In this document: in pieces, positions 1 to 64,000 of the stretch
How the letters are laid out: the number at the start of each line of letters is the position of its first letter
How positions within the stretch are numbered: position 1 is the first letter of the stretch
Assembly: GCF_000004195.4 (NCBI RefSeq)
Contig: NC_030678.2
Location: forward strand, 29,860,201 to 29,924,200
Direction: 5' to 3'
Length of the DNA: 64,000 nucleotides
Source: Xenopus tropicalis
Taxonomy: Eukaryota > Chordata > Amphibia > Anura > Pipidae
Program-made: the position numbers and the translations under genes
The notes under the pieces: model-generated
Seen by the model: the letters and a program-made list of their open reading frames with translations, nothing else
What the model was told of the DNA's origin: nothing
The model's database searches: none

Positions 1-81
1 TTTGGGTGGCATTGGGAGCAAATCCAAGGGTGTGTGAGCAATATGTTGCCCCCGAGTCACTGGTTGGGGATCACTGCCTTA
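1..81 (+). repeat. fragment of hAT-like repeat, 3' end
   Basis: Matches the last ~80 bp of the complete copies at 37773-38072 and 58716-59022 (shared AGCAACATGTTGCCCC-like core and final ACTGGTTGGGGATC). It is cut by the left edge of the window. Confidence 0.75.
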
Positions 82-1997
82 AGGTGTAAGTGATAATTCC
101 ATAGGAGAAGTAACACCCCTATATCAGCACCTTGTTGTCAGTGAAGTGGGGTTCTAGTTTTTAAAAAATTAAACTTCTTTTTCCCCCAATAAGATTCTGC
201 CATAAAAGAGCCAGTGGTGTAACTACCATACAGCAGAACCTGCATGGGGAGCCTCGGGAACAGGGTGCCCTGGATGTGCTTGCAGTATGATTCCCCTCCC
301 TTACGACTTTTTAACTTTCCTGCTGCAAACGAGTGAATGCTGGGGAAGAAGTGGTCTGGACTCATGAGTCTTGACGGTGCAAGTTGGGTACCCTAAAGAT
401 TTTTTTGGCTCTGTTACATTACTTCACTGGTAATAGCTACTGCTTCCCATGGGTTAAATTGGCGTCTTCTAAACTGTGTAGGCATACCCTTCTAGGGCTC
501 AGAGAGTAGATGGGTTTGCACAAAGGCCAATGTCACATGAATTGCCAACCAGTTGTATCGTTTAAAGACACAATTACGTTGCTTTGGTGTGAACACCACA
601 ATTCCAGCGAAGGCATTTTTGATGACAAAAAAACCCTATATGCCATTGCCCTGTTCAGAGGATACAGAAATGTTAGGGCTCATTACAATTTCCCCAGGCC
701 AAAGTGCAGAAGCACTGGGGACTGGCACAGAGGTTCAGAGTGCAGTGTCGATGGGAGCAGGCCAGGCCTGTTCATTACAACCTGCTACGGGTACCTTTAC
801 AATAACACAGGCCATGGTAGTGCGAGATTGTGCCTCACAACAGGTTGATTAGCAACAATAAATACAATTCTGTTTGTGATAAATTAACAGGCAAAGTTTG
901 TGGTTATTTAACACCTATTGTAAGTAAAAATTAACTATCATTAGCAAAAAAGAATTTAGTTTCACATGATTTAATCATTAGCCTAAAACTTCATTAAGGA
1001 ATACGCCACGCAAGTCAAAATGCATGCTTTTAAGGAAAAAGTCAAAAATGGACTCAAAAGTGACGCCAAAGCTATAAAAAGCTTTCTCACAGTGTAAGCA
1101 ATTCAAGAATTCCCAAGTAAGTGGAGAGATAAAAATATTGGCATTTACACAAACATGATGACCTGCCTGTTGGGTCTTGGCAGCTTTGAGCTCCTGAGAA
1201 GAATACTCAAGAAATAGCATTTGTGCGCACAGTTGTGCGCCATCCTCAGAAGGGACAGGGGGCCACGCTGCCAGCGATGTGGAAATGCAGGACTGTGTTT
1301 GGATGCAAGTGAGTATGTGCTCTCCATTGAGTCCAGTTTAGGACACCAACACTGGTGGGTACACATGTAAATGACCCATCATATCTGCTGCCCTTCAATT
1401 AAGATGTCATTTTAATTAAAATTGTATATGTTTAAAATACTTTTTTTTTTTAACAAACATAGGACAGCAGATACTCAGTAATCCAGTACCATTTATGGCT
1501 AAAATAGGTTTGAGACCTGCAGCCACCCCATGACTACCTGCACTCACCCCTACCTGTCCCAAAGACACTAAATTAGGGAGCAGCAGTAGAAGCAATGATC
1601 CCTGACTTACTTACCCATTTCCCTATGTCTGGCAGTGACAAGGCTGGCCTGCACCCAATCATGCTGCACTTTGCACCTCACAGTGGATTTTATCTTATGT
1701 GAAATGCAAAGCACAACCAAACCCCAAACTAATGCACCTCTTCATGTTTTGCACCTCAACTTTGGGTCTAGTTAGTACCTAAGGTGTCCTACAAAGGTCC
1801 AGTGAAGCTTGATCTCAAGAATCTGAGTAATCGGGGCATAACTACAGAGGAAGCAGACCTTGTTGCAGAAAGGGCCATTAAGGCTCTAATTATGAGCAAT
1901 TTCAATTATCTTGGTAGAATAGGTAAACTTACCAATGTTTAGGGGACCTAAATTGAATTTGGTGTGGGGCCCAGTGACATCTAGTTATGCCTCTGGT
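82..1997. other. intergenic, no recognised gene
   Basis: No recognisable domain or exon. Two overlapping open frames near 510-852 (about 100 codons each, different frames) resemble no family I know. The stretch 1830-1998 has GGGCATAACTA and TAGTTATGCC near its ends in inverted orientation, so it may be an old short repeat. Confidence 0.5.
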
Positions 1998-2077
1998 GAT
2001 GAGACCTGTTATTCACAATGCTTGGGATCTGGGGTTTTCTGAATAAGGGGTCTTTCTGTAATTTGGATCTTCATACT
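1998..2077 (+). repeat. fragment of 'ggtatgrgacc' interspersed repeat
   Basis: An 80-bp fragment like the left end of 60685-61018 and 55365-55660 (shared AATGCTTGGGATCTGGGGTT and the following stretch). It is cut by the adjoining T2-like element. Confidence 0.7.
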
Positions 2078-2502
2078 TTAAAGGAATACTGTCATGGGAA
2101 AACATTTTATGTTTTTCAAACCCATCAGTTAATAGAGCTTCTCCAGCAAAATCCTGCATTGAAATCTGTTTTCAAAACACAAACAAATTTTTATATTTAA
2201 TTTTTAAATTTCACATGAGGCTAGCCATATTCTCATTTCCCAGGGTGCCACAGCCATGTGACCTTGACCAAGTTGGAATATATCAACCCCCCCCCCCCAG
2301 CAGCCGATCAGCAGAACATGGAAGGGAGCAAAGAGCTCCAGTAGGTATCAGAATAGCACTCAATAGTAAGAAATCCAAGTCCGGCTTGGGACTCCTCCAG
2401 TTACATGGGAGTAGGAGAAACAATAGGTTACCGAAAGCAGTTCTAATGTGTAGGCTGGCTCCTTCTGAAAGCTCAGACTCAGGCACAATGCACTGAGATG
2501 GC
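2078..2502 (+). mobile_element. T2-like MITE
   Basis: Starts TTTAAAGGAATACTGTCATG. The interior is the reverse complement of the element at 24564-25166, sharing the CATCAGTTAATAGAGCTTCT, TCCAAGTCCGGCTTGGGACT and GTAGGAGAAACAATAGGTT blocks. TTAAAGGRR ends are the mark of Xenopus T2-type MITEs. A poly(C) run lies at 2288-2300. The right end is decayed. Confidence 0.75.
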
Positions 2503-3562
2503 GCCTACACACAAATTACAGCAATAAGATAAAATACATTTATGTAATGAGTTATTTGCTATGTAACAGTAATTAGAAATAAAAGTGTACAATAAAATAG
2601 ACGTACTAGTAAACCTTATGAAATGATTAAATAGACTATGAGATGGCCATAATTCACATTGTACATTGATAATGTTAACTGATAATAACATTTCTATAAT
2701 GTAATATATATAAGTGCTTTGATATGAAAAATCAAGGCTTAGTATCTCATTAATGCTTTTTAGCATTGTCCTAGAATATTGGTAGTATTATGATCCATCG
2801 GTGGAGGTAGGGGCTTCTCAGACTTGTAACTAATTGCAGCATTGATGAGGTCTACTGTCGGCCATGCAGATATGCAGACGGAGACTCTGCATTTGAACCA
2901 TATGGGGACTTGACTTTCTGTGGTGATATCTATGATGATCTGACATGGACATTTTGGCACAGAATAAGCAGTAAGTCAAAATCTAAATCTGGGCTAGGGT
3001 CAGGCAGGCAGCAGACATTAGAAACCATGCCCAGGTGTCATTGTCAAAGACCAGGCAGAAAGGAATAGCAGAGAGAGGCTTCAGAAGGTTTACAGCAGAC
3101 ACACGTTAGCAGGCAGAGGGGAGGCATCACGGCCCTGTTCAGCCATCCAAGCCATTTAAATCAGATACAGTGATTAATTAGGAATGGATTAAAAGGAGTG
3201 TCAGTGACACAATATTAAGTGCCTTTTTAACATCCACTACATCGAAAGTTGGCAAGTGACAAAAGAAAAAATGGTTAATGAAGACCAGGTTAATTGAAGA
3301 ACAAGGAATTAATGATTAAACTAATTTTTTGTCAGCCTGGGTTTTATGACAGAAACCATGTTGCTTGCTGGCTCTTTTTGTGTTGAATCTCATTGGGGAA
3401 TGATGCTTGGGGGAATTCTGCTCTTTCTTCTCTCTTTACCCACTTTTGTCATGGAAATCTCTGTGAACCAGGTAAGAGTGCCCACTTGGGAACTTTGTTT
3501 TGCTTCCTTTGCTTCCTCCATCCTCTTCTATAGTATTAGTGTAATCTCTCTCTTTTTAACCA
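2503..3562. other. intergenic, nothing supported
   Basis: No recognised repeat or gene. An open stretch at 3346-3470 encodes a hydrophobic peptide and ends at a donor-like CAG|GTAAGAG, but it has no homology that I can name. Confidence 0.5.
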
Positions 3563-3791
3563 AGTAGTTATTTTTGAATTCCTGACTTGGGGGCAAGTTT
3601 TGGTTGAATAAAAACAAGATTTACTCCCAAATAAAGCCCCCTGTAATCTGATAGTGTGCATAGAGGCTGCCTAATAGCCAATCTTAGCCCTTATTTGGCT
3701 CCTCCATGAACTTTTATGGTGCTTGTGTTGCTCTCCAAGTCTTTTTACATTTGACTGTGGCTCAAGAGTAAGAAAGGTTGGGGATCCCTGC
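3563..3791 (-). repeat. hAT-like repeat, partial copy
   Basis: Reverse-oriented copy of 37773-38072. It shares CTCCATGAACTTTTATGGTG and CTCTCCAAGTCTTTTTACAT, and ends GGTTGGGGATCCCTGCC. One end is missing. Confidence 0.8.
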
Positions 3792-5192
3792 CTTAAGGAA
3801 ATGATTTTTACTGGCATGTTCATCAAGATTAATATTATAATTATAAAACCCTCTGTTACAAAAGAGAAAAAAACATGAAATAGAAAATTGCTGAGCAGCT
3901 GCTAACAGTGTAAGAAAATCACTGACTGCATTATATGGTAAAGATCCCCTTTTGGATAAAGATATATTGAAACTGTTTTAGTTTTAAAGGAATATACAAA
4001 CAAATATCATATCAGTTATCTTTTGGAACCTAGATATCAATCACTGCAGAATACAGTCAGCATTCACTGCTATTTGGTATCACATCTAATCCTTTATCCT
4101 GCCCTTAGTTAATGTTTAAAAGAATGGATAAGCCATGCTTAGAGCTTTCTGGGCCATTTGCAGTTTCTATTGGATTTCGCTGATTTAAAGCTCTTGCAAA
4201 TAAACCCAATTATATAAATAATGGGTTATAAACCTGTGACTTGTTTTGCGATAAACTAATAGCAGCTTAGTCAGATACAACTAATCATTATAGCAATGAA
4301 ACATGAGCACTGATAGTAAAATTATTGCCCAATAAAACAAGGGCACAATAAGGGAATTACTTTGGCAATCAGTTTAAAGGGCAGGGCCAGTCTTATAAAC
4401 AGGGGGGCCCAATTGGGACCATTTTGGCAGGCCCCCCTACACAAGGTGTTGCCAGCTGGCTCAGGGTTCCAGGGCTGGATGGGCAAATAGTCCCTGCCTC
4501 TCACTCTCTCCATGTGACTGATGATGTAACCCGGAACAGCTTTATGTGCTTATTCCTGCTGATGCAGGGCCCTCATGTGTGCGAGGTCCAATTGGCCTAC
4601 GTCCAGCCCTGGCTATTTGTGGCTGCAGCACCAAGGGAACTCACTAAATGCCAATCTGAGCCCCTCTGTGTTTATTCTGTGTGTATTTCACTTCCCATAA
4701 AGTCTCTTATGTTCTGGCACTTCCCACTGATTGGAAGCTCTGTTCCTTTTTGCCCGTCCTGCTTGAAACTATTTAGCAATATGTCTGTCAATATACAAAT
4801 TTAAAAAACAAAAAATGCATGTGATATAATAGTGGCCAGCCAGCCTTCTATGGAAAGTCTCTCATATAACCCACGTAGGGCTTTATTACTTCCAGCTTGG
4901 CTAGCCACACATGCAACTACTTTCAGTTCAAATAGATGTTGTACCTATTATTGTGCTATACATAGCTCTTTGTGACCCTGGACAAGTCCCTAAACCTCCC
5001 ACGACAAACTCTCCCATAAATGGGCAGCTTGAGAGCTGTTTTGGCTTTTTCAGTGGCTACATTTTTCCCACAAATCCCGTTTTTGCAAGGGAGGCTAATG
5101 ATTTTTGATACCAGCTACCAAATAGCCCACCATAACTATGGTTGGTTGTCACGGTTAGCAGAATTGTGTTGTCTATGGCAGCTGAAAGCTTA
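3792..5192. other. intergenic, no gene seen
   Basis: AT-rich and unremarkable DNA. A GC-richer stretch at about 4380-4620 (GGGGGGCCCAATTGGGACC) looks like an old element but I cannot place it. Confidence 0.45.
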
Positions 5193-6108
5193 TTGCAGGT
5201 ATGAGACCCTTTATTCAGAATGCTAGGGACCTGGGGTTTTCCGGATAGGGGGTCTTTCAGTAATTCAGATCTCCTACTTTAAGTCTACTAAAAAAATTAT
5301 TTAAAGAGTAATTAAACCCAATTGGATTGTTTTGGCTCCAATAAGGATTAATTATATCTTAGTTGGGATCAAGTACAAGGTACCGTTTTATTATTACAGA
5401 GAAAAGGGAATCATTTAACCATTTAATAAACCCAATAGGGCTGTTCTGCCCCCAATAAGGATTAATTATATCTTAGTTGGGATCAAGTACAGGTACTGTT
5501 TTATTATTACAGAGAAAAGGGAATCATTTAACCATGAAATAAACCCAATAGGGCTGTTCTGCCCCCAATAAGGATTAATTATATCTTAGTTGGGATCAAG
5601 TACAAGGTACCGTTTTATTATTACAGAGAAAAGGGAATCATTTAACCATTTAATAAACCCAATAGGGCTGTTCTGCCCCCAATAAGGATTAATTATATCT
5701 TAGTTGGGATCAAGTACAGGTACTGTTTTATTATTACAGAGAAAAGGGAATCATTTAACCATGAAATAAACCCAATAGGGCTGTTCTGCCCCCAATAAGG
5801 GGTAATTATATCTTAGTTGGGATCAAGTACAGGTACTGTTTTATTATTACAGAGAAAAGGGAATCATTTAACCATGAAATAAACCCAATAGGGCTGTTCT
5901 GCCCCCAATAAGGGGTAATTATATCTTAGTTGGGATCAAGTACAGGTACTGTTTTATTATTACAGAGAAAAGGGAATCATCACAATAAGGTTTTTTTAAA
6001 AGGAAATTAATGTGAATTATTTTATTAAAATGTAGTCTATGGGAGATGACCTTTCTTTAATTTGGAACTTTCTGGATAATGGGTTTCTGGATAAGGGATA
6101 CGTGTACA
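5193..6108 (+). mobile_element. 'ggtatgrgacc' element expanded by internal tandem repeats
   Basis: Its ends match the 334-bp copy at 60685-61018: left GCAGGTATGAGACCCTTTAT, right TGGATAATGGGTTTCTGGAT then AAGGGATACGTGTACA. Here the middle is multiplied into the array at 5308-5980, so the element is about 900 bp. It is palindromic at the tips and has no coding sequence. Confidence 0.85.
5308..5980 (+). repeat. 113/114-bp tandem array, about six copies
   Basis: Each unit has AAACCCAATAGGGCTGTTCT, ATCTTAGTTGGGATCAAGTA and TTTTATTATTACAGAGAAAA. The landmark AACC ends at 5420, 5533, 5647, 5760 and 5873. Units alternate between a 114-bp type (CAAGGTACCG, ATTTAATAAA) and a 113-bp type (CAGGTACTG, ATGAAATAAA). 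The last copies carry GGGGTAATTA. Confidence 0.93.
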
Positions 6109-6124
6109 GGCAATAATAAGTCAA

Positions 6125-7022
6125 TTGATACACATACCTGATGCTTGTGATATTACTTGGGGAAATAATTTAGTTTCATTGCCCTTCAGTATTCTGAAAG
6201 TGCCCCTTTTCTGCACATCAAGTCCTGGCATTAATGTAGGAGCATGTTCCTTACATGAGAAAATTAATATGCTCTATTTTCATTCGGGGTGCGTGGATGT
6301 CACATACTTTGACATATCTATGCATATTGGGCATCATATCACACATAATCATGTGTCAGATAAATGCAACAAACACTAAGGGGCTGATTTACTTACCCAC
6401 GAACGGGTCGAAATGAGTCCGATTGCGTTTTTTTCGTAATGATCGGTATTTTGCGATTTTTTCGTATGTTTTGCGATTTTTTCGGATTCTTTACGAATTT
6501 TTCGTTACCAATACGATTTTTGCGTAAAAACGCGAGTTTTTCGTAGCCATTACGAAAGTTGCGTAAAATCTGGCGATTTTTCGTAGCGTTAAAACTTGCG
6601 CAAAAAGTTGCGCTTTTTTCGTAGCGTTATAACTTACGCGAAACTTTGCACCTTTTCAGTTTTAACGCTACGAAAAATGCGCAACTTTTCGCGTAAGTTT
6701 TAACGCTACGAAAAAAGCGCAACTTTTTACGCAACTTTCGTAATGGATACGAAAAACTCGCGTTTTTACGCAAAAATCGTATTGGTAACGAAAAATTCGT
6801 AAAGAATCGGAAAAAATCGCAAAACATACGAAAAAGTCGCAAAATGTTCATTTTCAAGTCGGAACTTTTCCAATTCGGGTCGGATTCGTGGGTTAGTAAA
6901 TCAGCCCCTTAGTTTAGGAAAGCTTTGTAGTTTGTTGTAGAAAGAAATCATTAGCTGTTTTAAATTTATCCGAATGCGTATTTTCCAAAAATATGTGTTT
7001 TTCTGGGTCTCTTTGTACTGTT
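6125..7022 (+). repeat. single copy of the ~390-bp unit, split by a palindrome
   Basis: Left part 6125-6376 (ATCTATGCATATTGGGCATC, AGATAAATGCAACAAAC) and right part 6913-7022 (TTTAGGAAAGCTTTG, TTTTCCAAAAATATGTG) together make one unit like those at 8875-10800. The palindrome at 6377-6912 inserted into it. Confidence 0.8.
6377..6912. mobile_element. ~535-bp fold-back MITE (whole-length inverted repeat)
   Basis: Left end AAGGGGCTGATTTACT and right end AGTAAATCAGCCCCTT are exact reverse complements. The two halves stay inverted along their length with the centre near 6645. The interior is a low-complexity variation on TTTTTCGTA/TACGAAAAA. The CTAA/TTAG edges suggest a short target duplication. 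Confidence 0.9.
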
Positions 7023-7319
7023 ATGGCGTCTTACGACCAGGCCTATGATGGGATTCAAAATAGTCCCAGGCATTTCTAGGACAGAGAGGCCCAAACAGCC
7101 CGCCAGCAGCCCACTAAATAGTAGGATGGACCCTTCCCAGTACTTTGCACCATACTGTAGGTCTTTGCACTCAAAGCATAGTATAGTAAAAATGAATAAG
7201 GGAGTGAAAAGGACAAGAAAGAATGGGTTAGATAATGACAGTGAAAGGGGAGATCAGTTGGGAAGGAGGTGATGATAAAATACAAGAATGGCAAAAAGGA
7301 GATAATGACTTCACGATGA

Positions 7320-7555
7320 GGGGGGAAATTTATTAACACTCGATCCTCTGGGCTTGAGCATTCGGTTCCTAAAACCACACGTGAGTTCTGAATACCTCTG
7401 CTTGCTACCAATCAGTATTTTTAAAAAAAGATCTCAGTGGGTTTGGTGCCAAGCTTTTTCTTTTCTTTTTTTTTTTATTTTATTTTCTTGAAAAAAAAAA
7501 TGATTGGTAGCAGGCCGAGGTATTTGGATGCAGTAACCACACGTTTTTAGTAACT
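7320..7555. mobile_element. probable MITE with inner inverted repeat
   Basis: TACCTCTGCTTGCTACCAAT on the left pairs with TGATTGGTAGCAGG, CGAGGTATTTGG on the right, with T-rich and A-rich runs between. Ends are not clear. Confidence 0.5.
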
Positions 7556-7850
7556 TACATGTAGTTTTAGGAACTGGAGTTCCTCAGTTAGTAAGACTAT
7601 GAGGAAGCTTCCTGCTGATTGGCTCAGATCCACATTCCTAAGGGGGGGTGCGAGTTCTTAGGATTCTTGAGGGAGGGGGGAGCAGGAGATGGGAGAGAGG
7701 AGAGAGCTGCATGTCTCTGGCAGAGGAAAACACAACAAATCTTTTGACAGAGGAGTCAGTGCAGTGTTTCTGTGAGTGTTTATGGCTGTATTTACATAGA
7801 CCTTTCTGATAAAGCTTACTTAGTTTTAACCTTTCCTTTTCCTTTAATGG
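7556..7850 (-). mobile_element. T2-like MITE relic
   Basis: Reverse complement of 22255-22636 over GTGCAGTGTTTCTGTGAG, GGAGGGGGGAGCAGGAGA and GATTGGCTCAGATCC-like blocks. It ends CCTTTCCTTTTCCTTTAA, the reverse of a TTAAAGG terminus. Confidence 0.7.
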
Positions 7851-7995
7851 GCCCCACACAACACAGAAACCCCTATAATATACCTATCACTGTAATCTGT
7901 TCCTTCAAAAAGTATAAACAAATATCATTTTTATATGCTGAAATCCAGCTGCAAAACAGTTCTCATCATTTGAAGTCCTGGCAGGGGTGGAGGGA
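7840..7995 (+). repeat. T2-like repeat, copy 1
   Basis: Shares more than 100 bp with 14213-14365 in the same orientation: CTGTAATCTGTTCCTTCAAA, AAATATCATTTTTAT and GCTGAAATCCAGCTGCAAAA. Confidence 0.8.
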
Positions 7996-8099
7996 CTAAA
8001 ACATTGATGTGCACAGGGGATTGTGGGATTGGGAGGATGCAGGCTGAAGGCAGGCTGAGGACAGGCGACTACTGTTACATTTTATTTGAGTCTCAAAGT

Positions 8100-8274
8100 A
8101 GCCAGCCAGATCAGCAGGGGGGGCGGGGTATGGGAACATGCTTGAGAAAGGGGTTATCTGACCCCGAAACGTTGCATATCCGCAATAAAATTTAAAGGGC
8201 TTGTTCCCTTGTTTGCAGCTCTGAGTGCCACTTGTTTTTGTTGTAGCACTGGATTTTAGAGGGTGCCGATCCCT
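8100..8274 (+). repeat. dispersed repeat with CCGAAACGTTGC core
   Basis: Holds GACCCCGAAACGTTGCATAT, CGCAATAAAATTTAAAGG. The GAAACGTT core also sits in the loop of the hairpin at 31357-31503, and GAAACATT in that at 50095-50238. The piggyBac-like element inserted at its TTAA. Confidence 0.55.
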
Positions 8275-8340
8275 TTAACTCTTTTACTGCCAACGACATA
8301 TGGCATACGTCGTGGGAAATGTGCCAGGGGGGCTGTCATG

Positions 8341-8415
8341 AGGGTCCTGCGATCGATCGGGTCGCAGGACCCTCCAGGAAGCAGCAGACGCGATCGCATC
8401 GCGTCTGCTGCTTCC
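8341..8415. repeat. two adjacent perfect hairpins in piggyBac-like left end
   Basis: Hairpin one: 8341-8352 with 8362-8373 (12-bp arms, AGGGTCCTGCGA). Hairpin two: 8377-8393 with 8399-8415 (17-bp arms, GGAAGCAGCAGACGCGA, 5-nt loop). Both are GC-rich in an AT-rich element. Confidence 0.93.
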
Positions 8416-8874
8416 TTCTTCCCCCCCAGCGCCGGCCCACTGAGGAGGAGGCAATCGGATCTTCAGGACAGGTAAGAGTTTTTTTTTATTTTTGCATTTA
8501 CACACTTACATACATTTATACACACTTACATACATTTACACACACTTACAGCACACATTTTAGCAATTTTTTTCACACTTTTATACACCTATTTACACTC
8601 ATATACACACTTACACACTATAACACAACTTTTACACATGTACACACATGTATACACAAACACTTTGGTTTTTTTTTTCATTTTACCACTTTATTTTTAG
8701 TTTCTTTTACCTAAAAACTGTTTATTTTGACAGCGTGACTATTGGATCAGATATTCTGACCACTAATTACACTGTCATGTGACTTATTTTGTTGTTTCAC
8801 TGATTTGCACAATTTTTGGTTTTATCACACTTTATCCCTGTATAAGTGTTCCTAATCTGTTTTTAGCGTAGCTT

Positions 8875-10800
8875 TGCCAGGTGTAACTTTGGTGTACAAA
8901 AATAACTTTGCCTATTTTGAATTCATCAGAATGTGTACTTTCCAAAAATATATGGTTTTGTGGGGGTCTCTGTATAGTTAGGGGAAGTTTCGGCACATAA
9001 TACACTGACAGGGGGCTCTGTGTGCAAAAGCTGAGCTGGCAGGCAAGAAATCCATATGTGCTATTTTCATTTTGGGTTCAGTACATACCGCAGACTTTGG
9101 TATATCTATGCATATTGGGCATCAAATTGTTCAGTAGACCTTAGGTGTTCCTATTTGGGGTGATTTGCCTTTGTACGCAAGAAATTGTGTGAGATAAATG
9201 CGGCAAATTGCAACATTTTTAGGCTTTTCTGAAATGTCATAAAAACCAATACTTTAGGAAAGCTTTGCAGATTGGTACTTTGGTGTAGAAAGGACTCTTT
9301 ACCCTTGTTGGATTTGTCAGAATGTGTACTTTCCAAAAATATATGGTTTTGTGGGGGTCTCTGTATAGTTAGGGGAAGTTTCGGCACATAATACACTGAC
9401 AGGGGGCTCTGTGTGCAAAACTGAGCTGGCAGGCGAGAAATCTTTGGGTTCAGTACATACCACAGACTTGGGTATATCTATGCATATTGGGCATCAAACT
9501 CTTCAGTAGACCTCTGGTGTTCCTATTTGGGGTGATTTACCTTTATCTGATCTTTATCAAGAAATTGTGAGAGATAAATGCAACAAATTGCAACATTTGT
9601 ATGCGATTTTCTAAATGTCATATAAATCTGCAAACTTAGGAAAGCTTTACAGCTTGGTACTTTTGAGCAAAAATAAATGTTTACCCATTATAGATTCAGG
9701 GGGATGTGTACTTTCCAAAAATATATGGCTTTCTGGGGTGAGCATACTTTTTTTGTAGCGTTATCCCACATAAAGGATGTAAATGTGTTGATTTTGCAGG
9801 AGCTGAAATGATACACCATATGGGGGTATGTTCCCATTGGGGCCCCTACATGCCACATACTTAGGTAAACTTATACATATTGGGCATCAAACTGTTCAGT
9901 GGACCCCTGGCATTCATATTTAGGGTGTTTTATCTTGGTACCTAACACTATGTGGGAGATAAGATGCTGCGAAGTGGAGGCTTTGAGGGGATTTTTGGAA
10001 ATGTCATCAAAATTGCTATCTTTAGAAAAGCTGTGTGGCTTGGTACTTTGGAGTAGAAAGACATGGGTACCCATTTTAGATTCGGGGGAATGTGTACTTT
10101 CCAAAAATATATGACTTTCTGGGGTGAGCGTACTTTTTACTAGCTTTATCCCACATATAATGATGTAAATGTGTTGATTTTGCAGGAGCTGAAATGACAG
10201 AAATGACAGTACATATGGGGGTATGTTCTCATTGGGGCCCCTACATGCCACATACTTAGCTAAACCTATACATATTGGGCATCAAACTGTTCAGTGGACC
10301 CCTGGCATTCATATTTAGGGTGTTTTCTTTGGTTACTTTATGACCTGTAGGAGATAAGATACTATAGACTGGAAGCTTTGAAGCAATTTTTAAAAAAATC
10401 ACAAATTTTGATAAAAACCAGTAACTTTAGGAAAGCATTGCGACTTGATAGTTTGGAGTAGACAGACAGTTGTGCCTATTCTGTATTCCCCAGAATCTGT
10501 TCTTTCCAAAAATGTACAATTTTCTGGGATAAACCTTCTGTTAGTGGAAATTTTGTCCTTGAAATCTAAAGTATGCAGCTTTCTGGAGCAGTGATTGGAA
10601 ATTTGGTAGTGTACTGCTGGGAGTTTTTGACCTATACAAGTGAGAAATCTCCATAAAACTATATATATTTGGTATTGGCACGTTCAGGAGACATGGGACT
10701 TTCCAAATCAGTTGTATATTCGTGCATAAAATAATTTTTGTGTCTAGTATGTGTGTTTATATTATGGAAAATTAGATTTTTTTTGCATTTTTAGACATTT
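8875..10800 (+). repeat. ~390-bp tandem units, five copies
   Basis: The landmark TGTGTACTTTCCAAAAATAT recurs at about 8932, 9323, 9705 and 10091, and in changed form at 10496, so the spacing is 382-405 bp. Each unit also has ATATTGGGCATCAAACTGTT, TTAGGAAAGCTTTG and a GGTACTTTGG block. Related single units lie at 6125-7022 and 28480-29490. Confidence 0.9.
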
Positions 10801-10809
10801 AGAAGCCTA

Positions 10810-11995
10810 TAGAAGCCTCAGGGTTCTGTAGGGTCCCTCAGGGTTCTGTACTGGGTCCACTTTTGTTTAATTTGTTCATAAATGACTTAGGGGAGGGTAT
10901 TATGAGTAATGTTTCAGTGTTTGCAGATGACACAAAACTCTGCAGACCAGTCAATTCTATCCAGGATGTGACATCCCTGCAGCAGGATCTTGACCAACTG
11001 GCAATCTGGGCAGCTAAGTGGCAGATGAGATTTAATGTGGATAAATGTAAGGTCATGCACCTGGGATGTAAAAATATGCAAGCCCCGTATACCCTTAATG
11101 GGACTGCACTAGGTAAATCCATAATGGAGAAGGACCTTGGAGTCCTTGTAGATAATAAACTTGGCTGTAGCAAGCAATGCCAGGCAGCAGCTGCAAGGGC
11201 AAACAAGGTTTTGAGCTGTATTAAAAGGGGTATAGATTCACGGGAGGAGGGGGTTATTCTTCCCCTTTACAGAGCGCTGGTAAGGCCCCATCTAGAATAT
11301 GCTGTTCAGTTTTGGTCTCCAGTGCTCAAACGGGACATTACTGAGTTAGAGAGGCTCCAGAGAAGGGCAACTAAGCTGGTAAAGGGTATGGAAAGTCTCA
11401 GTTATAAAGAAAGACTGGCCAAGTTGGGTCTGTTTACACTGGAGAAGAGGAGCTTAAGAGGTGACATGATAACTATGTATAAATATATAAAGGGATCATA
11501 TAATAACCTTTCTAATGTTTTATTTACCAGTAGGTCCTTCCAACGGACACGAGGGCACCCACTCCGTTTAGAAGAAGGGAGGTTCCATTTAAACATTCGG
11601 AAAGGATTTTTTACAGTGAGAGCTGTGAAGTTGTGGAATTCCCTCCCCGAATCAGTCGTGCTGGCTGATACATTATATAGCTTTAAGAAGGGGCTGGATG
11701 GATTCTTAGCAAGTGAGGGAATACAGGGTTATGGGAGATAGCTCTCAGTACAAGTGAGGGAATACAGGGTTATGGGAGATAGCTCTTAGTACAAGTTGAT
11801 CCAGGGACTGGTCCGATTGCCATCTTGGAGTCAGGAAGGAATTTTTTCCCCTCTGTGGCAAATTAGAGAGGCTTCAGATGGGGTTTTTTGCCTTCCTCTG
11901 GATCAACTAGTAGTTAGGCAGGTTAGGTATAGGCATTATGGTTGAACTTGATGGACGTATGTCTTTTTTCAACCCAACTTACTATGTTACTATAT
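10810..11995 (+). mobile_element. 5'-truncated CR1/Rex1-like non-LTR retrotransposon
   Basis: Starts abruptly within the reverse transcriptase domain and runs to a typical 3' tail (TTGAACTTGATGGACGTATG, then TCTTTTTTCAACCCAACTTA and CTATGTTACTAT). It is nested in the piggyBac-like element, which it must postdate. A 41-bp direct duplication lies at 11711-11792 across the stop codon. Confidence 0.88.
10833..11741 (+). pseudogene. reverse transcriptase, C-terminal part (CR1/Rex1-like)
   Basis: Open from VPQGSVLGPLLFNLFINDLG through the catalytic VFADDTK motif (F-A-D-D) at about 10918-10938 and on to the C-terminal RTRGHPLRLEEGRFHLNIRK, WNSLPESVV block and the stop. It lacks endonuclease and N-terminal RT motifs and so is dead as an element, but this part keeps an intact frame. 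That suggests a fairly young insertion. Confidence 0.9.
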
Positions 11996-12104
11996 CTTGT
12001 TACAGAATTGGAATTACACAAAAATTCTACCATATTTTGAAAGCTTAGGTTGTTCTGAAAAAAAGTTACGCTTTGACCAAAACAGCTGGCAGTAAAAGGG
12101 TTAA

Positions 12105-12779
12105 TAGTGAGCACCGGGCGTTGAATTTTTTTGGAGAGCCTGGGTGTGGGGGAACGATCTTTTTTGTGTACAAGAATGCAGGTTGGCCAGGCAATCTCAA
12201 TACTAATGCCATTTAAAGCTTACACAAAAGTTAGCAGTCACAGCAGCCAGACACATGGGAGCCACAGCCCAGATGCTGCCCGCAGGCCGCCAGTTGGACA
12301 GCACTGTTGTACTAAGAATATATGATGCTGGTTTTACTTTGTGCCAAAAATTTATATTTATAACCCATTGCCCACAACCAGCTCTCTTGTCACTCACTGG
12401 ATCTCATTTAGACACCATATATGTCATGAGATTTGGGAACTATAGCTCTAACATTATAACCATAAAAAGGGCGGTGTATTATACACAGATAATAATACAC
12501 AGACCTATGTATATATGCTCCTGCCTTCCATTTTGTTGCAACTCACTAATGTGCTTTTAGACGACCATACACTTTGCCGTTCCCCTACCATAAGGCACTC
12601 TATGTACCCCTCAGCTGTACAAGCTGCTAAAGTTGTCTGTGCCCCCCGGCGTGCTGCATACAGGTTACGGCTCAACACCTCCCCAGCAAACCCTCACTTG
12701 TACAATACACAAGCAGTTAGTCAGCAAGTCATTTAATTGAAGAGGTTTATTTATAAGAACTCTCCTAAAGGATAAGACA
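12105..12779. other. intergenic between element and zrsr2 promoter
   Basis: No gene or strong repeat seen. The first ~25 bp after the TTAA (GAGCACCGGGCG) probably belong to the host repeat into which the piggyBac-like element inserted. Confidence 0.45.
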
Positions 12780-12861
12780 GACGAGCGCCAACAAAACCAA
12801 CTTCTAGGCCCCGCCCCCTAATGACGCACTACCGGAGGGACACCGGAAGTTGGTCGCGCTG

Positions 12862-12879
12862 ATGCGAGGCGCTCGCTAA
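12862..12879 (+). other. zrsr2 upstream ORF 1 (5 codons)
   Basis: ATG, four sense codons (Arg-Gly-Ala-Arg) and TAA. It counts only if transcription starts upstream of it, 12-20 nt after the ETS site, which is uncertain. Confidence 0.35.
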
Positions 12880-12890
12880 TAGAATTGGGA

Positions 12891-12905
12891 ATGGCAGTAG
12901 TGTGA
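12891..12905 (+). other. zrsr2 upstream ORF 2 (4 codons)
   Basis: Encodes Met-Ala-Val-Val then TGA. That TGA is also the in-frame stop upstream of the main start. Confidence 0.45.
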
Positions 12906-12918
12906 GAGACAGGGCTGT

Positions 12919-12963
12919 ATGGGGGTGCTGGGAGGCTGCCCATTCACTCGAGGGACAACATGA
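12919..12963 (+). other. zrsr2 upstream ORF 3 overlapping the start codon
   Basis: Fourteen codons ([14 protein letters not shown]) end in TGA at 12961-12963, which overlaps the zrsr2 ATG at 12960-12962 as ATGA. Ribosomes ending this ORF would lie on the main start, an arrangement that can allow termination-reinitiation. The overlap is read directly. Its use is inferred. Confidence 0.55.
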
Positions 12964-12991
12964 CATCGCGTAACCCGCATGTAGTGAGCGG
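12960..12991 (+). CDS. zrsr2: zrsr2 coding exon 1
   Basis: Holds the start codon and ten complete codons, then two bases of a glycine codon. Donor is GTAAGC. No upstream in-frame ATG exists before the in-frame TGA at 12903, which fixes the N-terminus if transcription starts upstream of this exon. Confidence 0.88.
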
Positions 12992-15900
12992 GTAAGCAGC
13001 GAGTAGTTGCACTATTATCGCTTGGAATATGTTAGTGTTGTATGTTACAGAATTCTCTCACGTACTACTGCATGCTGTCTGTGTATTGGGGGATGCTGGG
13101 AACTGTAGTCAGTAACAGATAAGCGACTTGCCGTGCTAGAATAATGGGGTTATTTAAATAAACTGGGCAGGTTTGAGCTTTGCAGTAACCCATGCCAACC
13201 GGTGAGATGCCTCCATAGTGTATTACCTGCAGCTTGCTGGCAGCTATGGTTGCTATGGGTTACTGCCCTGTTGCAAATGTGCCCAGTATTTATAAAGTTT
13301 AGTTGCCCTCGTCTCATGCTTCCTACATTAAGGCTGATGCCACATGTGGCGTTTTTCCACTGCGTTTTTTCTCGGCCTAAAAACGCCGCACAAGCCACAC
13401 AGCCCCTGACTATGGCGTTTTTAGCCTAGTACTGGTGATGTCAGCAAATCCCGTTTCCATGGTGCTAATAGTGTGAAATAGCAAAAAACGCTGCGTATTT
13501 CCGCTAGGTCTGGCAGCTGCCTTTGTGTATACATAGGAATAGCTTGATTTGCAAATACTGGCGTATTAAAGCCAACGCATGAAAAATCCGTGCTAAGGCG
13601 TTATCTAGCGTATTTCCGCATTGTGTGGTTCACTTTGAGTCTTTTCAAGCTGTTTCTATGGATGATGATATCGGGCGTTTTTCAGCCGCCGAGAGAATTA
13701 GAAAATACACAGCGGAAAAACGCCACGTGTGGCACCAGCCTAAAGGAGAAGGAAAGGTACAATCACTGGGGCCAGAATGTGCGGCACAGGGGCTATGCTA
13801 CAGATGGCGGAGATTGTGCTATAGTGCAATGAGCCTTTGCTCACTGTAGTATTTTAACCGCTGCTGTTATCTCTGGGACGGCAGAAGCAGTCAAAATAGC
13901 CTGGGTGTTATAGCCCTAAGGGCACAGTCACACGTGGCATATGGTCCGCCAGAAAACAAGTGGATCTGCTCCTATATGCAGCTACATCAAGTGGAGGTAG
14001 AAGTAAACTGTAAACCTCTTGGCACTGCTCCCTAAGGATTTTAAAACAAGAACATTAGTAGTCTTTACTTGTAGCTGGTTAGTAGTTTATATTGTTTTCT
14101 TTGTCCGTTACATACTAAATACCAGCCAGCTACAAACAGCAGCTACAAACTTGTTTCTGTTACATAAGCCCAAAATATCTGCATGCAGGACCCATGTATT
14201 ATAGAGAAAGATTAAAGGGGAACTCTGGCTCCCGGACCACACAACGCAGAAACCCATAATACACCTATAACTGTAATCTGTTCCTTCAAAAAGTATAAAT
14301 AAATATCATTTTTATTTGCTGAAATCCAGCTGCAAAACAGTTCTTCTTTCTGCATCATTTTTAATTGATGTATATTGCAAAGGTGCTTGAAATTATGCTT
14401 ACTTGTAAAAAAGCTTAGGTCGTGCTTTGGTGAAGTTGCCTTTAAGGTCTAAAATGTGAGGCTGAAGATTATTTGTAGAAGCTCATGAAGGGGAAATCGT
14501 TTTGACCTGTGGAAAGTATCATGCAGGCTTGTTTTTAGGGTAACCAGTAAGCGAGAGAAAGCACGGTCATATGTGTCGCAGTTATTTAATGTTTTGATTA
14601 CATAATAATAATGAATTTAGCATTCAACTTAATCACCTGTTTGCTAATATGCCTCATATTTTAGCCATAAACGACTCAGAGCGCTCCTCAAGAAAGAAAG
14701 GCGTCGAAAAAAGAGACAGGCCCTTGCAAAATTAAGAGAAGGTACGTTGTGTACAAAAACAGGGAGAATCAAACTGTGTAAATGGGAAGAAAGTAAATAG
14801 CACATTTTACATGCCATTTGCAAGCGTGGTTATTTAAATATTTGCCTTCATTGAGTCCATTTCTGTGGTGTGCTTTATTAATATTAAAGTGGGCTTAAAA
14901 TTTGTTATACGTAAATAATATGTTTGAGAAATGTAATTCTGTTGTATGCAGTATTAAAAGCAGATACTAATTAGGCTTTTCTTTCCCCCCCCCCACCTCA
15001 ATACATTTCCCTGTTACTAGTTATCTACATGGCAGCTTGGTAAACCTTTTTAAGAAGCAGCAGAGGCGTTGCCAGACATGCTGATGTGCCGGAGGAGATA
15101 TACAGGGCCTGTTTATTAGCTGACGGGCATGATTACATATATGCAAGTAGATATCAACAAATGAAACTGACACACGCTCCTATGCAAATTAATAGGAACA
15201 TGTCAGTATTATATAATACAGTGTAGAAAAGTGTGCCAAGCCTCCACCAAACCATCAGTACTTACCACTGCCGACATTCTTACATCGCTTTAGTTCCTTG
15301 GCATAAATACTGCACAATTTTTCAAAGGACTGGAGTACAGTTTTGCTTTGGTCTAATAAATTGAAACTCATTTTTGAAAACTGTTGAAATCTGGTTGAAC
15401 CAAAACATACAGGCAAATGTTAAACAGCTTGGTTACAAATGGGCCCAACTGACCTGCGCTGTCACTGCCTACAGACAGGGGGTAGTATCCAGCAGAGAGA
15501 AAATGTTGTGTGTGACATTAGTCTTAATATTTTATTTGCAAAATACTCAGGGAAAATAAATAATGAAGGTGCAGTCCCTTATGTTAAGTTAAGACTCAAC
15601 CCATAATAGTACTGTAAATTCTGTTTTTAACTTTCAGATGATAATAATGAGGATGAACCATGTTCTGAAGAAGAAGAGGATGAAGCTCAGCTTGAGATTG
15701 AAAGGTCCACACTAACCCTTTAAACGCTTTTTCAGAATGTATCAGAACACTGTTATATGTAGAAGCCAGATACTTTCCATTTGACTCAATGTTATCTGTT
15801 CCAAAGCAGTGATCTCTAAATGATACTTGCTTATACACGAGTATAAAATCCAAAACTTAGTGTGGGTTAAAAGCATATAAGTTTGTTCCGCAATTTCCAT

Positions 15901-18900
15901 TAATAATGTCCTTTAGTGTGGCTCAGTTACAGTTGTACTTTATTTGGGGCAATGTAAACAATATTTATAAACACACACAAATTGTTATTATTTAAAGAAT
16001 TTGCACCTTTGTTCTTTTATTAATTAAGAAATACAGAATAGAAAAAATATTTTTTTCCCTATTCCAGTGCTGTGTTTCCCATTCTTTAATGTAGTTCTCA
16101 CTGTGCATGCAGGCAAAGGTTACATGAAGAATGGCTACTTCGAGAGACGAAAGCACAGGAAGAGTTTAATCTGAAAAAAGAAAAAGAGGAGGCAGAACAG
16201 AGACGGGATGAAGAGGAGGTAAGCATTGTGTCTAGGTAACTCAGAATATGGGAAATTATTGTTTATGATCTCTGGTAGGTAAGTGCTGAATAACTGGCCT
16301 TACAGTTATTTGTACTAGCAACAAAATTGTATTGTAGTTTAAAGGGGATGTCCACCTCTTGTAATTCATCTTAAAAGGGTCATCTTGAAATTAACTTAGT
16401 ATGATGTAGACATTGATACTGTTTTTTTGTAGTATTTCAGTTGTTTAGCTTTTAGGTTAGCAGCTCTCCAGTTTGGAACTTCAGCAGCTATGTGGTTGCT
16501 AGGGTTTTATTTACCTGGCAGTGGTGTGAATCAAAGACTGGAATATGAATAAAAGAGGGACTAAATAAAAAATTAAGGAATAATGAAAATAAAATTGTAG
16601 CCTCAAAGAGAAAACGTTTTTTGGCTAGCGGGGTCAATGACCCCCATGTGAAAGCTGGAAAGATGTAGACAGAGAAGGCAAACAATTCAAAAACTATAGA
16701 AAATAAATAATGAAGACAGATTGCAAAGTTGCTAGGAATAGGACATTCTATATAACATAGGTTATAGGTTATCTCAGAACCACCCCTTTAATTATTCAAA
16801 ATGTTTCGTTTTAAGGCTATAGACCAGGATCAGTGCTGCGCATGTCTTCCCTCTCCTGCTTTTTTTGTATTTCATTGATCTGACTGGATGGATCTAGCCA
16901 GCCAGTGGAATCAGAAATATGCAGATGAAGCAGGAGATGGAAGGCATGAGTAGAACCAGTTGAGTGTTAACTTTTTTGTTTGGCTGCTTGCCAAGTCCTG
17001 GTCTGGGAAATTTTCTACAGAAAGAGCAGAGAGCAGATCGGTAAGAGTTTTAGCAGCACTGATCCTGGTCTGTAGATTCAAAACTAAACATTTTAAATAA
17101 TGAAGATGGTTTACAAAAAAAATGTTTTGACAGTGGCTGTTCAAATTCGGACTATTGTCTGAAGGTGAACCTCCCCTTTAACTGCATAGATCCTTCTTTG
17201 CACTTTCCACCGTCTTCTGCCATGTAGGTTCTTGGTTACTGTCACCACCATGTATGCTGCCTTTGCAATCTGTTCCCAAGGCGCATCTTAGTGCCCCATA
17301 GTTTGGTTGCAGTTAAGGTCCCCATACACGGGCGATTGTAGCTGCCGATATCGGTCCCTTGGATCGATTCGTCAGCTTATCAGCCCGTGTAGGGGCAGGA
17401 ACGACAGGCATGCCTGAGCGATATCTGGCCTGAAATTGGCCAGATATAAATCGGCAGGTTTAAAGATTTAGTCGGATCGGGGACCGCATTGGCTCGTTGA
17501 TGCCCACCTGTAGGTGGGGATATCGGGAGAAGATCCGCTCGTTTGGTGACCTCGCCAAGAAAGCGGATCTAAACATGTATGGCCACCTTTATAGAGAGAG
17601 AGTACATAGGCAATATGTTTTATGATGGAAGTTCTGTTAAATTCTGGCCATTAAGGCTGTACTGCAGTGTAAAGCATTGGGAGAAGCAGAGCTGCTTGCG
17701 TGAAAAAATATGGGAGCAGGTAGAGCAGAACTGCTTGTGTGAGAGAGGACTGTGATAGCTGAAGAAGAGTTGAGAAATGGGGATGAGCAGATCTTGAGCC
17801 ATTAGGAGCTTGGACCTGCAGGAGGGGCCAGGATATGCTGAAATATTTTAAGTGGTGAGGCAGCAAATTCTGCACTTGAAAGAACTAAGCATTTTCTGCC
17901 AAGAAACATACAGCGTATTGTTATTTCAGGTATTTGTGTGTAGTTTCTAGGCAACAACATTCTGGGCATCTCTCCTCTCTCTGACTGGGCTGCATGGGGT
18001 TCATCTATTATGAACCTGAGTATTCCTAATTGGCTGCTGGGCCATGTAGAAAAGTAACATTTCTGCATGTCTATATATTTTTTCCCTAACCCTTTAGTCA
18101 GAAGTTCCTTTGATTTAATACAAATGAGATCATTTAAAAAAAATCAGAATAGAGAAATGGCACATGATGCATTTTGTTAATGTTTTAAAAAAAAAAAAAA
18201 TTGCCAAAATAATTTTATCTATACAGATGCACAGGGTCACTGTACTGCTGCCTTACATATTAGCTTGGGAAATTGTAGGTTTTATACCTCCTACTCTGTT
18301 CTCCTACTGCTCACATTTTAGTTGCATCAGGTGTGGCCTGCCTCCTGCATACAGTATTTCTTATACAGGAGTGCTCATATTTCTGACCTTGTAGTATATT
18401 GCATGTTTGTTTTTTCCAGAGACGATTAATAGCTGAGTGGCGTGAAAATGAAGAATTAAAAGAGAAGCAAGAAAATGAGGAACAGAGGAAGAAGCGAGAA
18501 AGAGAGGTGACTCCTGATCTAGGAGGGTAGAATCTCTGATATCCTGTTTAAGTGCCTTTTCTCTGGAGGGCATTTGTGGCCATATGATTTTGCAAAGCTG
18601 CAGGATCATTGTGGGGAACCTTACTTGAAAGGCACATGTTATTTTAAGAAAAAGAGGGTACTATTGTAACATACTGTAGAATATGTTTTTAAGCCCTGGA
18701 ACTGGATTCTCTCTGTAATTCAGATGCATGTTCATTTGGTTATTATTAATCCCTCCTTTAGGGTACAAAATGGAAGAAAAATTCAGTATCTTTTTTTTTC
18801 AATTTATAATTTTAGGTATAAATAGACTTAATTATTTCTTTAACATCTGTATTAACAGTTCTCTTGTTAGAAAGCTATATTTTCCTATATTAATTATTAA

Positions 18901-21900
18901 GACTCCAACCCCAGTCACTAGTAAAGGGGCATCCTTTGTGTATTCCCTGCACTTTACAGTGATAAAAGTGTGACATTTTTCTGCTCATGCTTCATTAGAT
19001 AAAATCAGAACTGTTAAATGCAGTGTCCCTGGGAAGCCTTGGCAAGGGCTAAACCCTATGGTATTTTATGAAGCTGTGTTTCTAACTTTTCATACAACAA
19101 ATTTCAGTTGTACCTTTGCACAGAAAAAGCAAAGAAAACTGTTTTTAACAATATGGTGAAAGATAATTTTATAAAAATACTCAAACTGTTCATATGAACT
19201 GACAAATGCAACCAGGTTGTAGCTCAATCTGTCTTGTATTTTTCAGAACATTCAGGAAAGTTTTTAACTAATTGACACATTTATCAAAGCTGTTGTCATA
19301 TTCAGGAAAAAAACAATTAATATGATTAATTCCTGCATAACAAAAATGGCTAAATGTAACATCCCCTACCCCCAATAAGGTTTTACTGCTTTGTAACAAT
19401 CGCTGGGGAATGGTGAATTTGCTACAAAATTTGTTTTTTGGAGAATTTAACCATTTTATAAATCTGTGAAAATGGGAAAAACCTAATCACTGAGTGTGCC
19501 ATTTTGCTATACGCTCCCCAGTGAATAAAATCCAATATAAATTACCCCTCACTGATTCCATTTGAAGAACACTGAGGTTAATAATGACTTTCCTTCTCCT
19601 TTAAAAACAGCTTGCAGAGCAGTTACTGGTGTTTTATCTCTGCTTGTGTTTCACTGGCTTGAGAAATGTCTCTTGTGATGTTGCCCCTAAAACATTGTCG
19701 GCCAATGTTTGGCTGTAGATAAAGATGCTAATAAATAGCAGTGCAGCTGTTGGGACAGTGCAGAAGATTTTCTGGTCCCCAAATGTTAGGGGGTGTGGCT
19801 AAAGCAGGGGGTGGAGGGGTCCACAATCTGAACATCATAACAACTTGGGGTAAATGCTTTCAAAAGAATCTATATACCTGTGGTCTGTAGCAAAGTAGAC
19901 AAATAGCCAATAAAAGCTGCTTATTATAAGATATTGTACTGGTATGTTTGTATATGAGCCTTAGGCTCTTAAAGGGGCACATACACCTATATTGTTGAAC
20001 AGGATCAGAATAAACAGGACTTGTGCAGTGTGAATTTGCATCCTTTCAACACAAGGCAATATATTGTCCTTTTCACTGCCAGCCCTTTAGCAATGTGCAA
20101 TTCCCCTTGTTTGGAATTGAATGCAGACGTGTACTTAACACTTGAATGGCAGATTTCTGTTTTTATATTTTTTATTTAAAGGCGTATTGCATGAAAATCT
20201 GAATATTATACAAGGGGTTTGGTGGGGAAAATGTACAATATTTATTGTATTCCTTAACAATGTTTTCAGTTACAAGGCTGCTGCTCAGCACTGCCCCTCT
20301 GTACCATCAAGATGTATCTTTTTGTCAGTAACAGTAGAATAAATGTACATTAGGCTAGTGCTGGATTCTTGTCACCACTATACAGGACTATGGCACACGT
20401 TACCTTAAGGTGGCCACACACGTGCCGATCTGACTGCCACTAAACTTTAGGGCTGAAACAGGCAGATAAGGAGGTAGAAACAATAGGATTTCTACCTCCT
20501 TCTGCCGATTCAGCGCTGAAGGCAGCTTTTGGTCAGGCGCCTTCTATGGCGCCCGATCAAAATCTTTTAACTGGCCCGTATCAGCGAGTCGACCGATATC
20601 AGCAGCTTCCTGCGATATCGGTCGACTCGCCAACTTGCCATACACGCACCGAATATCGTACGAAACGAGGTTTCGTACAATATTATCGGTGCATGTATGG
20701 CCAAATTTAGATGTGAAACAGTGAATTTCAGGATTACTCTGGAACACTGAAATCGGAGGTGACAGGCTGGGTAGATCAGCACAGCACAATGTACCTAGCT
20801 TGCTTTAATTTGGCAGTGTTGTAGCCATTATTGAGGCCTAGTGTGTTTGCTGAGGAGCAGGGACTTTACATCTGACACTCACAACAATGCATTAGATGTT
20901 CTTAACCCTCACAAACAGATACTGTGCACCATGGAGGTTCTTACTATAGCCCTGTGTTTACACCATTTCTAGGAAGCTGTGCAGAGGTTGTTGGACGAAG
21001 CAGAAAACCAGGTAAGAATTGTTGCTGCCTATCTCTTTAGTACCACAAAAGCATGATGACTTGTGATACTAAAGACATTCAAAACACAAACAAAACCAGT
21101 GAACACTTGGAATGTGTGGAAATCCACTTAACTGCAAAGATAACACATAGATAAGTAATTAAATATTTAAATAGCTAATTACTAGGTGCATGCAGCAGAT
21201 GGCATTTATTTATGGGCACGTGGTATGCAGTTTTTAACTACTAATTTGTAATTATCTGTATAGCTAGGTGGGAACATGCTAGATATGTAATGTATATGTT
21301 ATACACTGCGGTTCTACATAGAATGGACCACATCAGCCACCAATATGTACATGTAAAACTTCCAACTGCATTTAATTTTGACTTTGTTTAGCTCTTGTAC
21401 TTTTACAGCCAACCACTTCTAAACTTTTGTTTTGTTTTATTTTTTAACAGCTTGAAAATGGAGATACCTGGCATAACCCAGAGGCCCCAGAAGGATACGG
21501 CACAGAAAAGGACCGAGCCAACTGCCCTTTCTATCTCAAAACTGGCGCTTGCAGATTTGGGGAAAGGTAATGGTAACTGAGCAAGCCATGTAGGCAGATA
21601 GGCGTAGTATTGCCAACAAGCTGCACTCATTTCCAATTTAAAATGATGGATTTCTGTAACATTTTAAGTTTAGTATTAGCACATTAAATAAACAAAGGAA
21701 CTCTGTGTTTCAGAACCAATTCCTTTAATATTTGTGCTTTTTATTACAAGCCCCGTGTGTGCCAGTATATTCCTAATTACCATTCTTATTATAGTTTTAA
21801 TATTTCTAAAATAGTGTGTGTACTAGAATATTAGCATTCTATGCTGTGTATCTCATTCTTGCTCTGTGCTGTGCCTGCCACACAGGTGTTCCCGTAAGCA

Positions 21901-24900
21901 CAACTACCCATCCTCCAGCCAAACGCTCCTTATCCGCAGCATGTTTGTTACATTCGGCATGGAACAGTGTAGGAGGGACGATTATGACACAGATGCCAGT
22001 CTGGAATATGGCGAAGAGGAGATTTACCAACAGTTCCTTGAGTTTTATGCTGATGTGGTCCCTGAATTTAAGAATGCGGGCAAAGTTGTCCAGTTTAAGG
22101 TAAACCTGAAGGATGGATTTTCCTTTCTTTCAGTTTATTTTGTCCAAGACGAAGTGTCTGCTTCCTAATATGCTAATTATATGTTCTGCAGATTTCACAA
22201 TTTTATTACTTTGCTGCTATTCATAAATTATTATACAGATTAATGCTCATAAAGAAGTATGGTACTCACAGAAACACTGCACTGAGTTCTCTATAAAAAG
22301 AAAATATGTTCTTAGGGTATCTGACTTCCTCTGTCAAAAAATCCCTCATTCCCAGGGCCGGAGTCTGCTCAGCTCTCTCCTCCCTCCCTTTTCCTGCTCC
22401 CCCCTCCCATAGGAATGTGTAATCTGAGCTACCAGCCTCTAGAGCTGCAAGCAGGAAGCTAGGAAGACCAAGCTAAAATGGCAGCTGCTATCTTAAACAA
22501 ACTGAGGAACCTTCTAGGGCTGTTTACTCAAATATGATCAAGCTTTCTGCAGAATAAATATAGTGTTCTAGGTGGCACTAATGTGGCAAATCTATTAGCT
22601 GTAAAATGCCAAAATGACTTTCCTTTTTCTTTAAAGACACAGTGCACACCTATAAACAGATTTGCTAAAAAAAAAAAAAAAAAATTCAATAGAACATGTG
22701 ATCAGGGCTCACTGATTGGATAAGACAGTGCTCAGATGGGGAGTGTATTGGGCAGTGTATTCCCAACAGTTGGGGAACTAGATTATTCAGATGATCATAT
22801 TCCTTTTTGGCTCTGAGCATAATGGGTGGGAGTCAGATCAGAAATTGAATTCATTCGATTTGAGAGGTCAAACTGCACTTTATAGACCTGTTTGTCTTAT
22901 TGTTCACTATTGATTTGCCCACTATGCACTTTTACATGAATCACTGAGCCATGTCCCATCACCATCTGCCAGACGTTGCTGAAGATCAGTTCTTTTTGGG
23001 TTACACAGTCAGTTCACATTAGTCTACAGTAGCTAGGCAACAGGCCTGCTTGCTCCTATGGGCTTCTTCTTGCATGCTGTAACCCGCCCAATGACGCTGT
23101 AGTGTAGCTGTGCCCCCTGTTAGCATTTTGTATGTGGGTAAAATACCTTATGGGAAATCTTCCTATCTTTGACATATTAAATGGGTCATTTTATGTGCAT
23201 TTGAATTCATCTCTAAAAACTGGTCTGGTTTTGTTCCACGTAGCAGCAGAGTTCAGACGTGAAACCATGAATAAAACCTGCTTTTCTTTTTCTTACAGGT
23301 TAGCTGCAATTTTGAGCCGCATTTAAGAGGAAACGTATACGTTCAATATCAAACGTAAGATTTTTATTTATACTTATATATAAGACTAAAGGCTATTTAT
23401 TGATTATTGGCCTAGATAAAGGGTGTGGGGAGGTGGAAACAAGAATGGGGTTAGTCTGCCCTATTATACACTTGCTACACTTACATGTACATATTTATGT
23501 GTATGTAGCCCTACTCCCCATCTAGAATTTTAGATAGTTATTACTGTATTTCCTTGTCTTCCCTTCTACTGTTTTATCTTCTCATTTTTCCCTTCTTACT
23601 CTTTCACCTTGTGCTATGGATTTTCACCTCCTCTCTCATGCCTGCGCTGTATCTTTTTGCAACTTATTTAATTGACCCCACAGTCCATGCAAATATCAAG
23701 TTAATCGTATTTTTTCTGTTGTATTCTGAAGGGAAGAAGAATGTTTGAAGGCCTTTACCCAGTTTAATGGAAGATGGTATGCCTCTCGGCAGCTTCAGTG
23801 TGAATTCTCTCCTGTAACCAGATGGAAAACTGCCATATGCGGTGAGCTGGTCAAATGATCGTTATCTCAAATGGTGCCAGGGCTTTATAACGTGCACATG
23901 TAGTCAGTCACCCACCCACCCACCCACCCGAACTGAAATCACCTTGCTAACCTGCAAAATGTGACAGAGCTCAAGGGACCTTAGTAAAGTTCTTTATAAC
24001 AGTACTGTGGAAATTAAAAGAAAAACACACACGCAGACAAAGAGTCTTTGATATAATATATGTGGTCTGTCTGTGCTCTGCTTGTCTTAGAGCAAGTAAA
24101 ACCCTTTATCAGCTTTCTTCACCTGCAGAGCACACCAGCAACCTATTTATGTTCCTGTGGCCATGCTAAACAGCATTGTATCAGTCTTCATGGTGCAGGT
24201 ATAAGATCAGTTTTCTAGAAACAAATAGAAAATGATTTTTTTTTTTGCAATAATAAATCTTTACCTTGTACTTGATAATGGCAAAACAATCCTATTGAGT
24301 TTATTTCATGTTTAAATGATTTTATAGTAGACTTATGGTATGGAGATCCCAAATTATGGAAAGATCCAGTATCAGAAAAACCCCTACAGCATTCTGAATA
24401 ACGGGTCCCATACCTCTATTTCTCTTTTCTTATAAAAATACTAGGCAAACATATGTTCAGTACAAGCCCTATTCATTGCACTTATGTTGAAAAAGGGGGT
24501 ATACTGCCTCTTAAGCAGTTCCTTATATGTGAAAAGTGAATATTATAATTATATGAAAATAGATTAAAGGGATATTGTCGTTATTTTTATGGTGTACGTT
24601 TTATTTCTAAATTACACTGTTTGCAAATAATTCACTCTGCCATTTAAAATTATATTCTTGAACTGACAAATTTTATTTCTTTAGTTGTAATATTGGTGTG
24701 TACATGATATGTAATATTGGTGTGTATACTCCAATGTAGTGCATTGTGTCCGAGTCTGAGCTTTCAGAAGGAGCCAGCGCTACATATTAGAGCTGCTTTT
24801 CAACCTATTGTTTCTCCTACTCCCATGTAACTGGAGGAGTCCCAAGCCGGACTTGGATTTCTTACTATTGAGTGCTATTCTGATACCTACCGGGAGCTGC

Positions 24901-25940
24901 TATCTTGCTCCCTTCCCATTGTTCTGCTGATCGGCTGCTGGGAGGGGGATATCACTCCAACTTGCAGCTCAGCAGTAAAGTGTGACTGAAGTTGATCAGA
25001 GAGCAGGTCACATTGATGTGGCACCGTGGGAAATAAAGAATATAGCTAGCCCCATGTGAAATTTTGTTTTTGAAAAAGGGATTTCAATGCAGGATTCTGC
25101 TGGAGAAGCTCTATTAACTGATGGGTTTTGTAACAAACATGTTTTCCCATGACCGTATCCCTTTAACTTTTCTTGAAACAACCACTTTTTAACAATGTGC
25201 CATATATTGATGTCTAAAAAAATATTAATCTAGAAATGTATAAATGTTTTTCAGGTTTATTTGAAAGGCAAAAATGTCCCAGAGGCAAGCACTGCAATTT
25301 CCTACATGTGTTTAAAAACCCAAACAATGAATTTTGGGAGGCCAATAGAGACATTCACTTATCCCCAGATAGGTCAGGGATATCAGAAAGAAAGGACCGA
25401 TCAAGCCGCCATGGAGATCACGGGCACCATCGCAGGTATCACAGCCCCAGCCCAGATTACTCGTATAATAGGAATGGAGATTCTAAGAGGAAGAAGAGCA
25501 GCCGCCACAGCAAAAACAAGAAGAAACACCGCTCACGCAGGTCGAGAAGCCAAGAAAGGAAAACGCGCAGCAGTGGCAAGAAAAAACACAAGCACAAAAG
25601 CAGAGGTTCCTCCAGGTCCAGAAGCCGAGGTAGGAAGCGGTCAAAAAGCAAGGAGAGAAGTAAGAGCAGCAGTTCTTCCAGGTCAAGAAGCCGTGGAGGA
25701 AGACGGTCAAAAAGTCGGGAAAGAAGCAAAAGCCGAGATCCTTCCAGGTCTAGAAGCCGTGGCAGGAAACAGTCCAGAAGCCAGGAGAGGAGCAAAAGTC
25801 AAGATCCGTCTAGGTCTAGAAGTCGTGGCAGGAAACGATCCAGAAGCCAGGGAAGGAGCAAAAGCCGAGATCCTTCCAGTTCCAGAAGCCGTGGAAAACG
25901 GAGGTCAAAAAGCCACGAAAGCCCAAAAATACACAAATAG
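12960..25940 (+). CDS. zrsr2: zrsr2: U2AF35-related splicing factor, 11 coding exons
   Basis: Nuclear splicing factor (Urp/U2AF1-RS2 family). In the known family it contacts the 3' splice site of U12-type introns, and it also acts in U2-type splicing with U2AF65 and SR proteins. Coding exons are 12960-12991, 14665-14741, 15638-15704, 16113-16218, 18420-18506, 20973-21011, 21451-21566, 21886-22099, 23299-23354, 23732-23841 and 25255-25940. They total 1590 nt, so 529 residues plus stop; human ZRSR2 is about 480. Domain order is: Lys/Arg- and Glu-rich N-terminus (about 1-136), CCCH finger with C161, C170, C176 and H180, UHM/RRM about 190-293, second CCCH finger with C301, C309, C315 and H319, then an RS tail from about 345. 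All introns are GT-AG and the phases match throughout. The start is the first in-frame ATG after an in-frame TGA at 12903. The gene converges on ap1s2. Exon chain and identity are read directly; function comes from the family. Confidence 0.97.
13175..13300. repeat. short MITE relic in zrsr2 intron 1
   Basis: Has GCAGTAACCCATG on the left and GGTTGCTATGGGTTACTGCC on the right as inverted arms. Same family as the fuller copy at 48420-48592. Confidence 0.6.
13331..13746. mobile_element. Harbinger-like MITE in zrsr2 intron 1
   Basis: TTAAGGCTGATGCCACATGT, GGCGTTTTTCC at the left mirrors GGAAAAACGCCACGTGTGGC, ACCAGCCTAAA at the right. The interior repeats GCGTATTTCCGC-like stretches. The end sequence GGCTGATGCC is shared with 43604-43819. 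Assignment to Harbinger is inferred from the TWA-like edge. Confidence 0.75.
14213..14365 (+). repeat. T2-like repeat, copy 2, zrsr2 intron 1
   Basis: Begins TTAAAGGGGAACTCTGGCTC and then runs like 7840-7995. It ends ~300 bp before exon 2. Confidence 0.8.
14665..14741 (+). CDS. zrsr2: zrsr2 coding exon 2
   Basis: Follows a TTTTAG acceptor and ends at GTACGT. It encodes the Lys/Arg-rich stretch ([20 protein letters not shown]) that corresponds to the basic N-terminus of human ZRSR2. Confidence 0.95.
15638..15704 (+). CDS. zrsr2: zrsr2 coding exon 3
   Basis: A 67-nt exon after a TTTCAG acceptor, encoding an acidic stretch ([18 protein letters not shown]). Its donor reads AAAG|GTCCAC. This is weak, with no purine at +3 and no G at +5, but it is the only position that keeps the frame. 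Reading on gives a stop within 18 nt. Confidence 0.9.
16113..16218 (+). CDS. zrsr2: zrsr2 coding exon 4
   Basis: Encodes [20 protein letters not shown] and then a Glu/Lys-rich helix, nearly the same as the human block [12 protein letters not shown]. Acceptor is GCATGCAG, donor is GTAAGC, and it ends in phase 0. Confidence 0.97.
16338..16793 (+). mobile_element. T2-like MITE, zrsr2 intron 4
   Basis: From TTTAAAGGGGATGTCCACCT to AACCACCCCTTTAA, both TTAA-ended, ~455 bp. The interior ATTAACTTAGTATGATGTAG and GGGTCAATGACCCCCATGTG recur in reverse in 52670-52963 and 59061-59384. Confidence 0.85.
16810..17183 (+). mobile_element. second T2-like MITE, zrsr2 intron 4
   Basis: Begins TTTTAAGGCTATAGACCAGG and ends GGTGAACCTCCCCTTTAA. 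Inner parts AGACCAGGATCAGTGCTG and CACTGATCCTGGTCTGTAGA form an inverted pair, so it folds back. Confidence 0.7.
17313..17592. mobile_element. GGTGGCCATACACG-family MITE, zrsr2 intron 4
   Basis: From TTAAGGTCCCCATACACGGG to CATGTATGGCCACCTTTA. The interior has GCCGATATCGGTCCCTTGGA, closest to the copy at the right edge (63654-64000). Confidence 0.85.
18420..18506 (+). CDS. zrsr2: zrsr2 coding exon 5
   Basis: 29 codons of charged, probably helical or coiled-coil sequence ([20 protein letters not shown]). It is phase 0 at both ends, so it could be skipped without a frameshift. Acceptor is TTTTTCCAG, donor is GTGACT. Confidence 0.93.
18507..20404. other. zrsr2 intron 5, left part
   Basis: AT-rich intron without a recognised repeat end. 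Purely intronic as far as can be seen. Confidence 0.5.
20405..20709. mobile_element. GGTGGCCATACACG-family MITE, zrsr2 intron 5
   Basis: TTAAGGTGGCCACACACGTG at the left, GTGCATGTATGGCCAAATTT at the right. An inner palindrome CGAGTCGACCGATATC ... GATATCGGTCGACTCG and a second, ACGAAACGAGGTTTCGT, are present. Nearly the reverse of 40024-40372. Confidence 0.9.
20973..21011 (+). CDS. zrsr2: zrsr2 coding exon 6 (39 nt)
   Basis: A small exon encoding [13 protein letters not shown], which matches the human EALQKMLDQAENE block. Acceptor is TTTCTAG, donor is GTAAGA. It is phase 0 at both ends. Confidence 0.95.
21451..21566 (+). CDS. zrsr2: zrsr2 coding exon 7, first zinc finger
   Basis: Encodes [13 protein letters not shown] and then [19 protein letters not shown], the first part of the C-x8-C-x5-C-x3-H finger. 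The finger is completed across the splice in exon 8. Acceptor is TTTTAACAG, donor is GTAATG. Confidence 0.97.
21886..22099 (+). CDS. zrsr2: zrsr2 coding exon 8, zinc finger end and UHM
   Basis: Encodes [20 protein letters not shown] and [20 protein letters not shown], then the acidic helix of the U2AF-homology motif. This is the most conserved part of the family. Acceptor is CACACAG, donor is GTAAAC. Confidence 0.97.
22255..22636 (+). mobile_element. T2-like MITE, zrsr2 intron 8
   Basis: Ends GACTTTCCTTTTTCTTTAAA. The interior is the reverse of 7556-7850. A poly(A) run follows at 22668-22685. Confidence 0.7.
23299..23354 (+). CDS. zrsr2: zrsr2 coding exon 9, UHM core
   Basis: Encodes [19 protein letters not shown], the RNP1-like strand of the UHM. 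The human sequence is nearly the same. Acceptor is TTCTTACAG, donor is GTAAGA. Confidence 0.97.
23732..23841 (+). CDS. zrsr2: zrsr2 coding exon 10, end of UHM
   Basis: Encodes [20 protein letters not shown], then [16 protein letters not shown]. The last cysteine is the first ligand of the second zinc finger. The acceptor is TTCTGAAG (AAG, less common). Donor is GTGAGC. Confidence 0.96.
23909..23930 (+). repeat. (CCCA)n microsatellite
   Basis: Five CCCA-type units in zrsr2 intron 10. Confidence 0.85.
24250..24415 (-). repeat. 'ggtatgrgacc' repeat fragment, zrsr2 intron 10
   Basis: Reverse-oriented: TACCTTGTACTTGATAA, AAACAATCCTATTGAGTTTA and finally ATAACGGGTCCCATACCT, the terminus of the family. 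Confidence 0.8.
24564..25166 (-). mobile_element. T2-like MITE ending 88 bp before zrsr2 exon 11
   Basis: Complete, ~600 bp, with TTAA at both ends: TTAAAGGGATATTGTCG at the left, GACCGTATCCCTTTAA at the right. Opposite orientation to 2078-2502. It has a 23-25 bp direct duplication near 24690-24730 (GTAATATTGGTGTGTA). Confidence 0.88.
25255..25940 (+). CDS. zrsr2: zrsr2 coding exon 11, second zinc finger and RS domain
   Basis: Begins [20 protein letters not shown], completing the C-x7-C-x5-C-x3-H finger, and then [20 protein letters not shown]. After that comes a His-rich linker and an RS tail. The tail includes five near-tandem 22-residue units starting at 25605, 25671, 25737, 25803 and 25869 (core [18 protein letters not shown]). 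The RS tail is about 45 residues longer than I recall for the human protein. Stop is TAG at 25938. Confidence 0.97.
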
Positions 25941-26239
25941 CTGTGTGATAAGGTATGTGTAAATTTCTAGATGATGATCTAGGTCAGTGCTGTCCAGCTG
26001 GTGGCCCATGGCCTGTCTGGCTGCTGTGACTGCTTACATTTGTGTAAGCTTTAAATGGTATCAATACTGAGATTAACTGGCCCCCTGCATTGCTCACACC
26101 TCAGATTCAGGCTGTAAGCCCCTTCACTGTTCACACCTTTGCATTGTTCACAACTCAGCTAGGACTGTAAGCGTCCATGTTGTTCACCTGTTCACACCTG
26201 ACTGCAGGAGCAGTGCCAGCATTGTGTCACTGTATGTAC

Positions 26240-26430
26240 TGCCTGTCCTATGCTGCCTGTGTGTGCCATACTCTGCCTGCCCTACCCTGCCTGTGTGTGC
26301 CGTACTCTGCCTGCCCTACCCTGCCTGTGTGTGCCATACTCTGCCTGCCATACCCTGCCTGTGTGTGCCATACACTGCCTGCCCTATGCTGCCTGTGTGT
26401 GCGCCATACTCTGCCTTCCCTCTGCTGCCT
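26240..26430 (+). repeat. 34-bp minisatellite, about 5 copies
   Basis: The unit holds TGTGTGCCATACTCTGCCTG and a CCCTACCC or CCATACCC variant. The GTGTGTGCC landmark recurs at 26259, 26293, 26327, 26361 and 26395, exactly 34 bp apart. It falls in the zrsr2 3' UTR. Its Cys/Leu-rich open frames are a by-product. Confidence 0.9.
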
Positions 26431-26688
26431 GTGGGAGGTGACCTGACAGGAGTCTGTTAGCAGTTGGAAATAGTCATTATATAGATCCTAAGGTGTGTAC
26501 TTTTGTGCTGGGGGTTGCTGTGCTATCCATAGGGGAGGCATATAGTCTTTAAAAGCTCTTGTGATTACATGGGTGTGGTGTAAAAAATGGGAGTGGTCAA
26601 AACAGGCTTCCGTTATCGCCCCTCACCATGTAGGCCAGCAAAATTCTGCGTGTATCTAGGTATTGAATAGAAACATAAGTTTATATAC

Positions 26689-26694
26689 AATAAA
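26689..26694 (+). terminator. candidate zrsr2 poly(A) signal
   Basis: Canonical AATAAA about 750 nt after the zrsr2 stop, the first on this strand downstream. Confidence 0.5.
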
Positions 26695-27560
26695 TTCTCT
26701 GTTAATGTTCAGTTGCTTTGGTTTGAAGCAATAGATTTCTTGGCGGGTAATGGCACGCAGGGCTTTCAGGCACAAAATGCAAAGCATTGGAGGTAAATTA
26801 TCCTGGGCCAGAAATGTGCTGACCCAAAGTAAAAAGTAGATTTAATTCACTGGGTGGTACAACAATTTGGCACCCCCTCCTTTTTAGTCTTTGGCTTTCC
26901 TTGTCCTTGAAGTAAAACAAACCTATATCCCCCTTCCTCTATAGTAGCTTAGCAGCCTGCTTGTCTGAAGGATACTGGATACAGATATTTTCCAGGCAGC
27001 TGCCACCTGACTGGAACCAGCACAAAGTGATAAATGTTAAACACCTGAATAGGGGGAGTACCAGGAAAATGACCAACGACCTCATTCGTGACCAGAACCC
27101 ATAGTAAAGTGTTAATAACTGGCCAGGAACGATCCCTATAGGTGATGGATTATCTAACTGTATCTGTCACCTGACATTGTGATTTACCCTGCTGGCTTCC
27201 CCTTTGCCCTTGTGCATTGGTCTCAGATGTCACCTTGTCATGCCAGATTCCTTTCAGCTAAATGAACTGTCCCCCCTCCCTGGCCATGCCTTTGTTACAT
27301 GCTGAGTGAAATGATTCTGATCTGGGATCAAGATGTTTGCATAAATGATACAGTACTGGTATGGGATTAGGTATCTAAAATGCTTGGGTTCTGGAATTTT
27401 CCAGTCGGTCACCTCGTAATGCACTATGGGTGCCCCCAGGCACTTACCCAACGATCAGTTATAAGGAGGTTACATGTGTTGGCTTGGGTTCATTGCAGCT
27501 TGTCTTCAGCAAAACAATGGCGTTTCCCCTGTAACTGTCATTGAGACTGATAAGGATTTG
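26695..27560. other. downstream of zrsr2, no gene seen
   Basis: Holds a 'ggtatgrgacc' fragment at about 27350-27425 (AATGCTTGGGTTCTGGAATT). Otherwise unremarkable. Confidence 0.5.
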
Positions 27561-27642
27561 TTTTTCAGCTCCTCGCTAAGACTCCGATGGTCCCTGCTGC
27601 CGTGTAGTCACCAACCCGGGCTTTGTTGGAAGGAAACCCGAA

Positions 27643-27849
27643 CGGCGTTTCAGGCTCAATATCCAGCCTTTGCTGCGGCGTTCCAGGCTCAATATCCAGC
27701 CTTTGCTGCGGCGTTCCAGGCTCAATATCCAGCCTTTGCTGCGGCGTTCCAGGCTCAATATCCAGCCTTTGCTGCGGCGTTCCAGGCTCAATATCCAGCC
27801 TTTGCTGCGGCGTTCCAGGCTCAATATCCAGCCTTTGCTGCGGCGTTCC
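27643..27849 (+). repeat. 33-bp minisatellite, six near-perfect copies
   Basis: The unit contains GGCTCAATATCCAGCC, CTTTGCTGCGG and CGTTCCA. It repeats every 33 bp with almost no change, the first copy having TTTCA for TTCCA. Since 33 is divisible by three and the unit has no stop in several frames, long artificial open frames appear on both strands. Low divergence points to recent expansion or homogenisation. Confidence 0.93.
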
Positions 27850-28017
27850 CATGCCCACGCAGTACAACTGCATGTATTGCTATATTCTGGGATCCCACAG
27901 TGAGTGATGATGATGATGCACTGCTGCCAATGCATAACCAATTAACTGGAGTACAAAGCTTTGTTACATATGGGACATTTGTATATTTATATGAATGACG
28001 ATTTGTAAATACTTTTA

Positions 28018-28023
28018 AATAAA
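28018..28023 (+). terminator. alternative distal poly(A) signal
   Basis: AATAAA followed by the T/G-containing ATGTTTG. It would end an alternative last exon starting after the TTTTTCAG at 27561-27568. Confidence 0.3.
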
Positions 28024-28479
28024 ATGTTTGAAAAGATCCATCGCTACATTTTGTGTATAATTCTGTTTCATTCCGTGCACAATCCTTATGTGAGTGCAGA
28101 CTGTAGGTAAAACTCCCGTCCCTGCTTAAGGGCACCTGTTTTTTATATAGACCCCACATTGGGCTCATGTTCAGGTTATATGCAATGTACAAGCACATGT
28201 AACACCTTGTATGTATGTATGTGCCCTAAAGAGCTTAACCATGTAAATGTCACATAACATAGAATCTCCCACCTGCGCACAAAAGGATGGAGGTGCCAGA
28301 GACATTAGTCAGGAGGATGTTATGCAGCTCTAGGTGCAGCGGCAGGTCAGTGGCTCTTTCAGCACAAGATACCGGCACAGGGGTAACTCCTGCTCCCATT
28401 CCTGCATCCGGAGCCCCCTAGCACTGCCCCCTGCCCCAGCACCCCTTAAAGTGCTACACACCCTTTCTACACTAACTCG

Positions 28480-29490
28480 CATTTACTTTTGCACACTTGC
28501 ATAACACAAACAAAAACACAATTTCATGTCTACACACAGATTATTTTTTTTACCGTGTGTCTAGCGTAACTGCTAATCACCTGGGGCAGTTCCTTTTTGT
28601 TTGTGCAGTGAGAGCAGAGAGCAGTGGAAATGGTGATTTTGACTACCAATCTCACTGTTCAATCATCTTTTATTATTGTATCTTTAAAGTAGTTTTATTT
28701 CATTCTGCATTGTTGTTGATTCCTTGTTTTGTGCAAAATCTCTTCGTTTTGGGGTTTCTACATGGCACAAGTTGCTAAAACTCGGCACACTGGGCATGGA
28801 ACGGATCAGTAGTTACAGTGCTTTATCTTGGTACCTAAGGATATGTCAGAGGTAACATGAAATATAATAAAACACAGCTTTGTAATTTGGAGGAGAAAAA
28901 CCTTCAACCAATTAGAATTTGTCACAATGTGGACATTTCAAAAATATTTGTGTTACTGGAGTTGACTTACTATTAAGGTTTCTTGGCACATACAAAATGC
29001 AGACAGTGAGTTGTTTTTTCTGTAGCTAAAGTGTCAGCCATGTAAATCTGTATGTGCTGCTTTTATAATGTGGTCTCACAGTAACTAAGGACACATAGTA
29101 ACTAAGCACAAGTGAGATCAGATGTAATAAAATAGACATTTAGGGGAGCATTAACTGTTAGATTTTTTTCCCCACAGCTCATATTTTTTGCAAAAAAATA
29201 CTATTTTGTCACGGAACCCCCCCCCCAGAAGAAAAAAAATTGCCACCTTAAAGCTGTCAAAATCATGTAGAAGTCCTTTTTACAAGTGGAAGAAGTTTCT
29301 TTGCTTTTTAGAGGTTATTGGGTTTGTTTCTGCATAATTTTTCGTTTGAATCTTTTAATTGACTAGACATTCGTGTTTTGTATGAAAATGAGTTTAGTTG
29401 TGGTTTAAAAAAAATCTGAATGTTGATAAATCTCCCCCTTTGCAATTTTGCACTCCTCAAAAATATGGATTTCTGGGGTCAACTTATTGT
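28480..29490 (+). repeat. diverged copy of piggyBac-like interior and ~390-bp units
   Basis: GTGTCTAGCGTAACTG, ATATTTGTGTTACTGGAGTT and CTCCTCAAAAATATGGATTT, TCTGGGGTCAACTTATTGTT recall the TTTCCAAAAATATATGG unit of 8875-10800. Spacing between the two landmarks is about 500 bp. Old and degraded. Confidence 0.5.
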
Positions 29491-29504
29491 TATGGAGATC
29501 TTTA

Positions 29505-29778
29505 GGGCCTTATTTATTAAAACTCAAGTTCCTGTGGGAAAAAAGCCAACAAAAAGTGTGACTGTTCCCACTGTTACCTTACATGAGAAACAAACCCTGA
29601 CAATATTCTTTGGTGCGGTGTTTTCATTCATTCTTGTTGGCCTCACTAGCTCTTACTTGCAGAGTTTTTTTTCTGGCAACTTTATGCAGTTTTTAACTAT
29701 AATGCCAACTATTCAAGGTTTCAGAAAATACTCGCTCATTTTTTTTTCACGTCTACTAAATTTGCCCCCTTAGTGTTG
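29505..29778. mobile_element. probable MITE
   Basis: GGGCCTTATTTATTAAAACT at the left and CGTCTACTAAATTTGCCCCC at the right, of the 'gggccNNATTTANTAA' fold-back kind. Same style as 6377-6912 and 52258-52672 but not the same sequence. Confidence 0.5.
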
Positions 29779-30178
29779 CCCCAAGCTAAAGTATCCTTAT
29801 TTAATGTTTGGGGCTTCGTGAGTTTTTGGTCTTTAAAAGTCATGAATGTTCATAAAGTTCAGATACTGCTTTGCCTTATGGGACACAGGCTCTGACCCTG
29901 AGAGTAGATTCCCTGCCATAAAGCAAGACTTGGGCTTCTGCCGACTGCCAGACAGTATATAGTCACGTGAGAGATGTTCAGAACGTTTACATGTAACCAT
30001 TGCAAACAAAAGGCAGGTTGCACAGACAGTGGCTGGAATACAAACCGACATTTATTACAAATGACATGGGACACACAGACATTATTGACACTGGCCGCTG
30101 TCGCCACAGTTACAGGAAAGCTTAGTCCAGCAAAGCACACACAGATGAAAAGAAAGTTCTATAAAAGTAAAGGCGTCG

Positions 30179-30213
30179 CACACACACACAAACACACACA
30201 CACACACACACAC
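30179..30213 (+). repeat. (CA)n microsatellite
   Basis: About 16 CA units with one AA break. Confidence 0.95.
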
Positions 30214-30617
30214 TGGTCTGTACTCGCTAAAGGGTTTCAAGCTGAGTTCCTGCTGATCAGTTGTGATTATTGTGCATTTCAGCATCAGACTCAGGAAATA
30301 CTTTTACTTTATTGTAAGGGATCTTAACATTCGTTTAGTGCTTAACCTACTGTCCCAGGTGATTGATCTTTTCATGATTTGCTAAATATGCCCTGATATA
30401 TATCATGCCATAAATGTACAGTGCATTCAGCCTGATGGGAATCCTCTCTGTATGTGCGCATTTTTCTTTATGGCCATTTTTCAGACACTTCTGCCCTGAC
30501 AGGTCCCTACAGTCTCGGAGTGTGGCTTTCAATATATTTTAAACTTTCCTGGTTGACTTATTGGCTCAATTTTAATCTTTTTCCAAGTAAATATAAACAT
30601 GGATCTTTTACTGTTTG

Positions 30618-30889
30618 TTAAATGTATCTGGCCATACATTGAAAGATCCACTCCTTTGTCGAGGTCACCAAACGAGCAGATCTTTCCCAGATATCTCAGA
30701 GGTGGGCGATATCTGATTGATCTGATATCTGATTCAAGCCGTCAGGACAGGGGCCACATCAACTAATCGATGCACTCCTCATCCAAACGGGACAGATATT
30801 GGTTGGGTAAGTCCTGTCTAAGGGCCCGATACATGGGCCAATAAGTTGCTGACAGCAGATCTTGTCGGCCCATGTGTGGCCACCTTTAG
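30618..30889. mobile_element. GGTGGCCATACACG-family MITE
   Basis: Left TGTATCTGGCCATACATT, right CATGTGTGGCCACCTTTAGT; interior CACCAAACGAGCAGATCTT. Confidence 0.8.
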
Positions 30890-31356
30890 TCAAGGGACGT
30901 TCCGAATTAGCTTCACTGAAAAAATCAACATGTGACCATGTCACTTGGGTCATGTAAGATAGTCTTCTTACAAGACTATAGCAAAATAGAGGGGCATGTC
31001 TAGAACTGATGGGGGCCAACAGAAGGGCAGGCATAGGAAAGACATTCTCAGTGTGCTTGTAGCATGTACCGTGTGAGTATTGTAATCTCCATCACCTGGA
31101 GTGCTTATAAGACATAGTGCTCATAAAAGTTAACCACGGAAAATGTACACAGTTCAAAGGTTTACATGAAAATCAATTAAATCAAACACAATTCTTTGGG
31201 ATATCCCAGATTACAAGCTGGAGTCCAAGGGGCTAATTTAAGTTAGGTGGCTGAAAAGAATAGATCTTAAAATATTGGGATACAGTGAGGAATAGTTTGG
31301 GATAACCAGCACTACTCCTGTATTTATTCTTGTGCTCATGGGCATATGGGTAACCT

Positions 31357-31503
31357 GTAAAAATTATTTCAGCCGGCACAACAAGTAAAGTGCAAGCGGG
31401 GCAAAGCCCCTGCGTGTTTATTCAGAAAGCAACGTTTCGGGGGCGTACCCCTTCATTGCCCCGCTTGCACTTTACTTGTTGTGCCGGCTGAAATAATTTT
31501 TAC
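31357..31503. repeat. perfect 48-bp-arm hairpin
   Basis: Arms 31357-31404 and 31456-31503 are exact reverse complements (they include CAGCCGGCACAACAAGTAAA). The 51-nt loop has AACGTTTCGGGGGCGTACCC. It lies between zrsr2 and ap1s2. Confidence 0.95.
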
Positions 31504-32736
31504 TGGACTGTACTGAGAATGCCGACTCTCTAGACCAAGTGGAAAACTTTTTGGAGGCGGTAAGGGTGTGCTGGTGTTAAGAATAATTCCATCATATGGG
31601 TAACCTGCCATTCAATAAAAGCCAATGTCAAGCAGGCAATGTTCCAATTACTATTAAATCACAAAGAGAATGACCCAGAAGGAGATAAATTGCTTGTGAG
31701 CTTGGATAGTTTGATCCTAAAAACAGTGATTGCTTGGTTAATTAAAGCCACATTGGGTAGCCAAAGGTATGTCGCTCTACCCTACTTGTCAGGCAAGTTC
31801 TACTAACCAGTTTCCCTTATTAGCTGCACAGATACTGTCCCCAGGACCCAATTTTGTCACAACATATTGTCCTAACTTTTGTGCTTTGAAAACATTGCAA
31901 CAAAATACTGCCATGTATGGAAAAAGGACAGGGGGATTTTGTTGTAGTATATGCCACACAGTGTATAGCCAGGTAGGAATCCCTAACAGATCTGGTTGAA
32001 ATGAGCTCATTTCCTCTCAGTTTGGCCATCCTCAGGCTGGGTGAGACTGTGCTGATCAAGTAGTTGGGCCAAAGATCACATCCGCTCACAGACCTATAGA
32101 GACCCAACAGGATAGAAACACACCCAGTCCTCACCCAACAGCTAGAAGGCTGCACAACACTCTTTGGCTTTGATTTCTGAGCCAGTCAGAAAATGCAACT
32201 GAACCTACATTTTATATTATGTTTATCCCGAGAAGCCAAATTTAATTTGATTTACTCCTGAACTTCCCTCTAATTTACTCTGGTCCCCAAGAAGTGTAAC
32301 CCTGAGGTTCTACTGAACTTCAAATCCAAATCAGTAGCAAGACCAACACAACTGGCTCCCTCCTCCTCTGCAACGGAAACCTCTTCATGCAGATATTAGG
32401 GGTGCATCAAACCCACAATTCTTTTTGACTGTTAGGATTCCACTAAATCCTGCTAAAGTGCTAAGTCTCCACCCAAACTGAATCTAAACCTTTATCAACT
32501 TTGTAAAACCAAATTTGTTTAAAATTGACGTAATTTCTATGATTCAAATCTTTCGTAGAGGATTTAGTATTTAGCCACATCCAAAACTGATGGTGCATCC
32601 CTAAAGGATACATCTCCCAGCAAAGGCAGATCATCTGGAAAATGTCTGCACTGCATCGCCACAAACACCTATTTACCCCAAAAATATTACAAATACCCCT
32701 CTGACCAAAAGTTGGACCAATGCTGATGATCGCTTT

Positions 32737-33040
32737 TTAAGGTGGCCATACACGCAGCGGTTTTCGATCTTTTGTGCAACATCGTTCCCACTCTCCACAG
32801 ACGATCAGGGCTGAATTGTCAGATATGGAGGTAGAAACAATAGGAATTCTACCTCCTTCTGCCGATTCAGCCCTGACGGCAGATTTTGCTCAGGTGCTTT
32901 AACCTGGCCGATCGACGAGTCGACTGATATCCACAGCTTTTTGCAACATCAGTCGCCTTGTCAAGCAGCCACACAAGCACTGAATATTGTAGGAAACAAG
33001 GTTTTGTATGATATCATTGGTGCGTGTATGGCCGGCTTAA
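32737..33040. mobile_element. GGTGGCCATACACG-family MITE, complete
   Basis: Exact TTAA at both ends: TTAAGGTGGCCATACACGC to GCGTGTATGGCCGGCTTAA. Inner AGGTAGAAACAATAGGAATT, CTACCTCC inverted repeat. It is the cleanest copy for defining the family. Confidence 0.92.
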
Positions 33041-33249
33041 GTCAAAATCTAGACTAGCTAAAAGGTGAAGACAATGAAAGAGTGGAGATGTTCAAAGAGG
33101 TTCACATGTGAAATCAGCAGAGGAAGAGTGGAGTATTTATGTTCCTAGCAGAAGAGGGGGCTCCCAAACATGTCCTCCTACCTTCTAAGGAGATTCACAT
33201 TCATACTTTGGTTCACTGGGAGGAAAATACTAAAACTGGGAAACAATAT

Positions 33250-33735
33250 TTTAATATTTTAAAGAAATTTCAATACAAAAAAGAAAATCCTTAACAGCCA
33301 ACGACTACTCTTTGGTTGCCAAAACAACAGTTAATTTGTATGTGCCCGAGGGATCTGCAGCACCTCACAAATCCATCTCCATACAAGATGGGGTTCAAAT
33401 GACAGCTTCCTGTCTTGTGGGCCAATAAGAACTTCAGCTCTGGTGCACTGGCAGTATCAGAACTAGGGGGCGCTGTGCCATCAGATTCCACATTATCAAT
33501 CTGAAACCAAATGAGAACATGTTCTTGGAACACACCGTGGATTTGCTGAAATGTTCATTTCCCTTTTTGTTAACATTGTTCTGGAGTGATTTTCCCCTCT
33601 GAGAACCCAAATAAAGCAGCTTAGCAGTACAGTAATACTGACAGACAGCATTTTACACTAGTAGTTTAACACTGAGATGAAGGCAGTGAGAACATTGATG
33701 TCGAACAAAGAGACAGTGGTAAGGCGAGAGGAGGT
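33250..33735 (-). other. ap1s2: ap1s2 3' UTR, probable extent
   Basis: From the stop to a possible ATTAAA on the minus strand at 33250-33255. No canonical AATAAA is nearer. The next lies at 31323-31328. The end of the transcript is therefore uncertain and could be several kilobases lower. Confidence 0.3.
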
Positions 33736-33783
33736 TTATGTCAGTCCGATTTCTTCCAGCACGCTGCGTGGCGTCTCTGCTTC
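33736..33783 (-). CDS. ap1s2: ap1s2 last coding exon ([15 protein letters not shown], stop)
   Basis: 15 codons plus TAA, after an acceptor CCCCCTGCAG. This C-terminal peptide is diagnostic for sigma-1B. The 3' UTR continues to lower coordinates. Confidence 0.97.
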   Translation of the reverse strand, partial: EAETPRSVLEEIGLT

Positions 33784-36700
33784 CTGCAGGGGGAAGGAAC
33801 ATAGTCAGTTTGGGCAATGAAGGAACGGAACATGTACCTATGGCACTCAGGAATACAACAATACACATGCTGGATTTATTTCTAGGGTTCTGTTCCTTTA
33901 AATAGGTGTTAATTTATGTGGGTACAGCTTCAAGAAAAAGGCGGCTAGTGACATCAGGGAGTGGGACTATGATGCGGCAGCCTGTGATTGGCTTACTGCA
34001 GCATCAATCAATGCAAAGTCCTGACTAAAGAAGTTATCTGGACCTACAGCAAAATCATGTAAGGGCCCTCTGAGCTTTGGGAAAATTCCCAGATTTTATT
34101 ATGTATATATATATATATATATATGTTTTTTTTGTTTTTTTTTTAATCTACTTATCAAGCAGTGGCCCACTGGTCCCCAGGCAACTGTGGTTCCTCTACA
34201 CTTACAGCTCTGCTTTTCTGTGACTCCTTAACAGAATAATATTCAACCTGTGCTCTAACAGTGCAATAAGGGAATATCATGTGAAAACATTTGCTTAGTA
34301 CTGGTCACCAAAGACCCTCTTGGTTGATCTAATGTGACTTTTCTGGACCTCGCTTGCATATAATAATAAGGGCTATATAAAGATACACACGTGTTAATGA
34401 GTCCTATGGCACAGAGGTTAGTGCTGCTCTGCATGTTCCCCCCATGCTTGGGTGGGTTTCCTCCAGGCAGGTTCATTGGCTCCTGATTAAATTGACCCTA
34501 TTGTGTGTGACTGTGATAGGTTCCTTAGACTGTAAGCTCCACTGGGGCAGGGACTGATGTATAATCACCGTCAATCACTCTGGAATATGCCGGCACAATA
34601 TAACATAATAGACAATAATAATAACTGCCATCACCAAGTGCCACTTAGGTTATAGTTTCCAGATCAGTCATGGCTCTAGTGCATTATAACAATAGAATTG
34701 TGCAGAATATAATCCCAATAATAATTTGCATTCAGTGCTAAAAGACACATTCTATCCAGCGATGCTCTCGCCGTTACAGTGCCTTCTGCGCAACATTTTG
34801 CCACTTCCGTGTGATGATGATAGAATTCCCCGACATCACCGGGCAGATAACAATATCTTCAGTCTGTTTATGAATGCGCCTTTGAATGTTAATAATGCAA
34901 AACAAAAGCTTTACTCTCAGCTTTCTGTGCCAGTTCCTCCCACAGTCGCTACATGGCGGGGAAACTAGAAACGTCTTTCTCCCTTTGCAGCAAGTGACAG
35001 CCTTCCCGAGCCCATCAAACCCTCCCAGAGCCCCCCTGATGGATACAAATCTCTGCCAGTGTTCAGGGGCATCTTTATTTTATTAACAGCAGAAAGGAAA
35101 CATCAAACAGACCTGAGAATAAAATGCTTCCAAAGGAAACCTGAGTCATATTGTTTCAATCAGAATCACTGGTATCTGCAGTAATGATAATTCTCACTAA
35201 CTGTCAGTTATCTGTAATCAGTGGGAATGAACAGCATCAGATGTCAGATTAACCAGTTAAACTGGCTGCCAAAAAGCACAATATTTGCCTTTGGTTCAAA
35301 CACAATCTACAGAGCTGGCGTTTAGTTACTGAATGTCAGTTCCATAGGTTTCATTATGTATCAGCTAAGCTGGCAGCAACATCAAAATGTGCATATCACA
35401 TATTTCTTGGCAGCAACAGCCCTATATTATGTAGGAAAGCCTTTCACACTATATGGAGAGCCATAAATGACATTTATTTATTTTACTCTGCACTATGTTA
35501 AAACTATTGTATTGTACATAAATAAACTTTACAGTAAGTAAGCCCTACTCGAACTCGCAATTTGTGGATTGTACCAACTGCCAGAGGGGCTGCTGTAAGA
35601 TGCCATAGACACTCACTATTTATTGGGCTGGTGGAGGGAAATTTGGGTCTTTGTGTAGTTAAAATGCCAGGGCCTGTTTAGAATCCCAGTCCAGGCCTGA
35701 TAGGAGCATGTGAAGCAATGCACACATTACATTATATTTAAATGTATACAAAGCAATTTCCGTTAGTTCCTTTGAGCAGATCCTTATCAGAGGGCTTCTG
35801 AGTAGACAGATAATTCATTTTATCAGCTTCTCCTCTGCTCGGCAGAACCAGGAAGTAACAGGAATCGGTCTAATTTTATTGTTGAGTGCCAGAAAAACAA
35901 AAACCATACATCTTTTTGGATTAAAATGGGTAAAAAATTATCTTCAGCAAAGGGACAGGAAGGGACGCAAGACTTTTTATACTGTGCCCACTTTTTGGCC
36001 ACTCCCCTATTGCCGTACCTCCACTCAACATCACAGCCACATCTCAATATATTTCCATAGAAAAGCGCCAACATAATTATCTACATATTCCTTCCCCAAC
36101 AGAAAAGCTGACGTGGGAAGTCTGGAGGATGAAGGAGGAAAGAAGGGACCAGGTGATCACTCCTTCCCCTGTCCTGGATTAGCAATGATTGGCTGGGGCA
36201 GATCTTTTGCCACAGGAGCAGCTTTTAGAGGCAAGAACTCTTGCCGGGGTCCATTTTCCAAAAGGGGACTGATGGTAACCTTACTACACGTGTGTGTATT
36301 TAATGTGTGTATTTAATGATGCCTACAAATGCCAAATCCCATCAGAAGGGCAAATAATGCAGCATAGCAGGATTTTCAAACCAGTCTGAGGGGCCAGGCT
36401 AGGCCGACTGTTTTATTGGCTTCTGCATGCCCCCCTTTACTGAGCTGTTGCTGTATATTACTGTAATTTGCCCCAGTGGCTATACATTGTAAATAATACA
36501 GTGAAACCTCAATTTTATGTTTTCCCACATTTTACAACTTTTTTGCATTACAAAATAATGCATTTCCCCGATTTTATATTTTATTCTCGTCTCCTGAAAA
36601 ACAAAATATGGTGGTTCTACTGTATTTCATCTCTAATAAGATAAACACCACAAATCCCTTTAAAACACACACACTTACTTTAGCATCCTTAGAGGGGACA

Positions 36701-39700
36701 GACATAGGAGAAGAGAAAGAGAAAAAGAACATGTTAAAACAGCAATTCTGAAGGAAAAAGCACATTCGTACATGAAACAATTGCCTTTTACTCTGAGAAA
36801 CCAATGTTATGGGAAGAACAAACACTTTTGCTGAGTTGCCATATTGTGTGCGGCCAGGCTGCTGGGATTCTCCTTCATTTATACAGCGCTGACTTATTTG
36901 TGCCCTGTTTGTACCAGCGGAGGAACTCTATGGAACAGCCTATAGGAACCTTCTATAAGAAAAGATATTAGCAAAATAAAAAGGCGCTGAAGTCCGTTTT
37001 GGGTTCTCTTGATTCTTTTGTATTTAAGTACATCATTATGCATTGTTTGTAAGTATAATTAGTAAAAGAAAGGTAAGTGCTAATGAATGAGCTCCTGCAT
37101 GTAGTTTAGGTGTGTGTGAGAGTTGGAGCAGATGGCTGAGCACATTAGAGAGGTATGCTGAGCCTCGCTATACACCATCGCTCTATTTTATATGTCACGT
37201 GGCAGCAAGTCACATTAAAAAGCTAAATTTAGCAGCAGGCACTCAAGCACAAAAAGCTTTCTGAGCCCCACGCAGAGACAAATCTTTGATCCTTAGAAGA
37301 ATGTTTATCCGACCATCCAGCGCAACAATAAAAGCTTTTCATTAGTCCCTTTCCCAGCACAACAGGTGAGGGAAACCGTTTGCTTTCTGGCGCAGGCTGG
37401 AGGAATAATGCTGAAGTTTCATGGCCAGAAAAAAAGGCAAATAAACATTGTGAGATTGACCATAACTGGACGGACTGTCCTTCGGAGAATGGCCGCACCC
37501 TACAGGAACTCATGGACTTCTACTAACATCTAATGCAAATCCCAAATGGGTTATCCCCCACAATACAATTCAGCCAATACAGTCACACAGCACACAGTCA
37601 CACAGCAACATTGGCCAGATTGGGCACTTACACCAGCTACTGTACCTATCTATACACTTGTATAAAAAAGACGGCATACTGTAGCTTGGCCAAAGTCTGC
37701 AGTGTGAGCAGGTCCAAAGCCTGGGTTTGCATAGCAGAATGTCAGCAATGGAGAAGCAGTCATGGCTTATGGCAGGGATCCCCAACCTTTCTTACTCGTG
37801 AGCCACAGTCAAATGTAAAAAGACTTGGAGAGCAACACAAGCACCATAAAAGTTCATGGAGGAGCCAAATAAGGGCTGTGATTGGCTATTAGGGAGCCTC
37901 TATGCACACTATCTGCTTACATGGGCTTTATTTGGTAGTAAATCTTGTTTTAATTAAACAAAACTTGCCCCCAAGTCAGGAATTCAAAAATAACTTTTGG
38001 GGGCACCGAGAGCAACATCCAAGGGGTTGGTGAGCAACATGTTGCCCCAGAGCCACTGGTTGGGGATCATCGGTTTATGGCCACACTTACACAAATGACT
38101 TTTAGCTCTGCCAGTTACTCTGCAACACATATCCCATGCACAGGACATATGTGCAAAGAACTGCCCTCTAACTGCAACTTTACATAGGAGTTTTCAGGGC
38201 CAGAGGTAGGCAGAAGCTGGAAGGGGTGCCAGGCACGGTTCTGATCGGCCTGGCTGCCCCTATTTGGTAGCTCCTGGAGAGGATTTTTGCACCATTAGCT
38301 TGCCCGTGCCATCTTCAGGTAATACAAGCACATTGATGATCTTGGCCTTACCCAACTGCCAATTATCTAATCCAAGTAAGTCACAATAATCCACTTTATG
38401 CACCATTTTATTATTTACAAGACTTAAGGTGGCCATACACGTAACAATAACAAGCTTTTGTGCGACCAGTGGTCCTACAAAGGATCGTTCCCACCCTCCA
38501 CTGACGTTCAGGGCTGAATGGTCATATATGGAGGTAGAAACAATAGAAATTCTACCTCCACCTGCCAATTCAGCCCTACATGCCCTACAGCCGCCATACA
38601 TGGACCGAATATCGTACAAACAAGGTTTCATATGATAATATCGGTGCCTGTATGGCCAGCTTTACCCACTGTTTAATCTTTATAACAAATAGTAGGTCAA
38701 AACAAACTGCTCCCATTATTTGGCCCTCAGGCCCACAAGACCCAGAGGGTCAAAGAAACAAAGTTTTCTACGATAATATCGGTGCGTTTATGGCCAGCTT
38801 TACCACTGTTTAATCCGATATCAAAACAGATAGTAGGTCAAAACAAATTGCTCCCATCATTTGGCCCTCAAGCCCACCAGACCCAGAGGCCCAAAGAAAC
38901 AAAGAGAGGATTGGAGGGCCCCACTTGCTCTCCAATCCTCAATATGAGGTGCATGCTTGCAAATGTGACAGCTACTAAATAGAAATGCAAAAGTTAATCC
39001 TAAACTGCAAAAGACGCCTTACGGTCTGTATTTCTCGCTGCGGTTCCATTAGGCAGCCTTTGTAGAGTCAGCAAGAAGCACTACTAGTGCATGTAATGGC
39101 TTAAAGCACATTTCATAATGGGTAAACAAAGTAGCTGTAATTTCTCAATGGACGACTGCAGAGAGCAGTGCATTCTGGTGATAAATGCTCTTAAACTCCA
39201 TCGCTTTTATGGGAATGAGCTGTCAAACGGAGGAAGTGGATGATTACAATCCATTCTCACTCAATTTTAAAACAATATGCAGGAAGTTTCAAGCTCATCA
39301 TGATTTTACAGATGGCTGGGGCCAGGCAGGCCAGTTTCTCTGGGCATTTAATCCAATGGCAAAGTACAAAATAAGATAAATAACAACTTGCTTGGCATGG
39401 CAATAGTTTGTGAACCGATACACAAAACTGCAATGTTCTGCTCCTCCTTTAGTCTTCTGTGCATTCCCAGAGGCTGCAAAGCTGCCCAGCTATAATTTAT
39501 TTGTTCCAAGGAAAATAAATGGGCTTTCATAGTGCCGCAAGGGTACAGTTCACTTTATAGAGAAACAAATCACCCATACATTAAATGCCATTAACTATAA
39601 TAAATGCTGAAAACATACACAGGCCTGGAAAGAGTTTTCTGTCCCCAAACACTTACTAGCTATAAAATTATAATGCTCCCCTATTCGCTTTCAGTGAGCT

Positions 39701-42700
39701 TCCTACAATGACACAGTTTCAATGGAAACTCTGCTTTTCAGATACAAAGTGCACAATATAGACAAGGGTTTTTATTTCAGATATGCATAATTTGCATAGT
39801 GATTTGCATTTATGGTTATTAGTTAAAAGAAAAAATGTACCCAGGGGGTGAGGCGTGACTTGCGTGCCAGATAGACGCTAGCTAAGAGTGCCACTATAAA
39901 CCCAGGGCTGTAATTATAAGCTATCTCTAGCGCCATTACAGTGGTACCATTGTATACATGTCAGATTTATTTCAAGCTCTGAAGCTGGACCATACATTGA
40001 AAGATCTTGTTGGACAGGCCTGTCTAAAGCTGGCCATACACACACCGATAATATTGTATGAAACCTCGTTTCGTACGATATTCGGTGCATGTATGGTATG
40101 TCGGCGAGTCGACCGATATCGCAGGAAGCTGCTGATATCGGACGACTCGCTGATCGGACCAGTTTGAAAATTTTGATCGGGCGCCATAGAAGGCGCCTGA
40201 CCAAAATCTCCCTTCAGCGCTGAATCGGCAGAAGGAGGTAGAAATCCTATTGTTTCTACCTCCTTACCTGCCGATTCAGCCCTGAATGGTGTGTGGCGGA
40301 TCTGATGATGTTTAGTGCGACCGATGGTCGCACGAAACATCATCAGATTGCCACGTGTATGGCCAGCTTAAGGGCCACACACATGGGCTGATAATCTGCC
40401 AACTCGGCCCGTCACCAGCTTTGTGCATGTATAGCCACTTTTAGCGAATTAAACTTTGTCTTATGATGGCACCAAGCACTGCAAAGCACAAACCCAAACT
40501 ATGCTAAAGCAATAAAAGGCCTACAGTACCAATTAGGATAGGAAGCTGACTTATATCTAACTGATTAGGTGCAGGACATGTAAACCCTACATTTTCCTAC
40601 CATGCATATAAGTTGGGCAGATATCCCCCACCCAAACCATATCATTTGTACTCTGTTGGCCAGCACCATCACATTTTCTAAAACAAAAAAGAAGCTTTCA
40701 ACCGGCAGCCATATTCCCTCTGGCATCATCAGTTACATTTACTGCAAACAACACATGTGCTCTTTAAAGTCCATGCAATGAGGAATGCAGGCTTACACAG
40801 GCAGGACTTACTTTGAGAAAGAGTCCTCCTTGACTGAACACCATAATAGCTAAGCTGAGCTCAGGACAGGAGGCTAGGAGAAAAACATTTCTCATTTTCT
40901 CACACAGCTACAGCAGAGCTTCTATGGAAGCTCTAACAGCCATCTCTTCATTGGCTGCTAGACTGGGGTGTGTGTTTAATAAACTTGAGTTGAGAAGAAC
41001 TGAGCATGTTTAGCAGCCAAAGCCAATTCCTAAGGGAGGGGGCCGAGTGTGTGATTAAGGGGATGCTGCAGCTTTACTATTAACCTTTGAACAACTGGAG
41101 TGGCAGGTATTTAGAGATTCCACTGATTACATTTTTGTGGGGGGGGGGGGGGTTTACATGACATTTAAAAGATAATCTATCCCTATTCTACTTGAAAGGC
41201 ACAGGGTTTTTAGGCCAAAACCTAAAGGAGATGATCTTTCAGAGGTCTCCCATCTTTCTCCTATTGCACTCATAAAGAGAGCAGCAATAAAACCTCCTGA
41301 CAGAAAGGCCAGTCCAACATTATATGCATTATTATTGTGGTTTTACTTTTTTAACTCACTGTGATGATCAACTGCACGCAGGTCCAGAATGGGTGCCTTG
41401 ACCCAGCTCTCAGATCCAACTGGACAATGGCAGATAAGCAGCATTCAAGGGAAAAAGGGAGCATCAGTCACTACACAGAAGCCTAACACTTGTAAAAAGA
41501 AGTCTAGCCACATACTGTGGGGAAGGCCCTATGCACTATAAGATTCACTATTCCTTGGCCAATGACCATTTAGATCAGATACAAAATTTGTAGCCAACAA
41601 GCAGAATAATGTCATTGGCAGGCAGATCCATCTATAAAGGAATTATCCTGGGACACCATGCCATGGACAATATTAGCAAAACCAATCGCCAGTGATGAAT
41701 AAGCTTTAACAGGCTTGTCTGGCAGTATTTCCAAGTTTAAGATGCTTTGGCCACCTGAGAATAAATATGGTATGTTTCCATCCTTTGCCCCATTACCCTG
41801 AACCGAGCTCCATAAAGATCAGTGGATAACACTGTTCCGAAGAAGCATCCCCATGATTCCCAACATAAACCAATACATTCAATTTGTGCAGCTTCTAGAT
41901 GCAAGTGGAAACAACCCCATGCCAAACTAATGATAACAAACACGATTAGGTGGTCAGCAGAAAAAGAAACAAATCAGCGATACGCTATGGGAAGATATAT
42001 TTATTCCCATTAATAAGCAATATGGCTGAAGGTGTAGTCTCAAAATGTAGCCAATTCCATTCATGAAATAATTTTTGCTTGGTCTATACCTACAAAGACT
42101 ACAGGCAGTAGCTATCAGGGTCAAGAACTGCCAATGGTTATGTATTCAGGTGGTTCCCATTACATTTAATGGGTAGATGTGGGTTTGGTTGCTTTTATAC
42201 AGGCTAGAATACACCAGGGAAGAAGCAGATGGGGCAGTTAAGGGTAGAATTAGTTGTTTCTGCAAAAGCATAAAACCCAGGCAGAGAATCCAGTGTGTGT
42301 GACATTAACCTTATGTTCTTGTTTTTTTCTTTCTTGTTATTGATGATTTCTTTTTTTTTTTCTTCTCTATGCACTGTAAAATATTCACCATAGCAACCAA
42401 TCAGCATTTGGATTTGAATGGTCACATGCACTCCCTAAGTGCATACATTAATGTGATGGATTTCAATATGACCAGTAAAATAAAAAAAAAAATATACACC
42501 CTGAAGGAAAAAAGCAGAAAACATACCCCCCCCTTGTTTCCAGCTAACCTATGCTCCTCAACATGGTACAGCCTTCTAGGTTTATTTCCAAGCCACATGA
42601 ATCATCCAATACTTCAGCTGTGCCAAGATCTATATTATAGTGGGAAGATGTACAGCACTGTCAGTGTCACCTAATGATACCTAGCCTGAGACATTAATCA

Positions 42701-45700
42701 CATTGTCTTGTCACTTTAGTAAAATGCCCCTGGAGAAATATACAACACAGTACTTTACATATGCTTAGTACTAAGTACCTACACAGTCATATGAAAAAGT
42801 TCGGGAACCCCTCTTAATTCTCTGGAGTTTTGTTTATCATTAGCTTTGCTTTCAAAGTAGCAAGTTCCTTTTAACATGCCTTTTGGAAACAGTAGTATTT
42901 CAGCAGTGACATAAAGTTTATTGGATTAACAGAAAATATGGAATATGCATCATAACAAAATTAGACAGGTGCATAAATTTGGGCACCCCAACAGAGATAT
43001 TACATCAATACTTAGTTGAGCCTCCTTTTGCAAATGTAACAGCCTCTAGACACCTCCTATAGCCTTTGATGAATTTGTTGATATTGGGCTGATTTCATCC
43101 GACCCTCCACTTTAAGAAGGGCCCCAGTCTCTGAACTAGCCACACAGCCCCAGAGCATGATGGAACCTCCACCAAATCTGACAGTAGGTAGCAGATGTTT
43201 TTCTTGGAATGCAGTGTTCTTCTACCACCATGCAAAGCGCTTTTTGTTATGACCAAATAACTCAATTTTTGTCTCATCAGTCCAAAGCACTTTGGTCCAA
43301 AATGACTGTGGCTTGTCTAAATGAGCTTTTGCATACAACAAGCGACTCTGTTTGTGGGTGAGTGCAGGAAGGGCTTCTTTCTCATTACCCTGCCATACAG
43401 ATGTTCTTTGTGCCACTGCTGTATTTTTCTTGGCCTGCCAGACCTGGGTTTTACAGCAGCTGTACCTGTGGCCTTCCATTTCCTGATTACCTCAGAGAGA
43501 GCTTTTTGTAGCCTTCCCCTAATACTGAACAATCTTTGCTTTCAGATCTTTTGAGAGTTGCTTTGAGGATCCCAAGTGAAGCACAACTTGCCATTGACCA
43601 CCTTAGGCTGATGCCAGACGAGGCGTAGGGCGGATTTTTTCAGAAAGCGGTAAAGCGCTTGCTGAAAATTCCGCCCTACGCCTCCTACATGTGCCTGCAC
43701 CCGAGCGTATTCCATTCATTCCGGTGCAGGGACATGTAAGACGTAGGGCGGAATTTTCAGCAAGCGATTTTCCGCTTGCCGAAAAAATCCGCCCTACACC
43801 TCATCTGGCATCAGCCTTAAATGCCTTTCCTCATGATTGGACACACCTGCCTATGAAGTTCAAGGCTTAACGAGCTAATCCAACCAATTTGGCGTGGCCA
43901 GTAATCAGTATTGAGCAGTTACATGCATTCAAATTAGCAAATTGAAAGTGGAGTAAATTATTATGCAGGCTGAGAGGGGTTCCCAAACTGTTTCCTATGA
44001 CTGGATATATATTTGCATTTATTGTTTAGAACCTAAGTACTTACAGTAGAAAAATGGGGGTGATCTCCCAAATGAGCATAGTTTGTTACAATCTTTGGCA
44101 GTGTGCAGACACTGTGTATCTTTCCCCTTTGTGTCCACTGTTTATTTTTTATTTCAAAAGTTAGTAATGGGTGCCTCCATAATATTTTTATTCAGGGGTG
44201 CACAGAGTGAAAAGAATCTACATGTGGATCAGGGAGGAAATGTCTTCTACAAGATACAGTATAAGTGTTACCCAACCACTTAGTAAGTTCTATGGGGCAG
44301 GGACCTCCTTCCTACTGTGTCTCATACCACATGGCACTTATTCCCTGTGTATTTATACTTATTTATTGCATTTACTATAACACTTATCCTCCCAGTGTGA
44401 AATCTTGAATATTGTAACGTACAGCGCTGCGTAGCTTTGTGGCGCTTTATAAATAAAGTTATATATACATACAAGTGTGGGAGTATAATTTGCACATGTG
44501 TAAATGGTTAATACTGCCCACATTGTGACTGGTTGGAGAAGAGGTTCTGGTTCTCTACCCATAGTCCCTGTATGCTGGGTCACAGTAGCAAAGGAAATGT
44601 TCTACTTCAACTCAAATGTAATTTCTGTCAGGGGTCTGTCTGCACTTTGCACCTTGTGCCATATACATGATCCATTGCAAGGTACAGCGCTGCTAAGCTC
44701 AAGGAGAGTTTCCTATGTGCCTCCCCTCACCCACCCCATATGAATACAGCTCTGCTGAATCTAGACAGCTATGTATTCATGGGGGGGTGCACACAAATGT
44801 ATCTGCACTAGCCTCCTTTTATCATGGTGTCCCAGTTATCTCTTTAGGTGCTTCAGTGTAAATAGCTGCATTACAGAACAGAGAAAGATCCAATTAGAAA
44901 ACCGTAAAAGTTCCTGGCTCGATATTATGGGATATCTTTTGATAGTGATAGTGCTGATAGAGGAAGAAATGGCATTCAACCCAGATTAGAGGGGTATTTC
45001 TCTGTTATTTCCATACCCTAGTTTTATTATTGACTTCAGAGCCTGCTACAGTGACAATGTAATTAATATGAAGGGACTTTAGATGTTGATTTTACTAGTG
45101 ATGGATTACATAGCACCAAAGTTCCTATGAGGCCTGAAGATGTGGCTGTGCCCTGACATTCACTTCCCAGCAGGACATGGAAGGCAAAGCCCTGCTCTCA
45201 CTAAGGGAAAGGTATACTGCAGGATCCTGTCAGGTCTACCCACAACATGGGGACTGGCTGGCATCCCGGCTAGGCCGCCAAGGTGTTTTCCCCTCTTTCC
45301 CTTGCCTGAACCAAGCACTGAAAATGACATACATGACACTTTTTCCCAGGTTAAATTATTGGCCAACACATCTGAAAAACTGCTGACTCCATCTATAACA
45401 TCCTAATATTATGTAGTCCAGAAAATGCATCCTATATGTTATGGGAATATAACAGGAAGTCCCATCTATGCCACTGTATTTAACACCACCTCTTTGTGTT
45501 GCAAAAAGGGTTATGAACTTTGCCACTAAATGGTTAAATGTCCCTTCTGTGCACTGTGGGTAACTGACCATCTTGTAGAGAGTCATGGAAGGTTGGACCT
45601 GATGGATTCTCTCTCTTCAACCTTACATGCTATGTAACATTAAAAGCCGGATTCTTGCTAAATGAATAATAATTGAAGATGAGATCCAGAACTTTCTAGA

Positions 45701-47984
45701 CTTCTGCAAAATTTTGGTTTCTGTTCTGGATATGTTACAGGGCATATTGCTCCACATATACAGCTTTATTAAGGATTGCAAAGTTCAGCAACTTATTCCT
45801 AGATCTGCCAAAAATGTTAATACCTAAGCAAGTTTAATTAAGCAAATCGGCTTACTTGAGATTACTGATGGCCCCAAGCTTACCCACTGGTGGTGACCTG
45901 GCGCAGTAACGCCTCACAAGCTGAGCACCACTCAAGCCAATAAGCATTGTGCTGGCTCCCTGAGGAGGGACAGGACTCCCAGCAAACATAGGAAAAATAA
46001 CATTCTTACTACAAGGAGCTTAAAGGAGAACTATACCCCCAGAATAAATATCTAAGCAAACTGGAATAATTTGCATTTACATTTGTTCCCACAATTTTGT
46101 GGTGGTCTGTGTGCTCCCTCTGTGCTACAGAGATCACCTGACAGGAAATAAAAAGCATTAATTGGCTAAAGTGACCTAACATGTATGTGTGCCTTGGCTT
46201 GTTTGTGTGCACTGTGAATCTTATGATCCCGGGGGTGGCCCCTAATACTTGAAATGGCATTTCTCTATTTAGGAGTACCCAATGGCACATACTACTAAAA
46301 AAGTATATCGTTATGAAGATGGTTTATTTAGATGAAGCAGGGTTTTACATATGAGCTTGTTTATGCAATATATTTTTATAGAGACCTGTTTGTGGGGTAT
46401 AGTTTTAATCATAGACTGTTTTGGAAAGGTTGGACTTGATCGATATGTCTTTCCCAACCTTACATATCAGATAGAGATATAGCCATGTATTAAAAGGAAA
46501 TCAACACTGGCAGGCCTTATCTTGGTAAAAAATAAATAATTTAATGGAAGGCAATGTCTTTGCTGTACAGATACCTGTAAATTAGCTTTTGACCGGAAAT
46601 GACAGCCCCCAAGCAGGCATTTTATCAGGGCAACCTTCATCTTCCCAATGTGGCATTTATATCAATGAGTAAACCCATTAGCCTGCACAGGACATTTATT
46701 GTGTGTGTATTGATAACATGGCGCTGCTCAGTGCAAACCAGCCAGCATACATCAAACATTTCTCCTCCTGGAAGCGACAGTTTAGGGAAAAATATTGCTA
46801 GGAAAAGAAATACTGGGATGGGGGTCATCAATTTAAATATTCAATCAGAACAGCTTGTTACACTTTCCATTCCACATACATGCAGTGATATTTGGCTTAA
46901 ATGCAATTTAGTTTCCAGTTTCATTTCTATGTTATTATAAACATGTTCCCCATTTCACATAAAGCACAATGTGCTTTCACTTCTTTCTCTTACTCCATAG
47001 CAAATGAGGGGAACAGCTACACACACACACACTGCAATTTACAGACACCCCCTAGGCAGCATTAACCCTTAATAAACTGCTGATAATAACCTTGTTGCAG
47101 TCACCTCAATACCAAGATCGCCAATGAGTCTGATGAGGAACTCTGGTGGGCACCTTTGGGCATTCGGACCTTGGAGCATTCAGACCTTGGAGCTAATGCC
47201 TCGCTGCATTCCCACTGCAATGCATAATCCCTATATGAACCTGCCTCTGAATATACAATTTATTAAATGGCCGACATGCGCTATATTGTGTTTGGTACAG
47301 GGGTGTCTATAAAGGTATAGGGGGGTATCTATGATGGCACAGTGATATGATCCTAATCCATATGGGCTATAATAGTAATATTAACATTTAGGTACTTTTC
47401 CAGCTGCAGCTTTGCCTCTGGAAAACCATTCGCATGTATATTATGCTGGCTGTGCTCCTAGTCACATCAGTCCTTGCCCCTGTACTGTTTGGCCAACCCC
47501 TGTGCCTTCTAATAAGGAGCCTGTAACACAATATGAGGGCTAGGAGAGATGCTAAGGAGTACTGTAGTTAGGCAGAATGAGGCAGTGGGAGTTAGGAGAG
47601 GCTGATTGAATCAGAAGTAATTATAGGGACATTATGCACAAAATAACAATACATTCGCTTGGTTAGCACTTCTCTTAATGTTTCTATTTCACATTTTCAG
47701 CAAGGGTGTTAATACAGAAGTTTGGTTTTAGTCTCTACAGGTACCATATCATTTTATAAAACCAAAAACTAAATAATATGTACATATCAAAGAGGGTTTA
47801 TCCTTCTACTAATAGAACTTACACTTTTTTCAATAAATCAGATGAAAGTGAGTGTAGGACTGGTCAGACCAGGGATGACTGACATAGTTGGCCAGCTTGA
47901 ATACATTGCAATTTATGGACAAACAACCCCTGTTTTCGCTTAAGGGGGATGCGATATCTTGGTATGCACAGAATGTCTTAATGT

Positions 47985-48019
<35 letters not shown>

Positions 48020-50046
48020 ATAATGTCTCTTGTTGCAGTCAATAAGTGAAAAACAGTTTTTTTACCAGCACAAGCAAATTATAGGACTTACAATACAAGG
48101 TAATGCTCAGAATCCCATGTTTTGCGCCCACAATGCAGCGTGTCACCCCGTGCTACTCTTTCCATTCCCTGAATGTGTATGCAGTAGTTGCAGCATCTGA
48201 CAGCACAGCATACCAGAGGGTGGCACAAGGATGAGTTACAGGGATCTGTCGGCATGCCCCTTCCTTATATGTCATTCATAACATGCAAGGAGGGACTGTC
48301 AGGGGAAGGAAGGCCCCTTAGACCCCTGTACTTAAGCTCTGCTCTTGCAACCATTAAGTACAGGGCTCCCCTTGCATTGTTATTTGCCCCTTGTGTTGGG
48401 TATGCAACAGGCTAGCACTGGTCATTTATCAACAATGGACAAATTTGCCCTTGGGCAGTAACCCACAGCAACCAATCAAACTGTTGCATTCATTGTTTCA
48501 CCTGCAGCTAGCTGAAAAAAGCCAACCACTGATTGGTTGCTATGGGTTATTGCCCACGGGCAAATTTGCCCAGTGTTTATAAATGATTGATGTAATGGGC
48601 TATTGCAGCTGGAATATACAATGGAATACAAATTTCCATCAACACAATAAACCCATACTTTCAGACTATAGTACAGCTTAATGTTTTCTACTGGCCAACC
48701 AAATTTACTCAAACCTAGAATAACTATTAAAAAAAAGTTAAAAGCATCCATGTGCCTTGTACAGTGGGGTCTTGGGTTTGACTCCAAGTATGTCCCAGTA
48801 TAAGTGAAATTTGTTTTCCCAGTGCTTCAACAGGTTTCTTGGTTTTCTGGTTCCTTCCTCAAATGCACTAAGTATGTGCTGTAAATAGCCATAGAGTGAG
48901 CGTGTATATGGGGAATCTGCAAGATTCTGGCTCCATGTTATGTCTATGTGTTTGTAATCTAAGTTTTAGATGATGCTCAAGAATTGTGTCCTTTCCATAC
49001 TATAAAATAACAGTGTTCCGGTTACTGATACATACACATTAGAAAGGGCTGAAATCCCAAGTGTTGTTAGAAAGTCACCGCTACTTAAAGAACGAGTGCT
49101 CAGTGCATGACAATGTGACAGAAGGCACGAATGGAAACACAAAACACTGAACAGGTGCGTTGCCAGCGGCAAGATGGATGGTTCCACCAATCCAAAGACA
49201 CTTCCAGCCACGCTCAGTCCAGTTCAATTCCTCTGAAATTCTGCATGCATGAAGAGTGGAGCCATTTAATACACAGGCACATTAAAGTATTCATGGCGTG
49301 GCTACAAAAGAAACACACAAGCTTATACAATGCAAAGGGACATGAGGATGGCAGTTTTTGCTTGTAATCTATATGGAAAATGAGCAGACAGGACAGGACA
49401 AATCAAGACTATAATGTAATAGAAAGAAAGGGGTTAGAAAAAAATCAATGGTAAGTTAAAAATGGTTACTTGGGTTTATTAAACTCTCTCCCTCTCTCAT
49501 AGAAGCGTCAATGTACGGCAATATGGCCAACAAGTATCAATATAATGAAAATAAACAGGGGGGCATAGGCACTACCAGGTGCACATTTTTCACTCTACAG
49601 AGCAAAATATTTTTAATGCACTTTGGGCCTCATTTATTATTATTAGACTGTCACATCTATACAATACACAATCTCTCTCTATATATATTATATATACCTG
49701 TGTAGCAGCATTCCGATATTATGATGCCCCCTTACATGATTACAGTCCCTGATTCTACCAACATCATGCTAAACTGCCTGCTTCCCTGCCCTGATGGACC
49801 GTGCCATGCTTGTTCACTAAGAGACACACCTGGAACAAGTGCACAAGTTAAACTGCAAGCATCCCCACAAAAAAATAAATAAATGTATAAATATAAAATA
49901 TATGTACAATTTATGGACATACAGTTACATGCAAACCCTTTGGTCTGGCTTTGCCTGGCTACATATGCTGCTGTTCTGTATGTAACTCTATGTTATGAAA
50001 TACTTACCAAAATATACAAAATGATAATGTAAACACATACACACAC

Positions 50047-50086
<40 letters not shown>

Positions 50087-53000
50087 AAAACATAGGACTC
50101 ACAGGATTTTCAGAAAAAATAAAAAAAATTCTTTAATGTGCAAAAAAAAAAAAAAAAAAGGTCCCAAGATGTGACCGAAACATTGATTTTGCACATTGAA
50201 GAATTTTTTGGATTTTTTCCTGCAAATCCTGTGAGTCCTTTGTTTCTTTACATGGTGGCTACCTTACCCGGCACACAGGCAGCTTTTGTTTTGGTGGTGT
50301 GTGTCCTCTCCTTATTATGAGATATATATATATATATATTGTCGTGAAAATTCAGTTACCAGGGACCGCAAGGTGTCAGACAAAGTTTATTCGACACCGA
50401 CACAGATTCTGAGCAAAACATATATATATATGAATCTCCAGCTTTATAATAAACGCAGCCCTATCTGTAGGAACTTTTGTATACACCAATATTATTTAGT
50501 TAGTTAAAGGCATTATGAATATAATTTATGCCTGTGTTTACTGTATTCATGTATTTCTTATGAGCCCCTTGGAGCATGCCTGTACTGGGATTCAAAATAG
50601 GCGCTGGCATTTCAATTACACAGGGGCCCAAACAGGCCCATTGAATAGTGACTGTCTATGGCATCTTACAGCAGCCTGCCTTGGCGTGCATTCAGCATTT
50701 GTCTTTGGTTACCCATCCATACTAATAGTTTAAGGCAAGAAGGTTTGAAAAATACATCTATTTACCACTGAGCAAACTGGAACACAATGAGCTTGTTAAA
50801 AAGATATTTATTGATGGAAGTGGGATACCAGCCAAGCCACGTAATGCCTATATCTGTTTTCATTTAATTACAATGTTGAAAGAACGCCCAGCTTACCTTT
50901 AAACTCAGCGGCACACTGTACCAATGGCTCTCCTCTGTGCATTTACACATATGCTAAAGGAATGAAATGGCTTTCAGTCATCATGCAGCATCCAACCCCA
51001 TTAGGAATCAGTCGCAAACAAGCTGTTAATTTGCTTGATATACCTCCTGCTTTACAATCAATTAAACAGAAGCTGCTATGCTCCTGAAGGGATCAATACC
51101 AATCACCCAAAGGGAGTTGTCAAAAAATACAGAAGGGGTTAGTTATAGACGCTGTCCACACAAAGATCTTTGTAACAAATATAATAGGAGCTTATTGGGC
51201 TTCACCAGAGTCAATCCCTTATCCACTTTTATAGCTGATGCCCCACTGCGAGTTAATCTGGCCATACACGTTAAGATCTGTTCGTTTTGGCGAGGTTTTC
51301 AAGCGAGTGGATCTTCTCCCCCGATATGCCCACATACAGGTGGGTGATATCGGGCTAATTCGAGGGCCAAGCGTCTGGATTAAAATGGCGGGCATAGGCA
51401 CAATGGGTTTAGGGACCTCATCAACAAACCGATGTGTGAAAAAATCAAACCTGCTTGATCGAGATCTGACCGATTTCAGGCCAGATGTCGGTCGGGCAGG
51501 CCCGTCGTTAGTGCCCATAAACAGGCAAATAAGCTGCTGAATTAATCTAAAGGATCAATATCAGCAGCTAAAATTGGCACATGTATGGCCACCTTTAGTC
51601 ACCCATGAAAAACAAAGCAATGCGAAGGCCTTTACACCGCCGACTCCTATTGTTGCCAGTGGAAAGGCATTTCGGAGAAGTTAGTCGCCCCCGACAGTGG
51701 GGTATCAGCCTAAAGAAGTAAGGGATGGCTGTTCCGCTACACCCTACCGGGACTTTATCTACAAGGGAATGTCAGAATTAAGCAGCAGCAAATAAATGCT
51801 AGAGTAGGCCTCACACTCACACTCACTTAGGAACCAGGTTTTCCAGGCATCAGCTTGCCATGAATTCATCTCCCAAACAAATATTAGGAAAGTCAAACTG
51901 ACTGGGTGGTGCCAATTTGTTAAGCAACCCCCACTCCTCTTTAAAAAGTGAACCAACCTAGTTGTCTCAGCACCGTGCCGCCATATTTCTTCATTGTGGA
52001 CAGTAAAGATTTTATAACTAACCTAACAATGTACAGAGCCCATGCAATGATCATTGGTGGCGCTGAAGTGGATATTAAGATGGAACAGTGCGTGAAGAGG
52101 AGGGCCAGTCTGGGATCCCAGGTTAGCAAATGTATTGATTGGGGGCACCCAAAGTGAAGTTTATTTTCTTTCTGCTTAATAAACAGGGCTGCCAGACCAC
52201 TTTCCCCATATAGTAACCCTGTGCATCTAAACATCTTACCCTTAAGTTAACTCCTTGGGCCAGATTTACTTATGTTAATATTTTCTTCTTTTTCATAAAT
52301 TGTAGTTTTTAGTGCTAAAAATAAGTATATTTTACTAATTACTTGAAAATACACAAAGAAAACCCCACAAAAAACACAAATACAAAACTATGGCATTTAA
52401 AAGCTGGAGCTACCCTATTCAAACTGTAAAAATCTTTATTTCATTTGTGGTTTTTAGAGGTTTCTGTATTTTTTTTTTTACCTGCAAGCGCACAAGAAAT
52501 TCATAAGAAAATAAGGATTTCGAGTTTTTTTTTTTTTAAATATTCATTCCAGGCTTTTATATTAGGCTCTAATAACGAGTCAACATTTATGCTTTTTTAA
52601 TTTGTTTTTTGTGGTAGAAAAATCCAAGAAAATTACACAAATGATCTTGAATTTTGACAATTCGGCCTCTTAGTATGTTATAGGACTATGTCCTATTTCT
52701 TAGCACCTTTTCAATTGGTCTTCTTTTTTATAGTTTTTGAAATTGTCTTCTTTTACTTCTTTTGAACTGTCAGAAGGGGGTCACTGACCCTGGCAGCCAA
52801 ACATTTGGGAGCTCTGTGAAGCTACAATTATATTGGTTTTACTTTTTATTACTTGCATTCTATTCAGGCCTCTCCTATTCATCTTCCAATCCCTTATTTA
52901 AACCATTGCCGTGTTGCTAGAGTTGCTAGGGTAAACTGGATCCTAGCAACTACCCCTTTAATTATCTGGGCCCAAGCTCATCTTTATGGCCTGTTGGGGT

Positions 53001-56000
53001 GCAGGTTAGAGGTATAAATGCACGAGTGCCAACACTTGTTCCTAACAGAATGTGAGTGTGCCACACTGTCTGGCTGTGAAGAAGGTTCCTTACTGGACAA
53101 TGTGTTTAACACAGAGGCTCCACTGCTGAAGCAAATAAAGACAAACAGCAAGTGAAAAAGATATGAAATGTTCCAATCTATGGGTGGACAGGCCCTTAAA
53201 GGAAGACAATACCCCACTCACCAAATACTTGCATGCCCTGAAGGATTATAATAATACATGGCCTTTCTATAGTTACTTGTTTCCAGCAAGGGTTGCTTAC
53301 TAACACATGCAGCAGTCTTTGCAAAACACCCAGCTGTATCCGTGCCACCAGAACAGTAAATGTAGTTACCAACACTTTAGGAGGTAGGTCGGGGAGGCTA
53401 ATCCTTCAGATTAGTCCTTCTCACAAGATATCATCTGAATAACCTCCCCAGTCTTCAGTCTGGGTCTACAAACATAAAACCAAGCGGCATGTTTACGAAA
53501 TGTATTGTTGGAGAATGACCTTTTCCTTTCATTATAGGCTAAATCTCATATATACAGCATAACACAAGGAAACAATGGTGATTATGATTTATCTCACTGC
53601 CCACATATGCCCACCCACACAATTTCAGTTACAACTCCTGAGGATGCTCTTCTGAGTGCTTCTTTAATAACATTTTCTTTTTTCATGACATTAGCAGTTT
53701 TTAATGAATGTGTAACAGGCTTTTTCTTTTCTGTCTGGGCAGCAGCCTTACAGAACTCCACAAGCTTGTTACTGATTCAGAAGGCATCCCCTGATGCTTT
53801 GATGCTCACTTTTATTGCTCCTGCCAAACTAAAAGATAGAACTGAGCAAACATGTGCCAGGAGATGCTTCCTGCATCAGTAACTTAACTCTCAAGTCTCA
53901 AGGTATCAGGTCTTAGCAGCCAGGGTTACAATGTGACTCCAGCAGCCGCTGTGCTTACTTGATTAACTTTGCATCCCCAAGTGAGTGAGCTGTGCTGCTA
54001 TTGTGTGGGCATTGCTTACTATTATTTGTGCTCCTCCCATTCTTAAATCAACTGTCACAACAAATCCCAATAGATATTGACTGCAGGCATCATGCTAGAA
54101 CCCCATTCATCATTACTCTACAAATATAGCCACAAGCTAAACTCTGGGACTGCTTGAAGTAAAACAAGCAATTTTTGCCAAAACCATGTGTTTCCCAACT
54201 TAAAAAAATCTGGTCTGATTCCAATAAGAGGAGGCTTAAAAACGACAGGTTAATCCTGACCCTAAACAATCTACCCAACTGGTTTAAAGTTAATTTATAT
54301 TCTCATTATAAAAGTGAATACAGAGCTGTCAAGTTAAGATACCTTTATGTGTTATTGGGATGTGATGGGAACAATGCAATCACCAGTATAACAGAACTGG
54401 AAGGCAGCTATGGAATGGATTTTTTTAGATTACAGTTCCCACAAAAGAATTGGTCTGCTCGAAATCTAGTAAGAAATTGCTTTAGAAGTCAGTATATCAC
54501 TAGGCAAGTTCTTACTAGATTTTGAGCAGACCCATTCTTTTGTGGGAACTGTAATCTAAAACATGTCACAGGGTAGGCATTATGTAGGCCCTTTATGGTA
54601 AGTATGAAGTACAGTTGATGCATATTGAATATAGGATGCTAGACGGATTCAATTTCACATGAAAAGCAAAATATTCTTGGATGTGCAGTTACTGTGACAC
54701 CTATTGTTGAAAATGCGCTGTGTCCGAAAGAGAAACTACATTGCATTACTTGGCAGATGTAAAGTCTATATACATTTTATAGTAGACCCAATAATTCAAT
54801 ATTGTCAATGCAAAAAAAAGAAGGGTGTAGGTCAGGGGATCCCACTAGTATGGAGAGCTCTACATGGTAAGAAGGATTTTTATAAAGGGCCTTGTGAGGC
54901 TCAGAATATCACCCTCTATATATCACTGTGAGGCAATAATAAATCACATTCTGAACCAGCGGTGAAGTGGTAGGGTGAGCACGAGTAACACTTAAAGGCA
55001 AATTTCAGCATTTCGCCACCTGCCTGCCAAGCTTGAATTCACCTAAAAATACACTGGGGATTGGTATTAAAGAACTTGCAGTTCAGCGACAACATCTGGC
55101 TGGCTGTCAGAGGGATGGGTGAAATACAAACACAAATAATAAAGGTTTACTCTGGCACAGTAAATAGAAAGCCTTTACCATTAATGATACAATGTGAAGC
55201 ATTTAGCAGTAATATCCTTTCTGTTCCTAAAGCAATTATACATCCTACCAAGCTACCATCCTGCCAAGGTTTCCTTCTAGAAACACTTAAAAAGGCAGTG
55301 TGCATTCTGCACAAAATGTCCCCTATTAATATCTTTATGGCAGTTTGCAATGCAGTTTACAAAATACAGGTAAAGGCTCTATTATCCACAATGCTTGGAT
55401 CCTGGGGTTTTCTGGATAAGAAATCATTCTGTAATGTGGCTCTCCATGCCTGCTAATAAAAACATGAAATAAATCCAATAGGATTGTTTTGCCACCAATA
55501 TGGATTAATGCAGCTTAGGTACCATCAAGTACAAGCTACTGTTTTATTATTACAGGGAAAAAGGAAATCATTTTTAAAAATGAATTACTTGCATAAAATG
55601 GCTTTCCTGTAATTCTGAGTTTTCTGGATAACAGGCTTACGTGTGTGGGATCCCATTCCTTCCATAAATGCACACATTGCGGAACTGCAGTTGTTATCTT
55701 TGCCTTTCCTTTTATCTCAATAGCTCTCCTAAGGGCTGTGACACACAAGGAAAATTAGTCAAACCGCGACAAATCTCCATTGTTGCGGGCGACTAATCTC
55801 CCTGCAATGCCATCCCTCCGGCTAGAATGTAAATTGCCAGTGGGATGGCATACGCGGTGCCGCAATTTGTCGAAGTTGCCTTGAGACTTGAGAAAAATCG
55901 CAACGCCGCGTATGCCATCCCACTGGCGATTTACATTCTAGCTGGTGGGATGGCACTGTGGGAAGATTAGTCGCCCGTGAAAACAGAGATTTGTTGCTGC

Positions 56001-59000
56001 GTGACCAATCTGCTCATGTGTCACAGCCCTAAGACCTGATTTTCTGGGTATTACCATTTTTATTTCAAAATGGAGGATTTTAGGAACTGGAAGGTGGCTT
56101 CTGCCCCCCATTCCCCTATAAAAGTGGGAACCAACCCAAGTGAGTCGGGCCAGGTTGTACCAATGGAAATTAGCATCATCCCCAGAGAACCAGACCCTGG
56201 TGGTGAGACAAGTGTGTGTTTTTATTTTGGTATCAATTTCCCTTTAAATTTGTCAGGTTAATAATTAATAATACAATAACCATAATATTATTTGAAACTG
56301 CACTGATAAGCAAGACCTGTTTTGCACATCGTCTTCCAGTTACTGGCCTTATAGTTAAAAAAAACATGTGGGAGCCTTCTTTCCTCAAAAATATAGTGTT
56401 TGGAATTAACACGCATTTATTTTTCATATCAAACATTCAGAACAGTTTGGTACATTTGGCTGCCAGCCTGCAACTGTAATCAGTAGTTAAATGCAAATTT
56501 CAGTAAAAAAAAAAAATAGACACATCAGCGGCATTAATTGAGAGACCTTGGCACAAAGGAATGTTTTCTGTCTCAAGCCCAGCTATACATTCTCGCAGCA
56601 TATAAATATTTATATCCATGCAGAAAATCTCTAAAAAGACAGTTGGCCTTTGGGCAGTCTGCTTGCAATTTATTTGAATAGACAGCTTATGGAAATAGGG
56701 GCAGAATCCCCAAGCTGTCCAGTGACCCATAATTCCCATTTGCACAATAGCACAGTACAGGCAAGCTGCTACAATGTCTACTTGTCATCTCTATGCAAAA
56801 TAATCTACCAATTAAGAACATCAGCAGCAATAACATATAGTAGGTCTCATTTACTTATACCCTGGGTGCAAGAACTATTGTGCCCCCCTAGTGCTCATTC
56901 ACTCAGCACATATGTCAAGGGGAATAGCTGTGTTCTACACCTCACACAAGCAGTGTGGCGATATAACAATATATTTTACTTAGCAGTGACCGGAATGGCA
57001 TCACTCAAGCGCACACTAGTCCTACAGAATGATAGCAAGCTGCAACTGCTGCTCCTTTCAACACAATAACCATTTTTGATGTTCCTAGACAGAGAGGCAG
57101 TTTGTGTTTCATTGGAGGTTTAAGTAAAGACGTCTATTCATTTTTAGAAATGTTAGAACTACTTCTAAGTGTATTAGCAGCAGAAAAAAAGGTCTCAGAA
57201 AAGTTAATGTTAATAAACTATACCTGAATTAGGCTCAAAGGAGAGAGTCTACCTTCTGGAATTCAGCAATAAAACAGCAAAGAAGCACACACATATCAGT
57301 AGACAGACACAGAATGTTAAAACATGGACAAAGGGAATGCTATGATTGTACCAAGGGAACAACAGGCTATATTATTTGCACCTATCACACCATAGGCACA
57401 TTGATCCAAAAACCCACATTAGAGGAGAAAAAGGACAAAAGGGTAGGAGTAGATAGGGATAGAGAGAAACGCCATGCAGCACGTGCGTAGTGCTAGGGGG
57501 CAAAAGCACAGCACAGAGCAGGACGCAGGAAGGATCAGTATTCAGGGCACGTCATGCTGTTCCTCTGCCCTGTTCTCGGTTTGCCTTACCTCCTGCAGAA
57601 GATCAGCCTGTTCTATGGCTTTCAGCACGTTTTTCTTGGATGTCTCCTGGACTTCGCCTCCCAACAAAAATTCATCCAGAATAAAATAGGCTTTTTCAAA
57701 ATTAAAGATGATATCGAGTTCGCACACCTGAAAGGCAGGATTCGTAGAAAGTGCGTTTTAATTAGACGGAGCTTTTAAGACAAGAGTGCATAATAATGCA
57801 TGGCTATGCGCAGGGAACATTTTCATTAGCACAATTAGAGTAGAAAAGAACCCTCTGCATTTGTATCTGCTAAAAATTCAAAAACATTTAACCAGGGAAA
57901 AGCTTTTTTTTCAGCTCATAAGCAGACGTAGGCTTGTTGAACATTTCCAGTTGGGAGAGAATATCCCACGTCAACCTAAGCTCTGTTTATTATGTTTTGT
58001 AAAGTTTTCAATAAACATACAAACCCTATAGAAGCCGAAATATATCTATTTTGATCTTTACAATGTCAGTAGACTACAGACACCTATATATCTATAAAAT
58101 AATAATCAGATAAATATCTTCTAGTTAGATTTATTATATTGGATTGAATAAATTATAATGCCTAAAATATTTTAATGTTTGAGAATTTTCTTTAAAAGGA
58201 AAGGCAACAGGTCTACAGAAGGAACTTCTGGTTCTCAAGCAGAGATCCTGCTCATGGTGGTCATTGAGAGATTCAGAGCAGAAACTTGTGTCTACTGAGA
58301 GGTTGAGTAATTTATATTACATCTTTTTTGGAAGTTTGAATCAGATCCAGATTCAATCAGTTGCTTAAAGTATGGACAGGCAAACGGTTGCCAAGATTAC
58401 CAAAAAGCAGAAAATTGTATTAGTCTGTAAGTCTAGGAAAAATTGTTGTGACAGCCAACATTCTAAATGAGTTTATTGATGGGGCATTCCCCCTATGGAA
58501 ACCTCGAGTAGCGGCAGGGGGCAGTTAGGGTGAGATCATGTGGTGACTGCCTATTTTAAATGCACCAAAAAGCCCAGCATGGAAGTCAGTTAGGGTAAGA
58601 TTTGGGATGAAAAGCCCTAGATACTATTTTAACTACTGTATTGACTGGTAAAATGATGTTTTTCTCAATGTGTTACCTTCTAATGAGCTTAGGGAGGATT
58701 GCCCCAAAGGTTTGTCTGGGGGTCCCCAACCTTTCTTACTCATGAGCCACAGCCAAATGTAAAAAGACTTGGAGAGTATCACAAGCACCATAAATGTTCA
58801 TGGAGGAGCCAAATAAAGGCTAAGATTGCCTATTAGGCAGCCTCTATGCACACTATCAGCTAATAGGAGGATTTATTTGGTAGTAAATCTTGTTTTTATT
58901 CAACCTAAACTTGCCACCAAGTCAGGAATTCAAATATAACTACCTGGTTTGGGGGCACTGAGAGCAACATCCAAGGGGTTGGTGAGCAACATGTTGCCCC

Positions 59001-59688
59001 AGAGCCACTGGTTGGGGGTCTCTAGGTTAGTCCATCTATTGAACCAATGATGTTTTCCCCTTTAAATGGTTTGTTCAACTTTAAGTTGACTGCTAGTATG
59101 TTATAGTATGTCCTATTCTGAGTGGCTCTTCAATTGGTCTACTTATTTATTTTTTATAGTTTTTCTAATATTTATGATTTTTTTGCAGGCCCTCTTAAAT
59201 AAATCTATTGGCTAAAATCGGACCCACCCTAGCAACCAGATAGCTGCAGAAACTTAAAGCTGGAGAACTGATAAAAAAAAAACCAACAAAAAATATATAA
59301 TGAAAACCAACTGTAAATTGTCTCAGAATATCATTGTCTACATCATACTAAAAGTTAATTTAAAGGTGAACTACCCGTTTAAGTAGCTGAACCAGTTTCC
59401 ATAGCTCTGGGCAAAGAACTGAAGATGAATTCTAAACTGCACAAAGTTGATGTAGTATTAATATCTGAGCGTTCCGTAATTCTTCAAATAATGTAATTTT
59501 TTTTGTGTCTTGTGAGGTTTTAATGAGAAAGTCATACTTTCCATGCAGCATGTAATTGAATGAGCACAATTTGACTCACGCTGCCAAAATACTTGTCCAA
59601 AAGCTCCACGTAACGATGGATTATTTCCAGTGTAATCAGCTCATTGTCCTGGTCTTCTATGGCACAGCAGAAGTAGAGGCTAGCGTAC
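33736..59688 (-). CDS. ap1s2: ap1s2: AP-1 clathrin adaptor sigma-1B subunit, 3' part
   Basis: Small subunit of the AP-1 complex, which sorts cargo between trans-Golgi network and endosomes with gamma, beta-1 and mu-1 subunits. Visible coding exons in transcription order are 59688-59580, 57727-57590, an optional 36687-36679 (9 nt) and 33783-33736. They encode [20 protein letters not shown] and onward to the C-terminus [15 protein letters not shown], about the last 97 of about 157 residues. The C-terminus is the sigma-1B form, not that of sigma-1A or -1C. The visible protein appears identical to human AP1S2 as I recall it. Exons for the first ~60 residues are not in the window and must lie right of 64,000. 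Introns are about 1.9, 20.9 and 2.9 kb. The gene converges on zrsr2. Confidence 0.97.
34102..34124 (+). repeat. (TA)n microsatellite in ap1s2 intron
   Basis: TA repeat followed by T-rich DNA, 34125-34144. Confidence 0.9.
34395..34612 (+). repeat. SINE-like dispersed repeat fragment
   Basis: GGCACAGAGGTTAGTGCTGC, GGGTGGGTTTCCTCCAGGCA and ACTGTAAGCTCCACTGGGGC are hallmarks of a common frog dispersed repeat. Fragments of the same kind lie at 48727-48955 (+) and 60437-60590 (-). Confidence 0.65.
36679..36687 (-). CDS. ap1s2: ap1s2 9-nt microexon, Asp-Ala-Lys
   Basis: On the minus strand GATGCTAAA is preceded by CTGTCCCCTCTAAG and followed by the perfect donor GTAAGT. Inclusion changes LLQE-EAETP to LLQE-DAK-EAETP with the frame kept. 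I recall a DAK-containing human AP1S2 isoform at this junction but cannot check it here. Upstream there is a long pyrimidine tract with CTTTTTCTCTTTCTCTTCTC, the sort of tract bound by PTB proteins. Inclusion in RNA is not shown by sequence. Confidence 0.8.
37773..38072 (+). mobile_element. hAT-like non-autonomous repeat, complete
   Basis: CAGGGATCCCCAACCTTTCT at the left mirrors GGTTGGGGATC at the right. The interior reads AGCCACAGTCAAATGTAAAA and AGAGCAACACAAGCACCATA. A second full copy is at 58716-59022. CAGNGGTNCCCAACC ends are typical of hAT elements. Confidence 0.8.
38424..38665. mobile_element. GGTGGCCATACACG-family MITE, diverged
   Basis: TTAAGGTGGCCATACACGTA to GTATGGCCAGCTTTA, with the usual paired AGGTAGAAACAATAG arms. 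Confidence 0.85.
38640..38905 (+). repeat. 141-bp tandem duplication overlapping a MITE end
   Basis: AGTAGGTCAAAACAAA begins at 38691 and again at 38832. The duplicated block carries the MITE's right end (GATAATATCGGTGC, ATGGCCAGCTTTAC) plus flank (CAGACCCAGAGG or like). Confidence 0.85.
40024..40372. mobile_element. GGTGGCCATACACG-family MITE, long fold-back copy
   Basis: CTAAAGCTGGCCATACACAC at the left, CACGTGTATGGCCAGCTTAA at the right. Inner palindromes CGAGTCGACCGATATC and GGCGCCATAGAAGGCGCC are clear. Confidence 0.9.
40770..41175. mobile_element. probable T2-like MITE relic
   Basis: Interior AGTCCTCCTTGACTGAACAC and GGAGGCTAGGAGAAAAACAT, a 14-16 nt poly(G) run at 41142-41157, and GACATTTAAAAG near the right. 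Ends are blurred. Confidence 0.45.
43020..43555 (-). pseudogene. Tc1-like transposase remnant
   Basis: In pieces in different frames: an HTH/GRPR-type region ([25 protein letters not shown]) near 43440-43500, the catalytic-D block [19 protein letters not shown] near 43225-43300, a [12 protein letters not shown] block near 43140-43165, and an [17 protein letters not shown] C-terminal block near 43010-43050. Frameshifts separate them, so no functional transposase is possible. Confidence 0.88.
43604..43819. mobile_element. Harbinger-like MITE nested in the Tc1 element
   Basis: TAGGCTGATGCCAGACGAGG, CGTAGGGCGGATTTTTTC at the left is mirrored by CCGCCCTACACCTCATCTGG, CATCAGCCTTA at the right. CTTA stands at both borders. 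Ends are shared with 13331-13746. Confidence 0.85.
44292..44473 (+). repeat. dispersed repeat with GTACAGCGCTGCG tail
   Basis: GTACAGCGCTGCGTAGCTTT, GTGGCGCTTTATAAATAAAG is a common frog dispersed repeat end. It begins near GGGGCAGGGACCTCC. Confidence 0.6.
45560..45645 (+). repeat. 3' tail of a CR1/Rex1-like retrotransposon
   Basis: GGAAGGTTGGACCTGATGGA, TTCAACCTTACATGCTATGT parallels the tail of the element at 10810-11995. Confidence 0.7.
46018..46310 (+). mobile_element. T2-like MITE
   Basis: Begins GCTTAAAGGAGAACTATACC, CCCAGAATAAATATCTAAGC, the most typical T2 start in the window (TTAAAGGRR). The right end is not clear. Confidence 0.7.
46425..46480 (+). repeat. 3' tail of a CR1/Rex1-like retrotransposon, second
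   Basis: GGAAAGGTTGGACTTGATCG, ATATGTCTTTCCCAACCTTA; only the terminal ~55 bp remain. Confidence 0.65.
47986..48016 (+). repeat. (TA)n microsatellite
   Basis: About 15 TA units. Confidence 0.95.
48420..48592. mobile_element. fold-back MITE
   Basis: GGTCATTTATCAACAATGGA, CAAATTTGCCC, GCAGTAACCCACAGCAACCA at the left mirrors TGGTTGCTATGGGTTATTGC, GGGCAAATTTGCCCAGTGTT, TATAAATGATTG at the right. Confidence 0.85.
50048..50086 (+). repeat. (AT)n microsatellite
   Basis: AT tract joined to the left side of the hairpin at 50095-50238. Another (AT)n lies at 50321-50339. Confidence 0.9.
50095..50238. repeat. imperfect long hairpin with GAAACATT loop
   Basis: GGACTCACAGGATTTTCAGA, TTCTTTAATGTGCAAAA on the left mirrors TTTTGCACATTGAAGAATTT, CCTGCAAATCCTGTGAGTCC on the right. 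The loop has GTGACCGAAACATTGA. The plan is the same as at 31357-31503. Confidence 0.85.
51253..51598. mobile_element. GGTGGCCATACACG-family MITE
   Basis: TTAATCTGGCCATACACGTT to CATGTATGGCCACCTTTAGT; interior GCGAGTGGATCTTCTCCCCC and GATCTGACCGATTTCAGGCC. Confidence 0.87.
52258..52672. mobile_element. AT-rich fold-back MITE
   Basis: GGGCCAGATTTACTTATGTT at the left and TTGACAATTCGGCCTCTTAG at the right, with A-rich/T-rich inverted halves. Confidence 0.5.
52673..52963 (-). mobile_element. T2-like MITE, reverse of 16338-16793
   Basis: TTATAGGACTATGTCCTATT, GGGGGTCACTGACCC and GTAAACTGGATCCTAGCAAC, then CTACCCCTTTAA at the right end. Confidence 0.75.
54424..54563. repeat. ~58-bp-arm hairpin
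   Basis: TTTAGATTACAGTTCCCACA, AAAGAATTGGTCTGCTC, AAATCTAGTAAGAA is mirrored by TTCTTACTAGATTTTGAGCA, GACCCATTCTTTTGTGGGAA, CTGTAATCTAAAA with few mismatches and a ~20-nt loop. A short MITE, or a recent local inverted duplication. Confidence 0.88.
55365..55660 (+). mobile_element. 'ggtatgrgacc' repeat
   Basis: TACAGGTAAAGGCTCTATTA, TCCACAATGCTTGGATCCTG, AACCCAATAGGATTGTTTTG-like core, right end GGATAACAGGCTTACGTG. Confidence 0.85.
55729..56033. mobile_element. fold-back MITE, 'agggctgtgacacac' family
   Basis: TAAGGGCTGTGACACACAAG at the left mirrors CATGTGTCACAGCCCTAAG at the right. Inside is a second inverted pair, GTGGGATGGCATACGCGG and CCGCGTATGCCATCCCACTG. Same end motif as 63001-63092. 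Confidence 0.9.
57590..57727 (-). CDS. ap1s2: ap1s2 internal coding exon (VCELDI...DLLQE)
   Basis: 138 nt, exactly 46 codons, including [20 protein letters not shown] and [20 protein letters not shown]. Acceptor is GCCTTTCAG, donor is GTAAGG. It is phase 0 at both ends, so the microexon can be included or skipped in frame. Confidence 0.97.
58716..59022 (+). mobile_element. hAT-like non-autonomous repeat, complete copy 2
   Basis: CTGGGGGTCCCCAACCTTTC to GGTTGGGGGTCTCTAG, collinear with 37773-38072. Confidence 0.85.
59061..59384 (-). mobile_element. T2-like MITE between ap1s2 exons
   Basis: Starts CCCTTTAAATGG and ends AAAGGTGAACTACCCGTTTA; interior GTCTCAGAATATCATTGTCT, ACATCATACTAAAAGTTAAT is the widespread frog motif. 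It lies only ~195 bp from the exon at 59580-59688. Confidence 0.8.
59580..59688 (-). CDS. ap1s2: ap1s2 internal coding exon (YASLYF...DKYFGS)
   Basis: 109 nt: the third base of an Arg codon and 36 codons, with helix [16 protein letters not shown] of the sigma fold. Acceptor is CTCTTTAG, donor is GTGAGT, both read on the minus strand. It ends in phase 0. Confidence 0.97.
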
Positions 59689-60684
59689 CTAAAGAGAGGA
59701 AGGATAATTAGGCATGATACTGTTATGTAAAAGACCCACAACATGTGAGGTGGCATAACCCCCACAGCCTTCCCTGTATTCATTCGGCATAGCTCACAAC
59801 ACACAAGAATTAAGCGGTAGCCCTGGAAGTTACAAATAAATTAGCAAGACACGGAGGCCCTGCAGAAAGGCAGGTAGAGGTGACACTTCCACGTGAACTC
59901 TCCACCGACGTCAACCTGTGTTGTACTGTAAAATTACCAATGGTCGTAAGAAAAGACTGTAACTGATTAAATACTCTTGGATCTGATCCGCATTCTAACG
60001 CTCCAGTGGCATCTCAGCGGTGCTTCCTTGCTGCCCATTGTACTGTCATTAAATTCAACCTTCCAGAGCATTCAGTTCAGAGTCCTTGCCACAAACCAAT
60101 CAAACACATGCATGCCGTGGGGTCTGTAGGGAAGCAACTGTCAGTTTGCTGGGAAAAGAAATCTCAGAGGAACTTTTTTACTATTGGCAATGTCATAGTC
60201 AGCAGTGCAGGTAAATATCAGTTACCCCTCTCCTGATCTAGAACTGCCCATCCAACCATTCTAGCTGATTCTGGCCTTTGGGCCTACTCTTAGGTCACAT
60301 GGGGCACAAGAAATACCTACAAAAATGGCACACGTAAATGAGAGCATGAGTCACAGGGGATTCAAGTGAATTATTACTGGAAGGAATTTGCAATAATTCA
60401 TCACACCATTTCTTTAAAAACCTAAGGTCCCTATTACATTCACACATTAGGGTCAATATTATCAGAAGCCAATTGACCTGCCTTTATATATATACTTGGA
60501 GCCTGGAAGGAAACCTCACAGACATTGGGAGAAAGGCCCAAAAAGCCATCAGTGCTACCCACTGAGCCACCATGCTGGCAATCTGTCGTGACTAGCGCCA
60601 GGCTACACTGGTACATACAGGGCCAGCTTAGTGTGTATTTGTATTTGGATAATCACACACAATGATTTTCCTTTCACTAGAAAG

Positions 60685-61018
60685 TACAGGTACTGGATCT
60701 ATTATCTGGAATGCTTGGGACCTGGAGATTTTCAGAAAAGGGTTCTTTGTAATTTCACCATATCTTAAGTCAGCTAAACACTATTTAAACATTAATTAAA
60801 CCCAATAGGATTGTTTTGCCTCCAATATGGATTCATACAGCTTCGCTACCATCAAGTACAAGGTACTGTTTCATTATTACGGAGATAAAGGAAACCATTT
60901 TTAAAAATTAAAATTATTTCCTTAAAATGGGCTCTATGGGAGATGGCCTTTCCGTACTTCAGAGCCTTCTGCATAATGGGTTTCAGGATAAGGGATGCCA
61001 TGCCTGTACAAAAATGAG
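60685..61018 (+). mobile_element. 'ggtatgrgacc' repeat, reference copy
   Basis: TACAGGTACTGGATCTATTA to GGATAAGGGATGCCATGCCT, GTA. It has one middle unit only, so it shows the unexpanded form of 5193-6108. Confidence 0.87.
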
Positions 61019-63000
61019 CAATAAATACTAATAAATCAGAAGAATACAAGTTTTTCCGACAAAAACAGTAAGAAGACAAGAGGGAGGGAAAGCGCAGAGA
61101 GGCTACATGCACGCTTGCTGAACAGATGCCAAGTGCTAATGAGAAGAGCAAGTGAAAAGAGTGCGGGATACAAGCAGTGGGAAAGCAAAGGCGCGGGGAA
61201 CGGCAGGAGCAGACGCGACAATAAAGGCTACAATGTAGATAAATTGGGGGTGGAAGGGCAAGAGAAAACCATCCAGAAAAAGATTTCATATGGGAAATGA
61301 TAAGCTCAGGGCTAAAGAGGGAGAACTGGAAAATAAAGATATTGCAATAAAAAGGGAGAAGAAAAAAATAGTGTGAGAGTGAATGGCAGCCTGGAAATGA
61401 AAAGCGAAGAGAACAAATGAAAAGGAAGTAGGGAGGTCACAAGGTGAGGGAAGAGAAGAGTGCAGGAGACAGCAATGATAATAATGCTCTCTGAAAGAGA
61501 GAAGCGGTTAGAGCGAGATGGCTATAATGATTATCTGTACAGAGTAACATAAGCTAAGTCATTACATGTCAGCTTTGAAATCTGTGCCCCTGCTGTACAG
61601 CAGTTGCCCGCATTCTCCACCAGCCTTTGGGGCGAGAGGGTACTGGCGGCTCTAGTTCAATAGAGCAGGACATTTTCTCAAACTCTATAAAAATTTCCAT
61701 CCCAGATATAACTCACAGCAGGTCATAATACCCCACCCCAGAATGACTCCCAGCATGCCCTAACAGCCCTCAGTATAACCCTTAGTTTAGCCCTATAGAA
61801 TAAATATACTATTTCCTGGCACTCAGCTTTTAAATCAAATTTTAGAAATTCAGAGCTTAATAATTTTCCCAGCACGCAACCTGAGGTCGCGCTGCATCTG
61901 GACAAACCGCAGGTAGCACATCCCTGTTTAGAGTGGACGGAACTAAAAATACAATATGCTGTGCTTGCAGAGCTGCACAGAAAAAACCTGCACACAACAT
62001 GTGGTCTGGCGGGGCTTCCTTAATAATACCTAACAATATGAGAGAAAAGAAAATTCAGGAGGACATAACTGGTGCTGGCAGTGTGTCTCTATACAAAGCT
62101 TTCCCAGCACATTTGCATTTTCCATCTTACACAGTGCCTGTAAGGTCAGCCTGCACTGTAGCGCCGTGTCCTTGCTGCAGGGAAGCAGACTAAGAGCTCT
62201 CAAAAGACTTATTATTATTATTACTACGTTTGCTCGTGCATTCTGCTGGGGTTTTAATATTTGCCACAAGGATTCAGGGTAGCCATACAGGCACAGATTC
62301 AGGGTGGCAGTAAGGCCAGTTCTGACCCTTCTGCCGAGCAAACTGGGTGTGTTTGCCCAACCCAGCAGGCAGTCTCATCAATCCACCAGCAATCTTGTCA
62401 GGATGCAGTTTGTCAATCCAAAAAATGCAGTCTGACAATGATTCATTTTGTCCCATGAACTGGGAACTGATCCATCCAAAAGTGAGAGAGGGAATGGGTT
62501 CCCATTTATATGTGCAGATCCTTTTTCTTCAGGATGTTAGACAAAACAATGGCACGCAGTACCCTAATGGGGACACAAATGTCAAGAGGGTCAGAAGGAA
62601 AGCTGAAAAAAACTTGTTATTACTTCCTGGTAAGAGAATCTGGAGCAATACCTATATGCCAAACCCACATAGTGGAACAGCCAATGAACTGTTTTCATTA
62701 TATGCTCCAAGCAATGCTCCTTCTCATAGGAGCAAAACATATTTTGTGCCCAAAAGTCAGAGTGCAGCAGGATGGTTAGCTGGCCGTATACTAAATCAAC
62801 CATTCTATGATCCAGTTGGTTCACAGTAAATTTAAACATACATAAAATTTTAAATGTCCCACTTCTCTTAGTTTGGGCTGTCGGCTCAAACAAACAGCAG
62901 TTTACTATCCATGTGTGACATGTAGAGATATACATTATCAGCACTGTCTATTTTTGTAGCTGTGAAAAGTAGCTGCTACTAGTAGCTCTGTGTGCCTTCG
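61019..63000 (-). other. ap1s2: ap1s2 upstream intron, purine-rich, no exon seen
   Basis: The stretch 61080-61520 is strongly A/G-rich on the plus strand, so pyrimidine-rich in the transcript. I looked for the exon coding for the N-terminal MQFMLLF of sigma subunits and did not find it. A 160-codon open frame at 62347-62829 (+) has no recognisable domain. Confidence 0.5.
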
Positions 63001-63092
63001 CCCTTAGGGCTCTGGTACACGGGGAGATTAGTCACCCGCGGCAAAACTCCCTGCTCGCGGGCGACTAATCTCCCCGTGTACCAGAGCCCTTA
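63001..63092. mobile_element. short fold-back MITE, nearly perfect hairpin
   Basis: CTTAGGGCTCTGGTACACGG, GGAGATTAGTCACCCGCG pairs with CGCGGGCGACTAATCTCCCC, GTGTACCAGAGCCCTTAG. Arms of ~36 bp with one or two mismatches. Confidence 0.9.
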
Positions 63093-63653
63093 GAGGCAAC
63101 ACTTGCCTCAAAGAGATGGATAGAAGCTCAGTGAGTCACATGAGGAGCAGTTTCTATCAATTCTTGAAGTTGGCCTCCTCAGTTCTAATCTCTCTGCATA
63201 ATCAGAGGTAGGACATAGGTGAGCACTGGCAAAAAAAAGAAAAGGCCACAATTGGCATGGACATTGTGCAAGCAGACGCAGGCCTCTGTTCTCTATTTCA
63301 AAGCACAGAGACCAGTGGAGTGCGGCTTGAAGAGGGGGGCAGGGGAGGCAGGTAGGCGCACCCCCCCCCCATGCCCTCAAACTTGTGCATCATTCAGAAG
63401 CCTAAGGTCATAAAAGACCCTTCAGTACTTCTTTGTGTGTGTGTTGCATCTTTCACTTCATGCACAGAAGAATGTGCAAATGGCACACTGGACAGGACTT
63501 TAGTACAGATTCACAGTTAGGTGCCTCATTTATTGCAATTGGTTTAGTTTTCCCATTGTACAAGGTATTTTAGCAGCTAAAAGAAACAATGCTCTGAACA
63601 TAAAAAAACTCATTAGGAACTTTAATCAAGATAAGACTTAGCCTTAAGGTCCC

Positions 63654-64000
63654 CATACACGGGCCGACTATAGCTGCCGATATTGGTCCCTTGGACCGAT
63701 TCGGCAGCTAATCGGCCCGTGTATGGGCAGAACAGAGTGGCCTGGCCGACCAATATCTGGCCTGAAATTGGCCAGATCTCGATCGGCCAGGTTAGAAAAT
63801 CCGGTCGGATCGGGGACCGCATTGGCTCGTTGATGCGGTCCCCGAACTGACTGCCCCATAACCAAAAATGTAATCCGATCGTTTGGCCCCAGGGCCAAAC
63901 GTTTGGATCATTTTTTTTTAAAGTTACTTGCTACCTGATATCACACACCCGTAGATGGGGATATCGGGTGAAGATCTGCTCGCTTGGCGACATCGCCAAG
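63654..64000. mobile_element. GGTGGCCATACACG-family MITE, cut by window end
   Basis: TTAAGGTCCCCATACACGGG followed by GCCGATATTGGTCCCTTGGA and a CCCGAACTGACTGCC extension. Closest to 17313-17592. The right end lies outside. Confidence 0.85.

What the first reader, a model, noticed from the sequence alone, without database searches (positions are those of the whole stretch)
36679..36687. A 9-nt in-frame microexon in ap1s2 with a PTB-type tract
Between the exons ending LLQE and starting EAETP lies GATGCTAAA, with a perfect GTAAGT donor and a CTCTAAG acceptor. Just upstream is a long pyrimidine run with CTCTTTCTCT-type motifs, the kind of tract bound by PTB proteins that repress exons outside neurons. 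A GTGTGTGTG stretch follows the donor. Both flanking exons are phase 0, so inclusion adds Asp-Ala-Lys to the sigma-1B C-terminal tail without other change. Splice sites are seen in the sequence; neural regulation is inferred. I recall a mammalian DAK isoform but cannot verify it here.
Basis: partly seen in the sequence, partly recalled or inferred. Interest (0 to 1): 0.75.

Follow-up and report, generated by a model that had tools for sequence, protein, structure and literature searches.

The report
Frog copy of known AP1S2 microexon
A nine-base exon in a frog gene for a vesicle-coat protein is really there and looks like the frog version of a brain-specific mini-exon already well studied in humans, so it is sound but largely expected.

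Summary
On the minus strand of ap1s2, GATGCTAAA (36687-36679) sits between a tctaag acceptor and a GTAAGT donor, between phase-0 exons ending LLQE (57590) and starting EAETP (33783); inclusion adds Asp-Ala-Lys. Splice-site strength alone is weak evidence: 9-nt pairs this good arise at about 0.1 per simulated intron. But its 24-nt pyrimidine run is the longest on that strand in 64 kb, and no other AG lies in the 58 nt before the acceptor's AG. A 2026 paper (passages) describes a conserved, SRRM4-dependent 9-nt human AP1S2 microexon, so this is best read as its frog orthologue: already known. The mammalian residues were not confirmed (0 of 240 listed homologues carry the insertion; that collection merges near-identical isoforms). 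'PTB repressor' is half the story: UCUCU/UGC is also the published SRSF11/SRRM4 enhancer, and the genome holds two SRRM_C domains. Expression in frog is untested.

The parts
36679..36687 (-). 9-nt cassette microexon GATGCTAAA (Asp-Ala-Lys)
36688..36693 (-). acceptor tctaag
   Evidence: acceptor matrix score 6.7 against 12.9 for the last exon (approximate matrix from memory)
36673..36678 (-). donor GTAAGT, followed by GTGTGTG
   Evidence: donor score 9.4
36706..36729 (-). 24-nt pure pyrimidine run TTCTTTTTCTCTTTCTCTTCTCCT with two TCTCT words; candidate PTBP and SRSF11/SRRM4 site
   Evidence: longest such run on this strand of the window
36733..36737 (-). TTAAC, only branch-point-like YTNAY within 60 nt upstream (branch A at -47)
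   Evidence: motif match only
36742..36744 (-). nearest upstream TGC (-57), on the far side of the branch-point-like site
57590..57727 (-). ap1s2 exon VCELD...LLQE
   Evidence: PF01217
59580..59688 (-). ap1s2 exon (R)YASLY...FGS; boundaries read by eye from TTTAG|GTACGC and GGCAGC|GTGAGT
   Evidence: PF01217
33736..33783 (-). last coding exon [15 protein letters not shown] (coding part)
53421..53465 (-). alternative terminal exon [14 protein letters not shown] (phase 0, acceptor tttgtag; coding part)
   Evidence: compare tails of P0032 and P0051
49266..49301 (-). alternative terminal exon [11 protein letters not shown] (phase 0, acceptor cttttgtag; coding part)
   Evidence: identical to tails of P0044 and P0067

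Best explanation
This is the frog orthologue of the known 9-nt, SRRM4-dependent neural microexon of AP1S2. Outside neurons the weaker, G-interrupted acceptor and PTBP bound to the CU tract would keep it skipped. In neurons, falling PTBP1 and the eMIC domain of SRRM3/4, with SRSF11 at the UCUCU/UGC elements, would help the spliceosome define the exon, so that Asp-Ala-Lys is inserted where the last helix of sigma-1B meets its flexible C-terminal tail, tuning contacts within AP-1. Shown here: the exon, sites, frame, tract, and SRRM_C domains in the genome. Inferred: splicing, neural regulation, the factors, orthology to the mammalian exon, and the protein effect. The confidence given is for the identity as the AP1S2 microexon; for the regulatory mechanism as written it is nearer 0.75.
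For: Exact anatomy. Longest pyrimidine run of the strand, long AG exclusion zone and a single branch-point-like site within 60 nt, matching the reported layout of eMIC-dependent exons: long AG exclusion zones, longer tracts with UCUC words (PMC8797185, passages; described there for Drosophila). [quoted passage not shown] Two PF15230 (SRRM_C) loci over the curated cut-off in this genome. AlphaFold2 of a fish relative without DAK places residues 127-144 in a helix and gives 144-157 a pLDDT below 50, so the insertion point (after residue 142) is near the helix-tail junction (weak model, mean pLDDT 62.3).
Against: None of the 240 homologues listed in two searches (120 of 4522 and 120 of 130) carries a DAK insertion after LQE, though the collection is clustered at 90% identity, which merges such isoforms. 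No TGC lies between the branch-point-like site and the acceptor; the nearest is at -57, not the canonical near-acceptor place. No RBFOX GCATG within 150 nt upstream or about 200 nt downstream. Splice-site scores alone are within reach of chance. The passages read do not give the position or residues of the mammalian exon. The main texts of two zebrafish microexon studies do not contain 'ap1s' (supplements not seen). No RNA data.
Confidence: 0.87

Rival explanations
1. A chance pair of splice-like sites in a long intron; GATGCTAAA is never an exon.
For: Equally good 9-nt pairs arise in 18 of 200 simulated introns and frame-keeping 3-27-nt pairs at 0.655 per intron; two other candidates in the real intron score higher. 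No DAK isoform among 240 listed homologues.
Against: Coincidence with the longest pyrimidine run of the strand, a long AG exclusion zone and a lone branch-point-like site; same gene and length as a published microexon.
Confidence: 0.06
2. A real microexon (not exclusive with the orthology in the best explanation), but included constitutively or in a way not governed by SRRM3/4 and PTBP, for example by NOVA2.
For: Strong donor; no TGC near the acceptor; AP1S2 is named as a direct NOVA2 splicing target, event not specified (PMC9543825, one passage).
Against: The human AP1S2 exon is SRRM4-dependent and was not part of fibroblast transcripts without SRRM4 activation (PMC13387927, passages); in zebrafish 44 of 95 conserved microexons also lack the full UGC-plus-UC layout, typically having one of the two (PMC12626420, passage); only three YCAY (NOVA-type, recalled) words within about 200 nt downstream, at +65, +68 and +175.
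Confidence: 0.15
3. The CU tract is mainly an enhancer (SRSF11/SRRM4 site) and not a PTB silencer (a rival on one step only).
For: The UCUCU word nearest the Ptprd meB microexon supports its selection in a reporter (PMC13080001, passages).
Against: Ptbp1 knock-down raised inclusion of 129 of 141 responsive micro-exons (PMC4317164, passages); the two roles can share one tract.
Confidence: 0.3

Closest known systems
Human/mouse AP1S2 9-nt neural microexon (SRRM4/nSR100 target)
   Same: Gene and, for human, exon length (PMC13387927, passages); an Ap1s2 microexon, length not stated, is also reported in linear and circular RNA (PMC8355340, one passage)
Vertebrate SRRM3/4 (eMIC)-dependent microexon programme
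   Same: UCUCU-rich tract, long AG exclusion zone, weaker acceptor, strong donor, tiny frame-keeping exon
   Different: No TGC close to the acceptor; nearest at -57
Alternative C-terminal exons of AP1S2 ([19 protein letters not shown] type)
   Same: Frog versions found in the same intron at phase 0; such tails seen in fish and mammal records
   Different: Terminal exons that replace the tail, not a cassette insertion

Membership tests
Orthologue of the mammalian AP1S2 9-nt microexon | Lies in ap1s2 | tested here: met
   Last exon [15 protein letters not shown] is that of records named sigma-2; the two other genomic matches to the preceding exon are 87% (C3, last exon EDESPRSVLEEMGLA, sigma-1A type) and 76% (C5) alike
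Orthologue of the mammalian AP1S2 9-nt microexon | 9 nt, frame-keeping | tested here: met
   human length from PMC13387927
Orthologue of the mammalian AP1S2 9-nt microexon | Same intron and same residues as in mammals | tested here: inconclusive
   0 of 240 listed homologues show the insertion; collection merges isoforms
Orthologue of the mammalian AP1S2 9-nt microexon | Conserved in other frogs and tetrapods | not testable with these tools
   this genome has no relatives in the genome tool
SRRM3/4-dependent neural microexon | UC-rich tract with UCUCU upstream | tested here: met
   TCTCT at -35 and -29
SRRM3/4-dependent neural microexon | UGC close to the acceptor | tested here: not met
   TGC at -57 and -75 only, within 150 nt
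SRRM3/4-dependent neural microexon | Long AG exclusion zone | tested here: met
   upstream AG at -62, next at -2
SRRM3/4-dependent neural microexon | eMIC-bearing regulator in the genome | tested here: met
   two PF15230 loci above cut-off; that SRRM_C corresponds to the eMIC is recalled
SRRM3/4-dependent neural microexon | Inclusion in neurons, lost without SRRM3/4 | not testable with these tools
   needs RNA
PTBP-repressed exon | CU-rich binding tract | tested here: met
   24-nt run
PTBP-repressed exon | PTBP binding and derepression on knock-down | not testable with these tools
   needs CLIP and RNA

The most novel reading that the evidence does not exclude
One 23.8-kb ap1s2 intron works as a tail selector: from the same phase-0 donor, frog cells choose among the plain tail, the DAK-extended tail, [25 protein letters not shown] or read-through, with the DAK tract a shared switch for PTBP repression and SRSF11/SRRM4 activation, giving neuron-specific AP-1 complexes that differ only in sigma-1B's last few residues. 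The tail [11 protein letters not shown], with its YxxPhi-like YFNV, might compete with tyrosine-type cargo signals.
Probability: 0.25. Interest if true: 0.45.

Novelty: already known. Interest (0 to 1): 0.22.

Why it matters
It extends a clinically relevant human microexon (an SRRM4 target whose inclusion was altered in cells of a patient with an SRRM4 movement disorder; PMC13387927, passages) to a frog, where splice-blocking and deletion tests are practical. It also points to tail choice in sigma-1B as a wider and older feature than one microexon, since two further tails have counterparts in fish and mammal records.

Tried and rejected
Search for DAK-bearing homologues: two protein searches, 240 listed rows (120 of 4522 and 120 of 130), 0 with an insertion after LQE. 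P0026 contains the letters DAK elsewhere, between the FGS and VCELD exons, and was rejected.

Paralogues: the 906-nt intron of the C3 gene (sigma-1A type) has three AG-9-GT strings and no DAK-coding one; no AG-flanked, GT-followed DAK string in the fetched stretch (about 30 kb) downstream of the C5 exon (taken as ap1s3 by exclusion), whose own last exon I did not locate. So no paralogous microexon was found in what was fetched.

A fish tail type (NIDFQMRLF..., 6 of 120 rows) and one seal-record tail (P0048) have no convincing match in the frog gene.

Solved-structure search: 15 sequences matched, among them AP-1 sigma-1A and sigma-3 but no AP-1 sigma-2. The structure model is weak; no fold search was run.

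One score (acceptor of the VCELD exon, -8.1) is wrong because the script's coordinates were one base off; it is not used.

Papers that gave nothing on this exon: the term 'ap1s' does not occur in the main text of PMC12626424, PMC12626420, PMC4317164 and PMC10551640; in PMC7821500 only the whole word AP1 was sought, with no hit.

Whether the flanks are part of a transposon was not settled: that genome search did not complete.

Full report
WHAT IS THERE. The window lies in a 1.45-Gb assembly (G000:C2:29860201-29924200); its size fits Xenopus tropicalis (recalled, not shown). ap1s2 runs on the minus strand: an exon coding (R)YASLY...FGS (59688-59580), an exon coding VCELD...LLQE (57727-57590) and a last exon coding [15 protein letters not shown] (from 33783). 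The first two match PF01217. An upstream exon coding MQFMLLFSRQ...VYK lies outside the window (L010). In the 23,806-nt last intron, GATGCTAAA at 36687-36679 is flanked by tctaag and GTAAGT. Joining the exons keeps the frame and adds Asp-Ala-Lys. All coordinates in the finding are right.

IS IT MORE THAN CHANCE? By splice-site score alone, not clearly. With approximate matrices (from memory) the pair scores 16.1 (acceptor 6.7, donor 9.4). Of six 9-nt candidates in the real intron one other scores slightly higher; of 113 candidates of 3-27 nt two others do; in 268,000 nt (strands summed) three other 9-nt candidates do. Two hundred simulated introns gave 0.095 such 9-nt pairs each (18 of 200 with any) and 0.655 frame-keeping 3-27-nt pairs. 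The tract is the better evidence. A 24-nt pure pyrimidine run at -42 to -19 is the longest on that strand of the whole 64 kb (the longest on the other strand is 23). There is no AG between the one at -62 and the acceptor's own, and within 60 nt one branch-point-like TTAAC with its A at -47. Among AG-9nt-GTRAGT strings, only this one has a pyrimidine run of 20 or more within 60 nt: 1 of 2 in the window and 0 of 5 in nine other fetched loci. These tests were chosen after seeing the element, so the figures are descriptive.

WHAT IT IS. PMC13387927 (passages) describes a conserved, widely studied, SRRM4-dependent 9-nt microexon of human AP1S2, not part of fibroblast transcripts without SRRM4 activation, and refers to earlier work linking it to autism brains and to AP-1 interactions. 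PMC8355340 (one passage) reports an Ap1s2 microexon in linear and circular RNA. [quoted passage not shown] Same gene, same length and a largely matching regulatory layout make the frog element most likely the orthologue. I could not see the mammalian residues or position: 0 of 240 listed homologues bear an insertion after LQE, which says little because isoforms differing by three residues merge at 90% clustering. The two primary papers cited there were not held. Two zebrafish microexon studies do not contain 'ap1s' in their main text (supplements not seen), so conservation in fish is neither shown nor excluded.

HOW IT PROBABLY WORKS. The CU tract is open to two readings that can both hold. 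Ptbp1 knock-down in N2A cells raised inclusion of 129 of 141 responsive mouse micro-exons (PMC4317164, passages). UCUCU/UGC elements recruit Srsf11 and Srrm4 and enhance microexons (PMC13080001, passages), and a review states that SRRM4, bound at UGC, can counteract PTBP1 repression in vitro (PMC10551640, passages). Here TCTCT lies at -35 and -29 but the nearest TGC is at -57, upstream of the branch-point-like site, so one canonical SRRM4 feature is not met. That is not fatal: of 95 microexons conserved between mouse and zebrafish, 42 had the full UGC-plus-UC layout and 44 a similar one, typically with one of the two (PMC12626420, passage). The genome carries two PF15230 domains, as expected for srrm3 and srrm4 (which is which not tested). 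No GCATG was found within 150 nt upstream or about 200 nt downstream. In the protein, the insertion follows residue 142, near the end of a predicted helix (127-144) and before a tail with pLDDT below 50 (weak model of a fish relative without DAK). An effect on partner contacts is inferred from the cited paper, not shown.

The same intron holds two more phase-0 endings: [14 protein letters not shown] (53465-53421) and [11 protein letters not shown] (49301-49266), each after a TTTGTAG acceptor. The second is identical to tails in a pupfish (P0044) and a salmon (P0067) record; baboon (P0027) and naked mole-rat (P0113) records share its first ten residues, [10 protein letters not shown], and a hagfish record (P0075) has PQHVYYSTAAF. 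The first resembles lemming P0032 and fish P0051. In the 120 rows my script sorted 77 as classic tails, 19 as beginning with V after LQE (possible read-through into the intron), 6 as NIDFQ type, 5 as PRHEY type, 2 as SQTEDW type and 11 as other, of which some are divergent classic tails. Different AP1S2 endings are already catalogued in human data: PMC9485890 (passages) lists two AP1S2 'AT' events (88571 and 88569, the latter at exon 5.2; AT read as alternate terminator by recall), and PMC3715437 (passages) lists a strongly tissue-specific AP1S2 exon at residues 140-153, the end expected of the [11 protein letters not shown] isoform (142 + 11), so that exon may be the one meant. I cannot say whether these tails have been studied as a set: one search listed 20 papers (of these, passages of PMC7397853, PMC8650491, PMC9543825 and PMC3715437 were seen) and another listed 20 of 186, none of the 20 holding AP1S2; the library holds open papers only.

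VERDICT. Real, correctly described, very probably the frog copy of a known microexon; interest is low for the microexon itself and modest for the tail-selector arrangement.

Noticed in passing
window 53465-53421 (-): Alternative terminal exon [14 protein letters not shown] of ap1s2, similar to lemming and fish isoform tails.
   Followed up: partly
window 49301-49266 (-): Alternative terminal exon [11 protein letters not shown], identical to pupfish and salmon isoform tails; contains a YxxPhi-like YFNV (motif recalled).
   Followed up: partly
window 57589-57542 (-): Read-through of the LLQE exon codes [15 protein letters not shown]. 19 of 120 listed homologues continue with V after LQE: either a composite terminal exon in some species or gene callers running into the intron.
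   Followed up: partly
window 27643-27849: Near-perfect minisatellite, 33-bp unit, 6.3 copies, 99% match; being a multiple of three it gives repetitive open frames on both strands.
   Followed up: no
window 21866-25940 (+): Open frames that look like zrsr2, including an Arg-Ser-rich end (by recall; two of them gave no Pfam or solved-structure match); AP1S2-ZRSR2 neighbourhood as recalled for the human X chromosome.
   Followed up: partly
window 10863-11741 (+): 292-aa open frame with a reverse transcriptase match just under the Pfam cut-off (29.1 against 29.6 bits): a LINE-like remnant.
   Followed up: no
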